Below, in pieces: positions 1-64,000 of a stretch of 64,000 nucleotides of DNA. The notes below the pieces were generated by a model that worked only from the letters and a program-made list of their open reading frames with translations, was not told where the DNA came from and made no database searches. Position numbers and translations under genes: made by a program. This DNA is from a virus: IMG/VR virus record IMGVR_UViG_3300036851_000225, positions 1 to 64,000 of that record. One strand, 5' to 3'. The first letter of the stretch is position 1. Each line of letters opens with the position of its first letter.

Positions 1-3000
1 CAGGACGGTATGGCCCATACCTGACAGTGGTGTCACCGTAACCGCCTCAACGCCGCCAGGATTGTCGCCTATCTTCATCGTCATGGGACCGCTTGTAACA
101 AATGCGCTCCCCCCGCCGCTTGCGCCCTGACTACTCCCACCCCCACCACCCCCGCCGCCCCCGGATGGTGCGGAAGGGATAGCATTGATTGCACTAGTAG
201 CGGCTCGTGCTGCACTGACAACGCGCTGTGATGCCCGCTCTGCACTGCCGGCCCAGTTCGTAAAACTGGTCACTTGCGCGTTCATCGCGGCGATGACGGC
301 GGTTTTTTGCTCATTGGCGGCGTTCTTGACTTCCCGTACCTGCTCTTTGGCAGCGCTGATCACGGCTGCCTTCTGCGCTTCGGCTTTGGCCGTCACTTCG
401 GCTTTTTGCGCTTCAGCCTTGGCAACGATGGCGGCCTTTTGCTCCTCTGCTTTGGCGATCAACTCTGCTTTTTGCTTCTCGGCACTGGCGACGACGGCGG
501 TTTTCTCCGCTTCGGCAGCAGCTTTGCGCTCTTCGGCCTTCCCCTTGGCAATTTCGACGCGCAGATCTTCAGCCGCCTGGATTGCCGCCGTCCCTTCGGC
601 ATACTGCGCCTCTAGTGCAGCCAGCGCTGCTGGATTGCTCGCCAATTCAATACGCAGCCGGTTGTATTCCTCATCAAGCGATTGCTGCTGCCCAATCGCT
701 GCTGACCGAATGCCTAAGACTTCTTCAGCGAGCGCGGATTCGCCTGCTGCGATGCTGGCCTGAGCCTCTGCTGCCGCTGCCGCCATGGCTTGCCGCGCCG
801 TCGCCTCTGCCGCTTCACGCGCCTGCAACGCCGCCGTTACCTTTTCGCCGCTGGCAACAAGCGCCAGATCATTCGCCTCCTGCTTTGCGACCAGATCGGC
901 CATGCTCAGGGCAATCTTGTTCGTCGCATCTTGTGCAGCCTGTGCGCGTTGCTCTGCCGCTTTCTGTTCAATCGCAACAAGGTTGTCCTGTGTCGCCTGG
1001 TCAATCGCGGCGAGTTCAGCGCCAGCCGTCGCTTCAATCGCGGCAATGTCCTGGTGCATCACCCTGCCGATCTCGACCCGCTTGGTAGAAGCGTCGGCCT
1101 CGATTGTGGCGAGTTGATCGTCCGTCGCCTGTGCAATAGCGATGATTTGCTCGGCAGCGGTTGCGGCATTGGCGGCGGCTATCTGTTGCGACTGGTCAAG
1201 CGTGGTCAACGCGGCGGCAAACTGTTCAGCGCTGAGACCACCGGCCAGATATGCATCGGCCAGCCCGGCCACGCTGTTCGCATTCCCCACACTCTGCGAC
1301 GCAACCGTGGTCATCATATTGGCAAGGCTATTCATCTGCGACGTTGTGAGGCTGGTATCCTCCCAGAGTCTGCCTTGCGCCAAGGTGATGCTCTCGAATG
1401 CAGGTCCGAGTGTCCTGGCCTGCGCCTCTGCCTGTTCCGCACTCATACCCATCGCCTGAAGCGATTGGGCATAGGCAAATTGGGCAGCAGTTAGCGGCGT
1501 AATGAGTGTGCCATACGTAAACGTCGCACCAAATCCAGCCACGCTCGGCTTGGCAATGGTCAGTTGCTCGTTGATGAATGCGACAGATTGAGCATACTCC
1601 TGATAATTCTCTGCGCCGGTCAACGCCTGCATACCAGCCGCTTGAATTTGCGCTCCCAGACTTGTGACTTGCCCGACGCTGTTCGCAATCGCGTTCACAC
1701 CGCCCGCTACCACCGTCGCGCCGCGTGTCACATCGCCCATCCAGTTGATGAGCGCAATGCCCGGCCCGGTCATAAACGTGCCGACGGCAATAGCCAAATC
1801 TTCTTGCGCCTTTTTCAGCGCTAACTGCGCGCCCGTGGCCCCTTCAGTGCGCTGGCCCAAAATAGCGGCGGTTGCTCCCATTTCGGCGAGCGCCTTATCC
1901 ATAACATCGATCACATCAGCCCCGGCTGCAATCGCATCGCGCATCTCATACGCGGCCTGCTTACTGAGATTGAACCGTTCGACGAGGCTGATCACATCGC
2001 CACTGGCAAGTTCTTTCAACGCGACAATCGCGCCTTCGATGCCCTCAGCCGGATTGAGCGATGCCAGCCGCCCGAACACCTCTAACTGCTTTTCGATACT
2101 GGCGGTAGATTTCTGGATAATTGGCGCAGCGGCAACAAGCGTAGCACTCACCTCCTGCTGAGTGAAATTGTATTTTTGAGCGAACGCAGCGCCATCGGCC
2201 ATCGCGTCGTTTGCCCGCTCCTGGCTGCCCAAGAAGGTGCCAAGGCTGCGCTCACTCTGATCAAGCGTCGCAACAAGGTTAAATGCCTCTTTGGCATATT
2301 CAAAGGCCGCCTGTGCCGTCTCGGCAGCGCCCATAGCAAGGCCGAACGCCCCGGCCATCTCGATAAGGCCGCCAGCCGCATCGCCCAGCCGCCCACGCAA
2401 AGATCCCGCTTGCCGCGCCGCCTCCTCTTCTGCCCGCGCTAATCGTTCCGCCTCCCGTGCTGCCTCTTCAGCCTCTCGTGCAAGCCGTTCGGTTTCCTGT
2501 GCGGCTTCCCGCGCTGCCGCTGCTGCCTGTTCTGTCTCCCGCGCTAATCGGTTCTCAATTGCGGCGAGTTGCGTGCGGAGCCGAATAGCGGTAATGGAGT
2601 TCTGATCGACCTGTGCCAGCGCTTGTGAGAGAGTTCGTTGCGCACCAGCCAGATCGCCTGATGTTGCCTGCAACCGAGCCTGAGCCTGAGCAAGTTTGAC
2701 CGCCTCTTGTGCAGCCCTGGCTGCTGCTTGCGCTGCACGCTCTTGCTCAGTCCCTTGCCGTCGTGAGGCATCGCCCGCATCATCGCCCGCCCGGCCAGCA
2801 GCACGCAGCGCAGCCTCCAGACGTTCGAGTATTTGCACAGTGGAGCCAAGACTACTTGCGGCTTGTCCCGCCTCACGTAGCGCCGTTTGCAGCCGTTCAA
2901 GCCCTTGCACCGCCGCGCCAGTGCTCGTTGCGGCCCGCCCCATATCGCGCATAGCGCTATCGAGTTGCTCTATCGCACGGATAGCAGCCTGAGATCCCCG

Positions 3001-3045
3001 GCTATCCCAGGACGACGAGATTTTAACATTTATGGAGTCAGGCAT
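1..3045 (-). CDS. Tail tape measure protein (partial, C-terminus beyond window)
   Basis: An open minus-strand frame of at least 1015 codons starts at ATG 3045 (MPDSINVKISSSWD) and has no stop before the window edge. It is rich in Ala, Gln and Glu, with long coiled-coil stretches (about residues 95-190 and 720-960, the latter with repeated AEAQKAEVTAKAEAQKA-like units) around a Gly/Ala-rich hydrophobic middle, then a Gly/Ser linker. This composition, the size and the position as the longest late gene downstream of tail-tube and chaperone-like genes fit a siphovirus tape measure, which sets tail length and helps DNA passage. It is separated from the chaperones by an inserted cargo cassette, which is unusual. 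A strong terminator hairpin lies just upstream of its start. Confidence 0.85.
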   Translation of the reverse strand, partial: MPDSINVKISSSWDSRGSQAAIRAIEQLDSAMRDMGRAATSTGAAVQGLERLQTALREAGQAASSLGSTVQILERLEAALRAAGRAGDDAGDASRRQGTEQERAAQAAARAAQEAVKLAQAQARLQATSGDLAGAQRTLSQALAQVDQNSITAIRLRTQLAAIENRLARETEQAAAAAREAAQETERLAREAEEAAREAERLARAEEEAARQAGSLRGRLGDAAGGLIEMAGAFGLAMGAAETAQAAFEYAKEAFNLVATLDQSERSLGTFLGSQERANDAMADGAAFAQKYNFTQQEVSATLVAAAPIIQKSTASIEKQLEVFGRLASLNPAEGIEGAIVALKELASGDVISLVERFNLSKQAAYEMRDAIAAGADVIDVMDKALAEMGATAAILGQRTEGATGAQLALKKAQEDLAIAVGTFMTGPGIALINWMGDVTRGATVVAGGVNAIANSVGQVTSLGAQIQAAGMQALTGAENYQEYAQSVAFINEQLTIAKPSVAGFGATFTYGTLITPLTAAQFAYAQSLQAMGMSAEQAEAQARTLGPAFESITLAQGRLWEDTSLTTSQMNSLANMMTTVASQSVGNANSVAGLADAYLAGGLSAEQFAAALTTLDQSQQIAAANAATAAEQIIAIAQATDDQLATIEADASTKRVEIGRVMHQDIAAIEATAGAELAAIDQATQDNLVAIEQKAAEQRAQAAQDATNKIALSMADLVAKQEANDLALVASGEKVTAALQAREAAEATARQAMAAAAAEAQASIAAGESALAEEVLGIRSAAIGQQQSLDEEYNRLRIELASNPAALAALEAQYAEGTAAIQAAEDLRVEIAKGKAEERKAAAEAEKTAVVASAEKQKAELIAKAEEQKAAIVAKAEAQKAEVTAKAEAQKAAVISAAKEQVREVKNAANEQKTAVIAAMNAQVTSFTNWAGSAERASQRVVSAARAATSAINAIPSAPSGGGGGGGGGSSQGASGGGSAFVTSGPMTMKIGDNPGGVEAVTVTPLSGMGHTVL

Positions 3046-3054
3046 AGAGGCAAT

Positions 3055-3101
3055 AAAAAACGCACTGAAAACGCCTCCGATTTGGAGGGCTTTCAGTGCG
3101 T
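3055..3101 (-). terminator. Intrinsic terminator just upstream of the tape measure gene
   Basis: On the minus strand an 11-bp stem (ACGCACTGAAA with TTTCAGTGCGT), with an inner GC-rich stem (GCCTCC/GGAGG), is followed by six T residues. It ends only 10 nt before the tape measure ATG, so it would block read-through from upstream late genes unless antiterminated. A close relative lies at 17367-17434; both are flanked by the same 17-bp box, GCACTGGCAAATGAATT (plus strand). Confidence 0.8.
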
Positions 3102-3233
3102 TTGCACTGGCAAATGAATTAACTTGAAGCTATTGTACCATATCCTAATCAGTGTTGTCTATCGTTCAAAACGAGTTGACGGATGTGGTAATGTAGTATG
3201 TAGTATGTAGTGGCTCTCAACCAGGAGGGATAT

Positions 3234-3395
3234 ATGTGGTGCATGGGTACGCTGCTTGTAGTCCTTGGGTTGCCGTTGCTTATTGCGCAAAAACTCAAGG
3301 GCGGCACACCTAATCCTCTTCAATCTCGACTTGGGGCAATCTTGATTTTTGCGGGGTTGCTCTTTGCAATGCTTGATCTTGTCGGGTTTTTCTAG
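3234..3395 (+). CDS. Small two-helix membrane protein
   Basis: The 53-aa product has two hydrophobic segments (residues about 4-19 and 33-53) joined by a short polar loop. ATG 3234 is chosen because AGGAGGG sits just upstream. A weak promoter (TTGACG at 3176) and a degenerate copy of the phage-wide repeat precede it. It is transcribed opposite to the late genes, between tape measure and a Cro-like regulator, which is typical of cargo genes expressed from the prophage. Such small membrane proteins are sometimes superinfection-exclusion factors, but nothing here proves that. Confidence 0.6.
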   Translation: MWCMGTLLVVLGLPLLIAQKLKGGTPNPLQSRLGAILIFAGLLFAMLDLVGFF

Positions 3396-3398
3396 CGT

Positions 3399-3420
3399 CA
3401 ATCAGTGCGATCAATCGAGC
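3399..3420 (-). promoter_or_regulatory. Dispersed 23-bp regulatory site, copy 1
   Basis: A good match, on the minus strand, to the phage-wide site (core TTCGATYRATCGAA then CTGATTG; here TCGATTGATCGCACTGATTG). It lies between the stop of the small membrane protein and the 3' end of the HTH gene. A degenerate relative is at about 3149-3172. Confidence 0.6.
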
Positions 3421-3438
3421 AACAACGCAAATAAAAAG

Positions 3439-3699
3439 CTACCTGTTTTCATCAGGCATATATTCAAGAATATCCCCAGGCTCCACCTTGAAGTACCTGC
3501 AAAGACTGTCCAGGGTCTTAAAGGCTACTTGTTTTGCCCTGCCAGCAGTAAGCCCTGAAATAACCGAGGGTGGCACACCCGCCTCTTCAGCAATGCGCCT
3601 GATCGTTAACTCCGATTGACCCGTCTTTATCCGCTCTATGTTGCGCTCTGCAATCAAGAGTTTTAAGCGGCTTCGTACTGCCATTGTTTGCGCCTGCAT
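3439..3699 (-). CDS. Cro/C1-type HTH regulator of the cargo cassette
   Basis: The 86-aa protein contains an XRE/HTH_26-type domain: IRRIAEEAGVPPSVISGL is the helix-turn-helix (residues about 33-50), followed by FKTLDSLCRYFKVEPGDILEY, the usual end of this family. ATG 3699 has an AAGGAGAGG ribosome site. It is divergent from the plus-strand cassette at 3889-5318, and the two promoters face each other with their -35 boxes 17 bp apart. It is therefore the likely autoregulator of that cassette. Confidence 0.8.
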   Translation of the reverse strand: MQAQTMAVRSRLKLLIAERNIERIKTGQSELTIRRIAEEAGVPPSVISGLTAGRAKQVAFKTLDSLCRYFKVEPGDILEYMPDENR

Positions 3700-3735
3700 T
3701 TGCCTCTCCTTTCGACATTTTACTTCCTGTCACTT

Positions 3736-3764
3736 ATTCTAGCAAATAATCATAATCGTGTCAA
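3736..3764 (-). promoter_or_regulatory. Promoter for the HTH gene
   Basis: On the minus strand TTGACA (3764-3759), a 17-bp spacer and TAGAAT (3741-3736) form a near-consensus sigma-70-type promoter about 35 bp upstream of the ATG at 3699. Confidence 0.75.
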
Positions 3765-3781
3765 TAGTTCATAACATTGTG

Positions 3782-3810
3782 TTGACAAGTCAAACAAGAT
3801 ATGATATACT
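3782..3810 (+). promoter_or_regulatory. Promoter for the cargo cassette 3889-5318
   Basis: TTGACA (3782), a 17-bp spacer and TATACT (3805-3810). Its -35 box and that of the divergent HTH promoter form an inverted repeat TGTCAA-N17-TTGACA, so one bound repressor could control both directions. Confidence 0.8.
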
Positions 3811-3888
3811 CAGTGTATCTTAAACAGCGTGACCCGCCAGTACTCAGCATACTGACGAGCCACTAACCAAGAGAAAGGGACTTCTCCA

Positions 3889-4383
3889 ATGGCTACTACT
3901 ACTGTAGCGCAAATCCCCGCAGAAGGCAAACACATCGCCCGCAACGCCGAAAGCCGCGACTTTGACATGTACTTTGACGGCATGTATATTGGCAGTCGGC
4001 AGACCCGCACATCGGCAGAGATCGCGCTTGACCAGCACGTTTTCGACTTGCACCAGGACGGTATGATGGCGACTGCTACCGAGCTTGACGGCGGCGCTGA
4101 TGAGTTGACAATTATCCACTATCTGCCCAATGCTGCCATTGACGAGCCATTTACCGCGTATCGTTGCGGTAGCGCTGAGTTCTTTGTGTGTGACGAGGAT
4201 CGTGAGTTCGTCCTGGTGCTGAACAATCACCAGACAATCGAGAGCCTGTCAGACTTGCGCGATCTGTTGCGGCTTGCTGACACCCCACGGGTGAGAGAGG
4301 CTATTGGATTGGACCTGAGTGACGTGAGCCGTGAACTAGCCACAGCGTTGCGGTTTACTGCCGAGCTGGTACGCCCGAACTAG
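3889..4383 (+). CDS. Cargo protein of unknown function
   Basis: 164 aa, acidic, no membrane segment, not recognised. The first gene behind the strong promoter at 3782-3810. The N-terminal half is mixed alpha/beta (FDMYFDGMYIGSRQTRTSAE), the C-terminal half helical. Start ATG 3889 follows GAGAAAGGGA. It forms a unit with the RAMP-like and HNH genes downstream, from which a terminator-like hairpin at 4403-4430 separates it. Function unknown. Confidence 0.65.
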   Translation: MATTTVAQIPAEGKHIARNAESRDFDMYFDGMYIGSRQTRTSAEIALDQHVFDLHQDGMMATATELDGGADELTIIHYLPNAAIDEPFTAYRCGSAEFFVCDEDREFVLVLNNHQTIESLSDLRDLLRLADTPRVREAIGLDLSDVSRELATALRFTAELVRPN

Positions 4384-4402
4384 TAGCAACTAACAGGGGG
4401 AA

Positions 4403-4430
4403 GGGGAGCGTGATGAGCGCTCCCCCTTTT
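4403..4430 (+). terminator. Terminator or attenuator hairpin in the cargo cassette
   Basis: GGGGAGCG (4403-4410) pairs with CGCTCCCC (4418-4425) across a 7-nt loop, followed by C and TTTT. It lies between the 3889 gene and the start of the next, so it may lower expression of the two downstream genes. Confidence 0.55.
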
Positions 4431-4441
4431 CAAGGCAAAAC

Positions 4442-5032
4442 ATGAGCAACATTTTAACGGCAACAATCCACATCAAGGGCACGCGCACCATGCTATGGCA
4501 TCACTTCGGCCCTGATGCTATCCCGCTGGAAAAGGGGGAGCGTGAAGGTGTAGCAGGTAACAACCCCGGCGAATGGCGCAAAACGGTGCTGATGACCAAA
4601 GAGCGCCAATTGTACATACTCCCATCGTATATCTTCGGCTGTCTGCGCGATGCAGCGAAGTACACGAAGCGAGGTAGAGGCAGTATTCAGACGGCGGTAA
4701 GCGCTACACTTCAGGTCATGGCCGATCTTATTCCGGTTGACCGCTTTGTACCACCGGAACCATTGCCGACTGATCCGAAAGAACTGGTATATCTGGATAT
4801 TCAAAGTGTTAGGAACCCTACGACGAAAGCGCGCAACGTTCGCTACCGCGTGGCTGCATCAACCGGCTGGACTACAATGTTTGTAATCCAATGGGATAAA
4901 ACGATAGTTAGTCGTGGGGAGTTAGAAGCTGTCGTAGGTGATGCAGGCCGATTGGTAGGACTGGGCGACGGGCGCGCTATTGGCTATGGGCGCTTTACAA
5001 TCGAAAGTTTCACGATCAATGCCGAAGTCTAG
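4442..5032 (+). CDS. RAMP-like/Cas7-like phage protein (tentative)
   Basis: 196 aa. The N-terminus (TATIHIKGTRTMLWHHF) and glycine-rich C-terminus (GRLVGLGDGRAIGYGRF) resemble the opening strand and G-loop of RAMP-superfamily proteins such as Cas5/Cas7. Standalone phage proteins with the same two ends occur, but their function is not known to me. No catalytic residues are apparent. It lies between an unknown gene and an HNH nuclease, in a cassette with its own regulator, and there is no CRISPR array nearby. The fold assignment is inference; a nucleic-acid-binding or counter-defence role is only a possibility. Confidence 0.45.
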   Translation: MSNILTATIHIKGTRTMLWHHFGPDAIPLEKGEREGVAGNNPGEWRKTVLMTKERQLYILPSYIFGCLRDAAKYTKRGRGSIQTAVSATLQVMADLIPVDRFVPPEPLPTDPKELVYLDIQSVRNPTTKARNVRYRVAASTGWTTMFVIQWDKTIVSRGELEAVVGDAGRLVGLGDGRAIGYGRFTIESFTINAEV

Positions 5033-5318
5033 ACAACCCAAAGAGATATGGCTAGAGACACGCGAGCGCGTATGGAAGCGTGATAATGGGCAGTGTCAAG
5101 GACCGTACTGCAAAGACGCGCCGCCCCTACCTCTGAACAAATGCCACATCGATCATATTAAGAGTGGCAAGCTAACGACGAATGCCGATAGCAACTTACG
5201 GGTACTTTGCCGCCGCTGCCATGTGCTACGTGCTGACAATCGGCACAGGGGCATGATAGCGAGGGCGCTTCGAGATGGTATAATACCTCCAGACTGGCGC
5301 AAGTTAGTCTGGGAATAA
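5019..5318 (+). CDS. HNH endonuclease
   Basis: 99 aa from ATG 5019, overlapping the previous gene by 14 nt. The motif CHIDHIKSG with following N-x-R-VLCRRCH is a standard HNH fold with zinc-binding CxxC and H residues; an extra Cys pair (QCQGPYC) lies before it. It could be a free-standing homing nuclease that carries the cassette, or part of its function. Confidence 0.8.
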   Translation: MPKSRQPKEIWLETRERVWKRDNGQCQGPYCKDAPPLPLNKCHIDHIKSGKLTTNADSNLRVLCRRCHVLRADNRHRGMIARALRDGIIPPDWRKLVWE

Positions 5319-5326
5319 CGCCATGA

Positions 5327-5399
5327 GGTCTGGCACGGCACGTTCTGGCGCGGTGAGTTAAGGCGAGTCGCGGCGACGGTACGGCAAGTCCTGGCAAGG
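5327..5399 (+). repeat. Degenerate pentanucleotide (GGYNN) repeat array
   Basis: About fourteen consecutive 5-bp units of the type GGYNN (GGTCT, GGCAC, GGCAC, GTTCT, GGCGC, GGTGA, GTTAA, GGCGA, ...) run from the end of the HNH gene to a perfect hairpin. No reading frame explains the period of five. Confidence 0.5.
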
Positions 5400-5430
5400 G
5401 TAAAGGGTAGAGCAATGCTCTACCCTTTAC
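5400..5430. terminator. Perfect 14-bp hairpin between converging transcripts
   Basis: GTAAAGGGTAGAGC pairs with GCTCTACCCTTTAC around an AAT loop. It marks the junction of the plus-strand cargo cassette and the minus-strand tail chaperone gene ending at 5432. There is no strong T-tract, so it could be a weak bidirectional terminator or a boundary element. Confidence 0.5.
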
Positions 5431-5431
5431 G

Positions 5432-5770
5432 TTATCCCTGTGAGTTTTTACCAGGCTTTTGTCTTTTCCGTTTTCGCTCCGCTTGTGCTAATTCAATCTT
5501 AGCTTTTGCTTGCTCCACAATGCTCGCAGCGCGCAACGCTGTGTAATCACTGCTAGACAGCATCATCATGAAGCGCTTGGGCGGCATATGGAAATCCCGC
5601 GCAAGCTGTACGATAAAGTATTCCTCACCAGAAGCAAGATCTTGCTGATCGGGGTGAAGATCATCGTGTGTTAAGCCGAGTAGTTCCAATGCCACTTCAC
5701 GAAGCAGATTGTCATGAGGCAGCATTCTGTTTAGAGCTGCTTTTGAGTCCGTCGAGTGACATTTCTCCAA
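5432..5770 (-). CDS. Tail assembly chaperone, downstream (GT-like) frame
   Basis: The 112-codon frame overlaps the 3' end of the preceding gene by 59 nt in the +1 register and has only a TTG at its own start. The product from MLPHDNLLREVALELLG onward is helical with a basic C-terminus (KRKRQKPGK). Small overlapping gene pairs just before a tape measure usually encode chaperones G and G-T, made by programmed frameshifting. The shift could occur at CTCAAAAGC near 5733. The arrangement supports the call; the slip itself is inference. Confidence 0.6.
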   Translation of the reverse strand: MEKCHSTDSKAALNRMLPHDNLLREVALELLGLTHDDLHPDQQDLASGEEYFIVQLARDFHMPPKRFMMMLSSSDYTALRAASIVEQAKAKIELAQAERKRKRQKPGKNSQG

Positions 5771-6077
5771 GTTCTATGATCTGTTCTGCGATAACTCTCA
5801 TCGCCTCGAAACGCCCGGCCATGAGTTTGGCAATATCTTCTTTGCCAAACATCGGCGCTTTTGTCTGCGGATCAATAACGCCTTGCTGGATTATGACGCT
5901 GTACCACACTGCCATATCAAGACTGCCGCTTGCATTGGCCGCTTTGCCTGCTTGAATACGCTCATGCGCGGTCAACTCTTTGATCCTGACGATGCCACCC
6001 AGCAATGGCACTTCTAGATCCTGCTCTACAAGTGTAGTAAGCCCGCTTAATAACTGATCTCGTGAGAGATACGTCAT
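5712..6077 (-). CDS. Tail assembly chaperone (G-like)
   Basis: 121 aa (MTYLSRDQLLSGLTTLVEQDLEVPLLGGIVRIKELTAHER...). It has the beta-hairpin-then-helical layout and Gln/Glu-rich helices common in siphovirus tail chaperones, and directly follows the tail tube genes. Its 3' end overlaps the downstream chaperone frame, suggesting a frameshifted fusion product. Confidence 0.65.
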   Translation of the reverse strand: MTYLSRDQLLSGLTTLVEQDLEVPLLGGIVRIKELTAHERIQAGKAANASGSLDMAVWYSVIIQQGVIDPQTKAPMFGKEDIAKLMAGRFEAMRVIAEQIIELGEMSLDGLKSSSKQNAAS

Positions 6078-6089
6078 TGCCGCCCCTTT

Positions 6090-6386
6090 CTAAGGTGCAT
6101 TCAACTGTTTTACGCCGATCATCCTAATCGTTGTCGGCGTCAATTCGGTGATCGTGCCCTGGAGGACAAAAAAGTCGGGAAGGTTTGGGCCTGAAGCGCT
6201 GGAAAGCGGGGCGGCTTGCACCAGCGCCTCAGTTGCCCCGGCAGATACCCAGTAGGACGCAAAGGAGCCTGTAGCCTCAAAGATGACAGTTCGCAGGGCC
6301 ATATCGGCGTGTGATTGCCACTCGTCAATTTGCCCTGCGACACATCCCCAAATCTCAAGCGTGCCGCCCTTACCCTTGAGTGCCAT
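6090..6386 (-). CDS. Small tail-associated protein
   Basis: 98 aa, beta-rich (GGTLEIWGCVAGQIDEW ... FFVLQGTITELTPTTIRMIGVKQL). It lies between the tail tube and chaperone genes with only short gaps, so a virion or tail assembly role is likely. I do not recognise the family; it resembles a single tail-tube-type beta domain. Confidence 0.5.
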   Translation of the reverse strand: MALKGKGGTLEIWGCVAGQIDEWQSHADMALRTVIFEATGSFASYWVSAGATEALVQAAPLSSASGPNLPDFFVLQGTITELTPTTIRMIGVKQLNAP

Positions 6387-6392
6387 TTATTC

Positions 6393-6791
6393 CTACGGGT
6401 GGATAAAGCCAGGCGTACCAGCGTTGACCAGGCTCCACGACTCGGTGTTCATCGCGCCCACGTCGCTTGTGATGCTGTCGAGTGACACGTAGGTTGCCGT
6501 GTCATACCAATACACGGTCAACTCATCACGGCTGGGATACCAATACATCTTCAGTACGGTATCATTGATTGCGGCGTCGGTCATCGTGTAGTACGCTCCG
6601 TCGTAGAGTTTACTGATCGACATCTTAAAATCCTTCAAGCCCGGCACATTACGCTTGAAGGTGATCCCCTGCACGCTGGCATCGAGATAATCCGTAGCGA
6701 GGTTCAAATCCTCGCTGATCGTCTCGGCAATCGGGACGGCGGTGACAGCGCCTAGATACAAGACGCCCCTTTTTCCTGCTGATGTTGCCAT
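6393..6791 (-). CDS. Major tail (tube) protein, probable
   Basis: 132 aa, beta-strand rich (AETISEDLNLATDYLDASVQ; FKMSISKLYDGAYYTMTDAA; DELTVYWYDTATY). Length, composition and position immediately before the tail chaperones match siphovirus tail tube subunits. No enzymatic motif is visible. Confidence 0.6.
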   Translation of the reverse strand: MATSAGKRGVLYLGAVTAVPIAETISEDLNLATDYLDASVQGITFKRNVPGLKDFKMSISKLYDGAYYTMTDAAINDTVLKMYWYPSRDELTVYWYDTATYVSLDSITSDVGAMNTESWSLVNAGTPGFIHP

Positions 6792-6827
6792 AGTTGATTG
6801 GCTCCTATGCGCCGCCCCGTAACTACA

Positions 6828-7886
6828 TTATCCCAAGAGAATATCCAGAACTTGCGCCGCTCGTTTGTCCCACGAATGCGGCTGTATGGCTTCGTGCTGC
6901 GCTTGTGCGAACTCCTCGCGCCGGCCCTCGTATCTCAGCCAGTCACGAATAGCCACTTCCAGGCTATGACTATTGCCATGCCGATACGTTGCCGCCGCGC
7001 TCCCAAACACATCAAACAACTCAGCGCGGTTGTCGTCGCAGAGTTGAAACCCACCGCACGCTGCAATCTCGTATGCCCGCGGCCCGAGGCTCTCTGCATC
7101 AGCCAATCCGATATGATCGCCACTGCCATAGGTTTTGGTAGTCCGGTGATGATTGATGTTGACCTTTGACGAGCGGTACCATCCCACTACTTCCTCATTG
7201 CCTGTCACGTTGAGCGGATTGATTACATTGGCCTTTTCATCTGTGCCATCCCACAAATAGCCTTTTTTAACGAAAGCAATGTCAGTCCAGTCAACGCCGT
7301 CAAAAAGCGCCTTTCGCTCGTCAAATCCTGTGCCGACGAAAAAAGCGTCACACTGCTTGTCTCTCTCCACCGCGCCGGGATAATGCACTGCCGGATTGTA
7401 GGCATGTGGCAGGTAGTAGACACGCTCGTTGTGTGGAAAGCGTTCCAGTGCTGTTCGTTCATTGGTAAACACCACATCGTACACGCTTGCGAATTTGCTT
7501 TCTACGGCGAAGTAGGGACTCTCGGTACAGTAGATTGCCATTATCATCGGCTTGCGACGTTGCGCTGCCAGGATACGAAGCTGCATTGCTCGCTGCATGT
7601 GAAAGTTCGTACCAGACACCGCGATCACCGCATCAGGCTCCACACTGACCGCTTGTGCTATGGCTTCAGCACCGGCGAGCAAGAACGTGTTGACAGGATT
7701 TTGAATAACGTCATTGGCAATGCCTATATCCACAATGCCGCCGAAAAAGCCGAGTTGCGCGTCAAGACGCATCTCTGACACTTTGACGCCGTTTGCTTCC
7801 AGTCCGGCCTTTAACCCGGTGTACACGTCGTGTGTGCTGAACATGGCGCCGGGATGAATGAGCATGACAACAGGCTGATCGCTCAT
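6828..7886 (-). CDS. CgeB-like glycosyltransferase
   Basis: 352 aa. The C-terminal half has the Glyco_trans_1_2/CgeB signature: EVVGWYRSSKVNINHHRTT, then LGPRAYEIAACGGFQLCDDNRAELFDVFG, followed by a helical tail ending in SWDKRAAQVLDILL. The N-terminal half (MLIHPGAMFSTHDVYTGLKAGLEANGV) is a Rossmann-like GT-B domain. Located among head-tail genes with a SAM methyltransferase one operon step away, it probably glycosylates a virion protein or modifies a surface sugar. The acceptor is unknown. Confidence 0.85.
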   Translation of the reverse strand: MSDQPVVMLIHPGAMFSTHDVYTGLKAGLEANGVKVSEMRLDAQLGFFGGIVDIGIANDVIQNPVNTFLLAGAEAIAQAVSVEPDAVIAVSGTNFHMQRAMQLRILAAQRRKPMIMAIYCTESPYFAVESKFASVYDVVFTNERTALERFPHNERVYYLPHAYNPAVHYPGAVERDKQCDAFFVGTGFDERKALFDGVDWTDIAFVKKGYLWDGTDEKANVINPLNVTGNEEVVGWYRSSKVNINHHRTTKTYGSGDHIGLADAESLGPRAYEIAACGGFQLCDDNRAELFDVFGSAAATYRHGNSHSLEVAIRDWLRYEGRREEFAQAQHEAIQPHSWDKRAAQVLDILLG

Positions 7887-8167
7887 CGCAGTGCCTCTGT
7901 CCGCTTGTTTATCTGCGAGATAATGATTGCTGCTAATTGCTCCGCATCAGCCGATTGGCGTTGCTCTGTCTCGGCTAGTACGCGCCGTACCACGCGCTCT
8001 ACTATCCGCTCGATTGCAGCCTCATCTAGCGCTGATGTGACCTGACGAGGACCATCGTAAAACCGTGTAACACCGCTATTACAGGTACACATCGTCGGCG
8101 GCGCGGTTGACCCCCAGTTTGTTACCCATTTATAATTGCCACACACTGGACATCTTTCGTTGCTCAT
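7883..8167 (-). CDS. Small zinc-ribbon protein
   Basis: 94 aa. N-terminal CPVCGNYKW and MCTCNSG give CxxC and CxC pairs likely to bind zinc; the C-terminal half is a predicted helix or coiled coil (AAIERIVERVVRRVLAETEQ). It overlaps the glycosyltransferase start by 4 nt. No function recognised. Confidence 0.6.
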   Translation of the reverse strand: MSNERCPVCGNYKWVTNWGSTAPPTMCTCNSGVTRFYDGPRQVTSALDEAAIERIVERVVRRVLAETEQRQSADAEQLAAIIISQINKRTEALR

Positions 8168-8176
8168 ATCCGCCCC

Positions 8177-8491
8177 TTACACTCCTGCAAACACGTTGAC
8201 AAGCGCGTTGACCACCGTTTGAATATCGGCATCTGTCGCAGCCGTGCCACTTGCGAGTGTCGGGTGCGCGATTGCAGCCCACATCATGCGCTCTGCTGCT
8301 TGCTCGGTTGCCGTCCTGTCAATCAGGATCTTCTCTGCCCACTCCTTGCGCCTGCGATGCCCATTGACGCCCTCTGCCTCTCGAAAGACCTCAATTGCCG
8401 CCAATGCGACGGCTGCGGTGATCTTCTGGCGAAATGTTGTTTCATCAGCACCGCCGCCGTAGCGCAGTATGTAGATTGATTGCAGGCTCAC
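8177..8491 (-). CDS. Conserved phage structural-region protein
   Basis: 104 aa from GTG 8491, chosen because the GTGA overlap with the upstream methyltransferase stop is typical here; the frame itself opens further upstream. It is helical, ending TDADIQTVVNALVNVFAGV, a pattern I associate with small conserved phage proteins of structural operons. Function unknown. Confidence 0.6.
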   Translation of the reverse strand: MSLQSIYILRYGGGADETTFRQKITAAVALAAIEVFREAEGVNGHRRRKEWAEKILIDRTATEQAAERMMWAAIAHPTLASGTAATDADIQTVVNALVNVFAGV

Positions 8492-8979
8492 GGCTTCACC
8501 CCTTGCGCGCCACACTGCCACCAGGCGTTGCGATCAAAGACACGTTCATCGTGTCGCCAGTCATACTCTGGTGCTACGACGAAACCAGCGCGCCGCAGCG
8601 CTTCCTCAAGTCGTGTTTGTGTCCAGATCGTATAGTGCGGCATATCTTCTGCCATGTCCCCCTGGAGAATAAGATCATAGGCGCGAAGGCCGAGCCGTGC
8701 TGATAGCGCCGATACCCTGGCCTTATGCGCATCAGGCACAACCAATGTCAGTGTACCGCCTGGCTGCAACACTCGCTTGCATTCGAGGAGAAAGTTGAAT
8801 ACCTCCCACGGCGGTAGGTGCTCAAGAAAGTGTCCAGCGTAGATGTGCGCCACGCCGTCAGCTTCGTATGGTATCGGTGGCACCCGGCAGATAACATCAA
8901 CGCCCTTCTTTGGCTGGCTGTCGAGAGAGACATACCCCTCAACCGGCATATCCCCACTGCCAATGTTCAAGCATCGCAT
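8488..8979 (-). CDS. SAM-dependent methyltransferase (class I)
   Basis: 163 aa. LNIGSGDMPVEGYVSLD is motif I; AHIYAGHFLEHLPPWEV is the acidic/HxLEH region; VLQPGGTLTLVVPD is the strand 4-5 region. This is the small-molecule or sugar type of methyltransferase, not a DNA methyltransferase (no NPPY/SPPY). With the nearby CgeB-like glycosyltransferase it may methylate sugars placed on virions. Confidence 0.85.
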   Translation of the reverse strand: MRCLNIGSGDMPVEGYVSLDSQPKKGVDVICRVPPIPYEADGVAHIYAGHFLEHLPPWEVFNFLLECKRVLQPGGTLTLVVPDAHKARVSALSARLGLRAYDLILQGDMAEDMPHYTIWTQTRLEEALRRAGFVVAPEYDWRHDERVFDRNAWWQCGAQGVKP

Positions 8980-8987
8980 AGCCGCCC

Positions 8988-9242
8988 CTACTCCGCTTTC
9001 TGTTCGGACGTATCGGTGGTGATCTCGCTAGCCAAAAACTCAATAATGACCAGTGATGATGTGCCGAACTCGGTTTCGATCCGCACTGCGCGAGTAGCAG
9101 GCAATACCTCACCATTCATTCTGACGTAGCCCTGTCCATATGAGCCGAAGTGAACTTCAAAACGTGCAGGTGTAGCGATCTTTTGTCGTTCCTCTGATGT
9201 TAACGCCTTGAGTATATCCTGCCCGCTGATAAGCTTTGCCAT
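8988..9242 (-). CDS. Small structural-region protein
   Basis: 84 aa. N-terminal KLISGQDILKALTSEERQ is helical; the rest is beta-rich (RFEVHFGSYGQGYVRMNGEVLPATRAVRIETEFG). Within the head-tail operon, unrecognised. Confidence 0.55.
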   Translation of the reverse strand: MAKLISGQDILKALTSEERQKIATPARFEVHFGSYGQGYVRMNGEVLPATRAVRIETEFGTSSLVIIEFLASEITTDTSEQKAE

Positions 9243-9260
9243 AGCCGCCCCTATCCTTCC

Positions 9261-9545
9261 TTATCTGTCGAATTGTTTCTTGTCGAACAGTTTTGCCCTG
9301 ACACCCAGCGCCTCACCGTCTGGAAGCGCCTGCTTGCCGTCCCTTAGTCGTTCATAGTTGACACAGGCGATCCAAAAGTTGCTTCCGATCAGTGTCAACA
9401 ATCGCTCGCTGTCAATCGGCCATGCATATGAGCGCTGTTCATGCACGTCTCTGAGGTAGTTTGTGACACTCTCATAGACCTTATCCTTGCCGTCTGTATG
9501 CGTCACTGGCTGATCCTCTTTGCGCTCTGTCTTCGGTTCTGTCAT
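9261..9545 (-). CDS. Small structural-region protein
   Basis: 94 aa with a charged N-terminus (TEPKTERKEDQPVTHTDGKD) and a helical middle (YESVTNYLRDVHEQRSYAW). Overlaps the next upstream gene by 4 nt, so co-translated with the tail-completion candidate. Unrecognised. Confidence 0.5.
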   Translation of the reverse strand: MTEPKTERKEDQPVTHTDGKDKVYESVTNYLRDVHEQRSYAWPIDSERLLTLIGSNFWIACVNYERLRDGKQALPDGEALGVRAKLFDKKQFDR

Positions 9546-10024
9546 CGTGGATACTCCACTAATATCTCGTCACTCTCACAATAAACCCGTATCACAATCG
9601 TTTGAAAGATGTGCGGTGATTTCTTCCGTATGTCCACATCGGACACGCCGACGATATTGGTATTCCGCACGCCACTCGTATTGTTCAGGCGCGGGTATCC
9701 GCGCAAGTAGGCTCTGAGTGCATCGGTCAGCGTCGTGAGCGCAACATAGGCGACGCTATCCCCGCCTAGTCCCTGACTGCGCTTATGGAACACGTCAATC
9801 GCTATTTCATGCCGCTCTTGGATTTTGCCCTGCTTGCCATAATCCTCGATTATCTCACTCTCCAGTGTCGGCGCGTTCATCGCCAGGACGCAGGCGAGAT
9901 CAGTTCCTGTTGCGTCAACCACACTCCAATCACCCCGGCTGCTGTTTGCTGCCGTGAACGTTGCGCCGGCGTTATAGGCTCTGATCAACGTCAAGAGTGC
10001 AGCTTCCGAAGTCGAGTAGGTCAT
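9542..10024 (-). CDS. Tail terminator/minor tail protein candidate
   Basis: 160 aa with alternating strands and helices, ending in FQTIVIRVYCESDEILVEYPR. Size, position after HK97-gp10-like and connector-like genes, and mixed alpha/beta pattern (AYVALTTLTDALRAYLRGYPRL) suggest a gpU-type tail terminator. The call rests on context more than on motif. Confidence 0.45.
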   Translation of the reverse strand: MTYSTSEAALLTLIRAYNAGATFTAANSSRGDWSVVDATGTDLACVLAMNAPTLESEIIEDYGKQGKIQERHEIAIDVFHKRSQGLGGDSVAYVALTTLTDALRAYLRGYPRLNNTSGVRNTNIVGVSDVDIRKKSPHIFQTIVIRVYCESDEILVEYPR

Positions 10025-10027
10025 CTG

Positions 10028-10192
10028 CTATCCTGCCGGCCAGAGCGCAGGCCCTAGCGTATACGCCACCAGTATCACCAGCACAGCGAGAAAAAAAGCG
10101 AACTCGCTTGCCCTGCTGCGAGAAACGAGCGCGTAGACAAGCGCGCCTAAGAAAGCAGCGACGATGCAGACAGCAGCCATGATAAGTGTCAT
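10028..10192 (-). CDS. Small two-helix membrane protein
   Basis: 54 aa starting at ATG 10192 (MTLIMAAVCIVAAFLGALVY...), preceded by GGGGGAATAT. Two transmembrane segments (about residues 2-23 and 31-50) flank a short basic loop (SRSRASE). It exactly fills the gap between two late genes. It might be a holin-like or virion membrane protein; the real lysis genes are at 31.4-33.7 kb. Confidence 0.6.
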   Translation of the reverse strand: MTLIMAAVCIVAAFLGALVYALVSRSRASEFAFFLAVLVILVAYTLGPALWPAG

Positions 10193-10201
10193 ATATTCCC
10201 C

Positions 10202-10978
10202 CTACGGGTATCCGAACACAGCTTTGATTGCATCCCACCAGAGACTAGCAGCGCTAGCAAGTTTGGCATCGGTGATCAAGTGATACAAATCATCTGGTGC
10301 GGTGCTCAGTCCTGAGAGATCAGGACCAATTAACACGTTTGGATTGTCTGCCCATGCCTCTGCGATTGCCGCATTAACTGTTGTTACGTCTGCGCCACTA
10401 CACGTCTGTAGCTTTGCCGCCATAAGCTTGCAGCCGAGATCAGATGCTATCGCATTGGTGAGTGTATCAAGATGTGCGTTATACGTTGCCTGGCTCATCC
10501 CGGCTATTGCATCGCTCTCGCCTTGCCACCAAAGTACCGCTTTGATTGATGTGCCAGTAAGCAGCATCACTTGTGTCGCACGGTAGATCATTGATCCATA
10601 GAGTGTGGTACGATCTTGGCGATCGGCACCGGGAAGCCAGGCCGTTATTGATGTTGCGCCTTTCGCACATGGAACGAAACCACATCGAGCATTGGTACTG
10701 GCAAGTAGCGACGTAGCAACTAACGGCCATACGCTGCCTGCCGCTTCACTACTATCATTGCTTACTGCGTCAACCTGTCCTATTGCACTATCAGTCGGAT
10801 CAGCCAAGATACGAAAGGTATAGGCATTGTCAAAGAGCCAGGGTGTCAGCGTGGCATGGCTCCACGATTGGCTATTCGTACCGCGCCCCGATGCATTCGA
10901 CTGGCCCGCGATAAGAAAGACATTGCCCCATTGCGCCGTTGTCGCCTCAAAAGGGATAACTGAGGCCGGCACCTCCAT
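10202..10978 (-). CDS. SGNH/sialate-O-acetylesterase-like hydrolase
   Basis: About 258 aa from ATG 10978, overlapping the LamG gene end by 32 nt; the open frame extends further upstream but only as antisense-like overlap. FLIAGQSNASGRG carries the catalytic Ser in the GQSN block, and VLWWQGESDA is the second block of the SASA/CE6 family. A late C-terminal DxxH is not obvious (DDLYHLITDAK is a candidate). With the adjacent lectin-fold protein it may deacetylate host surface polysaccharide during adsorption, or act on virion glycans. Confidence 0.8.
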   Translation of the reverse strand: MEVPASVIPFEATTAQWGNVFLIAGQSNASGRGTNSQSWSHATLTPWLFDNAYTFRILADPTDSAIGQVDAVSNDSSEAAGSVWPLVATSLLASTNARCGFVPCAKGATSITAWLPGADRQDRTTLYGSMIYRATQVMLLTGTSIKAVLWWQGESDAIAGMSQATYNAHLDTLTNAIASDLGCKLMAAKLQTCSGADVTTVNAAIAEAWADNPNVLIGPDLSGLSTAPDDLYHLITDAKLASAASLWWDAIKAVFGYP

Positions 10979-11645
10979 TGTACCGGCTTGCTTTTTCAAC
11001 GGCAGAGAGCAACCTTTTCCAAACGCCGCACTCATCAATGCGGCCATTGAAGTGCTGGATATTCTGGCTATTTGCGCCAATGCGAAAGGTGCTATCACTG
11101 TCAAGAACGCCCGTCGTCCATGCTGTCTCATTCGGCGTTCCATTGTTTACACTGATACGAATTTTGTCTAAAGCAGCATCATGTTCAGCATGAATGTAGT
11201 ACCACGTATTGAGCGATGGCGAGCCAAGATTGTCTGCTGTCGCCACTCCTTGTGCTGTGCCGTCATTCGAGACAGAAAAAATAAACCGATCAGTCGAGTT
11301 GTTATACCAGAGTAGATATTCCCGGTGATTGGCTGAGTTATTCCACTTTGCCAGGACCGCGCGGATTGCCGTTTTATCAGTCAGATAGACCCAGGCATCA
11401 ACCGTGAAGTCTATATCCCCCATGCTCAAGGCAGCATTATCAAGGATTGACAGGCTTTCACTATTCGCTGCTGTAAACTCTGCTGCATTGCTGATAATGC
11501 CCGCCGCCTGTGTTACCGTTGCATTATCAGTCAGATGATTGCTGCCCGCGCTATCAAATCGTGTCCCTGATGCCTCATCAAGCTTCCAGTAAGCGACAAG
11601 ACCGGTAAGCAATGATGAGCGCTTTGTAAGCAATGCACGCTTCAC
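10947..11645 (-). CDS. LamG/concanavalin-like lectin domain virion protein
   Basis: 232 aa. GLVAYWKLDEASGTRFDSAG opens a typical LamG jelly roll; FTVDAWVYL, REYLLWYNN, WYYIHAEHD and FNGRIDECGVWKR are the successive family blocks, the last being the calcium/strand motif (GxIDExxxW). It probably binds carbohydrate on the host surface or decorates the virion. The esterase gene overlaps its 3' end, so the two may act together. Confidence 0.8.
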   Translation of the reverse strand: MKRALLTKRSSLLTGLVAYWKLDEASGTRFDSAGSNHLTDNATVTQAAGIISNAAEFTAANSESLSILDNAALSMGDIDFTVDAWVYLTDKTAIRAVLAKWNNSANHREYLLWYNNSTDRFIFSVSNDGTAQGVATADNLGSPSLNTWYYIHAEHDAALDKIRISVNNGTPNETAWTTGVLDSDSTFRIGANSQNIQHFNGRIDECGVWKRLLSAVEKASRYNGGAGLSYPF

Positions 11646-11647
11646 GG

Positions 11648-12112
11648 CTAATCCTGCAACAAGCCAAGGCGCACAGTGAGATCGCTGGTAGCGGTATACG
11701 TCGGTGTGCCAGTCGTGAACAAGACGCCGTAAAGCGATGTACCACTGGCAAGTTTACAGGCAAGGCCGGCAGACGCCGCTACGCCGACACTGTTGTCTGC
11801 AAAACTGGTATAACTCGTCACATCTACCACACCGATGACCTTGATAAGATCAGCATCAACAATAGTAATAGCGGCGTTATCGGTAAAAGTGCTCCCGCTT
11901 GGATTGCTGTCGAAGAGGATGAGCTTCAGCGCAGCGTTCTGTTTGCCCTTATCGGTAATGACGACGGAATGCACCACAAAGCCACGCCCTGTAGACTTCG
12001 CAGCCAGCGCAAATGTCATCAGTCCACCTACGCAGTCATTGGCCGCGTAGGCTGGCGTAGTGCTGACGACGGGCGTAGCAGACAAAACAGTGGTGCGATC
12101 TTCAGTCGGCAT
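11648..12112 (-). CDS. Conserved beta-rich phage virion protein
   Basis: 154 aa from ATG 12112, chosen for the GGGGAGAC ribosome site; the frame opens earlier. The pattern PAYAANDCVGG...STGRGFVVHSVVITDKGKQNAALKLILFDSNPSGSTFTDNAA is familiar from small conserved proteins in head-tail operons of phages. No enzymatic motif; probably a minor structural protein. Confidence 0.6.
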   Translation of the reverse strand: MPTEDRTTVLSATPVVSTTPAYAANDCVGGLMTFALAAKSTGRGFVVHSVVITDKGKQNAALKLILFDSNPSGSTFTDNAAITIVDADLIKVIGVVDVTSYTSFADNSVGVAASAGLACKLASGTSLYGVLFTTGTPTYTATSDLTVRLGLLQD

Positions 12113-12407
12113 TGGCCTGTCTCCCCGTCTCATAGTGCATTCGCACAACATCATACTGACTGCGTTGTGGATGCTCAATTATCTCGAATGCTACCCGCTT
12201 TTGCGGTATCTCTTCGCCTTCGGAAACAAGCGCAAAACTCGAATGCTCAAAGATTGCGACAATCTCACGCCGCGCCCAATCGTTATGTGCGCCACAAAAT
12301 GAGGCGTCAGCAGGTATGCCACCCATACAGCGCATTGTTGCGCCTTCACGCAGCAGCACTGAAAGCATCTCCTCTGTCAGCGCAGCAGCGATTAACCGTC
12401 GCTTCAT
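12102..12407 (-). CDS. Small head-tail region protein
   Basis: 101 aa from ATG 12407 (MKRRLIAAALTEEMLSVLLREG), preceded by GATGAGGGGC. Mixed alpha/beta with two Cys (GGIPADASFCGAH). Overlaps the next gene by 11 nt. Unrecognised. Confidence 0.5.
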   Translation of the reverse strand: MKRRLIAAALTEEMLSVLLREGATMRCMGGIPADASFCGAHNDWARREIVAIFEHSSFALVSEGEEIPQKRVAFEIIEHPQRSQYDVVRMHYETGRQANAD

Positions 12408-12414
12408 TCGCCCC

Positions 12415-12879
12415 TCATCTCCCGTAGTTGCGCACAATCCGCGCTGCTATCCGCTCGGCTAACCCTTGCGCCTGCGAACGCATCTGTCCTCTCACCCGCT
12501 CGTCAAACGGATTGGCTCGTGCTGCCTTTACCCGCTTACGGAAAAATACCTGCCCGTCAATCACAAAACGCAGCGCCCGGCCCGTTGCTACCACCGGCCC
12601 CCTACCTTCCGTGATGTACTTGATTGCAACGGCGTCGTTCGTAATGTTGTACTCGGCCTGAGTAGCGCTGTAGGACTGATCATCGTTCTGGTAGGCATCG
12701 CGTGTCTTACCAGGATCTTCACCGCGTCCTACCGGCGTTGCATCGCGCAGTGTCTCAAGGTAGCTGTCCCCGAACGCCTCTACCTCTTCACGCTGTTCAG
12801 CAGTGGCATCGGCCATGCGGTGGAACGCCGCTAGTTGCTCGTCAACGCCCTCAATTGTGATAGTGATGAACTGCGTCAC
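12415..12879 (-). CDS. HK97 gp10-like neck/tail completion protein
   Basis: 154 aa from GTG 12879, which overlaps the upstream stop as GTGA. EGVDEQLAAFHRMADATAEQREEVEAFGDSYLETLRDATPVGRG and the Arg/Gly-rich C-terminus give the usual gp10 layout (helical N-terminus, TPVxxGxxR motif). It sits between the connector-like gene and tail genes, as expected for a head-tail joining component. Confidence 0.75.
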   Translation of the reverse strand: MTQFITITIEGVDEQLAAFHRMADATAEQREEVEAFGDSYLETLRDATPVGRGEDPGKTRDAYQNDDQSYSATQAEYNITNDAVAIKYITEGRGPVVATGRALRFVIDGQVFFRKRVKAARANPFDERVRGQMRSQAQGLAERIAARIVRNYGR

Positions 12880-13406
12880 TCTTCCACCCAATCCGGCTCT
12901 TTAGGGCCAGCCTCCTCTGTAGGGGATTGTCCACCCCAAGTACGGGTAAAGATTGGCCGTAGTCGCTGCCCGCTGCTGGTTGCACCACCACTCCACAATC
13001 CCGCGATAGGACTGGACGCTGCTGACGTGGCAGCGCCGAGTTCAGAGAGCGCGCCAGAGAAGATGAAGTCTTTCGCGGCCATAAACTCTTTTAAGAACTC
13101 GGTTTCGCGCTCATTCTCCTCGTCACCATAGCCTGCGTTGCGCTGTGTCAACTCTGCCAATCCCGCTGCTCCAAGATTGGCATAGAGATCAAGGATCAGT
13201 TTGGCGCTGGCCTGCGTGACGGGAATGCTGTAGCCACTCTGCACCAGCCAGGCATTGAGTTTGGCCGACTGCTGATCGATGAAGCCCTCGACTTCGATCA
13301 ACGTCGGCTTTGTGCCAGTGTCGAATGTGCCTGACGAGTTGCAAAGTCGCTTGACGTAGGAGGCGACGCCGGCAACCGACCCGTAGCTATTGGCACTGAT
13401 TGCCAC
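12876..13406 (-). CDS. Head-tail connector/adaptor protein
   Basis: 176 aa. GVASYVKRLCNSSGTFDTGTKPTLIEVEGFIDQQSAKLNAWL resembles the helical DNA-packaging adaptor family (gp6-like): VExFIDxxSxxLNxxL followed by helices. It immediately precedes the gp10-like gene. Confidence 0.65.
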   Translation of the reverse strand: MAISANSYGSVAGVASYVKRLCNSSGTFDTGTKPTLIEVEGFIDQQSAKLNAWLVQSGYSIPVTQASAKLILDLYANLGAAGLAELTQRNAGYGDEENERETEFLKEFMAAKDFIFSGALSELGAATSAASSPIAGLWSGGATSSGQRLRPIFTRTWGGQSPTEEAGPKEPDWVEE

Positions 13407-13408
13407 GT

Positions 13409-13660
13409 CTAGCCCCTGCCCCGCCGTCGTATTGGCGCTGCGATAGGCGTTGTCTTTTCGTCAACCGTCGACTCAACTTCAAACACTTCTGCCGTGTCAG
13501 TCGGTACTGAAGTCTCAGCAGGCATTGCCTCATCCACCTCAATAACGATGCGAGCGCTGATGATCGCCTTGTCATTGCGATGGCCCCCTGGCGTCCAGGG
13601 ATCGCCGCGCTTGTACTGTTTGCCAGCGTAGGTAAACGGCTCTTTGATAACGCGATACAT
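13409..13660 (-). CDS. Small basic-tailed head region protein
   Basis: 83 aa. MYRVIKEPFTYAGKQYKRGDPW is a short beta domain, followed by an acidic linker and a basic end (IRRRGRG). This resembles small capsid-associated proteins placed between head decoration and connector genes. Function unknown. Confidence 0.5.
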   Translation of the reverse strand: MYRVIKEPFTYAGKQYKRGDPWTPGGHRNDKAIISARIVIEVDEAMPAETSVPTDTAEVFEVESTVDEKTTPIAAPIRRRGRG

Positions 13661-13664
13661 TGGC

Positions 13665-14360
13665 TTACGTTCCTATCGCTATCCAGCGTACAGACGGCGT
13701 GCCAGTACCAGCAATCGGTGTTACATCGGCTGCGCCTGTCGGCTTCCACGTCTTAAGGATAATGTTGCCGGGCGTGCCGCTATCGGCAACACTGGCCCAC
13801 ATCGCAGTGCCGAGCGCCGGATCTGTTTCCAGTGTAGCAGTGGCTTGGAGCACCGTTGCTAGTCCAGTTGCAATGTCCGCCGTGCCCGTGACCGCCGTTT
13901 CCCCGCGTGCGACCTTGTAGCCAGCGGCAACACCTTGGACAAGTCCGTTCAACTCGGCAGCCGTCCGATCTACAGCCGTACCAGCGCCAGCGCCAATCTT
14001 CAAGCCACTCACCGGCAACGCGAGTACATCAGTCTCTTTGTTTGCGCCCAGCGCCAGCGCCTTGCTCGCCACCGACGTGCCCGCAAGCGAGCCGTCGATC
14101 AGGTTCAACTCGGCAGCAGTCGCTGTTACAGCAGTGCCAGCGCCAGCGCCCAGCTTCAATCCGCCATCGGCAATGACGAGTGTATCCAGATTTTTGTTTG
14201 CGCCCAAGACAGCAGCCTTGTTCGCAGACGAGGTGCCAGCCACAACGCCGTCAACGGCAGCGAGTTCTGTGCCGGTGAGCGTATTGCTGCCGATCTTAAG
14301 TGTGGTAGTGCGAACTTCCTTAGCCCGCACCACCCCTTTTGTAAGCTGATTTTCAGCCAT
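13665..14360 (-). CDS. Head fibre/decoration protein with AAELN repeats
   Basis: 231 aa. ATG 14360 is chosen because AGGAG is spaced 7 nt from it and only 1 nt from an earlier ATG. The protein has repeats of about 45 aa built on TAAELNLIDG / TGTELAAVDGVVAG / TAAELNGLVQG, each followed by GANKxxDxL and GLKxGAGAGTAV. This is the head-fibre type of trimeric repeat protein. It follows the major capsid gene and probably projects from the capsid. Confidence 0.75.
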   Translation of the reverse strand: MAENQLTKGVVRAKEVRTTTLKIGSNTLTGTELAAVDGVVAGTSSANKAAVLGANKNLDTLVIADGGLKLGAGAGTAVTATAAELNLIDGSLAGTSVASKALALGANKETDVLALPVSGLKIGAGAGTAVDRTAAELNGLVQGVAAGYKVARGETAVTGTADIATGLATVLQATATLETDPALGTAMWASVADSGTPGNIILKTWKPTGAADVTPIAGTGTPSVRWIAIGT

Positions 14361-14396
14361 TGTCATACTCCTTTTGTCGCATCACAATGCGGTAAA

Positions 14397-15356
14397 TCAG
14401 TCACAGCAATCGCTGAAAAATACACCCAGGGCCGAAGCGACAACCTTCTGATCATAGTCGCACAGGCCGCGCACAATATCGCGCCTTTTGAGTTCGTCGC
14501 GGATCGTCTCGATGTACACGTCACTACCGCCGTCAAGTTCATCCCACACGAAGGTGTAGCCCGCCGCTGGAATGTTCTTGCCCGGCGCTGCCGGCACAGC
14601 CAGCAGGAGAAAGTCATCGTCAAAGACGGGAGCGAAGGTATCAGTTTGCGCCTCATTCGAGGTGGTATACTCCCGATCTCCTACCACGAGCATATCAATG
14701 CCAAGCCAGGCTGCGAGGATCTGGCGCACCGCGTCAACGGTAGCGGCTTGCGTGTACTTAATCCGATCAATGGCATCAGGGTGATCGGAAAGCCGTTGCT
14801 CTACGATTGTCCCCATAAGACCGATGATCTTCATGCGTCCGGCCTGTGCGCCGCCAATGGCACGGCGCAGGGCACGGCGCGCGGTGAGCACATCGCCAGC
14901 AGGGTTGGACGTAGCATCATCCCACTTCACGGCGACGGTGGTATCTGTGCCCCACACGCCGGTCTTCATAAAGTCAGTGGCAAACGTGAGATCCTTTTCG
15001 AGCGCCAGGGTATCCATGATGTGCTCAGTGCCAGTGCGCTCCAGGTCAACCGCCGGATCTTGGTTGCGCCGGTGCTCGTCAGGAATGGGGTAGCTTGTAG
15101 CGTACTGTTCAGCCGAGTAGCTATCGGTGGAGAGGCGCAGGGCAAGCTCTGGGAAGTCAGTGCCAGGGGCACGCTTCCTGGCATTGCGCCGCCAAAGATC
15201 TCCCTTGTCCCACACGAAATATTTGTCACTTTGCTTCGTGACGGTGACGCGGGGGAACATCACATCGGAGATGGGCGGATTGTCCTGTCGGTACGCGACG
15301 CTCAAATCAGTCAGCGCTGCGTTGACATGGATATCTGTCAATTTAGGCAGTGGCAT
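14397..15356 (-). CDS. Major capsid protein
   Basis: 319 aa. The N-terminus (HVNAALTDLSVAYRQDNPPISDVMFPRVTV) followed by KYFVWDKGDLWRR and central LALEKDLTFATDFM match phage major capsid proteins of the HK97 fold. The helical spine and late ETIRDELKRRDIVRG fit too. It lies downstream of protease and decoration genes as usual. Confidence 0.85.
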   Translation of the reverse strand: MPLPKLTDIHVNAALTDLSVAYRQDNPPISDVMFPRVTVTKQSDKYFVWDKGDLWRRNARKRAPGTDFPELALRLSTDSYSAEQYATSYPIPDEHRRNQDPAVDLERTGTEHIMDTLALEKDLTFATDFMKTGVWGTDTTVAVKWDDATSNPAGDVLTARRALRRAIGGAQAGRMKIIGLMGTIVEQRLSDHPDAIDRIKYTQAATVDAVRQILAAWLGIDMLVVGDREYTTSNEAQTDTFAPVFDDDFLLLAVPAAPGKNIPAAGYTFVWDELDGGSDVYIETIRDELKRRDIVRGLCDYDQKVVASALGVFFSDCCD

Positions 15357-15410
15357 AGCTTGTTATCCTTATTGATGCAAGCGCCCGCCCCTGCGCCGGC
15401 AATCTAATCA

Positions 15411-15797
15411 TCAGTAGCGCTGAAGTGACTTAACGAGCACGGCGATCACGTCGTTTGCCGCGGTTGACGGTTGAAGCGCAACAGCGACGATCTCATCATT
15501 GTCGCTTGTCGTCTTGAGGCCCAGGCCGGCAGCACTTGGTGCAATCGCGTCCATTGCAGCAATGGCACCGGCGTTGCCATCGACAACCATGCGGCTGATA
15601 CCGACCAGGCGCACGTGCGCTGCTTCTCCTGCAACTGGCGCGTTCTGGAGAATACCGACGCAACGCACGGTAGCATCAGCTATATCAATCGTCTCAGAGG
15701 TAGTGAGTTGCACGGCATGGAACTGCTTGGCAGAGAGATCGGCGGCAGCAGGCCATGTGAAATCGTGAATGCTAACTTCGTAGGCGCTAGGTGCCAT
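15411..15797 (-). CDS. Head decoration protein (DUF2190-like)
   Basis: 128 aa of small beta-barrel type: DLSAKQFHAVQLTTSETIDIADATVRCVGILQNAPVAGEAAHVRLVGISRMVV. The VGILQNAPxAGExAxVRxxG block is a good match to the DUF2190/capsid cement family. It sits between protease-scaffold and capsid genes; the protease gene's stop overlaps its start. Confidence 0.8.
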   Translation of the reverse strand: MAPSAYEVSIHDFTWPAAADLSAKQFHAVQLTTSETIDIADATVRCVGILQNAPVAGEAAHVRLVGISRMVVDGNAGAIAAMDAIAPSAAGLGLKTTSDNDEIVAVALQPSTAANDVIAVLVKSLQRY

Positions 15798-16405
15798 TAC
15801 CGGCCTCCCTTCTTGCTGCCAGCTTTGGCGGCGTTGTACTCCTCGACAAGATCCGGCTTGTCAGCACGAATAGCAGAGATCGCTGCGTAGCGCGTCATGC
15901 CGCCCGCAACCTTGGCGTTGACCGCCTCTTCGTAGCGCTCGATAGCAGAGCGCTCAATCTCTGCCTCTGCACTGCTGCCGATCTCCTCAAAATTGATCAG
16001 TCCAGCAGTGAGGATATGATCGAAGAGCGCCTGGGCCTCTGTGCGCTGGCTGGCATTGAGGCTGGTGAGATGCTTGACCAATCGCTCTGTGTCAAGCGGC
16101 AACGCATAGGAACGATGCAACGTCGCGGTTGTCACGTCCTGCGCATAGCGGGTAATGGCTTGCTGTGCGCGCTCCTCTGCGATCTCTATTGCGATCTCAC
16201 GTCGCACCTGCTCCTGCGCCTCTGCCAGCAGGCGCTTGCGCTCCTCGCTAAACTGCGTTCGCATCTCAGCGGCATAGGCCCTGAGTTGTGCCTGCGCCTC
16301 TGTGCTGTCGGTGAGGGACAGGGGAGGGAACGGCGACAAGGCAGCGCCTCCATTGGTTGCGCCGTTTGTATGCTCTTCCGGCGCGGTGTTCAGTTCGTCG
16401 GACAT
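15797..16405 (-). CDS. Nested capsid scaffold (internal start of the protease gene)
   Basis: In frame with the protease, ATG 16405 (MSDELNTAPEEHTNG) lies 6 nt after AAAGGAAAG, giving a 202-aa scaffold-only product. It starts at the junction between the protease domain and the coiled coil. Nested protease/scaffold genes are established in lambda-type phages; here the evidence is the ribosome site and the domain boundary. Confidence 0.55.
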   Translation of the reverse strand: MSDELNTAPEEHTNGATNGGAALSPFPPLSLTDSTEAQAQLRAYAAEMRTQFSEERKRLLAEAQEQVRREIAIEIAEERAQQAITRYAQDVTTATLHRSYALPLDTERLVKHLTSLNASQRTEAQALFDHILTAGLINFEEIGSSAEAEIERSAIERYEEAVNAKVAGGMTRYAAISAIRADKPDLVEEYNAAKAGSKKGGR

Positions 16406-17347
16406 AATTCTTTCCTTTGCTTTTTGCGCCGGATTAGGCGCTCCTACCATTGCCGCCCCACTCGATACCAGTTCTCTGTTCGAGGCATGCTCGCCGATGA
16501 CAAGATTTGTACTACCTCGTGTGGTGAAATAGCGCGGCTGCGTCCTATCACTCAACTCTGCCAGCACTTGCTCATATGAGCCGAGCCGATCAGCAAGGCC
16601 AGCGTCAACCGCCTTCTGGCCGATCAGGATGCCACCCTGCCCAAAATCAGAGAGCACTGTTTCACGTGAAACACTTCGATTACGGGCGACAGTGGAGACA
16701 AACACATCGGCCAGGCTGTCAACGATGCTCTGTATCTGGCTGCGCCCACTCTCTGTCGCAGGGTTGGGGTTCTTATTGGGGGATTGACTGCTGACAAACT
16801 CAATATCCCTGGCGCTCGTCTTCGACGGATCGCGCATCGTCATAATGACGCCAATTGAGCCAAGCGCGGCGGTTGCATCGGCTACTACTTCATCAGCAGC
16901 ACTCGCTATCCAGTAGGCGGCGCTGGCCCCCACTCCCTCGACGTAGGCGGTGATCGGCTTGCGACCACGTGCTGCATAGAGCATGTCGGCCAGCTCGTTG
17001 ATGCCATTCACTTCACCGCCAGGGCTGTCGATGACGAGCATCACGGCTCTGACCGATTGATCATCAAGCGCCTTGTTCAAATCGCGGGCGATGATCTCGA
17101 CAGATGCGCCGCCGCTGATTTCGGTGAAGAGATTGGCACGTCTGAAGATCGGCCCCTCGATTGGAATGCTCGCCACGCCATTCCTGACGCTGACAGTGCG
17201 CGTATTGTCGAGAGGACGGCCTAGTTGCGCTTCAACGGCTTCTGGATCGTCATTCTCCCGATTGGCGATTGTAAGCACGGTGCGTAGGGCCAGTTCCGTT
17301 ATAGCCCAAGGGACCGAACAAGCAGCTTCAAACGCACTACGTGGCAT
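15797..17347 (-). CDS. Head maturation protease (S49/SppA) with C-terminal scaffold
   Basis: 516 aa from ATG 17347 (MPRSAFEAACSVPWAI). Residues about 50-290 are an S49 ClpP-like protease: VMLVIDSPGGEVNGI (oxyanion region), VEGVGASAAYWIASAADEV (catalytic Ser in GAS), and ILIGQKAVDAGLADRLG (family Lys). Residues about 315-516 are acidic/Ala/Glu-rich coiled coil, a scaffold. An internal in-frame ATG at 16405 with an AAAGGAAAG ribosome site would give scaffold alone, like lambda C/Nu3. A 250-nt structured leader with a terminator precedes the gene. Confidence 0.85.
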   Translation of the reverse strand: MPRSAFEAACSVPWAITELALRTVLTIANRENDDPEAVEAQLGRPLDNTRTVSVRNGVASIPIEGPIFRRANLFTEISGGASVEIIARDLNKALDDQSVRAVMLVIDSPGGEVNGINELADMLYAARGRKPITAYVEGVGASAAYWIASAADEVVADATAALGSIGVIMTMRDPSKTSARDIEFVSSQSPNKNPNPATESGRSQIQSIVDSLADVFVSTVARNRSVSRETVLSDFGQGGILIGQKAVDAGLADRLGSYEQVLAELSDRTQPRYFTTRGSTNLVIGEHASNRELVSSGAAMVGAPNPAQKAKERIMSDELNTAPEEHTNGATNGGAALSPFPPLSLTDSTEAQAQLRAYAAEMRTQFSEERKRLLAEAQEQVRREIAIEIAEERAQQAITRYAQDVTTATLHRSYALPLDTERLVKHLTSLNASQRTEAQALFDHILTAGLINFEEIGSSAEAEIERSAIERYEEAVNAKVAGGMTRYAAISAIRADKPDLVEEYNAAKAGSKKGGR

Positions 17348-17366
17348 TGAGATGCCTTTCGCACAC

Positions 17367-17434
17367 AAAAAAAGACGCACTGAGACTTACTTCTATCTAT
17401 CTATATCTATGAGATAGAAGTAGTTCAGTGCGTC
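17367..17434 (-). terminator. Intrinsic terminator upstream of the protease gene
   Basis: On the minus strand the stem GACGCACTGA/TCAGTGCGTC, with an inner CTTCTATCT/AGATAGAAG stem and an AT-repeat loop, is followed by seven T residues. It ends about 20 nt before the protease ATG. It shares outer stem and flanking box GCACTGGCAAATGAATT (17436-17452) with the terminator at 3055-3101. Confidence 0.8.
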
Positions 17435-17632
17435 AGCACTGGCAAATGAATTCAGTTGTCTGCCGGGGTTTCTGTTCCACCCCGGCGAAGTCACCGATAC
17501 GTCAGTCCTCGGCACATCTCGGCCTTACCCGGTGGTAGCGGTTATGCTCGTAAGCGCCCCGCAAATAATGCGTTTATTGCATTATTGGTAGCGGCGATCA
17601 GAGTTGCACTGATCCTGGTACTGTTGCCGCTT
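17435..17632 (-). promoter_or_regulatory. Structured leader of the capsid operon
   Basis: No gene lies between the promoter at 17661-17690 and the terminator. The segment forms hairpins: GCCGGGGT/ACCCCGGC at 17462-17486 and AATAATGC/GCATTATT at 17564-17586; CGCTACCA-type direct repeats (GGTAGCG) also occur. A structured RNA directly before a terminator suggests attenuation or a put-like antitermination element; this is inference. Confidence 0.4.
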
Positions 17633-17656
17633 CAATCAGTTCGATCAATCGAACAG
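17633..17656 (-). promoter_or_regulatory. Dispersed 23-bp regulatory site, copy 2
   Basis: Full-consensus minus-strand copy (core TTCGATTGATCGAA then CTGATTG), a few bases downstream of the -10 box of the promoter at 17661-17690. In this position a bound protein would block transcription start or elongation. Confidence 0.7.
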
Positions 17657-17660
17657 CCTA

Positions 17661-17690
17661 ACTATAGCACAGCCATGCCTATTGCGTCAA
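17661..17690 (-). promoter_or_regulatory. Promoter inside the late operon
   Basis: On the minus strand TTGACG (17690-17685), an 18-bp spacer and TATAGT (17666-17661), followed directly by the dispersed regulatory site. It would transcribe the protease/capsid segment. Confidence 0.65.
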
Positions 17691-17694
17691 GCGT

Positions 17695-17886
17695 CTATCC
17701 CACTGGCTCCCCTACGTGCTTGCGACAGCCACGGCAGCGGTACACCGTCGTGTAGTGTCCTATGGCGCTCATCGGATAACTCAGCCGCTCACTCACCTTG
17801 ATCGCATGGCCGCAATGCGGACACGTCGCAACTACCGTTACCGGCTGCGATGCGAGTGCGATACGCGGTGGGGCGGTGGATTTCAT
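17695..17886 (-). CDS. Small zinc-ribbon protein
   Basis: 63 aa with TCPHCGHAIKV and YRCRGCRKHVG, two CxxC pairs about 30 residues apart forming a zinc ribbon. Located between portal and protease genes with other Cys-rich small genes. Function unknown. Confidence 0.6.
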   Translation of the reverse strand: MKSTAPPRIALASQPVTVVATCPHCGHAIKVSERLSYPMSAIGHYTTVYRCRGCRKHVGEPVG

Positions 17887-18078
17887 CTACGCTTCGTCCT
17901 CAATATCCGGTTCAATGCGCCATGCCGCAAGCCGAGTGATCTTTGCCCCCTCGTGCTCCCACGGGATAAACGTCGGCTTCCAATCCGCTGTTGCCTGTAT
18001 AATCGCTTCGATCTCTTCTGGCGTCAACGCTCTATCGGTGAACCATACGCCAGGATCAAAAAATGACTTGTCTTTCAT
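17887..18078 (-). CDS. Small acidic protein
   Basis: 63 aa (MKDKSFFDPGVWFTDRALTPEEIEAIIQATADWKPTF...). Overlaps the upstream gene by 4 nt and abuts the next gene, so co-translated. Unrecognised. Confidence 0.5.
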   Translation of the reverse strand: MKDKSFFDPGVWFTDRALTPEEIEAIIQATADWKPTFIPWEHEGAKITRLAAWRIEPDIEDEA

Positions 18079-18105
18079 ACCTCTACTAACTCCTCTTCAC
18101 CCTCT
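18075..18105. repeat. 31-bp direct repeat, copy 1
   Basis: An exact 31-bp match to 18513-18543; both copies cover the stop codon and last nine codons of a gene. The two genes in between could be lost or gained by recombination between the copies. Confidence 0.9.
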
Positions 18106-18275
18106 GATACTATCTTTGTCGCAATAGGTACAAACTCTGTCTTATACGTCACGTTGCGCTCAATGATCACCACGTCGTACTTGACACCGCAGTAGCAGCA
18201 GTATACCGCGTCAAGACGGCGTTCGTGATAGTCGCAACGCTTGCACTGCTTTGTCTCAACTGGAAGTTTGATCAT
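18075..18275 (-). CDS. Small zinc-ribbon protein
   Basis: 66 aa from ATG 18275 (GAGGGGCGG upstream). CKRCDYHERRLDAVYCCYCG holds two CxxC pairs. Its last residues (EGEEELVEV) are identical to the portal C-terminus because a 31-bp sequence is repeated at both gene ends, a sign of duplication between them. Confidence 0.6.
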   Translation of the reverse strand: MIKLPVETKQCKRCDYHERRLDAVYCCYCGVKYDVVIIERNVTYKTEFVPIATKIVSEGEEELVEV

Positions 18276-18516
18276 TGTAGCTGCCGCCCCTCTTTGCATT
18301 ATCAATCAATCGCACGGCCTTGACAAGGCAATCGCGGCAAATAGTGAATGGACTGCAATCATCAATCGGATCGTCACCTAGCACCACGAGGGGCGCAACG
18401 CTTCTCTTGCACTCGCCGCACGAACGATAGTCATAATATGCTAGTTCATCAGTGCTAAGATACATCGGATATGCGCCATCGGGAAGCGGTGGAGCGCCTG
18501 GCTTGCGCGTTATCAT
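18256..18516 (-). CDS. Small zinc-binding protein
   Basis: 86 aa with RSCGECKRS and FTICRDCLVK (paired CxxC). It starts overlapping the portal stop by 4 nt. The function of the two Cys-rich genes after the portal is not known. Confidence 0.55.
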   Translation of the reverse strand: MITRKPGAPPLPDGAYPMYLSTDELAYYDYRSCGECKRSVAPLVVLGDDPIDDCSPFTICRDCLVKAVRLIDNAKRGGSYNDQTSS

Positions 18517-18543
18517 ACCTCTACTAACTCCTCTTCACCCTCT
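18513..18543. repeat. 31-bp direct repeat, copy 2
   Basis: Identical to 18075-18105; this copy forms the 3' end of the portal gene. Confidence 0.9.
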
Positions 18544-19883
18544 TCTGTCTCCTCTTCGATCATATCCTCATCATCGCCGCTATCTGTCCCTTCCATGTCC
18601 ACGTCTTGTCCCTCATCTGTCTCCTCTTCGTCCGGCTCTAACACCGGCTTGCTTTGGAACAGTTCTTCAATCGTCGCCATGTCGAGATCGGGCAAGTCAG
18701 ACACCTTGCGAAAGAACGCCTCATCGTCGGGCGTCGGGTGGAATGCGCCGATGACGTGGAGGAACTTGGCGAACGCGCCGAGCGCCTGGAGATCGTACCG
18801 TTTCACCGCTGGCAGTGTCAAGCGTGGTAAGTCCGTGAGCTTGCCGAAGTCGTTAAAGCGAAACAGTCGTGCTACTGCCTGTTGATTGAGCGCTGAGAGG
18901 AGCCTGTCTTGATAGCCGTTGAGCGACAGCAGAAATAACTCTGTCTTGTCTTTGCCAAGCGCATACGAGCCGCTGTCTGTGCCAAGGCTGATGAAGTCCG
19001 CAAGCATCGTACTGAGCATCACAATGCGCAGATACTTGATCACGTTGAGATAGTCCTCAGTGCTTAGGCCGGGAGAGGGCACAAACTTGAAGCTGACGCC
19101 AGCGGGGAGCAAGCCGCCCGCCTCCTCATTCTGGCGTATGTTTTTCAGGAAGTCCTGGATCAGCGTTATATCGTCATCAGAGAGCCGCCCCTGGAGTGTC
19201 GCATCAACTTCGACAATGGGAAAGCCGGTACCAAAGCGCTCCAAGGCGATGCCCATGAGCACTTCAAGATTGCGCACGATTTGCCACAGCCGGTACATAC
19301 CGCGCTCTACGCTCTTACCCTCTGGACTGCCCTCGCTATCGTCGCTGACGAGATGGACACACTTGCTGATCGGGATAGAGCGCAGCGTGTAGTCAGGGGC
19401 CGGGCGCTGTACAAACTCCTTTACTTCGCCCGTCTTTGCATCCGTCCCCCATTTGTACAACGTTTCCTGCCGTCGTAGTCCCCAATGCGCCCAGCCGACA
19501 GCACCATCGCTGTACTTCGATCCGATGCCGCCGCGCCGCTTATACACGATTTCGTGAATGTCCCACCCCGCCCAGAGCATGCCGTACATCTGGCGTAGAT
19601 ACGTTTCTTTCGCCTGCCGAAAATCGTCCAGGCACGTCTCAAGATGCTCGCCGGCGCGCTTATCATTGTCGGTACTGCCCCCTGGCTCAACGGCCAAGTC
19701 AGTACGCAGGAGATTGCTAGCAGCAGTCAACACTGCCGTGCAGGCTGGCTCATCATAGGCCATGCTGCGATAGATCTTCGCTGCTTCAGCGCCGCGTAGC
19801 CGCTTGTTCGGGTCCAGCGACAGAAAGCCACTGAACAGCGGCAATCCAATCGCGCCTATTTCGCTGCGTCGTGTGGGAGGCAT
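18513..19883 (-). CDS. Portal protein (DUF935/Mu gp29-like)
   Basis: 456 aa. GFLSLDPNKRLRGAEAAKIYRSMAYDEP, then RQMYGMLWAGWDIHEIVYKRR, SIPISKCVHLVSDDSEGSPEG and VMLSTMLADFISLGTDSGSYAL are characteristic blocks of DUF935-type portals, which form the dodecameric DNA gate of the head. The C-terminus is an acidic low-complexity tail. It lies between terminase and protease genes, as expected. Confidence 0.9.
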   Translation of the reverse strand: MPPTRRSEIGAIGLPLFSGFLSLDPNKRLRGAEAAKIYRSMAYDEPACTAVLTAASNLLRTDLAVEPGGSTDNDKRAGEHLETCLDDFRQAKETYLRQMYGMLWAGWDIHEIVYKRRGGIGSKYSDGAVGWAHWGLRRQETLYKWGTDAKTGEVKEFVQRPAPDYTLRSIPISKCVHLVSDDSEGSPEGKSVERGMYRLWQIVRNLEVLMGIALERFGTGFPIVEVDATLQGRLSDDDITLIQDFLKNIRQNEEAGGLLPAGVSFKFVPSPGLSTEDYLNVIKYLRIVMLSTMLADFISLGTDSGSYALGKDKTELFLLSLNGYQDRLLSALNQQAVARLFRFNDFGKLTDLPRLTLPAVKRYDLQALGAFAKFLHVIGAFHPTPDDEAFFRKVSDLPDLDMATIEELFQSKPVLEPDEEETDEGQDVDMEGTDSGDDEDMIEEETEEGEEELVEV

Positions 19884-20314
19884 TAGTCTATCCCCAAAAC
19901 AATATAGAGCGTGCCATTGTACACAACACCCCTGCCTAGTCGCTGCTTGCCCGTATCGTTGATGTATGCCATTGGACGAGTAAGCAGTTCCGGGCCGTCT
20001 GGAACAGCGATGTAGTACGCATCGTCAACGATACGGTAAGCATCAGTATCAAGGACACAGGCGGATTGATAGATCGGTACTTCGGTAGCGCGTGCTACCA
20101 ATATATCAACGTCCTTGTACCACTCCCACTCGTCAAAGAAGATGTGATAGCGCTCCCAATGACGCTCTTTGATAGCCTGCTTTATATCCCGTTCGAGATC
20201 GCGCCGCGCTACTGCGTATATATCCATTCGTGCCTGCCCCTGAATATAGCGCGAAACAGACACATGTTGCTCCAGGCAAATATCAATGTATCCCGCCCGT
20301 ATTCCATCACTCAT
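19883..20314 (-). CDS. Unknown late protein
   Basis: 143 aa from ATG 20314 (a GTG lies one codon earlier). IDICLEQHVSVSRYIQGQARMDIYAVARRDLERDIKQ suggests a helical core; the C-terminal half is beta-rich (AYYIAVPDGPELL, GVVYNGTLYIVLGID). Overlaps the portal start by 1 nt. Unrecognised; perhaps an accessory packaging protein. Confidence 0.5.
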   Translation of the reverse strand: MSDGIRAGYIDICLEQHVSVSRYIQGQARMDIYAVARRDLERDIKQAIKERHWERYHIFFDEWEWYKDVDILVARATEVPIYQSACVLDTDAYRIVDDAYYIAVPDGPELLTRPMAYINDTGKQRLGRGVVYNGTLYIVLGID

Positions 20315-20460
20315 CACAAGTACCTGTCTCGATAGTCATCGCGCTTCCGCTTTGCATTGCGACGATCAAGATGCTGGCGTGCCATGTCGAGTAGCCAGCC
20401 ACAGATAAAGGCCAGCAGTATCCAAAGCAAAATGAAGACGACTGTACTACCACTCATCAT
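20314..20460 (-). CDS. Small single-helix membrane protein
   Basis: 48 aa (MMSGSTVVFILLWILLAFICGWLLDMARQ...) with one transmembrane helix and a strongly basic C-terminal tail (DRRNAKRKRDDYRDRYL). It exactly fills the gap between two late genes with overlapping start and stop codons. Function unknown. Confidence 0.55.
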   Translation of the reverse strand: MMSGSTVVFILLWILLAFICGWLLDMARQHLDRRNAKRKRDDYRDRYL

Positions 20461-20705
20461 TTTGCCTTCAACCGATAGGTGGTACACATATGCTCATTAT
20501 CACGCTCTGCTATCAGTTCATAGAGTGGCAAACGAGTGAGAAAATCGTCAGTCAACTTCACTTCGCTGCCCATAAGATGTAATAGCGCAATAGCAAGCAA
20601 ATGATACTCGCCATTCTGTACCTGGAGTTGCGCTATCCGCGTTGTCAACTCCTCAAGAGATAGCGACTTGAAGATCGGCTCCCTTAACCATCGCTCGTTA
20701 ATCAT
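20457..20705 (-). CDS. Small helical protein after TerL
   Basis: 82 aa from ATG 20705, which overlaps the TerL stop region. EPIFKSLSLEELTTRIAQLQVQNGEYHLLAIALLHL is an amphipathic helix pair. Unrecognised. Confidence 0.45.
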   Translation of the reverse strand: MINERWLREPIFKSLSLEELTTRIAQLQVQNGEYHLLAIALLHLMGSEVKLTDDFLTRLPLYELIAERDNEHMCTTYRLKAK

Positions 20706-22123
20706 TCTAGCTCTCTCCACATATTCACTTTCTTCTCACGTGCTACTGGCTTGCTGCTGCGTCGCGCCGCCATAAGGCCATAGCGCCCGTCGTCGTATGG
20801 ATCGTCGCCGCCGTTACCCGCCTCGTCAATGTCCACCTTGAGTACATCTTCTGGTCTATTCGGATCGTGTTCAAGCATTGGCAGGCATTCGATCAGCCGG
20901 GTACATCGCTCGCTAATCTGGACAGTCGGCGCTATCTTTGCCTCAACGCTGCCTAATCGCTTTAGCCACTCGGCAGCGCCGGTGATCCTGTCCATTTGCG
21001 CCGGTGAGAGTTTGATACCACAGTCGAAGTACTGATCCGCTATCGTTTTGATACTGCCGCGCTGTGCAAACACATCAGCACCAGCGACGAAAGCAAAGAG
21101 CCGATCAAGGCGCACATCGTTACGACCGAGCATCGCCTTAATCCCGTCTGCATGTTGCTCTGGAAGCCAGCGCGATTGATAATGCTCGTCAACAAAGTAG
21201 ATCATGCCGTCGCCGTCCTGGGTGATCAGGTGTACTGATGTGGGATGAACAAAACCGTAATCGAGTGAGCACCATACCGGCCAGGAGGGGAGTATCTTGA
21301 TTGGCTTGCAAACGTGAAGATCGTAGCTCCAATTCGTAAAGAACTGCCCCGCGGCTATATCCCAATCACCGTAGCGGTAGGCTCGTTTTTCCCAGCCGAT
21401 CAGCCTGTCGAGCATAGCACGGTACCCTGGGTTGACGTGTACATTATCGTCAACCGTGGCAAAGATAAAGCGCGTATCGGTTTCCTGTCGTTTCTTCCAT
21501 GGCACAATGAAGCGCGATTTGTACCAGGCATGACCGATGCCGCCAGGGTTCGTACTGTTGTAGATCCTTGGACGCCAGCCCGATTTACTGGTGCGATTGC
21601 AGAGTGTAATGGCCTGGTACTTTTTGAGTGAGAGGCCAGTTGTCTCTTCGACTGCAATCGTATCGTATTCAAGTCCAAGATACTTATCAATGTCGCGTTC
21701 GTTCTGGAAGTGCCCGATCAGAATGCGACTGCCGTTCGGGAACTTAAGTATCGAACGACTTGGCACATAGTAGCGCAGCCAGGGTGGGAATGCCCGCGTA
21801 AGCAAATCCTCAAAGCCTTCTTTCGCACTGCTGCCGACTTTACGCAAAAGCAAGCACTTCAGCCCTGGCACCCGCTGGCAGTCATCAGCGCCGAGTTGTG
21901 CTAAGACAGCATGCGACTTGCCCGGCCCTCTTGCCCCTCCTATGCCGACTTCTACCGGCCTCCCTGGACTATCGCAGGCTCTCGCTGCTGCGTGAAAGGC
22001 TAGCTGCTTTGGCTGTGGCGCATAGCCGACAGCACGAAAGTTGCGCAGTTGATCAGGAGGACAGCCGGCTGCTTTGGCGGCGTGTAAGAACCGATCAAGC
22101 GGCGTTGTCATCTGAAGCGTCAT
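20702..22123 (-). CDS. terL: Terminase large subunit
   Basis: 473 aa. GGARGPGKSH is Walker A (residues about 63-72), LLLRKVG the adenine/coupling region, YDTIAVEETTG Walker B with catalytic Glu, and the C-terminal RNase-H nuclease shows SLDYGF and GADVFAQRGS acidic sites and DDPYDDGRYGL near the end. The complete ATPase-nuclease motor packages DNA. Its start overlaps TerS by 29 nt. Confidence 0.95.
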   Translation of the reverse strand: MTLQMTTPLDRFLHAAKAAGCPPDQLRNFRAVGYAPQPKQLAFHAAARACDSPGRPVEVGIGGARGPGKSHAVLAQLGADDCQRVPGLKCLLLRKVGSSAKEGFEDLLTRAFPPWLRYYVPSRSILKFPNGSRILIGHFQNERDIDKYLGLEYDTIAVEETTGLSLKKYQAITLCNRTSKSGWRPRIYNSTNPGGIGHAWYKSRFIVPWKKRQETDTRFIFATVDDNVHVNPGYRAMLDRLIGWEKRAYRYGDWDIAAGQFFTNWSYDLHVCKPIKILPSWPVWCSLDYGFVHPTSVHLITQDGDGMIYFVDEHYQSRWLPEQHADGIKAMLGRNDVRLDRLFAFVAGADVFAQRGSIKTIADQYFDCGIKLSPAQMDRITGAAEWLKRLGSVEAKIAPTVQISERCTRLIECLPMLEHDPNRPEDVLKVDIDEAGNGGDDPYDDGRYGLMAARRSSKPVAREKKVNMWRELE

Positions 22124-22628
22124 AAGCTTTATCGAGTGCTATATCGAAATCAGGGAAGGTGATCCGCTGTTCTATCTCTTGCCGATCAACGAATAGGCCG
22201 TGATGCTTGCCAAGCAAGGCCAATGCCGCCTGAGCATCGTACATTTCAATCTCTGGCCCATGTAATCCACTCTTGATCTTCTTAATAAGATGAATAGCGC
22301 CTGTCTTTTGCGCCTTGACAAGATCAATAGCCCAATCGTCAATGACTTTCTTTTTCTCAGTTACCTCTTGTAGATCGGGCAATCGTGTTACATCAGCGAT
22401 AGAACCTCGTGCCATTGCCGCAAGTCGCAACAACACCTCGTCGGCACTCATTGCCTTTTCGCTAATGCGGCGTTGTATCTCTGCCTGAATACCCGGTTTT
22501 ACCAAGTTCTCAGGGCCTTGCTTATTAGGATGGGCATACTCAGCTCGCCTTGCCGCTTCTGTCGCATTCCAGCAGGTAAGGTACTCTTCGATGAATACAC
22601 GCTGCTTATCGGTAAAGCCTTCACTCAC
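22095..22628 (-). CDS. terS: Terminase small subunit
   Basis: 177 aa of the Terminase_2 type: TDKQRVFIEEYLTCWNATEAARRAEY is the DNA-binding helix-turn-helix, followed by helices (EIQRRISEKAMSADEVLLRLAAMARG) typical of the family. GTG 22628 overlaps the stop of the upstream basic gene. It recognises the packaging site for TerL. Confidence 0.9.
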   Translation of the reverse strand: MSEGFTDKQRVFIEEYLTCWNATEAARRAEYAHPNKQGPENLVKPGIQAEIQRRISEKAMSADEVLLRLAAMARGSIADVTRLPDLQEVTEKKKVIDDWAIDLVKAQKTGAIHLIKKIKSGLHGPEIEMYDAQAALALLGKHHGLFVDRQEIEQRITFPDFDIALDKAYDASDDNAA

Positions 22629-22771
22629 TTACGCCGCCGTCGCTTTCTCGACTTACCTGCTACAGAATAGGCGATTGCTACTGCCTGCTTACGTGGCTTG
22701 CGCTCACGTTTGATCAGCATCTTGATATTGCCTGCAATCGTCTTTTTACTTTTGCCTCTACGTAGTGGCAT
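22625..22771 (-). CDS. Small basic phage protein (conserved)
   Basis: 48 aa from ATG 22771: [20 protein letters not shown]... with KQAVAIAYSVAGKSRKRRRRK at the end. This Lys/Arg-rich family (MPLxxGKSKKxI...KQAxAIAxSxAGK) is common in phage packaging regions and often lies next to the terminase. Its stop overlaps the TerS start. Confidence 0.75.
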   Translation of the reverse strand: MPLRRGKSKKTIAGNIKMLIKRERKPRKQAVAIAYSVAGKSRKRRRRK

Positions 22772-23046
22772 CAGGCTAAATCCGCTATCACCGCAACGGT
22801 GCTATTCGTGCCATTGGGACAGGTCAACTTCTTTGTTGACGCCGTATACGTAATCTCCCACTCTGCGATGTAGTTGCCCGCCGTATCTGTATCCACGGCG
22901 GCCCAGGCATATTCGACGGTGCCAGCTACGGCAGACACAATCGTCGCTGCTGCGTTGACCTTGACGGCTAACGTTGTCGCATCGGCCATATTGAACTTGA
23001 CGGTAGCGCCCGTCAGATCGATGGCTGTTGCATTGGCATCTTTCAA
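22771..23046 (-). CDS. BppU/N-terminal baseplate-like domain protein
   Basis: 91 aa from TTG 23046: [27 protein letters not shown]...[26 protein letters not shown] matches the phage BppU-type N-terminal domain (VxFxMxD ... YxWxxxDTxxAGxYxAEWxI). The same frame stays open upstream to 23100 and reads [16 protein letters not shown], the usual start of this domain. The true start may therefore be further upstream at a non-ATG codon, 8 nt after AGGAAGAGG. Confidence 0.65.
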
Positions 23047-23115
23047 CGTCGCTGCAATGACCGGGAGGCGATCTCCCTTCTTTATGGTGAAGTCTGCGAT
23101 CTTAGTGCCTCTTCC

Positions 23116-23412
23116 TCAACTCGTTATCGTCACACTGGTAGCACCGCTGTTCGCAAGTGTCGCCGTTGTCGTCCCACTATTCGCAAGTGGCGCTGTCTGT
23201 ACCCCGCCGCTCGCTATCGGAGCCGTGTGCAGCCCTGTGCTGCTGATTGCCGCTGTCTGTAGCCCGGTACTGCCGAGTGCAGTCTGAACACCTGTGCTAC
23301 TTACGATTGCCTGTGTCGGCTGCTTGATGACAGGATCGGCAAGCGTCAGTCCAGCATTCGGCCAATAGCGCGGCGCGAAATAGCGATTAGGATAGTACCG
23401 GGCGGCGTACAT
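23116..23412 (-). CDS. Short repeat-rich virion protein
   Basis: 98 aa. The N-terminus ARYYPNRYFAPRYWPN is a motif seen at the start of many small phage structural proteins. The rest is a short repeat: SSTGVQTALGSTGLQTAAISSTGLHTAP. No enzymatic motif. Confidence 0.5.
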   Translation of the reverse strand: MYAARYYPNRYFAPRYWPNAGLTLADPVIKQPTQAIVSSTGVQTALGSTGLQTAAISSTGLHTAPIASGGVQTAPLANSGTTTATLANSGATSVTITS

Positions 23413-23414
23413 CG

Positions 23415-23765
23415 CTAGACTTCAACCCCTAGGACCTTGAGCGCTGCCAGACAAATAGCCTCAGATGCATACCTTGATCCACGTTCATGATCTGAAGTGA
23501 ATGCAAGGCTTTCATCGTTTTTATGTTTGAAGGCGACGTAAACGTAATTATGCCATCCGCCTTCTATGTAATAAGAGTAGCCAAACTGTTCCATGCACTC
23601 TATCACTTGCATTGCTGTCGTCATGTCAGTGCTGTACTTTGGAGCAAACTTGAGACGACCTTCGGCATACTCGAAAACCGGCTCGGTATAGTCAGTGCCG
23701 TCTATTCGTCGCCACTGCATTACTTTCTCGGCTATCAGAATGTCTAACTCTCTCCCAGCCTCCAT
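23415..23765 (-). CDS. Phage ABA sandwich domain protein
   Basis: 116 aa: MEAGRELDILIAEKVM, then YSTDMTTAMQVIECMEQFG and SEAICLAALKVLGVEV. This is the phage ABA sandwich family, with start (RELDxxIAExVMxW) and end (AICLAALKALGVE) both conserved. A paralogue lies on the other strand at 60317-60721, far away and in another operon. Function of the family is not known to me. Confidence 0.8.
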   Translation of the reverse strand: MEAGRELDILIAEKVMQWRRIDGTDYTEPVFEYAEGRLKFAPKYSTDMTTAMQVIECMEQFGYSYYIEGGWHNYVYVAFKHKNDESLAFTSDHERGSRYASEAICLAALKVLGVEV

Positions 23766-23774
23766 AGCCGCCCC

Positions 23775-25049
23775 TTACGTCGCGTCAGTATTGACAACCG
23801 ATCTGTTACCATTTGCATCGACCGTCGCCGTTATTCTGTCCTTGCTATCCCCCACATTCCTGATCACAACGGTAGTCGTAGCCGCCCCACTGAGTTTGCC
23901 CGCCAGGGCCGAGAGCATCAGCCGTAGCGCGCCGCGTGGCGTGATGCTCGTCTCAACGCCATTGGTGCGATCAAGCAAGGCATCGGCGTTCTGATCGGCA
24001 GTCGGCGGCGTGGTGTAGCTTGCGCTTGCCAATCGGCTCGAAACAGTCGCATTGAGATTGTCAACGAACAGCTTGCCAATGCTTCCCGCCGTTGTCAAGG
24101 CGCTTGTCAATGCGTCCCATATCGCCTGAACGCCTCCAGCCGAAAGCGCGTAGCCGGTCTTATCGCTGTTTGTGCCCACTGTGACCGAGCCGGTTACTGA
24201 TCCTACCGAGCCGGTGACATTGCCTTGCACTGAGGCTGCACCTTGTCCAAAGCTGCCCGCCCCGACGTGATCGGCCCGCGCTTCGTCCCACACGCTGTCT
24301 GCGACTGTAGCCGCTGAAGGGGGAGCCGTATAGCTTGCGCTGGCGAGCCGGCTACTCACCGTTGCGTCCAGGTTGTCGGCTATCCGCTTGCCGACACTGC
24401 CGACAGTAGTAAGCGCCGATGTAAGCGCATCCCACACGGCCTGCACGCCAGCGGCAGAAAGCGTGTAGCCTGTTTTATCATTGTTCGTGGTGACAGTGAC
24501 GCCATTTGTCACGGTCGTCGTCGTCGGGATCGTATTACCTGTTCCAGCATACCCTGTGCCGTCGAAAAAGCTCTCCGCATTGTCGGCTGCCGTTGCATCG
24601 CCGCTTAGCTGCGTTGCATTGACTGGCATGGGGGTGGTGCCGTCTGTGTAGCTTTCGAGATTGTCAGCAGCCACGCTGTCGCCACTGATTTGCGTCACAT
24701 TGGCAGTGACGATGTTCGTTACCGTCGTTGCCGTGCCAATGGTGCTATTGCTGGCTGCAAAGCCGGTATTGTCAAAAAACAACTCTGCATTGTCGGCAGC
24801 CACACTGTCACCGCTGATCTGTGTTGTATTGGCGGTCACAATATTGGTAACAGTGGTCGCTGTACCAATCGTACTGTTCGCCGCCGCATAGCCGGTACCA
24901 TCGTAGAACAGTTCAAGATTGTCTGCTGCTACACTGTCGCCGCTGATCTGGGTTGTATTTGCTGTGACGATATTCGTCACGTCAGTGACAGTGGGGATGA
25001 CGGCGCTGGTATGCGTAATGCCAGCTAGTTGAGCCTGACTATTTTGCAA
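23775..25049 (-). CDS. Tail fibre, distal part (frameshifted from the gene at 25039-26127)
   Basis: 424 codons with three to four repeats of about 42 aa (ISGDSVAADNLELFYDGTGYA...) and two repeats around LSAAGVQAVWDALTSALTT and LASASYTAPPSAATVADSV; the end is NVGDSKDRITATVDANGN. It has no own ribosome site and begins with TTG 25049. Its frame continues upstream as SDTITFTPATTQAVATQTYEI, which is homologous in style to what should follow GQARLITG in the upstream gene. The two are one fibre split by a 1-nt shift near 25110-25118. Confidence 0.7.
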   Translation of the reverse strand: MQNSQAQLAGITHTSAVIPTVTDVTNIVTANTTQISGDSVAADNLELFYDGTGYAAANSTIGTATTVTNIVTANTTQISGDSVAADNAELFFDNTGFAASNSTIGTATTVTNIVTANVTQISGDSVAADNLESYTDGTTPMPVNATQLSGDATAADNAESFFDGTGYAGTGNTIPTTTTVTNGVTVTTNNDKTGYTLSAAGVQAVWDALTSALTTVGSVGKRIADNLDATVSSRLASASYTAPPSAATVADSVWDEARADHVGAGSFGQGAASVQGNVTGSVGSVTGSVTVGTNSDKTGYALSAGGVQAIWDALTSALTTAGSIGKLFVDNLNATVSSRLASASYTTPPTADQNADALLDRTNGVETSITPRGALRLMLSALAGKLSGAATTTVVIRNVGDSKDRITATVDANGNRSVVNTDAT

Positions 25050-26127
25050 TATCTCGTAGGTCTGCGTAGCAACGGCCTGTGTCGTGGCTGGTGTGAAGGT
25101 GATCGTGTCCGAGGCCGGTGATCAGCCGCGCCTGGCCTGAGATTGTACCGCTGGTGAAAAGGATAATGCACCCCTTCCAGTAGTCGGTGTCGGCTTCCGC
25201 CCGGGCGGCGTCAACCATCGTTGTTGTGCTGCCACTGTCTGAGGTACCGCTGACCAGTGACCTGATCTCAGTCACGGCATCGGAGGCAAGCGCATCAGCA
25301 TCTATCGCGCCTGTCGCTATAGCAGCAGCCGTCACGACGCCAGCGGCAAGGCCGTTGACCGTGGTAACAGCAGCGACCGTGCCTACAGCGCTGTTAGCAG
25401 CATTGTAGCCTGTGCCGTCGAAGAAAAGCTCGGCGTTATCGGCGGCAGTAGCATCGCCGCTGATCCGCAATGCATCAGCCAGGACGTACTCGCCAAATGT
25501 GCCGCCCGTCGTATGGCCCGATCTGGCTTCGTCCCATACCGCGTCGGCTATTTCAGCTCCGGCGTCAGCGGCCATTGACGCCGCCGTAATCACATTAGCA
25601 GCAAGGCCGTTGACTGTGGTAACGTTCGTTGCAGTGGTCGTGGTCGTGACAGTCGGGATTGTCGCGCCTGTGTGCGTAACGCCGGCCAGTGTGACGAGGC
25701 CACTCGATAGACTGATCTGACCCGCCCCGGTACCCGATGTGACGGTCACTTTAGGACTGCCAGCAGTGTCAGGTGTTGTTACCGCCGTGCCGTTCCAGTA
25801 GGTCACGTTGACCTGGAGGTCGCCGGCTTCCTGGGGGAGAAGGACGATTGGTGTCGTCTTTGCGCCGGCAGACGTTGTTTTGACGATGATCGCTACGGTG
25901 TCAGCAGTCATCTCGGTACTGGTCAAATCGAGAAAGTAGACTCCGCTGGCAGTGGCTATTTCTGTCGCCTCGTTTGTGCAGTCAACGAAGGTTCCGCCAT
26001 CCTTGCTGATCTCGCTGTCGAGGCCGGTAGCGCCAGTCACAAGATCGCCGTCCGCGTCCATTATTGCGAATGTCACACGGTAGGCAGTAGCACGTATGGG
26101 AATTGGCTTGGCATCCGTCGAAGCCAT
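25039..26127 (-). CDS. Tail fibre, proximal part (frameshifted)
   Basis: 362 codons. The N-terminus has IPIRATAYRVTFAIMDADGDLVTGATGLDSEISKDGGTFVD (BppU-type fibre head); later come DAVWDEARSGHTTGGTFGEYV, ISGDATAADNAELFFDGTGY and YWKGCIILFTSGTISGQARLITG. After that the reading frame turns to an unrelated His-rich end (GHDHLHTSHDTGRC). A +1 shift at GGC-C-TCG restores the expected fibre sequence in the downstream frame, so the stop at 25039 is probably due to an indel, a sequencing error or a programmed shift. Confidence 0.75.
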   Translation of the reverse strand: MASTDAKPIPIRATAYRVTFAIMDADGDLVTGATGLDSEISKDGGTFVDCTNEATEIATASGVYFLDLTSTEMTADTVAIIVKTTSAGAKTTPIVLLPQEAGDLQVNVTYWNGTAVTTPDTAGSPKVTVTSGTGAGQISLSSGLVTLAGVTHTGATIPTVTTTTTATNVTTVNGLAANVITAASMAADAGAEIADAVWDEARSGHTTGGTFGEYVLADALRISGDATAADNAELFFDGTGYNAANSAVGTVAAVTTVNGLAAGVVTAAAIATGAIDADALASDAVTEIRSLVSGTSDSGSTTTMVDAARAEADTDYWKGCIILFTSGTISGQARLITGLGHDHLHTSHDTGRCYADLRDIAK

Positions 26128-26155
26128 TGACCTAAAGCCTTCCCTGTGTTATACT
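26127..26155 (+). promoter_or_regulatory. Promoter of the HNH gene at 26162
   Basis: TTGACC (26127-26132), a 17-bp spacer and TATACT (26150-26155). Its -35 box overlaps the start codon of the divergent fibre gene. The -10 box ends 6 nt before the ATG, so the mRNA would be leaderless. Confidence 0.75.
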
Positions 26156-26161
26156 AGGGAT

Positions 26162-26662
26162 ATGCCAAAACAGAAAACATACTGCACGATAGAAGGCTGT
26201 GATAAGCCTTGTATAGGACGTGGCTATTGCCGCACACATTACAAGCGATGGTATAAATACGGCGATCCGCTTGTTATGAAAAAGGTCTATCGCAGCGAAC
26301 CGATATGCACTGTCGATGGCTGCGAACTACTGACGCTTGCTAAAGGCTTCTGTCAAAAACACTATGCGCTATTTAAGCGTCATGGTGAGCCAGTGCGTAA
26401 AAAGGTATTCCGATATACCTACATCAAGGACGGCTATCGTTATGTGTACATCGGCAATCGTCGTTATGAGCCTGAGCATCGCATTGTTATGGAACGTTTT
26501 CTAGGGAGAAAACTAAAATCCGAAGAGCACATACACCACATTGACGGCGATACGTTGAATAATTCTCCAAGTAATCTCCAGATCGTAACCTCTTCAGAGC
26601 ATCTTAAAATTCATATCAAAAGCAGACTGCGCGGCAAACATGGGCGTCTCATAAAGTCCTGA
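26162..26662 (+). CDS. HNH homing endonuclease with zinc-finger N-terminus
   Basis: 166 aa. Two CxxxxC-type knuckles (YCTIEGCDKPCIGRGYCRTHYKRW and ICTVDGCELLTLAKGFCQKHY) repeat about 45 residues apart. The C-terminal HNH_3-like domain is YEPEHRIVMERFLGRKL...HHIDGDTLNNSPSNLQIV, with HH-N-N residues. It is inserted on the plus strand between two minus-strand fibre genes, so it is a free-standing homing nuclease. Promoter: TTGACC-17-TATACT, leaderless. Confidence 0.85.
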   Translation: MPKQKTYCTIEGCDKPCIGRGYCRTHYKRWYKYGDPLVMKKVYRSEPICTVDGCELLTLAKGFCQKHYALFKRHGEPVRKKVFRYTYIKDGYRYVYIGNRRYEPEHRIVMERFLGRKLKSEEHIHHIDGDTLNNSPSNLQIVTSSEHLKIHIKSRLRGKHGRLIKS

Positions 26663-26670
26663 CTAGCCAC

Positions 26671-27381
26671 TTACCACCCCCTGCCAATACGCTGTGCGCC
26701 TGTCGGCTCGGTCGATCCACGTCGCCGGGCGGCCATGGGATGACCAATAGCGCTTGTCAACGCCAGCAGTGTACCAAGGTTCTCACGGCTTGTCCCTTGC
26801 GTCGCCGTGCGCGTGCCGGTCGCTCCTGATGCGGCGCGTGCCTCTTCGGCCAGCATCACACGGCAGTTGCTACCGGCAGTTGCAAATGTGCTGCCGTCCT
26901 CTGCTCGCTCGGTCATGCCCGTAGTCATCGTCGTATTTGTGGTTGTGCTGAACAGTCCAATCAGCATCGTGTCAGTCACGCTTGTTGTGATCGATGGCGC
27001 GGTAATCGTCGTGCTGGCTGCATTCGCCTGTGCGCCACTTGTATCCACTGGCGCTGCCTCGTCAACGCCGCTATAGACGGCGCAGACAATCCCGCATCGC
27101 TGCGAATTCGAAAGCGTCCAGGTAAAGGCAGTACTCGCATCGCCGCTTTGTGCAGTCCGGCGATACACCGCGGTCAAAACCGACGGCGTGGAGCGGTCAT
27201 CGCTACGAACAAGCGTCCATCCGCTTGGCTCGGTTACAGTCGTAGATGCGAGATTTGAGCGCACACATACGGCGACAATGATCTGATCGCCAATCTCTGT
27301 AGCAGAAGGGACTGTCACGGCAATCGTCGTAACGCCGTCCGGTCCCCCGTTGTTGCTTGCGCTGCCACGAAACGCGATCAT
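26671..27381 (-). CDS. Ig-like/beta-sandwich fibre protein
   Basis: 236 aa, Thr/Ser/Ala-rich beta sandwich: PSGWTLVRSDDRSTPSVLTAVYRRTA, FTWTLSNSQRCGIVCAVYSGVD, then TDTMLIGLFSTTTNTTMT, ending in an Arg-rich tail. This is a pattern of phage adhesins that lie in fibres. It overlaps the preceding gene by 4 nt. Confidence 0.6.
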   Translation of the reverse strand: MIAFRGSASNNGGPDGVTTIAVTVPSATEIGDQIIVAVCVRSNLASTTVTEPSGWTLVRSDDRSTPSVLTAVYRRTAQSGDASTAFTWTLSNSQRCGIVCAVYSGVDEAAPVDTSGAQANAASTTITAPSITTSVTDTMLIGLFSTTTNTTMTTGMTERAEDGSTFATAGSNCRVMLAEEARAASGATGTRTATQGTSRENLGTLLALTSAIGHPMAARRRGSTEPTGAQRIGRGW

Positions 27382-27701
27382 GCCTCGCTGCTCACCTCAC
27401 ACGTCACAGTGCCTACAATTTCAACACGCTGCCGAACGTGCGTGTACCCGGCAAGATCGATCACGCTGCCGATCTCACGTAAGTCCCCGATTGTCACCGC
27501 AACCTCTCGCCAGTTTGACCCATCCTCACTCGCCTCGACAGTCAGGCGAAAGACCCCGCCGCTTGCCCCGATCTCGTCATCGGGGACCAATGGGTATGCA
27601 CGTGCCAGGACCCGGCAGCCCGCTCTATTGAGCCGTTGCGCCGTATCGCTGTACGTGCCAACTCGCGCCGCTTTGGGGAGGAATGATCGACGTGTTGCCA
27701 T
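27378..27701 (-). CDS. First gene of the late operon (fibre-associated)
   Basis: 107 aa from ATG 27701 (MATRRSFLPKAARVGTYSDTAQRLNRAG...). The C-terminal part is beta-rich (VFRLTVEASEDGSNWREVAVTIGDLREIGSVIDLAGYTHVRQRVEIVG) with a discoidin/fibre-like feel. It is the promoter-proximal gene after the extended -10 at 27733-27738. Function unknown. Confidence 0.5.
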   Translation of the reverse strand: MATRRSFLPKAARVGTYSDTAQRLNRAGCRVLARAYPLVPDDEIGASGGVFRLTVEASEDGSNWREVAVTIGDLREIGSVIDLAGYTHVRQRVEIVGTVTCEVSSEA

Positions 27702-27732
27702 AGGATAGAGTGTCCTTGTCTTATGTGACATG

Positions 27733-27742
27733 ATTATAGCAT
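27733..27742 (-). promoter_or_regulatory. Late operon promoter (extended -10)
   Basis: On the minus strand ATGCTATAAT gives an extended -10 (TGC-TATAAT) without a good -35; the dispersed site (27750-27772) lies where the -35 would be. The lysis operon promoter at 33745-33754 has the same ATGCTATAAT and the same site upstream, so an activator that binds the site is plausible. Confidence 0.65.
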
Positions 27743-27749
27743 GGATTGT

Positions 27750-27772
27750 CAATCAGTTCGATCAATCGAACA
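27750..27772 (-). promoter_or_regulatory. Dispersed 23-bp regulatory site, copy 3
   Basis: Full-consensus minus-strand copy lying exactly between the late extended -10 promoter and the divergent early promoter (TTGACA 27773). One bound protein could coordinate both transcription units. Confidence 0.75.
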
Positions 27773-27801
27773 TTGACAAATAGCTACCGCTCTGCTATAC
27801 T
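27773..27801 (+). promoter_or_regulatory. Early promoter for the HTH gene at 27808
   Basis: TTGACA (27773-27778), a 17-bp spacer and TATACT (27796-27801). The ATG lies exactly 6 nt after the -10 box, so the transcript is predicted to start at the A of the start codon, i.e. leaderless. Confidence 0.8.
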
Positions 27802-27807
27802 TCTGAT

Positions 27808-28101
27808 ATGGATACACTTACTACCACACAAGCTGCTGAACTGCTCAAAAAGCATAATATTAACGTAACGGCACAAACTGTTAAAAAGTGGTGCCAAAAC
27901 AAGTATATACCGGGCGCATACCGCCTTGGCAGCAAATACGGCGGGCTATGGGTTATCCCCCTCGATAGTCTCATCGGCGCATTAGAGACTGGCACAATAC
28001 CACCTCGTGGCAAGCGAGGTCGCAAGCCAGATGAGAACCCCTCTCCGCTAACACTGGCAAAGCGCCGAAGTCGTGAGCGTTCTAATCGAATAGAACAGTA
28101 G
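27808..28101 (+). CDS. Excisionase/MerR-type HTH protein
   Basis: 97 aa: LTTTQAAELLKKHNINVTAQTVKKWCQNKYIPGAYRLGSKYGGLWVIPLDSL is a helix-turn-helix of the HTH_17/AlpA type (winged, with WxIP). The C-terminus is basic. It is the first early gene, opposite the late operon, so it could be a regulator of the switch between them, or bind the dispersed sites. The start is leaderless. Confidence 0.75.
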   Translation: MDTLTTTQAAELLKKHNINVTAQTVKKWCQNKYIPGAYRLGSKYGGLWVIPLDSLIGALETGTIPPRGKRGRKPDENPSPLTLAKRRSRERSNRIEQ

Positions 28102-28143
28102 ATTAGAGATTATCCCAATAGTTCAAACTCCCCTCTAAACCCC

Positions 28144-28172
28144 TTGACAAATTCGTATCGGTCTGGTATACT
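28144..28172 (+). promoter_or_regulatory. Early promoter
   Basis: TTGACA (28144-28149), a 17-bp spacer and TATACT (28167-28172). A degenerate copy of the dispersed site (28176-28194, AGTTGATCGATTGAAC) is just downstream of the -10. Confidence 0.8.
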
Positions 28173-28218
28173 AACATCAGTTGATCGATTGAACGAACTG
28201 AACGAGGGAGACAAGGCA

Positions 28219-28422
28219 ATGGAAAAGCAGGACGAGATGACTATAGATGAAGTGTACGAAGTACTGGTCAACGCAGGATTTATCATTCACATCGTCGGAA
28301 TGAGTTTTATCGTCAGTCTCAAAAATCGCAACGTTCGGCCTATGGAAGTCCAGATTGCACTCGATTGGCCGACGAATGTTCAATACGCGGTCAGCGGCGA
28401 CGCAACAGTAGTGACGCTGTAA
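28219..28422 (+). CDS. Small early protein
   Basis: 67 aa from ATG 28219 (ribosome site GAGGGAGACAAGG). MTIDEVYEVLVNAGFIIHIVGMSFIVSLKN... is mixed alpha/beta. First gene after the promoter 28144-28172. The same leader (GGAGACAAGGCA-ATG) precedes the next gene. Unrecognised. Confidence 0.5.
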   Translation: MEKQDEMTIDEVYEVLVNAGFIIHIVGMSFIVSLKNRNVRPMEVQIALDWPTNVQYAVSGDATVVTL

Positions 28423-28448
28423 CTACCTATCGAAGAGGAGACAAGGCA

Positions 28449-28646
28449 ATGACAGGAACACTTACACAGACAAGAGCCGTGCGTAATGCGATCAGGGCAC
28501 TCCAATACGAACTACGCAGCAATCAGGACGACGCCGAAGTAGCGGAGCAGATCAAGGGTGATATAACGGCGCTCGAAAATGTTATCGTCACCCTGAAGCA
28601 ATATGACACACTGCGGCAAGCCCTGAAGGCGACACTCGCAGACTAG
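28449..28646 (+). CDS. Small early protein
   Basis: 65 aa from ATG 28449, all helical: TQTRAVRNAIRALQYELRSNQDDAEVAEQIKGDITALENVIVTL. Preceded by GAGGAGACAAGGCA. No motif recognised. Confidence 0.5.
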   Translation: MTGTLTQTRAVRNAIRALQYELRSNQDDAEVAEQIKGDITALENVIVTLKQYDTLRQALKATLAD

Positions 28647-28670
28647 AAGATAGAGAGAAGAGGTGATCTG

Positions 28671-29042
28671 ATGCAAACACTCACAATCGCAAGCCTGATG
28701 AACTTCTTGCCTGATGCCACTGACGAGGCTCGTGTCAAAGTAGCCAATGATGCAAAGTGGATTGAGCGGATTGATGATGCTTTCTCGTGGCTACTGGAAC
28801 AGGATACGGTACAGCTTGACGGCTACGTCGTCCTGATCGAAAGTGAGACAAGCGGCTTGACGTATCGTGTCAATGGCTCATGCTCGTGTCTCGCGGCACA
28901 GAGCAACGTGATGTGCAAACATAGAGTCAGAGCGCGCTTGATCAAGCTGGCACTCGAAAAGCAGAAGGCAGACGCGGCCCAGCGCATCGCTAAAGCGCGC
29001 TCAGAGCGCTGGCAGCAGGAGATTGACGAGCTTTTTATTTGA
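28671..29042 (+). CDS. SWIM-type zinc-finger protein
   Basis: 123 aa. GSCSCLAAQSNVMCKHRVRARL matches the SWIM finger CxC(n)CxH. The C-terminus is helical and basic. SWIM proteins bind nucleic acid or partners. The ribosome site is GAGAGAAGAGG. In the early operon, so perhaps a recombination accessory; role is inference. Confidence 0.75.
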   Translation: MQTLTIASLMNFLPDATDEARVKVANDAKWIERIDDAFSWLLEQDTVQLDGYVVLIESETSGLTYRVNGSCSCLAAQSNVMCKHRVRARLIKLALEKQKADAAQRIAKARSERWQQEIDELFI

Positions 29043-29047
29043 TCGGG

Positions 29048-29070
29048 TGTTCGATTGACTGTACTGATTG
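29048..29070 (+). promoter_or_regulatory. Dispersed 23-bp regulatory site, copy 5
   Basis: TGTTCGATTGACTGTACTGATTG-type copy in plus orientation (core partly degenerate) in the gap between two early genes, directly followed by a perfect 10-bp hairpin (GAGGGGTGGC/GCCACCCCTC, 29070-29095) in front of the next ribosome site. Confidence 0.65.
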
Positions 29071-29111
29071 AGGGGTGGCAATCGCGCCACCCCTCTGAGG
29101 AGAAGAGAACA

Positions 29112-29498
29112 ATGAAACCCATTTTCGAGGAGAGCACAAAGGCTGGCGATATGCCTATGGCACGAGTTGTCAAGAACGCGCCTCAGTGGAATGATCGCCT
29201 TGGCAGGCATGACTACGCTGATACAATCGAGCGCTGGGCAGATAGCATATTTGTTTCTACTAAGGCATATTGGGATAAGGATCTCGATGTGATTGTGGTG
29301 GATCAGGGGCTTGACGATTACACTGATCTGCCTGACAGCCGCCGTATCCTTGAGACAATCTACGGCAAGGCCAAGGCGCTACGCCGTGCTATCGAACTGG
29401 CAGATGAGTGGATAGCGCTTGTGCGGTCCGCTATTCCACAGCCATTGACCGACGATGAGGTGTTAGCGCGCCACAAGGCGCAAGAGGAGATACGATGA
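29112..29498 (+). CDS. Unknown early protein
   Basis: 128 aa from ATG 29112 (GGAGAAGAGAAC upstream). The middle shows KAYWDKDLDVIVVDQGLDDYTDLPDSRRILETIYGKAKALRRAIEL, acidic then helical. It overlaps the next gene by 4 nt. Not recognised. Confidence 0.5.
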   Translation: MKPIFEESTKAGDMPMARVVKNAPQWNDRLGRHDYADTIERWADSIFVSTKAYWDKDLDVIVVDQGLDDYTDLPDSRRILETIYGKAKALRRAIELADEWIALVRSAIPQPLTDDEVLARHKAQEEIR

Positions 29499-29842
29499 TA
29501 ACTTGTCCAGTATGCAATAATGCCGCAGCCGTGTATGTTGCAACAGCGCCTAATGGCAAGGCAATGCCACTGTGTGGCGCATGCCGCTACGGCGGAGCAA
29601 TCATACCAGATGACACAACGTACTCGTATCAAGAGAAAAGAGGAGACACGATGATGCCGACACCTGACTATGATGAAGAATTTCACAACGAATGGAGCGC
29701 GCTGGCTTACGAGCTGATAGACACTGGCACAAGCCGAGACAACGCGCTTGACGCGGCGTATGATATGATAGTGCCACTGCTGAACTTTGCAGCGGAGTGG
29801 GATAAGGCAGTGGGGCAAGCAAGAGAGGAGCGAGCACAATGA
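29495..29842 (+). CDS. Small zinc-ribbon protein with possible internal start
   Basis: 115 aa. N-terminal ITCPVCNNAAAVYVATAPNGKAMPLCGACRYGG has two CxxC pairs; the C-terminal 65 aa (MMPTPDYDEEFHNEWSALAYELIDTG) are helical. An internal ATG (29651) follows AAAGAGGAGACACG, an independent ribosome site, so the C-terminal part may also be made alone. Two genes may have fused here. Confidence 0.55.
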   Translation: MITCPVCNNAAAVYVATAPNGKAMPLCGACRYGGAIIPDDTTYSYQEKRGDTMMPTPDYDEEFHNEWSALAYELIDTGTSRDNALDAAYDMIVPLLNFAAEWDKAVGQAREERAQ

Positions 29843-30063
29843 GTCCTGAAACAATGATCTATGCAGCCGTGAAAATGACAGCAGAGGTCTTGACCGACAT
29901 GGAACTAGCGAGCCTCAACCTTGTTGCGGCTTGGGGGACTGACCCCCGCAACCAGGCGTGGTACCCAAAGGTAAAAACCCTTTTTGACCTGGAGAACGGC
30001 ACGAAGATGCATCAGACGACACAAGATGCCCTGGCGCGTGTCGTCAATGAGCGGCTGAAGTAG
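29839..30063 (+). CDS. Small early protein
   Basis: 74 aa, helical (SPETMIYAAVKMTAEVLTDMELASLNLVAAWGTDPRNQAW...). Overlaps the previous gene by 4 nt (ATGA) and converges with the lysis operon at 30044. Unrecognised. Confidence 0.5.
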   Translation: MSPETMIYAAVKMTAEVLTDMELASLNLVAAWGTDPRNQAWYPKVKTLFDLENGTKMHQTTQDALARVVNERLK

Positions 30064-30421
30064 CAAGAGGCAGCCAGTAGCGACGCGGGAGCACCACTGG
30101 CCCAATAGTTCGCATACCACTGCTGTGCAGGCTAACTGAATATTCGCCACCCGGCCATGGGGAGGGGTCCACAGCAATGTGTGGCCCCTCTTTTGCGTGT
30201 ATTTCCCAGGCGACAAGCGCGCATTCATTCGGCCTGCACTTCGTGATGATCGCCGTCGCCTCACCGTCCTGATGCCAGGACACAAGCGCCTCACTCCCAC
30301 TCCATTCGACGGCCATGCCCTCCTTTGCGCCGAGTGTTGCGGGCAAGTAGAACAGCACTGCGATAGCAATAGCGATGAGCACCACAGCAAGAATGATGTT
30401 CTCTGCTGTCTGTCGTTTCAT
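30044..30421 (-). CDS. Membrane-anchored exported-type protein
   Basis: 125 aa from ATG 30421 (AGGAG just upstream), overlapping the HD-GYP stop. One N-terminal transmembrane helix (NIILAVVLIAIAIAVLFYL) with the rest predicted outside; the external part is beta-rich (MAVEWSGSEALVSWHQDG...). Last gene of the lysis operon. Function unknown; a spanin-like or immunity role is possible. Confidence 0.5.
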   Translation of the reverse strand: MKRQTAENIILAVVLIAIAIAVLFYLPATLGAKEGMAVEWSGSEALVSWHQDGEATAIITKCRPNECALVAWEIHAKEGPHIAVDPSPWPGGEYSVSLHSSGMRTIGPVVLPRRYWLPLATSAAH

Positions 30422-31398
30422 CACTCCTCACAATCGAGCATATCCAAAAATGCCGTGACGACCTGGGGATCGAACTGACTGCCGCTACCGTTGCGGATAT
30501 TGTCACAGACGATCTCGACAGGCCAGCCTTTGCGATACGGACGGTCGGAAGTCATCGCATCAAAAGCGTCTACCACAGAAAAAACACGTGCTGAAAGTGG
30601 GATAGCCTCTCCTGCGAGGCCATACGGATAGCCGCCGCCGCCCCATTTTTCGTGGTGGTAATGGGGGATGTCCAGGGCCAGACGCAGATACTCAATTGGC
30701 GCAAGAAGTTCGTAGGCATAGACAGGATGCATTTTCATAATCACCCACTCCTCATCGGTCAACGGCCCTGGCTTGAGGAGGATATGATCGGGTACACCCA
30801 TCTTGCCAATATCGTGCAGCAGTGCGCCGCGCCGGATATGGATCAACTCGTCAGCGCCAATGCCAAGCTTCGGAGCAAGGCGCATGGTCATCTCAGTGAC
30901 GCGCTGCGTATGGCCCTCGGTTTCCTTATCGCGCAAGTCAAGCGCTCGTGACCAGCCTTCGATGGTCCGATCATAGGCATCAACGAGTGACCGTTCCGCC
31001 TTGACCAGGTTGCGGCGGTTCGCAGCATCACGCAACTCCCGTGCAATGGCCGGGATCAGCCTGACAAGATTATCCTTGAAAACAATATCGCGTGCGCCAA
31101 ATTCAATTAGACGCAATATGGCCGTGTCCTGATCCTCATGAATGTAGCCCGATACCACGATGACCGGCATCTCACGATCATGAATGCTCAGAATGAGGAG
31201 CGCGTCATGCACGTCGAGGCCTGGTATATTGTAGTCGATCAGGACGACATCCCACCCTGACTGGAGTGTTGCGATAAGCTGTGGAGCTGAAGAGACAATC
31301 TTGCAATCGTCAAAATGAAAATAGGTACGCAGACGCCGCGCCAGCAGTACCGCATCATCTTCGTTATCTTCGACAAATAAGACCCGGATTGACTGCAT
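30421..31398 (-). CDS. Response regulator with HD-GYP c-di-GMP phosphodiesterase domain
   Basis: 325 aa. Residues 1-120 are a receiver domain: VLFVEDNEDDAVLLARRL (acidic pocket), VVLIDYNIPGLD with phosphoacceptor Asp, VIVVSGY, and IVFKDN with the conserved Lys. Residues 150-325 are HD-GYP: LLHDIGKMGVPDHILLKPGPL (HD), MKMHPVYAYELL, and HHEKWGGGGYPYGLAG (the GYP loop). Such proteins hydrolyse c-di-GMP and control motility or biofilm. Inside a phage lysis operon it is very unusual, probably a captured host gene for biofilm dispersal around lysis. All key residues are intact. Confidence 0.9.
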   Translation of the reverse strand: MQSIRVLFVEDNEDDAVLLARRLRTYFHFDDCKIVSSAPQLIATLQSGWDVVLIDYNIPGLDVHDALLILSIHDREMPVIVVSGYIHEDQDTAILRLIEFGARDIVFKDNLVRLIPAIARELRDAANRRNLVKAERSLVDAYDRTIEGWSRALDLRDKETEGHTQRVTEMTMRLAPKLGIGADELIHIRRGALLHDIGKMGVPDHILLKPGPLTDEEWVIMKMHPVYAYELLAPIEYLRLALDIPHYHHEKWGGGGYPYGLAGEAIPLSARVFSVVDAFDAMTSDRPYRKGWPVEIVCDNIRNGSGSQFDPQVVTAFLDMLDCEE

Positions 31399-31442
31399 TG
31401 CGGCGTTCGTCCTGCTTCCCAGCGCCCATTGTGAGGAGTGTG

Positions 31443-31715
31443 CTACCCTCTTGTTGTAGCTGTAGCTGTAGAGCTTGCCGTGGCTGTTGCTTGCTCGGCT
31501 TCCATCGTTTGCCCATACGCCTCATCGAGCATATCAGCCAGCTTTGCAATCAGCAGGAGTTGCTTGTGGCTTGCAACACCAGAGCCAAAACGCTTAGCAT
31601 ATATCTGTGCCATAGCGATCTCGCTGTGCGCGTCTGCGTCAAGCGTGTCTAGCCAATGCGCTATTCGAGCACGCTGTTCCTGTTGCTCCTGCTGTTCTTT
31701 TTTTGCTTCGGCCAT
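31443..31715 (-). CDS. Small helical protein of the lysis operon
   Basis: 90 aa. The N-terminus is Glu/Gln-rich (AEAKKEQQEQQEQRAR), the middle helical (SHKQLLLIAKLADMLDEAYGQ), and the end low-complexity Ala/Thr. No membrane segment. Lies between the HD-GYP protein and the XhlA-like protein. Unrecognised. Confidence 0.45.
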   Translation of the reverse strand: MAEAKKEQQEQQEQRARIAHWLDTLDADAHSEIAMAQIYAKRFGSGVASHKQLLLIAKLADMLDEAYGQTMEAEQATATASSTATATTRG

Positions 31716-31732
31716 GATCCCCTATCCTTAGT

Positions 31733-32062
31733 CTATACATTCCTGATGACAGTAAGACCGGCTAAGACAACGAGCGCCAGTACGAGTATGATGATTGCGA
31801 TAACAAGCCATGGTGCGGCGTGTCGCAGCCAGGTCGCAAGCGTATGCTCAATTGTTTCTAGACGATGCTCCCAGGCAGCGAAGTTCTGATCAAGCGTTTT
31901 TTGACGCTCTTTGCGCTCTGCTTTATCTTCATACTGGCGCGCATCAAGTTGCATCAAGGCGCTTGTGACGGTGCGCCGATACTCCCTCAAGTCGTTTGAC
32001 AGCGCCTCTAACTTTTCGAGCGCCATTTTCCAGCGAGTATCGTCTGCCGTCTCAGGTGGCAT
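31733..32062 (-). CDS. XhlA-like lysis accessory protein
   Basis: 109 aa from ATG 32062. N-terminal helix, then coiled coil (LDQNFAAWEHRLETIEHTLATWLRH), then one transmembrane segment near the C-terminus (WLVIAIIILVLALVVLAGLTV). This is the layout of XhlA/hemolysin-type phage proteins that help holin-endolysin lysis. It is located directly after the endolysin gene. Confidence 0.65.
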   Translation of the reverse strand: MPPETADDTRWKMALEKLEALSNDLREYRRTVTSALMQLDARQYEDKAERKERQKTLDQNFAAWEHRLETIEHTLATWLRHAAPWLVIAIIILVLALVVLAGLTVIRNV

Positions 32063-32387
32063 GATCATCTCTTTGCAGCACATTGATCGTAATCTTTACC
32101 ACGTCCCGGCCCGCCACATCGCCCGTTGTCACATCGCCAAATTGATTACTTTCGCCAAAGGTTAACAGCGCCTCTCGTAACACTGGCTGTGTAACGATTT
32201 GCACTGCTGCGACTTCCGGCGCAATCTCACCTGTCGCCGTTTGTGCCAGGAGTTGCGTGAGTGGGTGTGCCTTTGGGTAATGCGCCAAGGCTTCGGCCAC
32301 AATATCACGGCACAAAAGCAAGGTGAGATCCGGCCCCTCTATCGCTATCTGCAAGTCGAGCACGTCAAGCTCATGCTGCAAACTCAC
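32052..32387 (-). CDS. Small protein with GDVAGRD motif
   Basis: 111 aa. The C-terminal NQFGDVTTGDVAGRDVVKITINV is a motif known from effector-associated and adaptor-like proteins in which small domains precede 'GDVxGRDVxK'. The N-terminus is helical. Overlaps endolysin and XhlA-like genes. A scaffold or signalling role is inferred only from the motif. Confidence 0.45.
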   Translation of the reverse strand: MSLQHELDVLDLQIAIEGPDLTLLLCRDIVAEALAHYPKAHPLTQLLAQTATGEIAPEVAAVQIVTQPVLREALLTFGESNQFGDVTTGDVAGRDVVKITINVLQRDDHAT

Positions 32388-33655
32388 GGCTGCGCCTGCT
32401 GGATAGCATTGGCGATTGTCGCAAGGCTCTCACCATACTTGTCTCCCGGCCATGCCCATCCTGCTATCCATTGCTCACGCGGCTTTCCTGCATTGGTCGG
32501 ATTGTGAATGGCACCTAGCGGCTTCAGCGTTAACGCTGTACCTCGTGCCAGGGGGTGGAGTGGTCGCAGGGCAAGAGCATAGTCAATCAACACCTGCTGT
32601 TCTGGAGTAGTCTCGTGTGGCTGAAGTGCATAGGCCAGCCAGCGCCCCGTCTGCGCACGAACGTGATGCTCCCAGGTAGGAAAGCTGATCCCTTCAAGCC
32701 ACTTCGTACCCTTTTGCGCCCATGTCGCGTAGACAACCCCGTCAACGGTGACAGAGGTAAAGCGCGGCTTTGCAACGCTTCCAGCTCCCGTTACCCCATA
32801 GCCCGATCCATTGCGGCGCGGACGCTCGCTCCACCATGAGCACATGGGTTTATAGCTGTCATTGCGAGTGGGATAGCGCTCACTTGTTTCGTGGATTGCC
32901 TGGGCAATCAACAGCAGCGGATCAATGCCGACAGAGGGAGCAATGCGCCAATAGTGACTGACGATCTCCCGAATGCTCACAGGCTGATAGTAGCCTTGTC
33001 CTCGATTGAAAATGTAGTTGATCGCCTGTTGCGCTGTAGCGCGTGGAGAAGCGATCAGCGTGCTATTGACCGTGATAGAGGGCATAGGCATTATAGGTGC
33101 TTTATTCGCAAGCCAGTTCTCGACTTCTTTCCATACCCAATCCTTTGTCACTTTCCAGCCGGGACAACTCTTCTCATTGGTATAATCGCGGTGGAATGAG
33201 ATCAGTTGACGAGGCGGAATGTTGAGACGCCTGGACAATGCGCCCATGACGGCCTTTGCCTCACTCCAAACTATCCCACTCGGCAGCTTTGTGTCAAAAA
33301 AGCCTACCATTTCAAGGCCGATACTGTACCCCCATTTGCCGTTCCAGGTGCCTGAATTGCCTGTACCCGCGTGTATGCCCACGTCGGCCATGGGAGTAAA
33401 GAGCCATATTCCATCTGGCGCTACGTAGATATGCGGCGCGGCGCTCCACCCTTTGCCGCGATAGAACGTCTGCATGCCACGCATCGAAGTCAAGCCGCGC
33501 CAATCAGCCTCGTCAGGCTTATAGGTGTGGTGCAGCACGACTCTCGACGGCGGAATAGAGCCGAAGTCGTAATGCTGCACGTAATCAAGCCACTCAGCGA
33601 TTGTGAGTTTACGGCCAATCATCGGAGGCATGCCAGTTGTCGTGTCAATCTGCAT
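32384..33655 (-). CDS. Endolysin: amidase plus glucosaminidase-like domain
   Basis: 423 aa from ATG 33655 (GGGGGAC upstream). N-terminal Amidase_2/PGRP zinc fold: VVLHHTYKPDEADW (His), GWSAAPHIYVAPDGIWLFTP, SIGLEMVGFFD, ISFHRDYTNEKSCPG (His, Cys). The C-terminal half contains GIDPLLLIAQAIHETS, a glucosaminidase/lysozyme-like block with catalytic Glu. Together they cleave peptide and glycan bonds of the cell wall. First gene of the lysis operon. Confidence 0.85.
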   Translation of the reverse strand: MQIDTTTGMPPMIGRKLTIAEWLDYVQHYDFGSIPPSRVVLHHTYKPDEADWRGLTSMRGMQTFYRGKGWSAAPHIYVAPDGIWLFTPMADVGIHAGTGNSGTWNGKWGYSIGLEMVGFFDTKLPSGIVWSEAKAVMGALSRRLNIPPRQLISFHRDYTNEKSCPGWKVTKDWVWKEVENWLANKAPIMPMPSITVNSTLIASPRATAQQAINYIFNRGQGYYQPVSIREIVSHYWRIAPSVGIDPLLLIAQAIHETSERYPTRNDSYKPMCSWWSERPRRNGSGYGVTGAGSVAKPRFTSVTVDGVVYATWAQKGTKWLEGISFPTWEHHVRAQTGRWLAYALQPHETTPEQQVLIDYALALRPLHPLARGTALTLKPLGAIHNPTNAGKPREQWIAGWAWPGDKYGESLATIANAIQQAQP

Positions 33656-33744
33656 AAAAGTCCCCCTGGCTACACGCAATGGGGAGTGTGTAGCCAGGTC
33701 CGAAGAGGAGAGAAAGCAATGGAGGCAAAGCCATTGCACTTGTA

Positions 33745-33754
33745 ATTATAGCAT
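33745..33754 (-). promoter_or_regulatory. Lysis operon promoter (extended -10)
   Basis: Minus-strand ATGCTATAAT, identical to the late promoter at 27733-27742, with the dispersed site (33763-33785) at the -35 side. The TTTGACG directly upstream is too close to act as -35. This arrangement suggests shared late activation. Confidence 0.65.
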
Positions 33755-33762
33755 AATCGTCA

Positions 33763-33785
33763 AATCAGTACGATTGATCGAACAG
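33763..33785 (-). promoter_or_regulatory. Dispersed 23-bp regulatory site, copy 6
   Basis: Full copy (minus strand TTCGATCAATCGTACTGATT) upstream of the lysis promoter; the divergent plus-strand gene at 33868 lies 100 bp away. Confidence 0.7.
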
Positions 33786-33786
33786 C

Positions 33787-33828
33787 GAGCCGATTAGGCG
33801 CGAGAGTGAGCCGATTAGTGAGCCGATT
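33787..33828 (+). repeat. Three GAGCCGATT direct repeats
   Basis: GAGCCGATT occurs at 33787, 33808 and 33820 (with A, A and G following), right after the dispersed site and before a 20-bp inverted repeat. They could be operator sites for the adjacent gene. Confidence 0.6.
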
Positions 33829-33831
33829 GCG

Positions 33832-33897
33832 CGTGACCTTTCGTGCTATCTATGCTATCATTGATATATGGAAGTAGAGATAGCACGAAAGGTCACG
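33832..33897. repeat. Perfect 20-bp inverted repeat flanking a promoter and start codon
   Basis: CGTGACCTTTCGTGCTATCT (33832-33851) and AGATAGCACGAAAGGTCACG (33878-33897) are exact inverse complements with a 26-bp loop that contains the -10 (TATCAT 33856-33861) and the ATG at 33868. It may be an operator or a hairpin that masks the start of translation. Confidence 0.8.
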
Positions 33898-34191
33898 ACA
33901 ATGGCACAGTTCCCCCAAACATTCCAAGAGCTACGAACGGAATTTGATCTGATCGCACAGATGAACGATGACCAGGTACGCGCACGTCACGCCGAATGGG
34001 TGGCAGAAAAAATCGCTGCCGATGCCGAACCGGAAGGTAGCGAGCGCTACTATCTCGCCTGGAAGGCGGGCTGGCGCTACAGCGATGAACTACGCGCTAT
34101 CCGTGTTGACGAACTCCGTGCGAAAGGCGACAGCGCCGGAGAGTTCGCCCTGGCAATGGGCATTGGGCTGACGACGCAGGAGGATCTGTGA
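33868..34191 (+). CDS. Small helical accessory protein
   Basis: 107 aa if started at ATG 33868, where TATCAT ends 6 nt upstream and a leaderless mRNA is predicted; an alternative ATG at 33901 gives 96 aa with AAAGG upstream. ARHAEWVAEKIAADAEPEGSERYYLAWKAGWRYSDELRAIR is helical. The 20-bp inverted repeat spans its start, so expression is regulated. Function unknown. Confidence 0.55.
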   Translation: MEVEIARKVTTMAQFPQTFQELRTEFDLIAQMNDDQVRARHAEWVAEKIAADAEPEGSERYYLAWKAGWRYSDELRAIRVDELRAKGDSAGEFALAMGIGLTTQEDL

Positions 34192-34553
34192 TGCCACAAT
34201 TCCTTATCCGCGACGTGTCCGCCGAAGCGGCGGCAGCAATCAAGGCCCAGGCCGCCGCTGCTGGAAAGTCGGTTGAACCGTTCCTCCGTGACTGGATAGA
34301 GAGCCACATCGACAAGCCGGTTATCAGTGAGCGCTACGGCTATCGTGCCGCAGGGCCGGGCAAAGCCGTGATAAAGCGCCACAGCAGCCACCCGAACGGG
34401 ACGGCTGCAACGGGCGAGGGATGGAGCCAGGAGCAAGCCGACGCAGTGGAGCGCGCCAAACTACTTATGCAGCGCAACGGACCGGGTGATAGGGAGCAAG
34501 CGGTGGCGCTGCTCCAGACGCACTTCGAGATCGTCGTGGAGGTCGCACCGTAG
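34191..34553 (+). CDS. FitA-like ribbon-helix-helix protein
   Basis: 120 aa; ATG 34191 overlaps the previous stop (TGATG). FLIRDVSAEAAAAIKAQAAAAGKSVEPFLRDWIESHI is a good match to FitA/Arc-type antitoxins (VRxVxxEAxxxIKxxAAxxGxSVExxLRxxI). No PIN-domain toxin partner is evident; the gene before it is of a different type. A role as DNA-binding regulator of this unit, perhaps through the 20-bp inverted repeat, is likely. Confidence 0.65.
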   Translation: MPQFLIRDVSAEAAAAIKAQAAAAGKSVEPFLRDWIESHIDKPVISERYGYRAAGPGKAVIKRHSSHPNGTAATGEGWSQEQADAVERAKLLMQRNGPGDREQAVALLQTHFEIVVEVAP

Positions 34554-35054
34554 ATGCCATACAGCACTGAAGCGCTAGATCGCCTCATACGCCTACTGGC
34601 AGCGCTCACTGCTGACTGGCAAGATCGGGATGTCTTGATAGAGATCGTCGGTCTCTATCCTGAAACCCCCGGCGCGGCGATGCGTATGCTGCCACGAGAC
34701 ATCAAAGCGCTCCGGTCGCTCGGCTTCATTATCGAGCGTGCGCCGGAGCACCATAATCCTATCTTCCGACTTGTCGGTCACGAGCGCTTCGGCGCGGAAA
34801 TCAGGGTCAAATACTGCAAGCGGTGTGACCAGTGGCGACCGCTGGCGGACTTTTTCAAAGACCATACCCGCCCATCAGAGAAAAGTATCTACTGCCGCTT
34901 TTGTAACGCGGCGGCGGGCACGGCGTGGTACAAAACGCCTGTGGGCCTGGAATACGCCCGTAGGCAAAACAAAGCCTACCGTACAAAGCACCGCGAGCGC
35001 ATCAACGCCCGTTGGCGTATGCGGTACCATCGGCGCAAGAAGAGCGTTGTTTGA
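34554..35054 (+). CDS. HNH/zinc-finger-type protein, truncated nuclease-like
   Basis: 166 aa. Residues about 85-125 hold CKRCDQWRPLADFFKDH...IYCRFCNAA, the CxxC-N-CxxC zinc binding found in endonuclease VII/HNH-type proteins. The C-terminus is strongly basic (RTKHRERINARWRMRYHRRKK). A clear HNH His is not visible, so it may be a DNA-binding derivative. The N-terminus looks like a winged helix. Confidence 0.5.
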   Translation: MPYSTEALDRLIRLLAALTADWQDRDVLIEIVGLYPETPGAAMRMLPRDIKALRSLGFIIERAPEHHNPIFRLVGHERFGAEIRVKYCKRCDQWRPLADFFKDHTRPSEKSIYCRFCNAAAGTAWYKTPVGLEYARRQNKAYRTKHRERINARWRMRYHRRKKSVV

Positions 35055-35136
35055 AGCGCTGGCTCAAGCGCTGCTGGCGATTGACTGACCACCCGCCATT
35101 GTGGCCGGGTGGAGCGTTGAAACAGAGGAGACTGAG

Positions 35137-35451
35137 ATGCGAACAATGATACAGGTGCCCCAGCAGGAGATCGTGGCAAGAGCCGTCTCGCAGAATATTC
35201 CACTAGCAAACATACTGCCGTTTCCGGTAGATGCGATCCAGCATCCAGAAATCGGCTGGGTACTGGATGAGCAGGAAGGGGCGCAATCCCCCGGCTCTGC
35301 CTATGATCAGGGACAGGGGCCAGACGGCCTTTTTAAGCTCCTGCTTAAGGTGCAAGTGGAGATGAACGAGCCGATCCTTGACGCCGTACTTGCGAGCGAC
35401 GGCTGGTGGTGGAGAATTTGCCATCCGTGGAAATATGGATTAGTGGATTAG
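35137..35451 (+). CDS. Unknown accessory protein
   Basis: 104 aa from ATG 35137 (GAGGAGACTGAG upstream). Acidic, Gln-rich N-terminus (RTMIQVPQQEIVARAVSQN), ending in GWWWRICHPWKYGLVD. Not recognised. Confidence 0.5.
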   Translation: MRTMIQVPQQEIVARAVSQNIPLANILPFPVDAIQHPEIGWVLDEQEGAQSPGSAYDQGQGPDGLFKLLLKVQVEMNEPILDAVLASDGWWWRICHPWKYGLVD

Positions 35452-35485
35452 CGCCGTCTGAGCGCGGCGACGAAAGGACAAGGAA

Positions 35486-35701
35486 ATGTATCGCTGTATT
35501 CACTGTGGCTCGCCCACAGGCGAGACGATGCAGGAGGCGCAGGAATGCGCACGGAAAGAGCACGGCATAGGAGTATGCGTCTCCGACTGCCGCTACTGTA
35601 ATGAGCACGTCCGGCACGCGGCGCATACGTGCGCCAATGTGCGGGCGGGCGAGCCTCTGCCGCAGTACGTTGCAGAGTTCAATGCGTACTGGAGGCGCTA
35701 G
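35486..35701 (+). CDS. Small zinc-binding protein
   Basis: 71 aa with YRCIHCGSP and CVSDCRYCNEH, two CxxC groups plus His. The ribosome site AAAGGACAAGG and its GCGCCG leader are repeated before the next small gene. Function unknown. Confidence 0.55.
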   Translation: MYRCIHCGSPTGETMQEAQECARKEHGIGVCVSDCRYCNEHVRHAAHTCANVRAGEPLPQYVAEFNAYWRR

Positions 35702-35734
35702 CGCTGCCAGAGCGCGGCTGAAAGGACAAGGATA

Positions 35735-35809
35735 GTGGAATACACAACGATACGAAGCCACAACAACCCCGATCCGTCGTGGTTCGCACTCAAGGAGTTT
35801 TGGAAATGA
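35735..35809 (+). CDS. 24-aa leader-like ORF
   Basis: GTG 35735 after AAAGGACAAGG gives a 24-aa peptide (VEYTTIRSHNNPDPSWFALK...) whose stop overlaps the ATG of the next gene. Ribosome site and coupling suggest it is translated, perhaps only to couple the next gene. Confidence 0.4.
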   Translation: MEYTTIRSHNNPDPSWFALKEFWK

Positions 35810-36090
35810 TGATCCGATTCACGGGAACGCTGGAGGATGCGCCTCGATGCATCCAGGATAGAATCAGGAAACAGACTGGCGCTCATATCCCGATCCAGCC
35901 GGGAGACATCCACAGTGGGGTCATCCACGTCGAAGGTCCCTTTGACGAGGGGGCTACGTGCTACTGGACGTATGACGCCACGTGGCCGCAAATGAATCGG
36001 CCATACAAGATATATCTACCGGCGGAAACGCCGGAAAACGCCACAGACCTTGCGGAGTGGCGAGTACGCCAGGCATGGAGAAGACTATGA
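35806..36090 (+). CDS. Unknown accessory protein
   Basis: 94 aa from ATG 35806 (MMIRFTGTLEDAPRCIQDRI); a second ATG follows directly. GVIHVEGPFDEGATCYWTYDATW is beta-rich. Overlaps the next gene as ATGA. Unrecognised. Confidence 0.5.
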   Translation: MMIRFTGTLEDAPRCIQDRIRKQTGAHIPIQPGDIHSGVIHVEGPFDEGATCYWTYDATWPQMNRPYKIYLPAETPENATDLAEWRVRQAWRRL

Positions 36091-36431
36091 GCACAACATA
36101 TCTGTTCTGTCCAGGCGACGAAACCTGGACAGGGGACCATTGGCGGACGACAAGCGGCAGCATTGGCCGTGTGCAGCACGACGGGGTGTTCAAGGGCGCG
36201 CCGGTCAGCCTCTCCCTGGAAACGGGCTTGCAAGAGGCGCGACAGGCCGGGCAGCCGGTCAAGTTCGACTTTGGAAAAGGCTTCGGCCTCCAGGTCGTTC
36301 CTGGTCAGACGCCGGAAGAAATGCTAGCGGCGTATAACGCCAAGCGGCAAGAGATTGCCGCTGTGGAGCAGGGCGTTGCCACAAGCCAGGCCGAAAACTA
36401 TCGGCGCTGGCTGGAGAGTGGGAAGCGATGA
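36087..36431 (+). CDS. Unknown accessory protein
   Basis: 114 aa from ATG 36087, overlapping the previous stop. STTYLFCPGDETWTGDHWRTTSGS... then KFDFGKGFGLQVVPGQTPEEMLAAYNAKRQEIAAVEQG, with a helical C-terminus. Not recognised. Confidence 0.5.
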   Translation: MSTTYLFCPGDETWTGDHWRTTSGSIGRVQHDGVFKGAPVSLSLETGLQEARQAGQPVKFDFGKGFGLQVVPGQTPEEMLAAYNAKRQEIAAVEQGVATSQAENYRRWLESGKR

Positions 36432-36490
36432 TGATCATTGCTGAAACATATCGTGGGTCCGGGCGGCTCACATGGGTAACGCCCAACTGA
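36428..36490 (+). CDS. 20-aa ORF, doubtful
   Basis: ATG 36428 overlaps the previous stop (ATGATG) and reads 20 codons (MMIIAETYRGSGRLTWVTPN). No recognisable protein; it may be a relic or a translated end. Confidence 0.2.
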   Translation: MMIIAETYRGSGRLTWVTPN

Positions 36491-36510
36491 TCGACCCATT
36501 GCACTGATCG
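36488..36510 (+). promoter_or_regulatory. Dispersed regulatory site, degenerate copy
   Basis: A degenerate plus-orientation copy (about 18 of 23 positions) that overlaps the -35 box TTGCAC of the promoter for the pseudoknot RNA. Confidence 0.5.
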
Positions 36511-36527
36511 CCAAGCGGATGTATACT
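36499..36527 (+). promoter_or_regulatory. Promoter of the pseudoknot leader RNA
   Basis: TTGCAC (36499-36504), a 17-bp spacer and TATACT (36522-36527). Predicted start near 36534, exactly where the first RNA stem begins. Confidence 0.75.
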
Positions 36528-36534
36528 GACTACT

Positions 36535-36657
36535 GCTTAGGCCGTAGTTGACGTTCGCTCAACTGTACTGTAGACTAATCATAGCCTGTTCCTGGCAGCT
36601 ACGGCCTAAGCAACCTAGTAGCAAATGCCAGGGACGGGCTAACTTTTTGTTAGGAGG
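36535..36657 (+). ncRNA. Candidate pseudoknotted leader RNA
   Basis: A 13-bp stem S1 (36535-36547 with 36599-36611: GCTTAGGCCGTAG/CTACGGCCTAAGC) begins at the predicted transcript start. A 14-nt segment inside its loop (36584-36597) pairs with 36626-36639 outside it (14 bp with two G-U pairs), giving an H-type pseudoknot. A small hairpin (36639-36653, CTAAC-TTTTT-GTTAG) then overlaps the ribosome site AGGAGG of the gene at 36664. This is the architecture of a regulatory leader such as a riboswitch. I match it to no known class. The pairing is exact by eye but untested by folding. Confidence 0.6.
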
Positions 36658-36663
36658 AAAGTG

Positions 36664-36897
36664 ATGGAATGGACGGACGTAAGGGGTGCGTACACCTACG
36701 CCTACGTCGGTTTATTGTTTCGATTGTGGGTTTTTACCATGTCCGATCAGAAATATAAAGTGGAGATTGATAGCCCGATAGGAGGCAGTGTCATTTTTAG
36801 ATTGCACGGTATTGCCACACTTGACGAGGCGAAAGCCGCCGCTGTAGCGCGTGCCAGGGAGTTGTTGCAAGAGGCGCTGAAAGAACTGGAGGACTAA
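36664..36897 (+). CDS. Small protein under the leader RNA
   Basis: 77 aa from ATG 36664 (AGGAGGAAA upstream). An internal Met (36739) starts the compact part MSDQKYKVEIDSPIGGSVIFRLHG, followed by TLDEAKAAAVARARELLQEALKELED. N-terminal 25 residues are hydrophobic (YAYVGLLFRLWVFTM). Function unknown. Confidence 0.5.
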   Translation: MEWTDVRGAYTYAYVGLLFRLWVFTMSDQKYKVEIDSPIGGSVIFRLHGIATLDEAKAAAVARARELLQEALKELED

Positions 36898-36900
36898 GCC

Positions 36901-37269
36901 ATGAAGTTCGACATGACACAGCCTTGCGCTGATTGTCCATTCCGCTACGATATTCAAGGTTATCTACGCGAAGAACGCGCCGCAGAAATTGCCGAAGCAC
37001 TCTTGAATGACGCCTCATTTACCTGCCACAAGACGAACAGCTTTATCGAAGATGACGACGGCAATAGCGAAACAGTGGAAACGGACGATAGTCAACATTG
37101 CGCTGATGCGCTGATCTTTTTGGAGCGTCAAGATCGGCCTAATCAGATCATGCGCTGGATGGAGCGGATCAGGTTGTATGATCGGCGCAAATTGAACATG
37201 GAAGCGCCAGTATTTGACGAAGCCGAGACGTTCATCGAGCATCACGCCTTCGCGACAGAAAGATCGTAA
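36901..37269 (+). CDS. DUF6283-like Cys-rich phage protein
   Basis: 122 aa. QPCADCPFRYDIQGYLREERAAEIAEALLNDASFTCHKT matches the small phage family with CxxCPFR...FxCHKT. It likely binds a metal or cluster. Function unknown. Confidence 0.65.
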   Translation: MKFDMTQPCADCPFRYDIQGYLREERAAEIAEALLNDASFTCHKTNSFIEDDDGNSETVETDDSQHCADALIFLERQDRPNQIMRWMERIRLYDRRKLNMEAPVFDEAETFIEHHAFATERS

Positions 37270-37478
37270 TGGCACCACGATCACAGCTTGCCGACTGTGC
37301 AGCCGATGTGCGAACGCTGCACAGCCAGGGCAAATCACAGTGGGAGATTGCAGAGTTGCTCGGCGTAAGCCAGACGACGATCTATCGCTGGCTGCCGCAA
37401 CTGGGGTTGACGCCTCGGACAAAAGCCGATCCGAGGCCGAAGATGAAGGGGAAGCATTGGACATGGGATAGGAAGTGA
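37269..37478 (+). CDS. Small HTH protein
   Basis: 69 aa, start overlapping the previous stop (TAATG). VRTLHSQGKSQWEIAELLGVSQTTIYRWLPQLGL is a resolvase/MarR-like helix-turn-helix (as in HTH_23/Hin). Basic C-terminus. Probably a DNA-binding regulator. Confidence 0.7.
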   Translation: MAPRSQLADCAADVRTLHSQGKSQWEIAELLGVSQTTIYRWLPQLGLTPRTKADPRPKMKGKHWTWDRK

Positions 37479-37486
37479 GGAGCGTT

Positions 37487-37585
37487 ATGGCACTATGGGA
37501 GATGATTGAAATAGTGCTAATCGTCGCTATCGTCGGTGGAGTGATATGGACGTTCATTCGACACGAAAGGAAAGACGATGAGTGA
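37487..37585 (+). CDS. 32-aa membrane peptide
   Basis: ATG 37487 with GAGGAG upstream; MALWEMIEIVLIVAIVGGVIW... has one transmembrane helix and a charged tail (RHERKDDE). Its stop overlaps the start of the next membrane gene, so they are coupled. Confidence 0.55.
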   Translation: MALWEMIEIVLIVAIVGGVIWTFIRHERKDDE

Positions 37586-38021
37586 GGTAACGAGTAGACC
37601 GATCAATGGTAGGCGCACATCGCACATTACGACCGCCGAGCAAATGAGCCGAGCCGAGCCGGGATTATATCGCATCATTGCGGTGTTATTTTGGCTTTTT
37701 TCGTTCAGCGGCAATATGCTGATGTTCGGAGGGGGATGGCAACAACTTGGCTTGAATGAGCATACCGCTACAGCATTTGGCATATCGCTCGCCTGGCAAG
37801 TAATTTGCACTGCATTGCAGTTTGTTTGCTGTAAGCACTGGTACAATCCGGTGTACCTTATAGCGCTTGTGGCAAGCGTTGTGCCTGCGTTCATCGGCTA
37901 CTACCCAGTTGTTGTTATCCCGCTTGCCCAGCGCTTGACACACCCGCTATCATGGGTAATAGTAGCAGTGGTACTCATTGCCACTGACATTATTCCAGAG
38001 CGAGTATTCATTAAGCACTGA
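37578..38021 (+). CDS. Polytopic membrane protein
   Basis: 147 aa with about four hydrophobic segments (YRIIAVLFWLFSFSGNMLM; ATAFGISLAWQVICTALQF; PVYLIALVASVVPAFIGYY; LSWVIVAVVLIATDIIP). No recognised family. Ribosome site AAAGGAAAGACG. Follows the 32-aa membrane peptide. Confidence 0.55.
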   Translation: MSEVTSRPINGRRTSHITTAEQMSRAEPGLYRIIAVLFWLFSFSGNMLMFGGGWQQLGLNEHTATAFGISLAWQVICTALQFVCCKHWYNPVYLIALVASVVPAFIGYYPVVVIPLAQRLTHPLSWVIVAVVLIATDIIPERVFIKH

Positions 38022-38040
38022 GGGGGAGAGGGGTAAGCCA

Positions 38041-38553
38041 ATGGACCCACTGCTATTCACTTTTGTCATGCTCTTTGGACTGCTTATACTTTACGGTATA
38101 CTGAAGATGGCAGGGCGCTTTACCCACCCAGCCTCACCACCTACCGCTGTGCTTACGTCAAGTACCACGGCTGCCGAAGAGCCAATGATGCCTGGTGCGC
38201 AGCCCCGTGCGGAGAACGCACCGATAGCCGCAACGCCAATTGCAACGCCACGCAACGAGATCACGGACCCCGTGATCGTTGCGGAAAACGCAACGATCAA
38301 AGCACTTGCCATTATGATCACCGAGAGCCGCAAGAAGTCATTGCACGAGGGGAGAGTACCAGAGGCAAAGGGACTTGAATGGCTCTTTAATGTAAAGCGT
38401 TCCGGTGATCCAAAATCGGAATACCAGCGCTTACGAGTACTGTTGCAGAAAGAATTAGATCAGTTAAAGCCTCCTGATCCAAAGCCGCAATACCCCCCAC
38501 TTACTCCTGAGCAGCAAAAGTTAAGAGAGCAATTAGAACTAGAAAAGGGATAG
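38041..38553 (+). CDS. Membrane-anchored Pro-rich protein
   Basis: 170 aa from ATG 38041 (GGAGAGGGG upstream). N-terminal transmembrane helix (LLFTFVMLFGLLILYGILKM), then a Pro/Ala linker, then a helical part (LKALAIMITESRKKSLHEGR...). Not recognised; it looks like an N-anchored cytoplasmic or external domain. Confidence 0.5.
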   Translation: MDPLLFTFVMLFGLLILYGILKMAGRFTHPASPPTAVLTSSTTAAEEPMMPGAQPRAENAPIAATPIATPRNEITDPVIVAENATIKALAIMITESRKKSLHEGRVPEAKGLEWLFNVKRSGDPKSEYQRLRVLLQKELDQLKPPDPKPQYPPLTPEQQKLREQLELEKG

Positions 38554-38582
38554 CCCACCTCGCTACCCCTCCCACCTTGTTA

Positions 38583-38656
38583 TGGCTCCGGCTGGATTTG
38601 CACCAGCGCCCTCCGGCCTCTCAAGCCGATGCACTCACTAACCGTGCTGCGGAGCC
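38583..38656 (-). tRNA. tRNA-like gene, anticodon GAG (Leu)
   Basis: On the minus strand: acceptor GGCTCCG/CGGAGCC with discriminator A, D stem GCAC/GTGC with GGTTA loop, anticodon stem TCGGC/GCCGG with loop TTGAGAG (anticodon GAG), short variable loop (AGGGC) and T arm GCTGG-TGCAAAT-CCAGC. All four stems pair. Oddities: T8 is C, the T loop lacks TTC, CCA is not encoded, and leucine anticodons normally go with a long variable arm, absent here. It may be a tRNA with altered identity or a tRNA-like element. Confidence 0.6.
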
Positions 38657-38658
38657 AT

Positions 38659-38680
38659 ATTCAGTGCAATCGATCGAACA
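38659..38680 (-). promoter_or_regulatory. Dispersed regulatory site, copy 7
   Basis: Minus-strand copy (TTCGATCGATTGCACTGA) lying exactly between the tRNA-like gene and the stop of the HTH gene at 38681. Confidence 0.55.
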
Positions 38681-39091
38681 TCAGGGCAAATTTTTGAGTG
38701 TCGAGGTGAACGCTTGAACTGCCCTTTTGTGCTCTGACCGCAAATTGATAAGCATCTCAACAAAATCAAAATGTTCGTCGGGTAGACTTTCGAGCATCGC
38801 TGCAACGCGCTCTCTGCGTTCGTAGTTTGCCCCAATGCCTCTCAGCCGATAGCCCGCAGCCTCGATAAAACGATCAAGCGGCTCGTCAAGCGCCAGTGCG
38901 ATCAGCGCCAAATTGTGTAGATTTGGCTCTACATCTGGATTGGTCATCATATTGCTCAATGTACTGATTGTCACACCCTTTCCCTTAAATCCCGACTTCT
39001 CAGCGGCGATCTCTGTTTCCCGCCCCACCTCCCTTAAACTCCATCCTTTTGCCTCTCTCAATTGCTCAATAAGCGATGCCAATGCACTCAT
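38681..39091 (-). CDS. XRE-family regulator with long C-terminal part
   Basis: 136 aa. SLIEQLREAKGWSLREVGRETEIAAEKSGFKGKGVTISTLSNMM is the helix-turn-helix (residues about 5-50) followed by NLALIALALDEPLDRFIEAAGY, as in Cro/C1-type proteins. The C-terminal RVAAMLESLPDEHFDFVEMLINL is helical. A second lysogeny regulator, distinct from the repressor at 39864. It is a candidate to bind the dispersed sites. Confidence 0.75.
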   Translation of the reverse strand: MSALASLIEQLREAKGWSLREVGRETEIAAEKSGFKGKGVTISTLSNMMTNPDVEPNLHNLALIALALDEPLDRFIEAAGYRLRGIGANYERRERVAAMLESLPDEHFDFVEMLINLRSEHKRAVQAFTSTLKNLP

Positions 39092-39103
39092 AATCCGCCC
39101 CTT

Positions 39104-39475
39104 CTATGCTGACCCACTACAACTTGCTATCCCATATGCGCTTGTTGATGTTCCCTCTTGTACCACTCTGCCATTCGCCGTAATCTTACACGAGACAGAG
39201 CCACGCTCCCCCTTCTTTTGTGCCGATAGATACAAAAACTGTCCCGGCTTCGCTTCAAACTTCAGGCTCCATGCCGCTATCACATCGATTTGCTCAGTTG
39301 CGCCACTCGCATTGCGATACGTCAAACTGACCTCGAAAGCCGTTCCGCTAATCGAGTAGACGACGGGTACCGGCTGCACAACGATTGGAGTTGCACGAGG
39401 GGTTTGCCGTAGCGGAGAAGGACCGCAAGCAGAGAGAATTGACAGCAGGAGTATCATTAAAAAATCGTAGCGCAT
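39104..39475 (-). CDS. MmpS-like lipoprotein
   Basis: 123 aa from ATG 39475: MRYDFLMILLLSILSACG is a lipoprotein signal with lipobox LSAC (lipidated Cys about residue 17). The mature part, VVYSISGTAFEVSLTYRNASGATEQIDV...LKFEAKPGQFLYLSAQKKGERGSVSCKITANGRVVQEG, has the MmpS fold signature (VxYxVxGTAxxVxLTYxNAxG...YLSAQxxxxxGxVxCxIxxxG). Expressed beside the repressor from the prophage. It is likely a lysogenic-conversion cargo exported to the surface, possibly blocking superinfection; this last is inference. Confidence 0.75.
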   Translation of the reverse strand: MRYDFLMILLLSILSACGPSPLRQTPRATPIVVQPVPVVYSISGTAFEVSLTYRNASGATEQIDVIAAWSLKFEAKPGQFLYLSAQKKGERGSVSCKITANGRVVQEGTSTSAYGIASCSGSA

Positions 39476-39863
39476 GATTACGTTTTTCTCATCGAAATAC
39501 GGATTGACACGATGCAATGTAGAATGTTATGCTTGCTTTTTATTGTGCAGAATGTGAATCAAGTTCACTTACGACCCACTCTTCGTTCCACTCCTACCCG
39601 CTGCAACTGACCCTGCAATCCACGCCGATTGCGTCTTTGCGTTCAATCAGCACCATGCCCGTGCTCTTCTCACATATACAGCATTCTTTTTTGTATCAAG
39701 GGCCTGGGTATGATCACTCCTCTGTCCATTCGTTGCATTGCAACCATTTGTCTTTTGCTGCTACCGGCAACAAGCGTATACCTCAATTCGATGACAATAG
39801 CCGAGTTAAGCGGTATAGCCGGATTGCTCATTCTCAAAATAGCGTTGAGGATCAGCTACCAGA
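39476..39863. other. Intergenic stretch without a convincing gene
   Basis: Short open frames occur in both directions. The best plus frame (39710-39973, MITPLSIRCIATICLLLLPATS..., 87 aa, hydrophobic start) runs 110 nt antisense into the repressor gene and lacks a good ribosome site, so I do not call it. Promoters for the lipoprotein on the minus strand are not clear. Confidence 0.4.
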
Positions 39864-40295
39864 CTACCGTAGCTCAGAGCTTACGATACGCAAGGCTTCA
39901 GGTAGCGCAATGCCCCGATCAGCAAGATCAGCCAGCCGATCAAGAATATCTGCTGCCTGTAACCGCCGATTAGGTGCAAGTCTTTGCAACTCGGCTATCT
40001 CTTGCTGAATTTCAGCGCCTTGCCCTCTTAGCCAGCGCTCAGCCAATTCTCTGCCCTCGGCAGCAGAGGCATATGAAAGTCCCCTTAAATCAGATGGCCC
40101 CTGTAGATAAGCAACGGCTCGAAGAAATAGATTTGCATCTATCTTCTCTGTCTCCCCTGCCTCCCACCCCTGAAAAGCACGAAGAGACAACCCTAAGTGA
40201 TCGGCCAGTTCTCGTTGCGAAATGTCACGACCTAAACGCAGCGCCCTAATAAAAGCTCGCAACGCCGCGCTATCGTTCACCAGTATGGCTGTCAT
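39864..40295 (-). CDS. Phage repressor (C1-like)
   Basis: 143 aa from ATG 40295 (AGGAGG upstream); the open frame goes much further upstream but over the operators. LRAFIRALRLGRDISQRELADHLGLSLRAFQGWEAGETEKIDANLF is an XRE helix-turn-helix (residues about 10-55). The C-terminal half is helical (ELAERWLRGQGAEIQQEIAELQRL), suited to dimerisation. Divergent from Cro at 40447, with three operators between. Confidence 0.8.
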   Translation of the reverse strand: MTAILVNDSAALRAFIRALRLGRDISQRELADHLGLSLRAFQGWEAGETEKIDANLFLRAVAYLQGPSDLRGLSYASAAEGRELAERWLRGQGAEIQQEIAELQRLAPNRRLQAADILDRLADLADRGIALPEALRIVSSELR

Positions 40296-40335
40296 TGCTT
40301 CCTCCTTTTTCCCCTTCTCTGACATTGTACTCGCT

Positions 40336-40399
40336 GCGCATATTTTTGCATAGCGCAAGATGTTGCGTATTTTCGTCTTGACAGCGCAAGTTTTTGCGT
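40336..40399. promoter_or_regulatory. Three repressor operators
   Basis: 16-bp dyads of the form GCGCAA-N4-TTGCGT: O2 at 40353-40368, O1 at 40384-40399, and a weaker O3 (GCGCATATTTTTGCAT) at 40336-40351. O1 sits exactly in the 17-bp spacer of the Cro promoter. Confidence 0.85.
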
Positions 40400-40406
40400 G
40401 TATAAT
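40378..40406 (+). promoter_or_regulatory. Cro (early) promoter
   Basis: TTGACA (40378-40383), a 17-bp spacer that is operator O1, and TATAAT (40401-40406): a consensus sigma-70-type promoter. The divergent repressor promoter is less clear (TACAAT near 40325-40330 on the minus strand). Confidence 0.85.
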
Positions 40407-40446
40407 GCGCAGTATATTTCGCACTTCTTCTCTAGGAGTAAAGTTG

Positions 40447-40671
40447 ATGAGCAATCCCACACGCTTTCCACGGCTTGTTGCTGCCATTATTGCGCTTGGC
40501 TCTACCGATGATGAGCGAGCGCAAAAATTAAATGTTTCCCGGCGCACGATTACCAATATTAAGAGAGGCATCATCCCCAAACAACTTGATCGTATCGCTA
40601 TGCATCGTGACTTAGCCGAAGCCTACTGCCAGGACGCAGCGGCATTGCATATCGTTGAGGTTGAGGCATGA
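40447..40671 (+). CDS. Cro-like HTH protein
   Basis: 74 aa from ATG 40447 (TAGGAGTAAAG upstream). IALGSTDDERAQKLNVSRRTITNIKRGIIPKQL is a helix-turn-helix; the rest is short. Position across the operators from the repressor and small size make it the Cro-type lytic regulator. Confidence 0.8.
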   Translation: MSNPTRFPRLVAAIIALGSTDDERAQKLNVSRRTITNIKRGIIPKQLDRIAMHRDLAEAYCQDAAALHIVEVEA

Positions 40672-41135
40672 AAGAAATACCCCTCACTAAAGGCAAAGTT
40701 GCGCTAGTAGATGATAGCGATTTTGAATGGCTAATGCAGTGGAAATGGTATTACCTGGACGATAGAAACGGATATGCACTGCGAAGTTTTAAGAGATCAT
40801 TGGTATGGATGCATCGTGTCATTATGAACGCTCCAAAGGACATGCAAGTTGATCACATCAATTGCAACAGTATAGACAATCGGCGCTGTAATCTTCGTCT
40901 TTGCAGTCAGAGTGAGAACCAAAGAAACCGAGGCGCAACTAAAAAATCGGTAAATGGTTACAAGGGCCTACATTGGCATCGTGGTAAATGGCAAGTTCAA
41001 ATTACGGTCAATGGACAAAGCACACATCTTGGCACATTCACCGATGAGATCGAAGCCGCAAAAGCCTATGACAAAGCAGCGCGAGAGCTTCACGGCGAGT
41101 TTGCTCGCCTGAATTTTCCAGCAGAAAGGAGTTGA
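40668..41135 (+). CDS. HNH endonuclease with AP2 DNA-binding domain
   Basis: 155 aa. N-terminal VDDSDFEWLMQWKWYYLDDRNGYALR then LVWMHRVIMNAPKDMQVDHINCNSIDNRRCNLRL is an HNH_3 nuclease (HR...DHxNxxxxDNRxxNL). Residues 105-150 are an AP2 domain: GYKGLHWHRGKWQVQI...LGTFTDEIEAAKAYDKAARELHG. A homing endonuclease that overlaps Cro's stop by 4 nt. Confidence 0.9.
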   Translation: MKEIPLTKGKVALVDDSDFEWLMQWKWYYLDDRNGYALRSFKRSLVWMHRVIMNAPKDMQVDHINCNSIDNRRCNLRLCSQSENQRNRGATKKSVNGYKGLHWHRGKWQVQITVNGQSTHLGTFTDEIEAAKAYDKAARELHGEFARLNFPAERS

Positions 41136-41144
41136 CATGCAACG

Positions 41145-41369
41145 ATGATACACCTCAGCCAGCCGAATAATGAAGTAGCAATACCTTCCCCTGCCGAAGT
41201 CCATGCACTTTGGCAGGAGGATAGCTATCAATTGGCACTCTTGCTCAGCAAGCTCTCGATTGTCCAACGGCGCGCATTGGCCGTCGAGTACCACGCCTGG
41301 CTTAATCGAGACGATCTCAGTTTCACCGATGTGATTGACGGCCTTCAATGTCTTATGTGTCAAATTTAG
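41145..41369 (+). CDS. Small helical early protein
   Basis: 74 aa: EVHALWQEDSYQLALLLSKLSIVQRRALAVEYHAWL. Helical, no motif. Follows the HNH gene and is followed by a small acidic protein. Confidence 0.5.
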   Translation: MIHLSQPNNEVAIPSPAEVHALWQEDSYQLALLLSKLSIVQRRALAVEYHAWLNRDDLSFTDVIDGLQCLMCQI

Positions 41370-41389
41370 TCGTAAAGGACAAACCCCCG

Positions 41390-41608
41390 ATGACTACGAA
41401 ACTCCACTCCGACCCGATGACTGGCGAGTTTGCCTACGCCTCGCTTGCCGAGAGCGGTATCGAACTTGCCACCGATCAACCCGGCACCTATACCCTTTTC
41501 GTCGGCCCCTCGCACGACGGCTTGACGCTGAACAGCCACCAGCTCACTGCGCTGCGCGCCTTTCTCAACAATGAGCAAGTTATCAGCCTCATCGCGTCCG
41601 GCTACTGA
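41390..41608 (+). CDS. Small acidic early protein
   Basis: 72 aa from ATG 41390 (AAAGGACAAACC upstream). TKLHSDPMTGEFAYASLAESGIELATDQPGTYTLFVGPSHDG is beta-rich; ends with a helix (HQLTALRAFLNNEQVISLIAS). Unrecognised. Confidence 0.5.
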   Translation: MTTKLHSDPMTGEFAYASLAESGIELATDQPGTYTLFVGPSHDGLTLNSHQLTALRAFLNNEQVISLIASGY

Positions 41609-41616
41609 GCAACAAA

Positions 41617-41734
41617 AACGTCTGATGCTGCTCAGGGGGTGCAACGCCGCAAGGCAGCATCAGACGTTAGGAGAGTATATATCATACTCCCTATCTTACA
41701 TATAGTCAATTCGAGATGTACTTACGGCGTTGCA
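41617..41734 (+). ncRNA. Structured intergenic RNA or DNA element
   Basis: AACGTCTGATGCTGC (41617-41631) pairs with GCAGCATCAGACGTT (41654-41668), a 15-bp stem with a 22-nt loop. The loop segment TGCAACGCCG (41640-41649) pairs with CGGCGTTGCA (41725-41734) downstream, a 10-bp pseudoknot-type contact that overlaps the -35 box of the next promoter. A third hairpin is GAGTAT/ATACTC around 41672-41688. Could be a stabilising 3' end of the upstream operon or an operator array. Confidence 0.45.
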
Positions 41735-41759
41735 TCTTGAGTATACTACACGGTATAAC
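41730..41759 (+). promoter_or_regulatory. Promoter of the RecT-like operon
   Basis: TTGCAT (41730-41735), an 18-bp spacer and TATAAC (41754-41759), just before the dispersed site copy at 41765. An alternative -10, TATACT at 41742-41747, lacks a good -35. Confidence 0.55.
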
Positions 41760-41764
41760 TAATG

Positions 41765-41788
41765 TCAATCAGTTTAGTTGATCGAACA
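41765..41788 (-). promoter_or_regulatory. Dispersed regulatory site, copy 8
   Basis: Minus-orientation copy, partly degenerate (TTCGATCAACTAAACTGATT), located at the predicted start of transcription of the RecT-like gene. Confidence 0.6.
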
Positions 41789-41800
41789 GGAGAAGATCGA

Positions 41801-42727
41801 ATGTTTACCGAACTAACAACGTACAACGCCAGTATCAATGGCAGCAGTGAGCTCGATGTAATGGCGCTCGGCAAAGTGCTATCCCAAAGTGGCTACTTTC
41901 AGGACGCAAAAGAGGCAGCGCAAGCCGCCGTAAAAGTTCTGGCAGGCCGGGAACTGGGCATTGGGGCAATCGCGGCGATGACAGGAATATTTATCGTCAA
42001 AGGCCGAGTGACACTCAGCGCCAATCTCATCGCCGCGATCATTATGCGCAGTCTCAAATACCGCTATCGCGTCACACGGCTCGATGATACCGGCTGTGAG
42101 ATTGCATTCTATGAGGGCAATCAGGAGATTGGGAGAAGTGTGTTCAACGAGGGCGATGCCAAAGCTGCCGGCCTGGCAGGTGGCGACAATTGGCGCAAGT
42201 TCCCACGCAATATGTACTTTGCCCGCGCTATGAGCAATGGCGCGAAGTGGTACTGTCCTGACGTGTTTGCTGGCCCCGTGTACACTCCCGATGAGCTTGA
42301 CGACGTTCCATCGCTCCCTCCTGCTCCACTTGCTGACGTGCTAACGGGAGAAGTTGTCGAGGCCCCGGCACAGCCAGCGCCAAAGCCAAACGGCAACACA
42401 AAAGCACTCTACATCAGCAAGATCAACGCCTTGATCGCCTGTGCTCGGGCTATCGGCATTGAGATCACCGATGCTGATGGCTTGGAGAGTAAAACGCTTG
42501 ACGAATTGAAGAACGCCGGCCAGAAGTTGCGCAATGCGATTGCAGAGCACATCGGCCTGCTGCGTGATGAGTGTGTGCGACTGGTAGGCGCTCCGCTGCC
42601 AGAAGAGGAGTTGATGATCGATCCATTCAAGGCTGATCCGGCTGTAATCCAGCAGCACGGCGAAATGCTCAATGCGCGCATCGTGGCGCTGCAAACATCA
42701 GCGCCAGCCGAAGAGGTGACAGCATGA
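41801..42727 (+). CDS. RecT-like single-strand annealing protein (probable)
   Basis: 308 aa from ATG 41801 (AGGAGAAG upstream). LDVMALGKVLSQSGYFQDAKEAAQAAVKVLAGRELGIGAIAAMTGIFIVKGRVTLSANLIAAII, then CEIAFYEGNQEIGRSVFNEGDAKAAGL...WRKFPRNMYFARAMSNGAKWYCPDVFAGPVYTPDEL. This block set belongs to a phage family commonly labelled RecT-like recombinase/ssDNA-binding. It would anneal complementary strands during replication or repair. C-terminal third is a variable helical part. Confidence 0.65.
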   Translation: MFTELTTYNASINGSSELDVMALGKVLSQSGYFQDAKEAAQAAVKVLAGRELGIGAIAAMTGIFIVKGRVTLSANLIAAIIMRSLKYRYRVTRLDDTGCEIAFYEGNQEIGRSVFNEGDAKAAGLAGGDNWRKFPRNMYFARAMSNGAKWYCPDVFAGPVYTPDELDDVPSLPPAPLADVLTGEVVEAPAQPAPKPNGNTKALYISKINALIACARAIGIEITDADGLESKTLDELKNAGQKLRNAIAEHIGLLRDECVRLVGAPLPEEELMIDPFKADPAVIQQHGEMLNARIVALQTSAPAEEVTA

Positions 42728-43146
42728 CAGAGCAAGAGGCAAAGCCGATCTACACACCCACAGAAGACGAACAGCGCTACGCTGGCCGGAAGTTTGGCAA
42801 GCTGACGATCAACGAGACAGGCAGCGCTCGTATCAGTGAGCTGGTACGCCAGGGGCTAGGCGAGCAAGAGGCAGTCCAGCAGGTAATGGCGAAAGACGTT
42901 ATTGCTCTTGGCCTTAGCTCCCTACCCAAGAATGTAGCGCTGCTATTCGATCTTTTAGTGCATCTCCAGCGCTATTGCGATGATAGTACGCCTATCATAG
43001 CCTATCGGGAAGGCTTCCAGGTCGGATCGGCCTGGGTATGGACGGACGTGGCGAAACTCCTGCCGTCGGCACAGTTTACGCTATTGCCCCATGCGCCACC
43101 CGACGCAGTGGCTAATGTGACTATGAACGTAGGAGGGATGGCATGA
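42724..43146 (+). CDS. Recombination operon protein
   Basis: 140 aa; overlaps the RecT-like stop as ATGA. SELVRQGLGEQEAVQQVMAKDVIALGLSSLPKNVALLFDLLVHLQRY; acidic, helical. It contains no nuclease motif. Probably an accessory protein of the RecT-like system. Confidence 0.5.
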   Translation: MTEQEAKPIYTPTEDEQRYAGRKFGKLTINETGSARISELVRQGLGEQEAVQQVMAKDVIALGLSSLPKNVALLFDLLVHLQRYCDDSTPIIAYREGFQVGSAWVWTDVAKLLPSAQFTLLPHAPPDAVANVTMNVGGMA

Positions 43147-43604
43147 CAATGCTTAATTTACGGCTGAAAATAGCTGATCTTCACTCGTTGCTTCGTGAGA
43201 CAAAGCAAGCGATGGATCTGGCCGAAGCGCGAATTACCGGCACTATCACCGGCAAGAACGCCGAAGAGCGCAAGGCCAATCTGACGATAGCGCTTGCTAC
43301 TGATCAGGAGCATCGAACGCTCTGCTATAACTACGAGCAGACTACTACTCGCCTTGAAAGGTGCGAAGCTGAACTTGAGGGCCTGAAAGACGAGCGGCGC
43401 GAGCGGGAATGGACGATCCGCGCTCGCCTGGCTGATGCGCTGATCAGTCGAGGTGTGCAGAGTGACAGCGACGATCCGACTGGGGATGGTGCGTTCGATG
43501 ACGTAGGCGATCAGGTGTCCTATGACGTTGTTTTTAAGAGGCCAAAGCCGAGGACAATGCGGATCAACGGCATTGTCACTGAGAATGTCGAGATCCCCTT
43601 CTGA
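43143..43604 (+). CDS. Coiled-coil protein of the recombination operon
   Basis: 153 aa. RLKIADLHSLLRETKQAMDLAEARI and then long helices (YEQTTTRLERCEAELEGLKDERREREW) form a coiled coil, with a beta end. Overlaps the previous gene by 4 nt. Followed by the dispersed site and an independent promoter. Function unknown. Confidence 0.5.
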   Translation: MTMLNLRLKIADLHSLLRETKQAMDLAEARITGTITGKNAEERKANLTIALATDQEHRTLCYNYEQTTTRLERCEAELEGLKDERREREWTIRARLADALISRGVQSDSDDPTGDGAFDDVGDQVSYDVVFKRPKPRTMRINGIVTENVEIPF

Positions 43605-43608
43605 TCGC

Positions 43609-43632
43609 CTGTTCGATTGATTGTACTGATTG
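43609..43632 (+). promoter_or_regulatory. Dispersed regulatory site, copy 9
   Basis: Plus-orientation copy (TGTTCGATTGATTGTACTGATTG type) directly overlapping the -35 (TTGTAC 43621-43626) of the promoter for the small RNA. Confidence 0.7.
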
Positions 43633-43649
43633 GCTAGTTATGATACAAT
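43621..43649 (+). promoter_or_regulatory. Promoter of the candidate small RNA
   Basis: TTGTAC (43621-43626), a 17-bp spacer and TACAAT (43644-43649) preceded by TGA (extended -10). Transcription would begin about 43656. Confidence 0.7.
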
Positions 43650-43655
43650 ACAGGC

Positions 43656-43788
43656 AGACAAGCGCGGCGGTACGGGGTGGAAGCCGGAACACCGCTTTTA
43701 TACTCCTACCGTTGCGCTAGACTATACCCGCTCGTTTGGAGCTTGCACCTTCCACCTCTGCAAGTTCTAGGCGAGCTTTTCTTTTCTC
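43656..43788 (+). ncRNA. Candidate independently transcribed small RNA
   Basis: Between its own promoter and an intrinsic terminator lies about 130 nt with no reading frame of substance. Helix 1: 43662-43672 (GCGCGGCGGTA) with 43707-43717 (11 bp with two G-U). The segment GGGGTGGAAG (43674-43683) pairs with the terminator hairpin loop CTTCCACCTC (43749-43758), 10 bp with one G-U, as a loop-loop contact. The terminator stem is GCTCG/CGAGC (43730-43734, 43772-43776) plus CTTGCA/TGCAAG, followed by TTTTCTTTTCT. Such a compact fold with own start and stop suggests a functional phage ncRNA. It matches no family I know. Confidence 0.6.
43730..43788 (+). terminator. Terminator of the small RNA
   Basis: Outer stem GCTCG/CGAGC and inner CTTGCA/TGCAAG followed by a T-rich run TTTTCTTTTCT (43777-43787). 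Confidence 0.7.
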
Positions 43789-43790
43789 CC

Positions 43791-43813
43791 TGTTCGATTG
43801 ATCGAACTGATTG
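43791..43813 (+). promoter_or_regulatory. Dispersed regulatory site, copy 10
   Basis: Full-consensus plus-orientation copy (perfect TTCGATTGATCGAA core) just after the small-RNA terminator and 17 bp before the start of the next gene. Confidence 0.75.
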
Positions 43814-43829
43814 CGTAGATGAGGTATTT

Positions 43830-44486
43830 ATGGCGCGTCAACCCCTGACTATAGCCGATCACTACTTCAACTCGAAGATTGCTCTTGAGACGTATACGCG
43901 ATCAATCCTCCACAGCTACAGAGCGCCAGCAAGATTAAAGCCCGAAGATGAGCGCTTTATAAGTGAATTACTACAGCGCCATGAGCATGCCGATGAAAAG
44001 ATAGGGACAGGGATAAAAGAGATATGGGTGAAGTGTTTAGCTTTTAATAGTAATGGCTTTGTTGTCAAGCGCACTGACAGTACAGAGATAGATTTTAGCT
44101 ATAAATCCTGTCTGCGGCCCTCCACCTATGCCAGTAAGGTTAAATTTGCCTTGCGCCGTGCTGTTGATGAGCAAATACTTGCTATTAAGCGCTGTACATT
44201 CCCTGAGCGAACATCAACTATTGTTTGCCCCATAACAGGACAGGTAATCACTGCTAATAAAGCGCATGTTGACCATATACCACCTGCAACATTCAAAAAT
44301 TTAGTCGAAACATACCTGGAACTTCGACACATCACAGTTGATGATATACCCCTTCTTCCCACTCCTGACGGCATAGGAGATATGCTCCCTGATGACTGGT
44401 CAACTGACTGGTCCTTATGGCATCAGTCTCATGCTCAGTTGCGAGTTATTAGTGAATACGCCAATCTCCATATCGTAAAAGGCTAA
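43830..44486 (+). CDS. DUF3223/HNH-like protein
   Basis: 218 aa from ATG 43830 (GATGAGG upstream); the frame opens earlier over the small-RNA region. N-terminal KILHSY-like block (HSYRAPARLKPEDERFISELLQRHEHADEKIGTGIKEIWVKCL...FVVKRTDSTEIDFSYKSCL) is a DCL/DUF3223 pattern. The C-terminal CPITGQVITANKAHVDHIPPATFKNLVETYL carries an HxDHxxP-type nuclease-like motif. Possibly a DNA-end processing nuclease of the replication module. Confidence 0.6.
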   Translation: MARQPLTIADHYFNSKIALETYTRSILHSYRAPARLKPEDERFISELLQRHEHADEKIGTGIKEIWVKCLAFNSNGFVVKRTDSTEIDFSYKSCLRPSTYASKVKFALRRAVDEQILAIKRCTFPERTSTIVCPITGQVITANKAHVDHIPPATFKNLVETYLELRHITVDDIPLLPTPDGIGDMLPDDWSTDWSLWHQSHAQLRVISEYANLHIVKG

Positions 44487-44490
44487 TCCT

Positions 44491-46956
44491 ATGCCCTCAC
44501 TCCACGATACCGCCATTAGCTATGCTCGTGCTGATCGTCGTATTATCCCGCTTCACGATACCGTATCCGGCCAATGTTCATGCAACGATCCAGATTGTGG
44601 CAGTCCTGGCAAACACCCTCGAACAAAAAATGGATTGATAGATGCTATTACTGACACGAACATTATAGATAAATGGTGGCAGCAATGGCCTGATGCTAAT
44701 ATTGGTATAGTGGGCGATGAGGGAATAGATATTGATAACAAAGGCAATCCTGATGCCAATGAGTTGTATGAGGAATGGGCAGCGCTCGTTGAAACCCTAG
44801 ATCCCGGACTTGTTGATCGCTTGCTCTGTGAGGGCACACCTAGCGGCGGCTATCATCTCGCCTGGGATTGTGAAACGATAGAGGGCAGTCAGAAGTTAGC
44901 ACAACGAATGCCGACAAAGAGTGAGCTGCGTAAAGAGCCAAAGCTGAAAGCTATTACCTTGATAGAGACACGGGGCAGTGGCGGCTACTTCGCAGTTACC
45001 CCCTCGCAAGGCTATACCCTGTATCGCGGTGACTGGTGTAATTTGCCAGCCATCACCGAAGGGGAGCGGCTTATCTTGCTCGATTGTGCCAGGGCGATGA
45101 ATAAGCTTACGAGTGGCAAGCTTATCACCGGCTACACCTCACGACAGGGAGAGAATGGATTAAAGCCAGGTGTGGATTATAGCGAGCGGGTGACAAATGA
45201 TGAAATTGCAGCATTGCTCAAAAAGCACGGCTGGAAACATACCCGCAGCAGAAGCGATAACGAGTATTTTTGCAGGCCGGGAAAAAAGGGAGGTATCAGC
45301 GCGTCGTGGAGTGATAAAGAGCGTGTCTTTTATGTATTCAGCAGCAACGCAGCGCCGTTCGATCAGGATCATGGCTATGGCGCTTTCGCCGTCTATGCTC
45401 ACTTAGAGCACAACGGCGATTTTAGTGCAGCGGCGCGGGCATTGGTCAAAGAGGGGTATGGCGATCAAGTTCTCGATAGTCCGCTACTTAATAACGGCAA
45501 ATGTCCAAAATGCGGTAAGGCACCACGCAAGAGTAAGTACAACGATGAATGGTACTGCAACTGCCAAAGTCCCGCACTGAAATGGCCTGCCGATCCAATA
45601 GCTACTGAGCAAGCCGATCCTGTCAGGCCAGTGTCTCATTCTCAGCGCAAGATCGAATATGTGACCGACTGGCGACAATCTGGCGTTACGCTAGCTGAAC
45701 TTCAGTATAAACAATTCGAGCCTGAGCGGTGGATAATTGAAAACATTTTACCAGAAGGTGCATGCCTGCTTGCTGCTAAATACAAGAGCAAAAAATCATG
45801 GCTATCGCTTGCTCTTAGCTTGGCTGTTTCTATGGGGGGCAAGGCGCTAGGCAGACTAGCAGTATCATCAGGCAGAGTGCTCTATCTTGACCTTGAGGGT
45901 AAGCAGCAGCGCATTCAGAAGCGTACACGCGCTATTTTAGGTGTGCGCAATATTTTATGGCCTGATAACTTTCACATTTTTACCCAATGGCCGCAAGGCG
46001 ATGAAGGATTAGATCGGCTGGAACAGTGGCTTAAAGCCTATAGCGATACTGCTCTAGCTATCATAGACGTACTGGCTGATTTTCGCCGGCCTATCGAAAA
46101 ACATGAACAGCCGTATCAATATGATCGCGCCACAGTACAGCCTATCAATAGCCTATTCGAGCATTATCACGCTACGGCTATCCTCGTGCATCACTTCAAT
46201 AAGGCCAAGAATGATGACATTATGGATAGTATCAGCGGGACAACTGGCCTGCCTTCAGCAGTCAATACGATGTGGGGATTGTCCAGAGATGTAAACGATA
46301 GTAGCATTACTGTTCTCAGTTTGCGCGGGCGCGACCTGGAGAATGAGGAGCCGATAGCACTTCGCTGGGATAGCTATCTCAACAGCCATATCATCGAAGG
46401 ACCGGCGCATGAAGTTGCCATATCTACAGAGCGCAAGGCCGTTCTTGCTTTATTGAGCGATGACATGCCGCGCACGCCAAAAGAGATTGCTGCTGAACTA
46501 GGAAAAACAGCAGAGTCAGTCAAGCAGCTTTTGCGCAAACTTTTGAGTGATGAATCGGTAGACAAAGCCGGATATGGTAAATACGCGATACTGCGCAAAG
46601 TCGATCACTCCGATCACTCCGATCACTCTGGTACTTGTGATCACTCTGATCACTCTTTGGATGGTTCCAAGAGTGATCGATCCATAGCAAGAGTGATCCC
46701 CCCCGATCACTCTGTTTTGGAGCATCAGGAAGGCTCAAATGGCAAGAGTGATCAGAGTGATCGAGATCAGCATATGGATGAAAAAATGATCGATGATACG
46801 ACACTCACCGATAGTGATCATAGCCGACTAGCTGTCCTTGCAGCGCAGTCAGGGCAAAGCAACACATCGTATCAGCATATCAATCGCATTCGAGATATGG
46901 CAACACGGCGCTATGCAATGCAGGAGATTGAACGAATAGAGGGAGAGAAAAAATGA
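44491..46956 (+). CDS. Primase-polymerase/helicase replication protein
   Basis: 821 aa. Residues 1-200 are a Prim-Pol domain: HPRTKNGLIDAITDTNIIDKWWQQWPDANIGIVGDEGIDID (metal-binding GIDID), PSGGYHLAW, TLIETRGSGGYFAVTPS. Residues 290-330 hold a zinc motif (CPKCGKAPRKSKYNDEWYCNC). Residues 420-650 are a RepA/AAA_25-type helicase, but the Walker A is degenerate (AAKYKSKKSWLSL instead of GKPKSGKSW). VHHFNKAKND and GTTGLPSAVNTMWGLSR are later motifs. Residues 680-760 are a low-complexity segment encoded by an iteron cluster. It initiates and unwinds phage DNA. Confidence 0.85.
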   Translation: MPSLHDTAISYARADRRIIPLHDTVSGQCSCNDPDCGSPGKHPRTKNGLIDAITDTNIIDKWWQQWPDANIGIVGDEGIDIDNKGNPDANELYEEWAALVETLDPGLVDRLLCEGTPSGGYHLAWDCETIEGSQKLAQRMPTKSELRKEPKLKAITLIETRGSGGYFAVTPSQGYTLYRGDWCNLPAITEGERLILLDCARAMNKLTSGKLITGYTSRQGENGLKPGVDYSERVTNDEIAALLKKHGWKHTRSRSDNEYFCRPGKKGGISASWSDKERVFYVFSSNAAPFDQDHGYGAFAVYAHLEHNGDFSAAARALVKEGYGDQVLDSPLLNNGKCPKCGKAPRKSKYNDEWYCNCQSPALKWPADPIATEQADPVRPVSHSQRKIEYVTDWRQSGVTLAELQYKQFEPERWIIENILPEGACLLAAKYKSKKSWLSLALSLAVSMGGKALGRLAVSSGRVLYLDLEGKQQRIQKRTRAILGVRNILWPDNFHIFTQWPQGDEGLDRLEQWLKAYSDTALAIIDVLADFRRPIEKHEQPYQYDRATVQPINSLFEHYHATAILVHHFNKAKNDDIMDSISGTTGLPSAVNTMWGLSRDVNDSSITVLSLRGRDLENEEPIALRWDSYLNSHIIEGPAHEVAISTERKAVLALLSDDMPRTPKEIAAELGKTAESVKQLLRKLLSDESVDKAGYGKYAILRKVDHSDHSDHSGTCDHSDHSLDGSKSDRSIARVIPPDHSVLEHQEGSNGKSDQSDRDQHMDEKMIDDTTLTDSDHSRLAVLAAQSGQSNTSYQHINRIRDMATRRYAMQEIERIEGEKK
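46603..46762 (+). repeat. Iteron-like cluster inside the replication gene (candidate origin)
   Basis: The octamer GATCACTC occurs 6 times forward (46603, 46612, 46621, 46639, 46648, 46705) and 4 times inverted (46671, 46691, 46746, 46755) within 160 bp. It encodes a DHS-rich stretch. Iterons inside the initiator gene are known from lambda O. GATC-rich sites might also be methylated. Confidence 0.7.
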
Positions 46957-47225
46957 CACTCAGTATCTTTGACGATCTGATCTTTCCCGCCATGCCGCCG
47001 CGCCAGCCGTCAATCACCCGCGCTTGTGCCGTGTGCGACATGCCGACTTCGTTGCAGCCAAGCCAGCCGCGCTTGTGTGGCTTATGCCGAGCCGATGTGC
47101 CAAAGATACGCGCTCATCTTGCCCATTTACGAACGGCGTATGAGCAACAGTTGAGTGATGATGCGCAGTCGGTAGCGCTGGCGAGAGTGACGAGTGCCGA
47201 GAGGGAGGTAAGCAGATGCAACTAG
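46953..47225 (+). CDS. Small zinc-ribbon protein
   Basis: 90 aa. ACAVCDMPTSLQPSQPRLCGLCRADV has two CxxC pairs; the rest is helical (HLAHLRTAYEQQLSDDAQSVALARV). Overlaps the replication gene by 4 nt. Unknown. Confidence 0.5.
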   Translation: MTLSIFDDLIFPAMPPRQPSITRACAVCDMPTSLQPSQPRLCGLCRADVPKIRAHLAHLRTAYEQQLSDDAQSVALARVTSAEREVSRCN

Positions 47226-47620
47226 CAGATTGGCAACTGGCCTATATCAAGCATCGTAAGATCGTCGTACAGCCAGGACAGGATCTTGTTGCTCAATTCC
47301 CGTGGCTGTTTCGCAACACACATGCGATGCTGTTCCAGGCCGGCTATGCCGCTGGCATGGCGGCGCAGGAGGCAGAGATCGTCAGCCTTGCCAAAATCCA
47401 GCAACGCACAGAGGAGAACTTTATGCGTACAGCAAAGGCGTGGGAGGAAGCAAAAAATCAAGCTGAAATTGCCGTGCGTCGTGAGCAAGAGTTGCAACGT
47501 GCCTATGACAATGTAGTGATAGTCTGCCAGGCCGAGATCGATGTGTTGCGCCGCTTGCTGAGTGAGGCAGAGGCCGAAGTACATCGGCTTAAGCAGTGTT
47601 CGATTGAACGCACTGATTAG
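47216..47620 (+). CDS. Coiled-coil protein
   Basis: 134 aa. The C-terminal two thirds are coiled coil (KAWEEAKNQAEIAVRREQELQRAYDN...EIDVLRRLLSEAEAEVHRLKQ). Stop lies inside the dispersed site copy 11. Unknown; comparable small helical proteins occur after replication genes. Confidence 0.5.
   Translation: MQLADWQLAYIKHRKIVVQPGQDLVAQFPWLFRNTHAMLFQAGYAAGMAAQEAEIVSLAKIQQRTEENFMRTAKAWEEAKNQAEIAVRREQELQRAYDNVVIVCQAEIDVLRRLLSEAEAEVHRLKQCSIERTD
47597..47620 (+). promoter_or_regulatory. Dispersed regulatory site, copy 11
   Basis: Plus-orientation copy (TGTTCGATTGAACGCACTGATTAG type) that overlaps the last codons of the coiled-coil gene and lies upstream of the modification island. Confidence 0.65.
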
Positions 47621-47837
47621 AAGGTATGCCAGGCTTCACGAGCAAGGCAGCAAGGCCGATGAGTTGCCGATCTGGTGTATCGCTCCGACGCATAAAACGT
47701 AGTGCGGCACAAATAGCACTGCAATGCGGTATCTGTAATCGGCGCTATAGGGCGTTAGGGATTTACAGCGTGTCAGCTCATTAGGACGATATACAACAGG
47801 TACAAAGTAGACAATATATTTTACAATGGAGAAAAAC
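47621..47837. other. Intergenic region before the modification island
   Basis: About 215 bp without a convincing gene on either strand. It contains small inverted repeats (AGTGC/GCACT at about 47700-47719; GGCA/TGCC around 47667-47689) but no clear promoter. Confidence 0.35.
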
Positions 47838-48143
47838 ATGTGCTTTGAACATTTGAACGAAGCAAATAAGCGCAATGAACTGCTCTTGCTTGACGGCGGC
47901 ATGTGTCGTTTTCATCTGCGCAAAGACGGCCAATTGACGATCCACGAGATCATCAGTCAGCAGCCAGGGACAGGCCAAAAGATGCTCGGCGAACTGAAAA
48001 CGAAAGGCGCAACGTCACTCTTTGCGAAGTGTTCTGTTGCATATCAATCGAACGAATGGTACAGACGGCGTGGCTTTATCCTCGAAAAAGTTGAGACGTT
48101 GAAATCTGGCACGCAGATCAATCATTGGCGGCTATGGAACTGA
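47838..48143 (+). CDS. Small GNAT-type acyltransferase of the modification island
   Basis: 101 aa from ATG 47838, favoured by GGAG 6 nt upstream over an ATG four codons earlier. LTIHEIISQQPGTGQKMLGELKTKGATSLFAKC and SNEWYRRRGFILEKVETL give the GNAT acetyl-CoA loop (QxPGTGxxML) and the C-terminal NxWYxRxGF pattern. It overlaps the start of the DpdA-like gene by 10 nt. An acyl-transfer role in base or DNA modification is inferred from context only. Confidence 0.7.
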   Translation: MCFEHLNEANKRNELLLLDGGMCRFHLRKDGQLTIHEIISQQPGTGQKMLGELKTKGATSLFAKCSVAYQSNEWYRRRGFILEKVETLKSGTQINHWRLWN

Positions 48144-48814
48144 TCTATTGCGCTGGCAAAAATCGCCACTTTGAAGCCATAGCATTAGGAGCAGGCTTCA
48201 ATCTAGGCGTTCAATTACCGAATGTAATCTATCATCTGCCGCTCTACTTTGCCGATCAGGATTGGAAAAGGCCGAATAGAGAACGGTACATGGCGGCATT
48301 GGCTGAACATCGCCCGGTAGTGGCAACAGTACTGGACTGGGAGCAAGAGGAGCAACTTGACGAGGTGTTAGATTGGGCTGAAGAAACAACACAATACGTT
48401 GACCGTGTACTCATTGTGCCAAAAGTATCGGACGGCATTGATCGTTTGCCGCGCGTGATTGGCGGTAAACCGGTTATGCTGGCGTTTAGCGTGCCTACGC
48501 GGTTTGGAGGTACGCAATTACCAATCTGGGAATTTGCAGGCTGGCCTGTCCACTTACTCGGCGGCTCGCCGCATAGCCAGATGCATTATTGGTATCACTT
48601 ATCAGCAATAGCCGATGTAGTGAGCACAGACGGCAATATGGCACAACAGCAAGCACACAAGTGCCGCTTTTGGAATAAGAATAAGGGTAGCAAGGGGCAC
48701 TGGATACAACTTAGCGAGGTCGGAGCAGGCGACTTCGGCAAGGATAGCAATCAAGAGGCGTTCCGGCGTTCGTGCCAGAACATCATGGAGGCGTGGCAAT
48801 GCCTGATGAAATGA
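48134..48814 (+). CDS. DpdA/TGT-like protein (paralogue A)
   Basis: 226 aa from ATG 48134 (MELIYCAGKNRHFEAIALGAGF). ATVLDWEQEEQLDEVLDWAEETTQYVDRVLIVPK resembles the TGT-type (beta/alpha)8 barrel with acidic residue after strand 4. SVPTRFGGTQLPIWEFAGWPVHLLGGSPHSQMHYWYHL, then ADVVSTDGNM, is the base-exchange-like core with the second Asp. It is much smaller than tRNA-guanine transglycosylases (about 380 aa), as in phage DpdA-type proteins. A close paralogue forms the first half of the fusion at 53602. Predicted to swap guanine for a 7-deazaguanine in DNA. Confidence 0.6.
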   Translation: MELIYCAGKNRHFEAIALGAGFNLGVQLPNVIYHLPLYFADQDWKRPNRERYMAALAEHRPVVATVLDWEQEEQLDEVLDWAEETTQYVDRVLIVPKVSDGIDRLPRVIGGKPVMLAFSVPTRFGGTQLPIWEFAGWPVHLLGGSPHSQMHYWYHLSAIADVVSTDGNMAQQQAHKCRFWNKNKGSKGHWIQLSEVGAGDFGKDSNQEAFRRSCQNIMEAWQCLMK

Positions 48815-49005
48815 CAATCATCACAGGACAAAACGGCTTTTACGCCGTCGTCGGCAATCGGCGCACGCGGCTCTATATCAGTGTAGCGGCTGCACAGCGA
48901 GCGGCGGCAAGAGGCGAATTGTACACGGCGCACGAGTATGCCGTACTGACTGGACAGGACGCCGCGCAGCCTGAAGCCAAATCGCCGCTATCGCTGTTCG
49001 ATTGA
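48799..49005 (+). CDS. Small protein after DpdA-like A
   Basis: 68 aa from ATG 48799 (GGAGG upstream), overlapping the DpdA-like stop. GQNGFYAVVGNRRTRLYISVAAAQRAAARGELYTAHEYAVL. Not recognised; beta then helical. Confidence 0.5.
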   Translation: MPDEMTIITGQNGFYAVVGNRRTRLYISVAAAQRAAARGELYTAHEYAVLTGQDAAQPEAKSPLSLFD

Positions 49006-49017
49006 TCGTACTGATTG
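48995..49017 (+). promoter_or_regulatory. Dispersed regulatory site, copy 12
   Basis: Plus-orientation copy (core TTCGATTGATCGTA then CTGATTG) whose last bases overlap the -35 box TTGACA of the promoter at 49015-49043. Repression or activation from the site would directly control that promoter. Confidence 0.75.
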
Positions 49018-49043
49018 ACAAATAGGGGCAGCGGATGTATACT
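49015..49043 (+). promoter_or_regulatory. Promoter of the 49.2-50.3 kb operon
   Basis: TTGACA (49015-49020), a 17-bp spacer and TATACT (49038-49043). Confidence 0.8.
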
Positions 49044-49049
49044 TGTCTC

Positions 49050-49185
49050 GATACCTTCAGTCAGGAAAGCGATGCAGGCGTTGTGCTAGGCGCTGCATCG
49101 GCAGCACAATTGCATACGCATCGCTACGAAAGGCCATTTGATCGACTGTCTAGCACCAGTCAATCAGGTGGCTTTCTCGTTTCCA
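49050..49185 (+). ncRNA. Structured leader with switch-like hairpins and attenuator
   Basis: In the 150-nt leader, CGATGCAG (49070-49077) pairs with CTGCATCG (49093-49100). Competing pairs are TTGTGCT (49081-49087) with AGCACAA (49103-49109), and GCGATGC (49069-49075) with GCATCGC (49118-49124). The two sets cannot form together. It is followed by a hairpin at 49133-49172 (GCCA...GACTG/CAGTC...TGGC) and a T-rich run (TTTCTCGTTT). This is the arrangement of a riboswitch or attenuator. No ligand class is recognised; folding is by eye. Confidence 0.45.
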
Positions 49186-49197
49186 AGAGGAGAGAAG

Positions 49198-49470
49198 ATG
49201 AGTTTTACACCAGGGCCATGGCGTGCTGAGCGAACGTTAGGCGAGTGGGCTATTACTGGACCACCGAACTATGACGAGGATAGTATCGTTGTGTGGGCTG
49301 ATGCTGGCGTGAACGGTAAGGCCAATGCGCGATTGATCGCCGCCGCCCCTGACATGCACGCCGCCCTCACCCAGGTATCGACTATCCTTCACCGTCGCAA
49401 TCAGCCAGGCTGGGAAGAGGAGTTATTGGCAGTCGTTGACGCTGCTCTGAGCAAGGCGGAAGTGCAATGA
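49198..49470 (+). CDS. Small phage protein (TPGPW family)
   Basis: 90 aa from ATG 49198 (GAGGAGAGAAG upstream). FTPGPWRAERTLGEWAITGPPNYDEDSIVVWADAGVNGKANARLIAAAPDMHAALTQVSTIL resembles a common family of small phage proteins beginning TPGPW and with AAPDMxxAL. Function unknown; first gene after the structured leader. Confidence 0.65.
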   Translation: MSFTPGPWRAERTLGEWAITGPPNYDEDSIVVWADAGVNGKANARLIAAAPDMHAALTQVSTILHRRNQPGWEEELLAVVDAALSKAEVQ

Positions 49471-49823
49471 AGTGGGCAACAAACTACAAACGTACAGCCT
49501 ACTATCGATCCTTTGCAGCGGAGCGATTACGCAAAGAGCGACGACTGTACGCCACAATCGCGCTTCTGTCCTGTATCTATTCAGTGACGCTTGCTATCCT
49601 TGAACGGCGACTGCCGATCATACCTGACTACACGATAGTCGAGGTAATGGTCGGCGTGTTGATCGTCCTGGTGCCTGCTGCACTGATAGCACGGCGGCTT
49701 GACGATGATGCATTCCCGCTGACATGGCGACGGTACGAGCGGCTGATCGTCGGCGGCTTTGTAAGCAGTGGCATCCCTATCGCAGTGTGGCAAGCCGTTG
49801 AATACATATTGAGGCGAGCATGA
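49467..49823 (+). CDS. Membrane protein
   Basis: 118 aa, overlapping the previous gene by 4 nt. About three hydrophobic segments (LYATIALLSCIYSVTLAIL; YTIVEVMVGVLIVLVPAALIA; ERLIVGGFVSSGIPIAVW). Positively charged N-terminus. Unrecognised. Confidence 0.55.
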   Translation: MKWATNYKRTAYYRSFAAERLRKERRLYATIALLSCIYSVTLAILERRLPIIPDYTIVEVMVGVLIVLVPAALIARRLDDDAFPLTWRRYERLIVGGFVSSGIPIAVWQAVEYILRRA

Positions 49824-50110
49824 CACCTGACGAGTTTTACAGGCAATACACAGCGTTGCTCCACGCCTTACAAACTGGCGTGATGTATCGGCAACAGCTT
49901 GATCCAAGAGACGGCACACCTAAGCATCTACGGGTCGGTATTAACGCCAGCAAGGTCGATCATGCTGCGCTGGTGCGATTGCTCATTGATCGTGGTATCT
50001 TCACAGAAGCAGAGTATTTTGTTGCTCTGCTGGAAGAAATGAAAGTCGAAGTACAGCGTTATGAAGCGGAACTGTCACAGCACTACGGTGTAAAGGTAAC
50101 GCTAGGATAA
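49820..50110 (+). CDS. Small helical protein
   Basis: 96 aa: EFYRQYTALLHALQTGVMYRQQLDPRDGTPKHLRVGINASKVDHAALVRLLIDRGIFTEAEYFVALLEEMK. Overlaps the previous gene by 4 nt. Not recognised. Confidence 0.5.
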   Translation: MTPDEFYRQYTALLHALQTGVMYRQQLDPRDGTPKHLRVGINASKVDHAALVRLLIDRGIFTEAEYFVALLEEMKVEVQRYEAELSQHYGVKVTLG

Positions 50111-50114
50111 CACA

Positions 50115-50330
50115 ATGAAACTCTCCTCTCTCCTCTCAGCACACTATCGCATCTTCCGCTACATCGGCGCTCCGAAGTGGTACGCTGCCCGCCGTGCCAT
50201 AGTCGAGATGATCAAGGTGTATCCGGTGCAAGATTGGCGCTTTGTGGCGTGGCTGCTGTTCCTGGCATTGAACGTCAGCCTTGTGCTCAATATTGCACTC
50301 ATCGTGCTGATCATCATTGCGACGGCATAG
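50115..50330 (+). CDS. Small single-helix membrane protein
   Basis: 71 aa. C-terminal transmembrane helix (FVAWLLFLALNVSLVLNIALIVLIIIATA); N-terminal half soluble and basic. Function unknown. Confidence 0.5.
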   Translation: MKLSSLLSAHYRIFRYIGAPKWYAARRAIVEMIKVYPVQDWRFVAWLLFLALNVSLVLNIALIVLIIIATA

Positions 50331-50509
50331 GCTCTTGCTGGCTGTGCTGACTGCCGTGATAGAGAGCCTGTCATAGGCATTGAGTACAGCCAAGAGGAGC
50401 CTATACGACAAAAGGGGGTGATCAGCGGGCGACATCGCACCGTCCAGGGTTGATTGCACAATCGGGGCAGCGTCGCTGTGAGGAGCGCTGCCCCACTTAT
50501 CAGCACCAG
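50331..50509 (+). other. Structured intergenic region with possible promoter
   Basis: No gene. TGGCTGT (about 50346) and ACAGCCA pair around an inner GCCT/AGGC hairpin, and GGGGCAGCG/CGCTGCCCC makes a 9-bp hairpin at about 50464-50494. TTGAGT (50380-50385), a 16-bp spacer and TATACG (50402-50407) is a possible promoter for the MazG-like operon. The fold is weaker evidence than at 36.5 or 43.7 kb. Confidence 0.35.
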
Positions 50510-50533
50510 TGTTCGATCAATCGAACTGATTAG
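50510..50533 (+). promoter_or_regulatory. Dispersed regulatory site, copy 13
   Basis: Full-consensus plus-orientation copy (TTCGATCAATCGAACTGATT) 10 bp before the MazG-like start. Confidence 0.75.
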
Positions 50534-50543
50534 AGGAGAGGCA

Positions 50544-50921
50544 ATGACAACACTGCATCAGCAGATACACGCCGCTGTGGAGCAACGCATAACACGCGGC
50601 GCACTGACAAACGCGGATATTCTCAGGCTGAAACTCGTCAAACTCATCGAAGAGGCATGCGAGTTGAGTGAGTATATCCATACGCCGATCCGCTATGCCA
50701 CGGCGCAAACACAAGCGCTTGCTCGCGCTAGCTTCACGCATCGGTCTTGGCTACGAGATGATCGTCACTTCGATTTTGAGAAGATCAAGCAAGAGATTGC
50801 TGATTGCTACGTCGTCCTGGCGACAATGGAGCAAGAGATCATCGCACTGACTGGCGCTGAATGGGATATGCAACAGGCAGCATTGGAGAAGGCTACAGCG
50901 GACAGGGAGCGAACGACATGA
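50544..50921 (+). CDS. MazG-like NTP pyrophosphohydrolase
   Basis: 125 aa from ATG 50544 (AGAGGAGAGGC upstream). LKLVKLIEEACELSEYI is the first helix with EExxE; FEKIKQEIADCYVVLATME has ExxxD. These four acidic residues bind metal in the all-alpha MazG family. It would hydrolyse unwanted (d)NTPs, possibly to keep unmodified precursors out. Follows the dispersed site. Confidence 0.7.
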   Translation: MTTLHQQIHAAVEQRITRGALTNADILRLKLVKLIEEACELSEYIHTPIRYATAQTQALARASFTHRSWLRDDRHFDFEKIKQEIADCYVVLATMEQEIIALTGAEWDMQQAALEKATADRERTT

Positions 50922-51118
50922 GCATGTTTGTAAAAGGTGACAAGGTGAGAGTAAAGGCCGACAGCAGAAATGGCATTGTGCTGCGTGTCAGCCCCCGTCT
51001 GCAATCGAGTGTGCTGATCCAGCCGAACGGCGGCGGCGAGCCTGTAGCCTTTCGACCAGACGAGTTGACAAAGATTGTCACTAGCTTTTATCCGGTAGCG
51101 CCTGCGGTGAAGCCATGA
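50918..51118 (+). CDS. Small beta-barrel (KOW-like) protein
   Basis: 66 aa from ATG 50918, overlapping the MazG-like stop. MFVKGDKVRVKADSRNGIVLRVSPRLQSSVLIQPNGGGEPVAFRPDELTKIV resembles small SH3/KOW-type barrels. Binding role unknown. Confidence 0.5.
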   Translation: MSMFVKGDKVRVKADSRNGIVLRVSPRLQSSVLIQPNGGGEPVAFRPDELTKIVTSFYPVAPAVKP

Positions 51119-51330
51119 GAGGGACACCAAAAACCGATCACCCGACGCCTGGATATTGGGGAACGTACAAAAAAGCTGTGGTCTTGATTGATGATGATCA
51201 CTCATTTGACGCCTGGAACCGCTATGACATGCACCGTCATCGCCGGCATAGTTTAGATAAAGTGCGCGCCATACAATTCGGATGGCGCGCATTCCGAAAA
51301 GCATTAAAGAGAGTAAAACATAATGACTAA
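51115..51330 (+). CDS. Small basic protein
   Basis: 71 aa: RGTPKTDHPTPGYWGTYKKAVVLIDDDHSFDAWNRYDMHRHRRHSLDKVRAIQ, ending Arg/Lys-rich. Overlaps both neighbours. Unrecognised. Confidence 0.45.
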   Translation: MRGTPKTDHPTPGYWGTYKKAVVLIDDDHSFDAWNRYDMHRHRRHSLDKVRAIQFGWRAFRKALKRVKHND

Positions 51331-52729
51331 CTATGCTGCTTTCCTTGACAGCAAGCGCATCGTTGCACAGCCAAGCGGGTTTGACGTTGACGAGCTGGCG
51401 CCAATGCTCTTTGACTATCAATCAGCGGTCTGTAAATGGGCGTTGCGCAAGGGTAAGGGTGGGCTATTCTTAGACACAGGGCTTGGTAAGACGAGCATCT
51501 TTTTAGAGTGGGCACGGCACATCGTCAATCGTGAGGGCGGCAATGTGCTCATTCTTGCGCCTCTCGCTGTGTCCTACCAAATCGCCAGGGAGGGAAAGAA
51601 GTTCGGCATTGAAGTAAAAGTATGCTCGTCACAAGCCGATGTAGTACCGGGTATCAATGTGACGAACTACGAACGGCTGCACCTCTTCGAGCCGTCGAAG
51701 TTCATTGCCATTATCCTCGATGAAGGCAGCATTCTGAAGTCTCACGACGGCAAGACGCGCAACTACATTCTTGAGTGCTTTGCCCGCACACCATACAAGC
51801 TTGTGGCAACGGCTACCCCCAGCCCAAACGATCAAATGGAACTGGGCACCTATGCTGAGTTTTTAGGCATCATGTCCTACACCGAAATGCTCGCCACGTT
51901 CTTCTGTCACGACGGCGGCGACACAAGCAAGTGGCGATTGAAAGGCCATGCCGAAAAGGAATTTTACAAGTGGCTGGCGTCGTGGGCCATAGCCATGCGT
52001 AATCCTGCCGATCTTGGTTTCGACGGCTCACGGCATGTGCTACCGCCAAAGACGCGCCATGAGATCGTCGTCGCTGCCGATATTGAGACGGCACACGAGC
52101 AAGGTATGTTGTTTCCAATGGAAGCATTGACGATGATTGAGCGCCGCGCCGCTCGCAAGGCCAGCATCACAGATCGTGTCAAGGCCGCTGCCGATATTGT
52201 AAACAGTCTGCCGGCAGATGAGAAAGTTGTCTGCTGGTGCAATCTGAATGCCGAAGGCGATGCGCTCACAGCGGCAATCAACGGCGCTATCCAGGTAGCG
52301 GGCGCTGATCCGACCATTACGAAAGAAAAGCGCCTGCTGGACTTTGCCCACGGCAATCTCAACCGGCTGGTGACAAAGCCAGAGATTGCAGGATGGGGTC
52401 TATGCTTAGAAGCCTGTCGCTATGCGTTCTTTATTGGCTTGTCTGATAGTTTCGAGAGCCTATACCAGGCAGAGCGGCGTATCTGGCGCTTCGGGCAGGA
52501 GAGAGAATGCCACATCTGGATTATCACTTCAGAGACAGAAGGCGCTGTTGTCAGGAATATCGAGCGCAAGGAGGCGCAGCACCATGCGATGATGGACGGC
52601 CTCGTGGCACATATGCGTGATGAGATGCGGCGGGAACTGCAATCAACAACGCGCATGACAGACGAGTACAGCGCCAATCAGCCGATGATACTACCGGAAT
52701 GGATTAGAGAGGAGAGGATAGCGGCATGA
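51323..52729 (+). CDS. SNF2-type DNA helicase
   Basis: 468 aa. Motif Q/I: LFDYQSAVCKWALRKGKGGLFLDTGLGKTSIF (Walker A GLGKTS); II: IILDEGSILKSHDGKT (DEGS); III: ATATPSPND; C-terminal RecA lobe VVCWCNLNAEGDAL, then QAERRIWRFGQ (motif VI). This is the phage SNF2-type helicase family. It overlaps QueF by 4 nt, so it is co-translated with the modification genes. It may open or move along DNA for base exchange or for replication. Confidence 0.85.
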   Translation: MTNYAAFLDSKRIVAQPSGFDVDELAPMLFDYQSAVCKWALRKGKGGLFLDTGLGKTSIFLEWARHIVNREGGNVLILAPLAVSYQIAREGKKFGIEVKVCSSQADVVPGINVTNYERLHLFEPSKFIAIILDEGSILKSHDGKTRNYILECFARTPYKLVATATPSPNDQMELGTYAEFLGIMSYTEMLATFFCHDGGDTSKWRLKGHAEKEFYKWLASWAIAMRNPADLGFDGSRHVLPPKTRHEIVVAADIETAHEQGMLFPMEALTMIERRAARKASITDRVKAAADIVNSLPADEKVVCWCNLNAEGDALTAAINGAIQVAGADPTITKEKRLLDFAHGNLNRLVTKPEIAGWGLCLEACRYAFFIGLSDSFESLYQAERRIWRFGQERECHIWIITSETEGAVVRNIERKEAQHHAMMDGLVAHMRDEMRRELQSTTRMTDEYSANQPMILPEWIREERIAA

Positions 52730-53097
52730 AGTTCAATGCACTTGGACAGAACGCAACGCCATCGCGCAATCTAGAGACATTCGCAACGCCGGAATGCATC
52801 ACGCTTATCACTTTGGACTATGACGAAATGACGAGTGTATGCCCGGTGACAGGCCAGCCCGATCTGTCAATGGTCAAGATCGAATATGCGCCTGGCGATA
52901 CCTGTATCGAAAGTAAATCGTTAAAACTTTACTTTCAGACATTCCGCAATGAAGGCGTTTTCTGCGAGGCGCTGTCAGCACAGATAGCACAGGACATTAT
53001 GAGCGCTTGTAATCCTATCTGGTGCGAGGTGACAGTGACGCAAAAGCGACGCGGTGGTATCCAAATTGCCGCAACAGCAAGAGGAGAGAGAATATGA
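52726..53097 (+). CDS. queF: QueF or QueF-like: 7-cyano-7-deazaguanine converting enzyme
   Basis: 123 aa. LITLDYDEMTSVCPVTGQPDLSMVKIEYAPGDTCIESKSLKLYFQTFRNEGVFCEALSAQIAQDIM...IWCEVTVTQKRRGGIQI aligns block by block with QueF: active Cys in VCPVTGQPD with Asp, ESKSLKLY, FRN, RGGI. QueF reduces preQ0 to preQ1. Two oddities: it is short (QueF about 165 aa; short QueF-like amidinotransferases about 110 aa), and the usual His before the substrate Glu (FHE) is Cys (FCE). So it may make preQ1, archaeosine-type base, or another derivative. Overlaps helicase and transporter by 4 nt each. Confidence 0.85.
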   Translation: MKFNALGQNATPSRNLETFATPECITLITLDYDEMTSVCPVTGQPDLSMVKIEYAPGDTCIESKSLKLYFQTFRNEGVFCEALSAQIAQDIMSACNPIWCEVTVTQKRRGGIQIAATARGERI

Positions 53098-53630
53098 AGT
53101 ACGCCTATATCCTGGCATACATCGCCGTCGTGGTCGCGGCAAACTTCACCGCTATGACATTTATCCCGCTGCCACTCTTTGGACTGGTGGCAGTCGGCAC
53201 CCTGTTTTTTGGCGCAACGTTCACCTTACGAGATCGTGTACATCGCTATGGACGGCGTACTACCTACACGATGATCGCCGCCGCCGCCGTTATCGGCGTG
53301 ATCCAATCACTCTTCATCGCTGTGCCCTGGCGCATTATCGCTGCCAGCTTTACGGCGATCCTGATCAACGAGGCAGCGGATACCGAGATTTATGAGGCGT
53401 TGAAACAGCGCCACCCGCTTGTGCGCATCTTCGGTAGCAACGCAGTATCCATTCCACTCGATACGATCCTCTTTACACTACTGGCTTTTGCTGGTGAGCC
53501 TGCTTTCCCTATGTCTGTCCTGATCGCTATTATCTATGGCGACATTCTCGCGAAGTTCGCTGTGGCTTCACTCATTGCGCCATTCATTGCCGGGAACACC
53601 TATGCGCGTCATCTATTGCGATACGAATAA
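53094..53630 (+). CDS. VUT/YhhQ-family queuosine precursor transporter
   Basis: 178 aa from ATG 53094 (GAGGAGAGAG upstream). Six hydrophobic segments; KYAYILAYIAVVVAANFTAM, FTLRDRVHRYGRRTT, ILINEAADTEIYEAL, FGSNAVSIPLDTILFTLLAF and YGDILAKFAVA are family blocks (YhhQ: xNExADTExY, SNAVSxPxDSxLF). It imports preQ0/preQ1. It sits between QueF and the DpdA-methyltransferase gene, which supports salvage of the precursor instead of full synthesis (no QueC/D/E or FolE here). Confidence 0.85.
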   Translation: MKYAYILAYIAVVVAANFTAMTFIPLPLFGLVAVGTLFFGATFTLRDRVHRYGRRTTYTMIAAAAVIGVIQSLFIAVPWRIIAASFTAILINEAADTEIYEALKQRHPLVRIFGSNAVSIPLDTILFTLLAFAGEPAFPMSVLIAIIYGDILAKFAVASLIAPFIAGNTYARHLLRYE

Positions 53631-55335
53631 CAAGCGCTGTGCTGAGATCGCCGTCAAGGCCGGCTTGCTTTACGGCGCGCAACTGCCGGCTAGTCAGGTA
53701 TTCTTTGATCCGTTCTTTACCGATCAAAACTGGAAAAAACCGCAATTTGATCAGTACGTTGCCGCCGTCCAGCAATACAAACCGCACTACGCAACAGTCA
53801 TAGATTGGGAGCGCAAGGGGCAAGAGACAGAAGTGATGCAGTGGGCCGAAGCAATCGCGCCTTACACGCAGCATATCATCATTATCCCAAAAACGCCAGG
53901 CGTTATTGATCGGATACCACACACGATCAATGGTACATCTGTCGTTCTTGGCTACAGTGTTCCTACCACCTACGGCGGTACAGCAATCCCGCCGACTGAT
54001 TTTGCAGGCTGGCAGGTTCACCTGCTTGGCGGCTCGCCAAAAGCGCAACAGCGCGCCTATCGCAAGATGCAAGCGGCTAAAGCCGAAGTGGTAAGCGTTG
54101 ACGGGAATATCATCTCAAAAATGGCGATCAAGAAGTGTCACTATTGGGCTAGCGGGCAGTGGAATGCAATGGACGGGCAAGATCCCAGGGCGTTTGCTGA
54201 TGAGCAATACGACAAGCGCTATATGATATTCGAGGTTTCCTGCCAGTCCATTATGCGAGAATGGCACAAGCTCACGAGTGACAAGCCGGATCGATCAATT
54301 TTTATCATGCCAGGAGGGGAGCATATGACAAACGTTATCAATCAGGCGCAAGGTGAGAATTGGATTACATATCACGGCGATTGCGTCGAGACGATGAAAG
54401 GCATACCGGATAACAGTATTGATTATTCTGTGTTCAGTCCTCCATTTGCATCGTTATATACGTATTCCGCATCAGAGCGGGATATGGGCAATTGCCGTGA
54501 TCACAATGACTTCGCAGTGCATTACCGCTATCTGGTCACAGAGCAATATCGCACACTGAAGCCTGGACGCTTGCTCTCATTCCACTGCATGCAGCTACCA
54601 GCCACAAAGCAGTACCACGGCTACATCGGCCTGATTGACTTTCGCGGCGAGTTGATCCGTATGTACCAGGACGCCGGATTTATCTATCACTCTGAAGTGG
54701 TAATCTGGAAGGACCCCGTAACAGCGATGCAGCGTACCAAAGCGCTCGGCTTGCTCTATAAGCAACTGAAAAAAGACAGCGCCATGAGCCGCCAGGGTGT
54801 ACCGGATTATCTTGTTACGATGCGAAAGCCAGGCATCAATGAAGAGCCGATCACGAAAGAGCCGCTTGATTATCCCGTCGATTTGTGGCAAGAGGTAGCT
54901 AGTCCTATCTGGAACTATGGCGAAAACGATCCGCCATTTCGCCAGCTTGTTGATTGGCTGATGCAGTTCTTCGGGCGTTCTGATACTCTGCCCGTATGGC
55001 AGCGCTACACAGATGCAGTATGGATGGATATTAACCCCTCTGACACACTTCAGTATCGCAGCGCCAGAGAGCATCAGGATGAGCGCCACATCTGCCCACT
55101 GCAACTGGAGGTAATACGGCGTGCTATCCGGCTCTGGACTAACCCAGGTGATACTGTCCTTGATCCTTTTGGGGGGATTGGAAGTACGCCATACTGCGCG
55201 ATTGAACTAGGCCGGCGCGGCGTAGGCATCGAACTGAAGCGCTCCTATTTTGAGCAGATGTGTCGCAACTTAGCTGCTGCCGAAAAAATGGCACACCGGT
55301 CATCCTTCTTTGATTTGATCGAAGAAGCTGCATAA
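53602..55335 (+). CDS. DpdA-like/TGT-like and DNA methyltransferase fusion
   Basis: 577 aa from ATG 53602, overlapping the transporter by 29 nt. Residues 1-235 are paralogous to the protein at 48134: CDTNNKRCAEIAVKAGLLYG, ATVIDWERKGQETEVMQWAE, SVPTTYGGTAIPPTDFAGWQVHLLGGSPKAQQ, VVSVDGN. Residues 242-577 are a beta-class amino-methyltransferase: SPPF (motif IV) in YSVFSPPFASLYTYSA and LDPFGGIGSTPYCAIELGRRGVGIEL (motif I, C-terminal), so N6-adenine or N4-cytosine type. An AGGAGG site directly before Met 242 gives an internal start. A base-exchange domain covalently joined to a DNA methyltransferase is not known to me. Confidence 0.75.
   Translation: MRVIYCDTNNKRCAEIAVKAGLLYGAQLPASQVFFDPFFTDQNWKKPQFDQYVAAVQQYKPHYATVIDWERKGQETEVMQWAEAIAPYTQHIIIIPKTPGVIDRIPHTINGTSVVLGYSVPTTYGGTAIPPTDFAGWQVHLLGGSPKAQQRAYRKMQAAKAEVVSVDGNIISKMAIKKCHYWASGQWNAMDGQDPRAFADEQYDKRYMIFEVSCQSIMREWHKLTSDKPDRSIFIMPGGEHMTNVINQAQGENWITYHGDCVETMKGIPDNSIDYSVFSPPFASLYTYSASERDMGNCRDHNDFAVHYRYLVTEQYRTLKPGRLLSFHCMQLPATKQYHGYIGLIDFRGELIRMYQDAGFIYHSEVVIWKDPVTAMQRTKALGLLYKQLKKDSAMSRQGVPDYLVTMRKPGINEEPITKEPLDYPVDLWQEVASPIWNYGENDPPFRQLVDWLMQFFGRSDTLPVWQRYTDAVWMDINPSDTLQYRSAREHQDERHICPLQLEVIRRAIRLWTNPGDTVLDPFGGIGSTPYCAIELGRRGVGIELKRSYFEQMCRNLAAAEKMAHRSSFFDLIEEAA
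54325..55335 (+). CDS. DNA methyltransferase made by internal initiation
   Basis: In-frame ATG 54325 (MTNVINQAQGENWITYHGDC) follows AGGAGGGGAGCAT, the best ribosome site in the gene, 7 nt away. It would give a 336-aa complete methyltransferase (SPPF ... DPFGGIGST) without the DpdA-like part. The two genes may thus be expressed both as a fusion and as a separate enzyme, or the fusion arose by loss of a stop. Confidence 0.6.
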   Translation: MTNVINQAQGENWITYHGDCVETMKGIPDNSIDYSVFSPPFASLYTYSASERDMGNCRDHNDFAVHYRYLVTEQYRTLKPGRLLSFHCMQLPATKQYHGYIGLIDFRGELIRMYQDAGFIYHSEVVIWKDPVTAMQRTKALGLLYKQLKKDSAMSRQGVPDYLVTMRKPGINEEPITKEPLDYPVDLWQEVASPIWNYGENDPPFRQLVDWLMQFFGRSDTLPVWQRYTDAVWMDINPSDTLQYRSAREHQDERHICPLQLEVIRRAIRLWTNPGDTVLDPFGGIGSTPYCAIELGRRGVGIELKRSYFEQMCRNLAAAEKMAHRSSFFDLIEEAA

Positions 55336-55346
55336 TTTTTGCGCCA

Positions 55347-55369
55347 CTGTTCGATTGATTGCACTGATA
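55347..55369 (+). promoter_or_regulatory. Dispersed regulatory site, copy 14
   Basis: Plus-orientation copy (TTCGATTGATTGCACTGAT) in the gap between the fusion gene and the Mom-like gene, just before its start. Confidence 0.65.
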
Positions 55370-55374
55370 CGATT

Positions 55375-55857
55375 ATGATAGCACTAACGCCACAAACACT
55401 CTTTACCACTGAGGAGATTGGCGGATACTGGCTGCCGATCAAGGATGGCGATCCGCGTGGTAAGTGGCTTTTTAATCGGCACTATTCGCATTATGAGTAC
55501 AAGGACGGTCGCAAGCCAAAGCTTTTTGTAGGACCAGGCGAAAAACTTGTGCTGATAACATCACTCTGTGATGCTCTATTTGTATGGCGCAAATTTGTCA
55601 GTGGCGACGATCAGCAAGGCGTCAACTGCGCAGTGTTCAGGAATGAAGGCGCAATACGATCAAGCGTGCTTATTCTAGAAGCTGAACAAATCGCATGGAA
55701 CCGATGGCCTCATGAACGACTGTATACCTACGTCAATCCACGAGTTATCAAAAGCGCCAATCCTGGCTATTGTTTCAAAATGGCTGGCTGGCGTATATGC
55801 GGCGTAACAAAGGTGAACAGATTGTTAATCTTGGAGAAACTACATGAGCAAGTTTAA
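55375..55857 (+). CDS. Mom/GNAT-like modification protein (tentative)
   Basis: 160 aa from ATG 55375; a clear ribosome site is lacking. GKWLFNRHYSHYEYKDGRKPKLFVGPGEKLVLITSLCDALFVWRKF..., then SSVLILEAEQIAWNRWPHERLYTYVNPRVIKSANPGYCFKMAGWRICG. This order (HYS, then NPxxIxSxNPGYxFxxAGWxxxG) resembles the GNAT-type fold proposed for phage Mu Mom and similar phage proteins. Located at the end of the island, it may add a further group to DNA. Fold and role are inference. Confidence 0.45.
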   Translation: MIALTPQTLFTTEEIGGYWLPIKDGDPRGKWLFNRHYSHYEYKDGRKPKLFVGPGEKLVLITSLCDALFVWRKFVSGDDQQGVNCAVFRNEGAIRSSVLILEAEQIAWNRWPHERLYTYVNPRVIKSANPGYCFKMAGWRICGVTKVNRLLILEKLHEQV

Positions 55858-56113
55858 CATTCCGCTATCTGTCTACCTATCCGACGTGCAACCGACTGAT
55901 CACTGGTCCGTGCGCTGGAAGTTGTTCTATGGCGTCAAGGCAAAGCGACAGGCGATGGGACGACGCAACGAGCCGCTAAAGAAGTTTGACGAGGCGGAGA
56001 TTGTGCAAATGCACAAAAGTGGTATGACAAATCAAGAGATAGTTGATCACCTTGGTTGCTCAGTCGAGACGGTGCGGCGTGCGATTAGACTGGACAGGCT
56101 CAAGAACAGATGA
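55844..56113 (+). CDS. Small HTH protein
   Basis: 89 aa. The C-terminal KKFDEAEIVQMHKSGMTNQEIVDHLGCSVETVRRAIRL is a resolvase-like helix-turn-helix. Overlaps the Mom-like gene by 14 nt. Probably a regulator of the island or of downstream genes. Confidence 0.65.
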   Translation: MSKFNIPLSVYLSDVQPTDHWSVRWKLFYGVKAKRQAMGRRNEPLKKFDEAEIVQMHKSGMTNQEIVDHLGCSVETVRRAIRLDRLKNR

Positions 56114-56358
56114 GCACTGTTCACACGATCCGCATCATCGCCACTGATCCGCCTGTGACGTTGCAGCGCTATCAGCAATCCCGCTGCCCGCGCTGTGGAG
56201 CACCACATGCACCAGGGCGTGTAATGTGCGAAGAGTGCTATCCCGATCATCGCTTTTGTCCTGGCTGCAACCGTGTATTGCCATTTGAGGCGTTCAGGAA
56301 GCGGGCGGGCAGTGCGTACCAGGGAACGTGTAATCAGTGCAGGCTGAAGGGGGAGTGA
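56110..56358 (+). CDS. Small zinc-finger protein
   Basis: 82 aa with four CxxC groups: RCPRCGAPH, VMCEECYPD, FCPGCNRV and TCNQCRLKG, i.e. two zinc ribbons. Overlaps neighbours by 4 nt. Function unknown. Confidence 0.6.
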   Translation: MSTVHTIRIIATDPPVTLQRYQQSRCPRCGAPHAPGRVMCEECYPDHRFCPGCNRVLPFEAFRKRAGSAYQGTCNQCRLKGE

Positions 56359-56771
56359 TGAAGCCAGGACGCCCGCGCAACACTGACCGCGACACGCTTG
56401 ATGAAGCAACAGTGCTTATGATCAAACTCCGCAAGAAGGGATTTTCTTTTAAGAGAATAGGACGGGCGTTCAAGCGTTCGCCGAATAGTATTCGAGATCG
56501 AATACTACACTACAAAAAGAGGCAAGAAATGGGAACATCCCGTTTTCCATGGCACACGGCAAAAAAGCCGAAGGGCGGCAAAAAGACACCTGACTATCCA
56601 CAATGCATAGCCTGTACCCGCCGCGCTATCTATCCGATCAAGACGAGCGACGGCGAAACGGTGGAGTTGTGCGGCCATTGTCGCAAGCGTGTAGAGGGGG
56701 TTTTAGGCTATAACATCTTTGCCCGCACCCATACCCGCGACATGCTGCTGTGGCTTGCCGGACAGGAGTGA
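56358..56771 (+). CDS. HTH protein with C-terminal zinc motif
   Basis: 137 aa from ATG 56358. LDEATVLMIKLRKKGFSFKRIGRAFKRSPNSIRDRI is a helix-turn-helix. C-terminal YPQCIACTRRA and LCGHCRKR form a zinc site. Probably a DNA-binding protein. Confidence 0.6.
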   Translation: MKPGRPRNTDRDTLDEATVLMIKLRKKGFSFKRIGRAFKRSPNSIRDRILHYKKRQEMGTSRFPWHTAKKPKGGKKTPDYPQCIACTRRAIYPIKTSDGETVELCGHCRKRVEGVLGYNIFARTHTRDMLLWLAGQE

Positions 56772-56776
56772 TCGTA

Positions 56777-56974
56777 ATGCAATCACCTGAGCCTACCGAG
56801 TGCCCGCGTTGCAAGTCTGTGTACTTCATCAGCGTGGACGTTTGGCTGGATGCGTATCGTTGCACATGCCTCGGCTGTGGGCACAGGTGGATCGTTGAAG
56901 CAAGAAAAGACAGCGATGCTGACACTCACAATCCACCGTGTGGGAGCACATCAATCGCTATCAGGAGAAGATGA
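56777..56974 (+). CDS. Small zinc-ribbon protein
   Basis: 65 aa from ATG 56777 (GGAG upstream). ECPRCKSVYFISVDVWLDAYRCTCLGCGHRW has CxxC pairs, as in a TFIIS/RPA-type ribbon. Adjacent to the nuclease gene. Confidence 0.6.
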   Translation: MQSPEPTECPRCKSVYFISVDVWLDAYRCTCLGCGHRWIVEARKDSDADTHNPPCGSTSIAIRRR

Positions 56975-57253
56975 ATGCCGCGCTACGCTGCCAAAGTTGA
57001 TGCCAATCAGCGCCAGATCGTTGACACACTGCGTTCTGTCGGTGCTACGGTGCAGAGCCTTGCCACTATGGGCCATGGCATGCCGGATTTAGCGGTGGGG
57101 TTCCAGGGCCGCAACTATTTCGTTGAAGTCAAGCACGGCAAGGGCAAGTTGACGAGTGAGGAGCAGGAGTGGCATAACATCTGGCGCGGTCAAGTCGCCA
57201 TTGTGCGCAGTCCTGATGAGGCGCTGAAGCTGATAGGAGCAATCGAACAATGA
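56975..57253 (+). CDS. VRR-NUC type endonuclease
   Basis: 92 aa. VGATVQSLATMGHGMPDLAVGFQGRNYFVEVKHGKGKLTSEEQEWHNIW has the PD-(D/E)XK core: GxPDLxVG, then FVEVKxG, then LTxxEQxWH. Stand-alone VRR-NUC of phages, used for Holliday-junction-like or flap cleavage. Confidence 0.85.
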   Translation: MPRYAAKVDANQRQIVDTLRSVGATVQSLATMGHGMPDLAVGFQGRNYFVEVKHGKGKLTSEEQEWHNIWRGQVAIVRSPDEALKLIGAIEQ

Positions 57254-57444
57254 CAACGATCATAATCCACGTTAAGCGTGACTTGACGGCAGCGCAACAG
57301 AGTGCGATAGCCGCCCGGCTCGGGGCAATGGCAGATCGCCTTGCTGATGCCGTGGCGATTGACGACAAACGCCGTAAACGCTATCAGCGTGGCAGAGTGA
57401 TACGCCTTCTTCGTCGGATCTTCTCACTCGGCTACTGGACATGA
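57250..57444 (+). CDS. Small protein, copy 1 of a duplicated pair
   Basis: 64 aa: MTTIIIHVKRDLTAAQQSAIAARLGAMADRLADAVAIDDKRR. The first 40 residues are similar to the C-terminal half of the next gene (MTTITIRIACDMTPEQEQAIATHL), which indicates tandem duplication. Unknown function. Confidence 0.5.
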   Translation: MTTIIIHVKRDLTAAQQSAIAARLGAMADRLADAVAIDDKRRKRYQRGRVIRLLRRIFSLGYWT

Positions 57445-57689
57445 CAGGACCATTCCATATGCGCTGTACCAGTTGTGCCTACGAAGAGCCGCGTTACCGT
57501 GCGATCAAACGCTGTCCTAGATGCCAAGGCGAACTCAAGCGCATTGACGAGATGACGACGATCACGATCAGGATAGCGTGCGACATGACACCAGAGCAAG
57601 AACAAGCCATAGCGACACACCTCCAGGCATACGCTGCTACGCTCATTGCAGGCGTGGTGCTCGACGGGAAAGGAAAAGACAATGGATAG
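57441..57689 (+). CDS. Zinc-finger plus duplicated domain
   Basis: 82 aa. N-terminal CTSCAYEEPRYRAIKRCPRCQG is a zinc ribbon; C-terminal 42 residues repeat the domain of the preceding gene. So the copy acquired a zinc ribbon by fusion. Unknown function. Confidence 0.55.
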   Translation: MTGPFHMRCTSCAYEEPRYRAIKRCPRCQGELKRIDEMTTITIRIACDMTPEQEQAIATHLQAYAATLIAGVVLDGKGKDNG

Positions 57690-57939
57690 ACGACGACAAG
57701 CTGCCTTTGACGCCATCGTTCGTGAGCGTAGATACCAAGAGGCCAAATGGGGGAACTTGGAAGAGCATCCGCATGAAGTCGGTGCATGGCTGACAATACT
57801 TCGCAAAGAGTTACGAGAGGCTGAAAATGCATGGTGTAATAATCGCGGTGATAAAGAGTCGCTAAAAGAGATTTTGCAAATTGCCTCTGTTGCCGTTGCT
57901 TGTCTGGAACAGCACGGCGTCTTTGAAAGGGATGTATAA
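57682..57939 (+). CDS. MazG-related phage protein
   Basis: 85 aa. FDAIVRERRYQEAKWGNLEEHPHEVGAWLTILRKELREAENAWCNNRGDKESLKEILQIASVAVACLEQHG fits the small phage family with ERxxQxxKWG...LxxxLxExxxA and iVAVAvACLE, which is distantly MazG-like. Overlaps the previous gene by 8 nt. Confidence 0.65.
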   Translation: MDRRRQAAFDAIVRERRYQEAKWGNLEEHPHEVGAWLTILRKELREAENAWCNNRGDKESLKEILQIASVAVACLEQHGVFERDV

Positions 57940-58262
57940 TGACTGATGATCCCCTCTTCATCACTGTCTCTGAAGCATGCAGGGTATTGGGAGGCGACAG
58001 GCCATTTAGTAAAACGACGATCTACCGCATGATCAATGCTGGTGTTCTTGAGACGCGCGGTACAGGAGTGCTGAAGCGGGTAACAATGGCGTCGATCCGG
58101 GCATACGAGAGGGGAGAACGGACATGGGGCGGCAGCGGCGAAAGCGCGGATCAGGCTCGGTCCTCAAAGATCGTCAAACCGGCCAGTACATTGCACGGAC
58201 GGCAGACAGAACCCGGTCAGCTCGTTTTGCTACCCGGCAAGAGGCCGAAAAAGCACTCCTAG
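57939..58262 (+). CDS. xis: Excisionase-like HTH protein
   Basis: 107 aa; ATG 57939 overlaps the previous stop. FITVSEACRVLGGDRPFSKTTIYRMINAGVLETRGTGVLKRVTMASIRAYERG is an AlpA/excisionase winged HTH. Its last 139 nt overlap the integrase coding sequence in another frame, so the true end could be regulated. Directs excision with the integrase. Confidence 0.75.
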   Translation: MTDDPLFITVSEACRVLGGDRPFSKTTIYRMINAGVLETRGTGVLKRVTMASIRAYERGERTWGGSGESADQARSSKIVKPASTLHGRQTEPGQLVLLPGKRPKKHS

Positions 58263-59293
58263 AGTGGAACCAATTAGCAGCAGACGGCTTTAACCTGACT
58301 GATATGCGCCAATCGGTACAGGTCTTTCTTACCCGCTGGCTGGAACATAAGCGAGTGGGAAAGAAAGTTAAGTCGTCAACCCTCACCTCGTATACCCGCT
58401 CTTGCAACTATATGATCCCATATATCGGCAAGATTGCCATTTGCGACCTGAACGCTTTGCACATTCAGCAGATGCTCGATGCGCTCCAGAGTGAACTGGC
58501 ACCTCGCAGCGTGCATCACGTTCGCTCTGTCCTTCGCAACGCGCTGAACACGGCGCGCAAATGGAAGTTGCTACGCGACAATCCAGCTATGGATGTCGAA
58601 GTGCAAAAGGTAGAGCGCCAAAAAGACAAGGCGCTTGATCCTGTCGAGATCGTAGCGTTGTTAAACGCCACGGCGGGCCATAGGCTTGACGCGCTGTATC
58701 ATCTGACACTTGCACTCGGACTACGCCGGGGCGAGATCTTGGGCCTACGCTGGATAGATGTAGATTGGGAGGCCGGCACACTCGAAATAGCACAACAGGT
58801 ATCGCCTGGCGAGCATGGCCGGGCAGAGATTGTACCGTATCTCAAAAACGACAGCAGCCGCCGCACGCTGCCATTGACTGACGATCTGGTTGCTCGATTA
58901 CAGGCGCATTGGAGCAATCAGCAAGAGGAGCGCATGACAGCACGGCGCAGGGAGGATAACGAGGAGAAAACTACCGGCCAGCGCCCTATCCACTGGCAAG
59001 AATATGGTCTGATCTTCCCCTCGGAGCGTGGCACACCACTCTACCCCTGTGCCTTCAGCAGCACGCATTTCAAACGCATGCTGCGCAAAGCCGGACTGTC
59101 AGACGAAATATGCTTTCACGACTTGCGACACACGGCGCTGACTGATCTGGCAGCGGTCGCAGAGGCGAAAGCAGTGCAGAGCATCGCAGGCCATTCAGAT
59201 ATTCAAACGACGATGAACCTCTATGCCGGTAGGCGCATTGACGCAATGCGTAAAGCGGTGGAGCAAATGGAAGAGAAGAGGAGAACAGGATAA
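58124..59293 (+). CDS. int: Tyrosine integrase
   Basis: 389 aa from ATG 58124 (GAGAGGGGAGAAC upstream). N-terminal arm-binding part (VLKDRQTGQYIARTADRTR), SAM-like core-binding domain (VFLTRWLEHKRVGKKVKSSTLTSYTRS), and catalytic domain with Arg in ALGLRRGEILGLRW, HDLRHTAL (HxxR), AGHSDIQTT (H) and Tyr in MNLYAG. All catalytic residues are present, so it is likely active. It lies inside the window, not at an edge. Confidence 0.95.
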   Translation: MGRQRRKRGSGSVLKDRQTGQYIARTADRTRSARFATRQEAEKALLEWNQLAADGFNLTDMRQSVQVFLTRWLEHKRVGKKVKSSTLTSYTRSCNYMIPYIGKIAICDLNALHIQQMLDALQSELAPRSVHHVRSVLRNALNTARKWKLLRDNPAMDVEVQKVERQKDKALDPVEIVALLNATAGHRLDALYHLTLALGLRRGEILGLRWIDVDWEAGTLEIAQQVSPGEHGRAEIVPYLKNDSSRRTLPLTDDLVARLQAHWSNQQEERMTARRREDNEEKTTGQRPIHWQEYGLIFPSERGTPLYPCAFSSTHFKRMLRKAGLSDEICFHDLRHTALTDLAAVAEAKAVQSIAGHSDIQTTMNLYAGRRIDAMRKAVEQMEEKRRTG

Positions 59294-59580
59294 TGAGCGC
59301 TAATCAACCCAGCAAGTTTGATATGCCGGAAGAGTATGAAAGATTAACGAGTGAAGAACGCGGCATTTTGCTTGATTGGATAGATCAGAAAATTACTCCT
59401 GCCAAGTCAGTTTACAAATGGGCGACTAGCTACGGATTAAAGCATCAGTTTGAAGTCTCTTCAGAAGGGTTTTACATCACAAATGGGCAATTCAAAGGCG
59501 CAATGCTTGCAGCAGGGTATCAGCCTAGTAGTCCATATAAAAACAATTGGCACTTCCGTATTAGACTCCGCAAGAGATAA
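59293..59580 (+). CDS. Small protein after integrase
   Basis: 95 aa; start overlaps the integrase stop. LTSEERGILLDWIDQKITPAKSVYKWATSYGLKHQFEVSSEGFYITNGQFKGAMLAAGY is an all-helical domain of a small phage family. Function unknown. Confidence 0.55.
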   Translation: MSANQPSKFDMPEEYERLTSEERGILLDWIDQKITPAKSVYKWATSYGLKHQFEVSSEGFYITNGQFKGAMLAAGYQPSSPYKNNWHFRIRLRKR

Positions 59581-59597
59581 GGCAACAGATAAGGTAG
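59574..59597 (+). repeat. 24-bp direct repeat, copy 1 (attP region)
   Basis: GAGATAAGG-N-ACAGATAAGG-type sequence that differs at two positions from 59792-59815; each copy holds two GATAAGG units. Located right after integrase and the small gene. Confidence 0.6.
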
Positions 59598-59838
59598 TTT
59601 TCCAGATTTACAACGATGCTCATTGAAAATACACCGCATCAGAGAGCCATAGAGAAGATAGAAAAGGGAGTATGTTATCAGGTCTGTGTAACCCGATAAT
59701 GGCTTTTTCTGGGTGTACACCGTTGTATCATATGGCATCAGGACGCGATATGATAGCAGAGATTGCGTTGCGCCACGACACACTGTAACGCGAGATAAGG
59801 TCACAGATAAGGTAGCAAGTATTGATGAGGAGGGCGGC
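59581..59838. other. Non-coding region with probable attP
   Basis: About 255 bp without a gene; the open frame of the next gene reaches into it but the ribosome site is at 59825-59835. It is AT-rich around 59630-59760 and bounded by the two 24-bp repeats. These have the spacing and the four GATAAGG units of integrase arm sites. The core crossover cannot be located without the host attB. Confidence 0.45.
59792..59815 (+). repeat. 24-bp direct repeat, copy 2 (attP region)
   Basis: Near-identical to 59574-59597 (two differences); 218 bp apart. Confidence 0.6.
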
Positions 59839-60294
59839 ATGTCATTGGATGTTTATCTTACATTGCCGGGCGTGCAGTCGCGTACTGGCAGTGCCATCTT
59901 TATTCGTGAAGATGGGCAGAACAAAGAGATCACCCGCGCAGAATGGGATGCGCGTTTTCCTGGCCGGGAGCCGGTCATTGTATCGTTCGATGACGATAGC
60001 GACAGTGGCGAGGTGTACTCGGCAAACATCACCCACAATCTGGGCAAAATGGCAAGAGAGGCAGGTATCTATGAGGCGCTATGGAGACCAGAGGAGATCG
60101 GTATCACGCACACAGCGCAGTTGATTGCCCCTCTGAACGAAGGACTAGCGCTCCTCAAGAGTAATCCTGAGCGCTTTACGCGGCTCAATCCTGAGAACGG
60201 ATGGGGCACCTATGAAGGGCTTGTTCGTTTTGTCGCAGACTATCTTGCAGCTTGTGAGGCTTATCCTGCATCTGAAGTGTCTGTGTGGAGATAG
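59839..60294 (+). CDS. Conserved phage protein
   Basis: 151 aa from ATG 59839 (GAGGAGGGCGGC upstream). YSANITHNLGKMAREAGIYEALWRPEEIG, then LNEGLALLKSNPERFTRLNPENGWGTYEGLVRFVADYL match a small conserved phage family ending LNPxNGWGxYEGL. Function unknown. Confidence 0.65.
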   Translation: MSLDVYLTLPGVQSRTGSAIFIREDGQNKEITRAEWDARFPGREPVIVSFDDDSDSGEVYSANITHNLGKMAREAGIYEALWRPEEIGITHTAQLIAPLNEGLALLKSNPERFTRLNPENGWGTYEGLVRFVADYLAACEAYPASEVSVWR

Positions 60295-60316
60295 GAATAA
60301 TGAGGAGGGCGGCATA

Positions 60317-60721
60317 ATGGAAGCAGGCAGAGAACTAGACACGATTGTGGCTGAGAGGGTCATGGGGTGGATTAATTGCGGTCAACTAGGAAATGAATGG
60401 GGAGGGCAGTGGGGCGGCTGTCCGCCTTATTGGTCGCAGTATGGTGATCGGTGTCTTCTCATCCCCTCCTACAGCACCGATATTGCGGCGGCATGGCTAG
60501 TGGTAGAAAAATTGCGCACTGAAGGATTGCATCTGCAAATGAATGACACACTATCTGCCTATCGAGCACGATTTTTTACAGTTGCGAGCACTGTCAAATG
60601 GGATCAGGAGAGTGCAGATGGAGCATACTATCAATTCGCCTCAACGCCTGCACACGCTATCTGCCTCGCTGCACTCAAGGCGCTAGGGGTAGAGATTGAG
60701 CAATCAGAAGGGGCGGCATAA
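60317..60721 (+). CDS. Phage ABA sandwich domain protein
   Basis: 134 aa from ATG 60317. MEAGRELDTIVAERVM and AHAICLAALKALGVEIEQ are the conserved ends of the family. Paralogue of the minus-strand gene at 23415-23765. Unknown function. Confidence 0.8.
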   Translation: MEAGRELDTIVAERVMGWINCGQLGNEWGGQWGGCPPYWSQYGDRCLLIPSYSTDIAAAWLVVEKLRTEGLHLQMNDTLSAYRARFFTVASTVKWDQESADGAYYQFASTPAHAICLAALKALGVEIEQSEGAA

Positions 60722-61059
60722 TGAATAAGTACCAAGAGGTATACGCGCTCGCTGTTAGTCTCTATGATAGTGGCGATCTGTCACATGATCAGGTAAATCC
60801 GATCCTGGAAGCATTGGGCGAAGCGAAGGCGATGAGTGATAGCTTTTACCTTATTCAGAACCTTAATACTCATATTACCTTGCGCGGTCCTTATGCGACA
60901 GACAAAGAACGCGAAAGCGAGTTAGAGATGTGCCTGATCGATCCTGGCACTGGGTATATCATCTTGCTCGATATACAAAACGGCAGGCTGCATGCCTGGT
61001 TGCCGAGTTATCAGTACAAGCAAGAGTTGATAGATCGTATCAATAATTTGCCTGATTAG
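60721..61059 (+). CDS. Small accessory protein
   Basis: 112 aa. QEVYALAVSLYDSGDLSHDQVNPILEALGEAKAMSDSFYLIQNLNTHITLRG; helical then beta. Start overlaps the previous stop. Unrecognised. Confidence 0.5.
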   Translation: MNKYQEVYALAVSLYDSGDLSHDQVNPILEALGEAKAMSDSFYLIQNLNTHITLRGPYATDKERESELEMCLIDPGTGYIILLDIQNGRLHAWLPSYQYKQELIDRINNLPD

Positions 61060-61090
61060 CTGTGAACGGTGTAGCACCCGGGAGGGGATT

Positions 61091-61339
61091 ATGGAACTGA
61101 CACTCGATCTACTTAAGGGGACATTTGATATACTCCTCAATACTGTCTGCCCCGTCCTGTGGTATGGCACAAGTGAGGGTGTGCCTCGCGACACTATCCT
61201 CTATGCCCCTGCAACAAAGTGGAACCCTGAATACATCGCCGTTCACCCCGACGACTTAGACAGTGTTCGGGAGGGGCTGCAATCGCATAGACAACTAAAA
61301 CATTTGCGAGAATGGAAGCCGCAATTCAATGTTGACTGA
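61091..61339 (+). CDS. Small accessory protein
   Basis: 82 aa (GGGAGGGG upstream). ELTLDLLKGTFDILLNTVCPVLWYGTSEGVPRDTILYAPATKWNPEYIAVHPDDLDSV. Unrecognised. Confidence 0.5.
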   Translation: MELTLDLLKGTFDILLNTVCPVLWYGTSEGVPRDTILYAPATKWNPEYIAVHPDDLDSVREGLQSHRQLKHLREWKPQFNVD

Positions 61340-61380
61340 AGCCGACAAAGCCATATCTGGACTTGCATCAGGGAGGGGAT

Positions 61381-61488
61381 ATGCGTGAATGGCAAGAAGT
61401 GTTGAGAGATGTATTGGAGGCCATTGCCTTGATCGGTGCTATATGGTTCTTGGCATTTCTGTTTTCTCTTGCTTTTATAGTGCCATAG
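61381..61488 (+). CDS. 35-aa membrane peptide
   Basis: ATG 61381 after GGGAGGGGAT; MREWQEVLRDVLEAIALIGA...FLAFLFSLAFIVP, one transmembrane helix. The leader before it (ACTGAAGCCGACAAAG) is a repeat shared with 61845 and 62155. Confidence 0.5.
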   Translation: MREWQEVLRDVLEAIALIGAIWFLAFLFSLAFIVP

Positions 61489-61504
61489 CGATTGGAGAGG
61501 GGAC

Positions 61505-61846
61505 ATGGATACAATCACAGTGTCGGAATTGCAAGATGCGAACGATGCAGGCGGATGTAATGCCTGCACTCGTGAGGTCAATCAGGTGTACGTTGTCAGG
61601 CTCCAAAGAACTGAGTACGCTGCTCAGGCTATCACCCTATGCGACGATTGCCGACGATTACTCATTCGAGGACTTTCGCAAGTGGCGCAAGTAGAAACAA
61701 CATTGAGCGATGCTGGCTTAGGCTCTGTGTCTAGCAGTATTGCTGCTATGATCATAAAGAAAAGGTTAGAAGCAGGCGGAACGGTTGAAATACCAAGCTT
61801 AAACATTACGCTTACAAAAGACGACTTGCGACAATCAAATGACTGA
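61505..61846 (+). CDS. Zinc-ribbon protein, duplicated family copy 1
   Basis: 113 aa. GGCNACTREVNQVYVVRLQRTEYAAQAITLCDDCRRLLIRGL has CxxC-N-CxxC; the C-terminal half has no counterpart in copy 2 (LEAGGTVEIPSLNITLTKDDLRQ). Copy 2 is at 62342. Unknown function. Confidence 0.6.
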   Translation: MDTITVSELQDANDAGGCNACTREVNQVYVVRLQRTEYAAQAITLCDDCRRLLIRGLSQVAQVETTLSDAGLGSVSSSIAAMIIKKRLEAGGTVEIPSLNITLTKDDLRQSND

Positions 61847-61888
61847 AGCCGACAAAGTTGTGCCTGGAATTACACCAGGGAGGGAATT

Positions 61889-62140
61889 ATGGATCTTTGT
61901 AATCACAACAATCCTGCTTGCTCGAATATAGGCGAGTACATTAAGGGCACATTTGTTTGCCGAAATCACAAACAGGCATGGATAGATGCAAACATACGAC
62001 GCCAGGCAGAGTGTGCTGATAAGCTCGATTGCTCAGTGGCATTAATTATGTACATCGAAGAACTTGAGCAACGCATCACTGAACTTGAGCAACGCGTAAG
62101 AATGCTTGAGTGGCACTCAAACCCGACGATTGGTATTTAG
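61889..62140 (+). CDS. Coiled-coil protein with Cys motif
   Basis: 83 aa (GGGAGGG upstream). N-terminal LCNHNNPACSNIGEYIKGTFVCRNH, C-terminal coiled coil ELEQRITELEQRVRML. Unknown. Confidence 0.5.
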   Translation: MDLCNHNNPACSNIGEYIKGTFVCRNHKQAWIDANIRRQAECADKLDCSVALIMYIEELEQRITELEQRVRMLEWHSNPTIGI

Positions 62141-62150
62141 ACTTGGGCAA

Positions 62151-62345
62151 ATGCTGACTGAAGCCGACAAGATCAAGTTGCAAATACTCTTCTGTCGCAC
62201 GCCAATGCTAGAGTATATGCAGTGGCATTACGATGCAGACAGACGCCACAAGAAAGGCCAGCGACAGGCATATTGTGCGACGTGTGAACGGTGGAGATGG
62301 CCGGATCAGGTATGCGAGATAGCCGAGATGAGGAGGAGGCCATGA
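62151..62345 (+). CDS. Small zinc-binding protein
   Basis: 64 aa from ATG 62151 (MLTEADKIKLQILFCR). YCATCERWRWPDQVCEIAEM has a zinc-like Cys group. The first residues MLTEADK also occur, followed by truncated frames, at about 61330 and 61843. Confidence 0.5.
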   Translation: MLTEADKIKLQILFCRTPMLEYMQWHYDADRRHKKGQRQAYCATCERWRWPDQVCEIAEMRRRP

Positions 62346-62539
62346 GCACAATCGAGGTTGCAATACAAGACAGGGTTGAGGCAGGAGGCTGCAACGCCTG
62401 CACTGATCGGGTCGATCAGGTGTATGTTGTCACGTTCCAGCGGACTAAGATCGCTGGTCAATCGTTTCGATTGTGTGAAACGTGTCGGCGGCTACTCATC
62501 CAGGTGCTTTTGCAAGCAGAGATGAGGAGGAGGCCATGA
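62342..62539 (+). CDS. Zinc-ribbon protein, duplicated family copy 2
   Basis: 65 aa from ATG 62342 (GAGGAGGAGGCC upstream). GGCNACTDRVDQVYVVTFQRTKIAGQSFRLCETCRRLLIQVL, a clear copy of the N-terminal half of the 61505 gene. Unknown. Confidence 0.6.
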   Translation: MSTIEVAIQDRVEAGGCNACTDRVDQVYVVTFQRTKIAGQSFRLCETCRRLLIQVLLQAEMRRRP

Positions 62540-62862
62540 AGTACATACTCGTTTTGAAACAGGAGGCGGAAGGTTGCGACTACTCTATTGAGTGTGGCAC
62601 GAAGGTAGTAGAGCTAAAGGCTACAACGTTTGACGGTGTGCATCAAGAGGCCAAGAACTGTATCCTGAGTGATGATGAGGGGTATCTTGCTGAGGACTTC
62701 CGGCTTAAATCTGCAATGCTTTGCGAGGTAGTAGCAGAGGAGGCACTACCTGTTAAAGAATGGTATGCAGAGTATGAAGCAGCGCAACACAAACAAGAAC
62801 GGCAAGCGCAACTTGAAAAAGAGCGCCGTGAATACGAGAGGCTGAAAGCGAAGTTTGAATGA
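62536..62862 (+). CDS. Small accessory protein
   Basis: 108 aa from ATG 62536. KYILVLKQEAEGCDYSIECGTKVVELKATTFDGVHQEAKN, then a charged coiled coil (AAQHKQERQAQLEKERREYERL). Overlaps neighbours by 4 nt. Unrecognised. Confidence 0.5.
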   Translation: MKYILVLKQEAEGCDYSIECGTKVVELKATTFDGVHQEAKNCILSDDEGYLAEDFRLKSAMLCEVVAEEALPVKEWYAEYEAAQHKQERQAQLEKERREYERLKAKFE

Positions 62863-63257
62863 CAAATGAACTATTGATCTGGTGGACAACACAAGCTGAC
62901 TGTGAGGCGATAGGCGAACCGCACGATCCCGCTGACTGGAAGGCCGACGAGTGGGAGAAAGTGCTAGCGAGTTTTCGGTGGCAAGGCTCGCGTCTCTATC
63001 GACTTGATCAGTCGCTGTTACCTGGCTACATCAAAAAGCAGTACGTCAGTCGCTACGGGCGTTCTGGTCGTGGCAGGTTATGGGTGTCAGATGAGTTTGA
63101 GCTTGACGGTATCACTTGGGACGACAGTAAGCCAGCAGCACAATATGCTAGTGATGCAGCGGGCATTGTCATTCGCGCTAGCGACTTGCCGTTGCTTAAC
63201 GGGCTGGCGGGGTTTGTGACCGATACGTATCTAAACATTGTGAGGGAGAGGCCATGA
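62859..63257 (+). CDS. Small accessory protein
   Basis: 132 aa. PADWKADEWEKVLASFRWQGSRLYRLDQSLLPGYIKKQYVSRYGRSGRGRLWVSDEF; mixed. Unrecognised. Confidence 0.5.
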   Translation: MTNELLIWWTTQADCEAIGEPHDPADWKADEWEKVLASFRWQGSRLYRLDQSLLPGYIKKQYVSRYGRSGRGRLWVSDEFELDGITWDDSKPAAQYASDAAGIVIRASDLPLLNGLAGFVTDTYLNIVRERP

Positions 63258-63532
63258 GTGAAAATCGCCATAGCGCATGGCAATGGCTGAAGGCCGAAGT
63301 TGATCAGCGATTCGGCGCTGATGAGGCAGAGGCGCTGTGGGAAGAGTATAGCCGACGATTGCGCGCTGACTATCGCTACAATGAGGCCGTGCGCCGTCGC
63401 AAAATGCTAAAGCGTAATCGTAAAACGCTGGCAGAGTTGCAGGCATCAGGAGCAAGTGCAATGCTTACTGAGCGTAACATTAAGAAGGATCTGGCATGGC
63501 TGGAACGGTATGGCTTTAGCGAAGAGGAATAA
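63254..63532 (+). CDS. Basic helical protein
   Basis: 92 aa, helical and basic (YRYNEAVRRRKMLKRNRKTLAELQASGASAMLTERNIKKDL). Last plus-strand gene, converging with the tail gene at 63544. Unrecognised. Confidence 0.5.
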   Translation: MSENRHSAWQWLKAEVDQRFGADEAEALWEEYSRRLRADYRYNEAVRRRKMLKRNRKTLAELQASGASAMLTERNIKKDLAWLERYGFSEEE

Positions 63533-63543
63533 GATTTGGCATC

Positions 63544-64000
63544 TCACGCCTGGTAGATCGCCGTAAAGATCAAGTCGGTATTCGCATTCGTGAAAATTGC
63601 CGCTGGATAAGCCCCGATGGCGGCGTTATCAAACACCTCATGCATGTCAATCGTCGTACCGCTGTTTGCGACATATCCAGCAAGCTGTATAGCATTGGCA
63701 CTAAAATCAAGATTACTTACATAGCTAAAGACGACGCTCCATAGTTGTGCCGCTGCCGATGTAACGGGCAGTCCGGTGATCCGCATATTACCAGTCGGCG
63801 CTACACTAATTGCGCTAATAGCAATACGGCCATGTGCGATAACAATCTCTCCAGTGCGTACATAACCACCCGATCTTGCGCCTGTGTAGGTGAATGTGCC
63901 AGCCGTGCCAGTGCCACTAAAGGCAGGCGTCCATGTGCCTGTCTCATAAAAAGAGCGCAATAGGTACGGCATCAGGTATGGCGCTAAGTCAGCGGCAAGC
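63544..64000 (-). CDS. Tail fibre/spike C-terminal part (partial, continues past the edge)
   Basis: The frame is open to the window edge, so it starts beyond it. YETGTWTPAFSGTGTAGTFTYTGARSGGYVRTGEIVIAHGRIAISAISVAPTGNMRITGLPV is the typical C-terminal fibre block. It is the last gene of the late (minus) transcription unit that leaves the window at its left side, so the contig probably joins on itself. Confidence 0.75.
   Translation of the reverse strand, partial: LAADLAPYLMPYLLRSFYETGTWTPAFSGTGTAGTFTYTGARSGGYVRTGEIVIAHGRIAISAISVAPTGNMRITGLPVTSAAAQLWSVVFSYVSNLDFSANAIQLAGYVANSGTTIDMHEVFDNAAIGAYPAAIFTNANTDLIFTAIYQA

Follow-up and report, generated by a model that had tools for sequence, protein, structure and literature searches.

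A predicted salvage-type 7-deazaguanine DNA modification island in a temperate phage, with DUF6610 proteins as candidate transglycosylases and a GNAT-type acyltransferase as their partner

Could a handful of phage genes suffice to place a salvaged 7-deazaguanine in DNA, and which protein would perform the exchange? The question is raised by an island in what we call the window, the 64,000 nucleotides that were analysed (positions 1–64,000 of the 70,017-bp IMG/VR record IMGVR_UViG_3300036851_000225). The record carries genes for a terminase, a portal, a head protease, and a head protein (PHROGs), together with an integrase and a repressor-like HTH protein; the phage is tailed and, as the original prediction had proposed from the sequence, temperate. 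Every gene named in that prediction exists as an open frame close to its predicted position. They lie on the plus strand in two blocks: a small acyltransferase gene followed by one for a TGT/DpdA-like protein (GNAT1–TGTa, 47838–48814), and then, from 51323 to 55857, genes for a SNF2-type helicase, QueF, a YhhQ/VUT-type transporter, a second TGT/DpdA-like protein (TGTb) in frame with a methyltransferase, and a Mom-like protein. We take the island to encode a salvage-type system for 7-deazaguanine modification of DNA, with a probability of about three in four. A Chloroflexota-like host is suggested by a Chloroflexota MAG in which a single contig bears both a related head protein and a gene of DUF6610, the family to which TGTa and TGTb belong (see below). 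A 7.3-Mb Chloroflexota genome (L097, L099; L numbers designate loci) contains two more DUF6610 genes, nearer to the Pfam profile than those of the window, one located between head/packaging-type genes and the other with an in-frame TAG. The phage also carries a tRNA-Leu (GAG) inside the window (38582–38657, minus strand).

Two of the predicted genes bear on the supply of the base. QueF (QueF-II; 52726–53097; PF14489, 2e-22) scores 104.4 bits against the NCBIfam equivalog TIGR03139, "preQ(1) synthase" (cut-off 86.9 bits), and the YhhQ/VUT-type queuosine precursor transporter (53094–53630; PF02592, 4e-15) scores 60.6 bits against TIGR00697, "queuosine precursor transporter" (cut-off 50.95 bits); with both above their equivalog cut-offs, a predicted source of preQ0/preQ1 is at hand. 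In an alignment, QueF retains its nucleophilic Cys and its Asp, both within TSVCPVTGQPD, and the motif ESKSLKLY is intact. The family assignment is strong, and a preQ0 → preQ1 reductase activity is predicted from it. The window QueF reads FCE where FHE is expected, that is, the His of the substrate motif is replaced by Cys. This replacement had been singled out before as possibly altering the product; it is present, but it is no private oddity, as FCE recurs in the QueF of L078 and L085 and SCE in that of L079 and of the Mycobacterium phage Rinkes, and the His is retained in the aligned QueF of Dp-1, Pan1, R26L, R5C, and the haloviruses. Here, the Cys-for-His subgroup (window, L078, L085, L079, and Rinkes) is seen only in DUF6610-carrying phages. 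As predicted, tblastn detected no FolE, QueD, QueE, or QueC, either in the window or in the remainder of the 70,017-bp record, and the window contains no preQ1 riboswitch. A salvage supply, as originally envisaged, fits this combination of a transporter and QueF with no preQ0 pathway found. QueF occurs in only 3 of the 46 other DUF6610 records, so most relatives must obtain the base otherwise.

Both TGT/DpdA-like proteins belong to DUF6610 (PF20314). TGTa (48134–48814; 8e-38) is a predicted DNA-guanine transglycosylase, and TGTb (53602–54270; 2e-38) forms the N-terminal part of the 53602–55335 frame, for which an earlier ATG is possible at 53536. The two are 42% identical, and TGTb keeps every invariant residue of the family, including D41, D68, PK97, H140, LGG144, and S164-x-D166 (n = 42 sequences aligned). 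The window is the sole record with two DUF6610 genes; the 46 others have one each. No close relatives of TGTb were found in viral contigs. A recent duplication giving TGTa and TGTb was considered but is not supported: the two share ~40% identity and do not group as sisters in a tree whose own support is weak.

An AF2 model of TGTa (pLDDT 96.6, pTM 0.92) finds TGT (7a3x, E = 6.5e-4) second by E-value and at the top by query TM-score (0.60) among the PDB matches listed, with other TIM barrels nearly equal and with aldolase and pyruvate kinase barrels matching too. Against viral models, its own family comes first (HCTV-1 gp64 and, separately, a ParB fusion), and the annotated neighbors comprise queuine transferases from Arthrobacter phage Mufasa8 (3e-6) and from a Sulfolobales virus (8e-5) and the TGT of Achromobacter phage Motura (6e-4). 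The nearest annotated folds of the 48134 protein are thus TGT and viral queuine transferases, in keeping with the TGT-like character originally ascribed to it; a fold unlike TGT, which was to refute the original prediction, did not emerge for this protein. In the model, the strand positions and order of D41 and S164-x-D166 appear to match those of TGT Asp102 and Asp280. No sequence-profile similarity was detected by hhalign between DUF6610 and DpdA of the phage 9g/R5C type, and no sequence-profile link was detected between DUF6610 and PDB chains, TGTs included; because the DpdA profile likewise fails to reach the PDB TGTs, such profile testing lacks power.

A link from this family to a modified base in DNA comes from haloviruses. 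A homologue of TGTa is encoded by HVTV-1 gene 69 (tblastn, 3e-14; hhalign, 2e-28), and HVTV-1 gp69 and HCTV-1 gp64 are DUF6610 proteins within preQ0/QueF clusters: HVTV-1 gene 69 adjoins FolE, QueE, QueD, QueC, and QueF, and HCTV-1 has the same gene set plus YhhQ. HVTV-1 DNA contains dPreQ1 at about 30% of G; no viral DpdA was found in HVTV-1, and a host enzyme was proposed (Hutinet et al., 2019; PMC6884629). By position and elimination, gp69 is implicated as the candidate enzyme behind dPreQ1, although the HVTV-1 host also has a DpdA homologue. In 2023, Cui et al. reportedly described, in NAR, a DpdA subfamily, DpdA4, that is confined to archaeal viruses; HVTV-1 gp69, and hence DUF6610, presumably corresponds to it. 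No mention of DUF6610 or DpdA4 was found in the literature searched.

The neighbors and the fusions of DUF6610, collected over 49 loci of relatives (45 viral and 4 genome loci), point independently to queuosine precursors and to DNA. YhhQ lies directly beside DUF6610 in L044, L053, and L059, QueT in L038, and QueF–QueC in L078 and L079, and 6 of 10 such queuosine-type genes lie at most 300 nt from DUF6610 (p ~7e-5 against random placement, a post hoc value). A DUF6610-QueF fusion in L079 was ruled out, as the reading frames overlap but differ. On the DNA side, TGTb in the window is in frame with an N4/N6 DNA methyltransferase, a C5 methyltransferase is fused to DUF6610 in L081, and ParB is fused to it in L083 and, by sequence, also in L075, L077, L079, and Rinkes; given these fusions, DNA rather than tRNA is the likely substrate. 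Together with gp69 and the dPreQ1 of HVTV-1, the YhhQ, QueT, and QueF–QueC pairings and the DNA methyltransferase and ParB fusions make DNA-guanine exchange by DUF6610 well supported. Two of these loci have further features. In L081 (Nostoc sp. CHAB 5844; L081:4916–6676), a single frame encodes GNAT, DUF6610, and a C5 DNA methyltransferase, and in Rinkes, gene 1 (L096:1–1302), a ParB-DUF6610 fusion annotated as a ParB-like nuclease, adjoins a QueF-like gene and a gene annotated as DpdA-like, placing two candidate transglycosylases in one cluster. The GNAT and ParB architectures of DUF6610 do not co-occur in these loci.

The strongest unusual link, and the main novelty, is the association of GNAT1 with DUF6610. 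GNAT1 (47838–48143) overlaps TGTa by 10 nt and starts at a Met (47838) also used by its homologues; its profile identifies it as a small GNAT-type acyltransferase, and it is a conserved partner of DUF6610. The profile (A3) matches GNAT chains in the PDB (7e-7), Pfam Acetyltransf_1 is matched by 14 of 30 family members, and the GNAT CoA motif R/Q-x-x-G-x-G is present, reading QQPGTG in the window. The original prediction had counted two acyltransferase-like proteins, which stands for GNAT1 as a GNAT-type protein and for the 55375–55857 protein as a predicted GNAT fold, but it had missed the link to DUF6610. In 35 of the 49 loci, GNAT1 adjoins DUF6610 or is fused to it; the fusions, found in 8 loci, occur at either end: N-terminal to DUF6610 in L060, L076, L081, and L082 and C-terminal in L061, L062, L066, and L067. 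Its sole relative in the phage collection is gp88 of Dinoroseobacter phage R5C, encoded two genes past a DpdA of the classical type, within a FolE-QueD-QueC-QueF cluster; R26L and Pan1, which are closely related to R5C, share this cluster, but no GNAT1 homologue was found in theirs. Such a pattern is that of an optional tailoring gene, and GNAT1 is probably a tailoring enzyme that some systems do without. R5C has a further short gene, gp87 (L095:11697–12008; 103 aa), between those of DpdA and gp88, and the start of gp87 is GNAT1-like; it is perhaps a degenerate or partner GNAT. In the literature searched, DpdA, preQ1, and an acetyltransferase appear together only in a general Tevenvirinae paper.

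The remaining members of the proposed island are less closely tied to it. Neither the SNF2–methyltransferase pair nor the Mom-like protein shows a specific link to the system. The helicase (51323–52729; PF00176, 4e-7; phrog_62, 8e-64) and the N4/N6-type DNA methyltransferase (54325–55335; PF01555, 2.6e-20), the latter with ~55% identity to methyltransferases of phages (EBPR podovirus 1, for example), are both present as predicted. The two are adjacent in L032 and form a single frame in L072; this is a common, generic phage pair with no specific tie to the system. QueF, YhhQ/VUT, and TGTb are, as had been claimed, overlapping genes, with YhhQ/VUT overlapping both of the others, and we infer that they were placed as a cassette between SNF2 and the methyltransferase, which put TGTb in the methyltransferase frame. 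The predicted fusion holds in that one open frame extends to 55335, but the methyltransferase has its own ATG at 54325, preceded by AGGAGG (Shine-Dalgarno), which allows separate translation, and TGTb-methyltransferase may thus be a fusion or two products. The Mom-like protein (phrog_24928; 55375–55857) has no Pfam match; its AF2 model (pLDDT 89.3) has GNATs or GNAT-like domains as best PDB folds, and its tblastn matches are six records from other phages, with no Mu-type phage among them. We rejected it as a component of the system: L060 carries both it and DUF6610, but no DUF6610 was found in the retrieved stretches of its 24 viral loci, and the two are only loosely linked. The same family occurs in another phage in which a YhhQ-like gene overlaps a DpdA-like gene (GYDSADG; L018:9904–11092).

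In the mechanism that we propose, YhhQ would import preQ0, or the host would provide it, and QueF-II would reduce it to preQ1, which we predict, with some reserve, to be the inserted base. One or both of the DUF6610 transglycosylases would swap guanine in phage DNA for that base, as the fold, HVTV-1, the fusions, and the neighborhoods suggest. TGTb-methyltransferase, fused or translationally coupled, may couple the exchange to methylation or target sites. GNAT1 would probably tailor the base; N-acylation is the simplest chemistry to suppose, as preQ1 has a free primary amine. We suggest, tentatively and at less than even odds, that preQ1 is the substrate of GNAT1 and that acylation of its aminomethyl group, free or in DNA, may yield an undescribed N-acyl-preQ1 in DUF6610 phages, with the GNAT-transglycosylase fusions acting as one-protein writers and TGTb-methyltransferase joining exchange and methylation. 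The modified base would shield the phage genome from restriction.

Other readings differ in the base, the target, or the enzyme. The final base could be archaeosine (G+) or another QueF-like product, with the FCE QueF acting as an amidinotransferase on DNA-bound preQ0 and no reduction by NADPH. The loss of the FHE His, which the window QueF shares with those of other DUF6610 phages, would agree with this, and QueF and QueF-L are hard to separate by sequence (PMC6884629), but the score above the preQ(1) synthase cut-off, the intact reductase motif ESKSLKLY, the closer match to B. subtilis QueF (4f8b, 8e-16) than to archaeal QueF-L (7e-6), and the 46.5% identity to the QueF of Dp-1, whose DNA has dPreQ1, make it improbable. 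That the genes are a metabolic helper set raising queuosine in host tRNA, with no DNA modification, strikes us as very improbable: DUF6610 is fused to ParB and to two kinds of DNA methyltransferase and lies among the preQ0 genes of HVTV-1, a virus with dPreQ1-rich DNA, even though QueF and YhhQ are tRNA-queuosine genes in bacteria and phages with preQ0 genes but without DpdA exist (PMC6884629).

DUF6610 could also be another type of TIM-barrel enzyme, tailoring a 7-deazaguanine that a host or unrecognized DpdA has inserted. The family has no sequence link to TGT/DpdA, the aldolase and pyruvate kinase barrels also match the TGTa model, and Rinkes has an annotated DpdA-like gene besides its ParB-DUF6610. 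The annotated viral fold neighbors are, however, queuine transferases and a TGT, the order of D41 and S164-x-D166 seems to fit that of TGT Asp102 and Asp280, and no other viral DpdA was detected in HVTV-1 or the window, so we consider this quite improbable. GNATs act mostly on proteins or small amines, and GNAT1 might be unrelated to the base and acylate a protein, for example, part of a host restriction system or the transglycosylase itself; this we find doubtful, since GNAT1 is fused N-terminally to DUF6610 in some branches and C-terminally in others, and is inserted past the R5C DpdA while missing from R26L and Pan1.

Read as a salvage-type system, the island connects an uncharacterized Pfam family with guanine exchange in the DNA of bacterial phages, puts forward a candidate for the HVTV-1 dPreQ1 enzyme left unnamed in the 2019 study, and represents a minimal version whose only requirements are a transporter, QueF, and a transglycosylase. 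The acyltransferase, as a recurrent partner with fusions at both ends, leads to a concrete prediction of a new DNA base, and the inserted base may carry a further decoration of a kind that has not been seen before.

Phages that carry a queuosine transporter next to a transglycosylase are already known, from the records of Dp-1 (QueT), HCTV-1 (YhhQ; PMC8651126), and slur01, and the pairing recurs in L018. Like the window, HVTV-1 and HCTV-1 (Druskaviridae) combine DUF6610 (gp69, gp64) and QueF in one cluster, HCTV-1 with YhhQ in addition and HVTV-1 with dPreQ1 in its DNA; they differ in being archaeal, in their full FolE-QueD-QueE-QueC set and retained QueF His, and in having no GNAT1 in the cluster and no methyltransferase fusion. 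The dPreQ1 system of Streptococcus phage Dp-1 shares QueF and a transporter gene (QueT) that overlaps the transglycosylase gene, but it uses a classical DpdA, a full preQ0 pathway, no GNAT, and QueT in place of YhhQ. R5C likewise groups QueF and a transglycosylase with a homologue of GNAT1 in an operon-like run, again with a classical DpdA and a full preQ0 pathway, with no transporter seen, and with gp88 accompanied by the short gp87. The gene set of the bacterial Dpd island was not found by PADLOC, apart from a weak match of SNF2 to DpdE. Phage Mu Mom resembles the 55375–55857 protein in its GNAT-like fold and phage DNA modification context, but it acts on adenine, and the latter has no Mu-type tblastn match. 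In contrast to DpdA4, which is reportedly found in archaeal viruses only, DUF6610 occurs here in a bacterial phage and as two copies, with a methyltransferase joined to one and a GNAT partnering the other. What is new in this variant is DUF6610 in bacterial phages, present in two copies, supplied by salvage only, joined to a methyltransferase, and accompanied by a GNAT partner.
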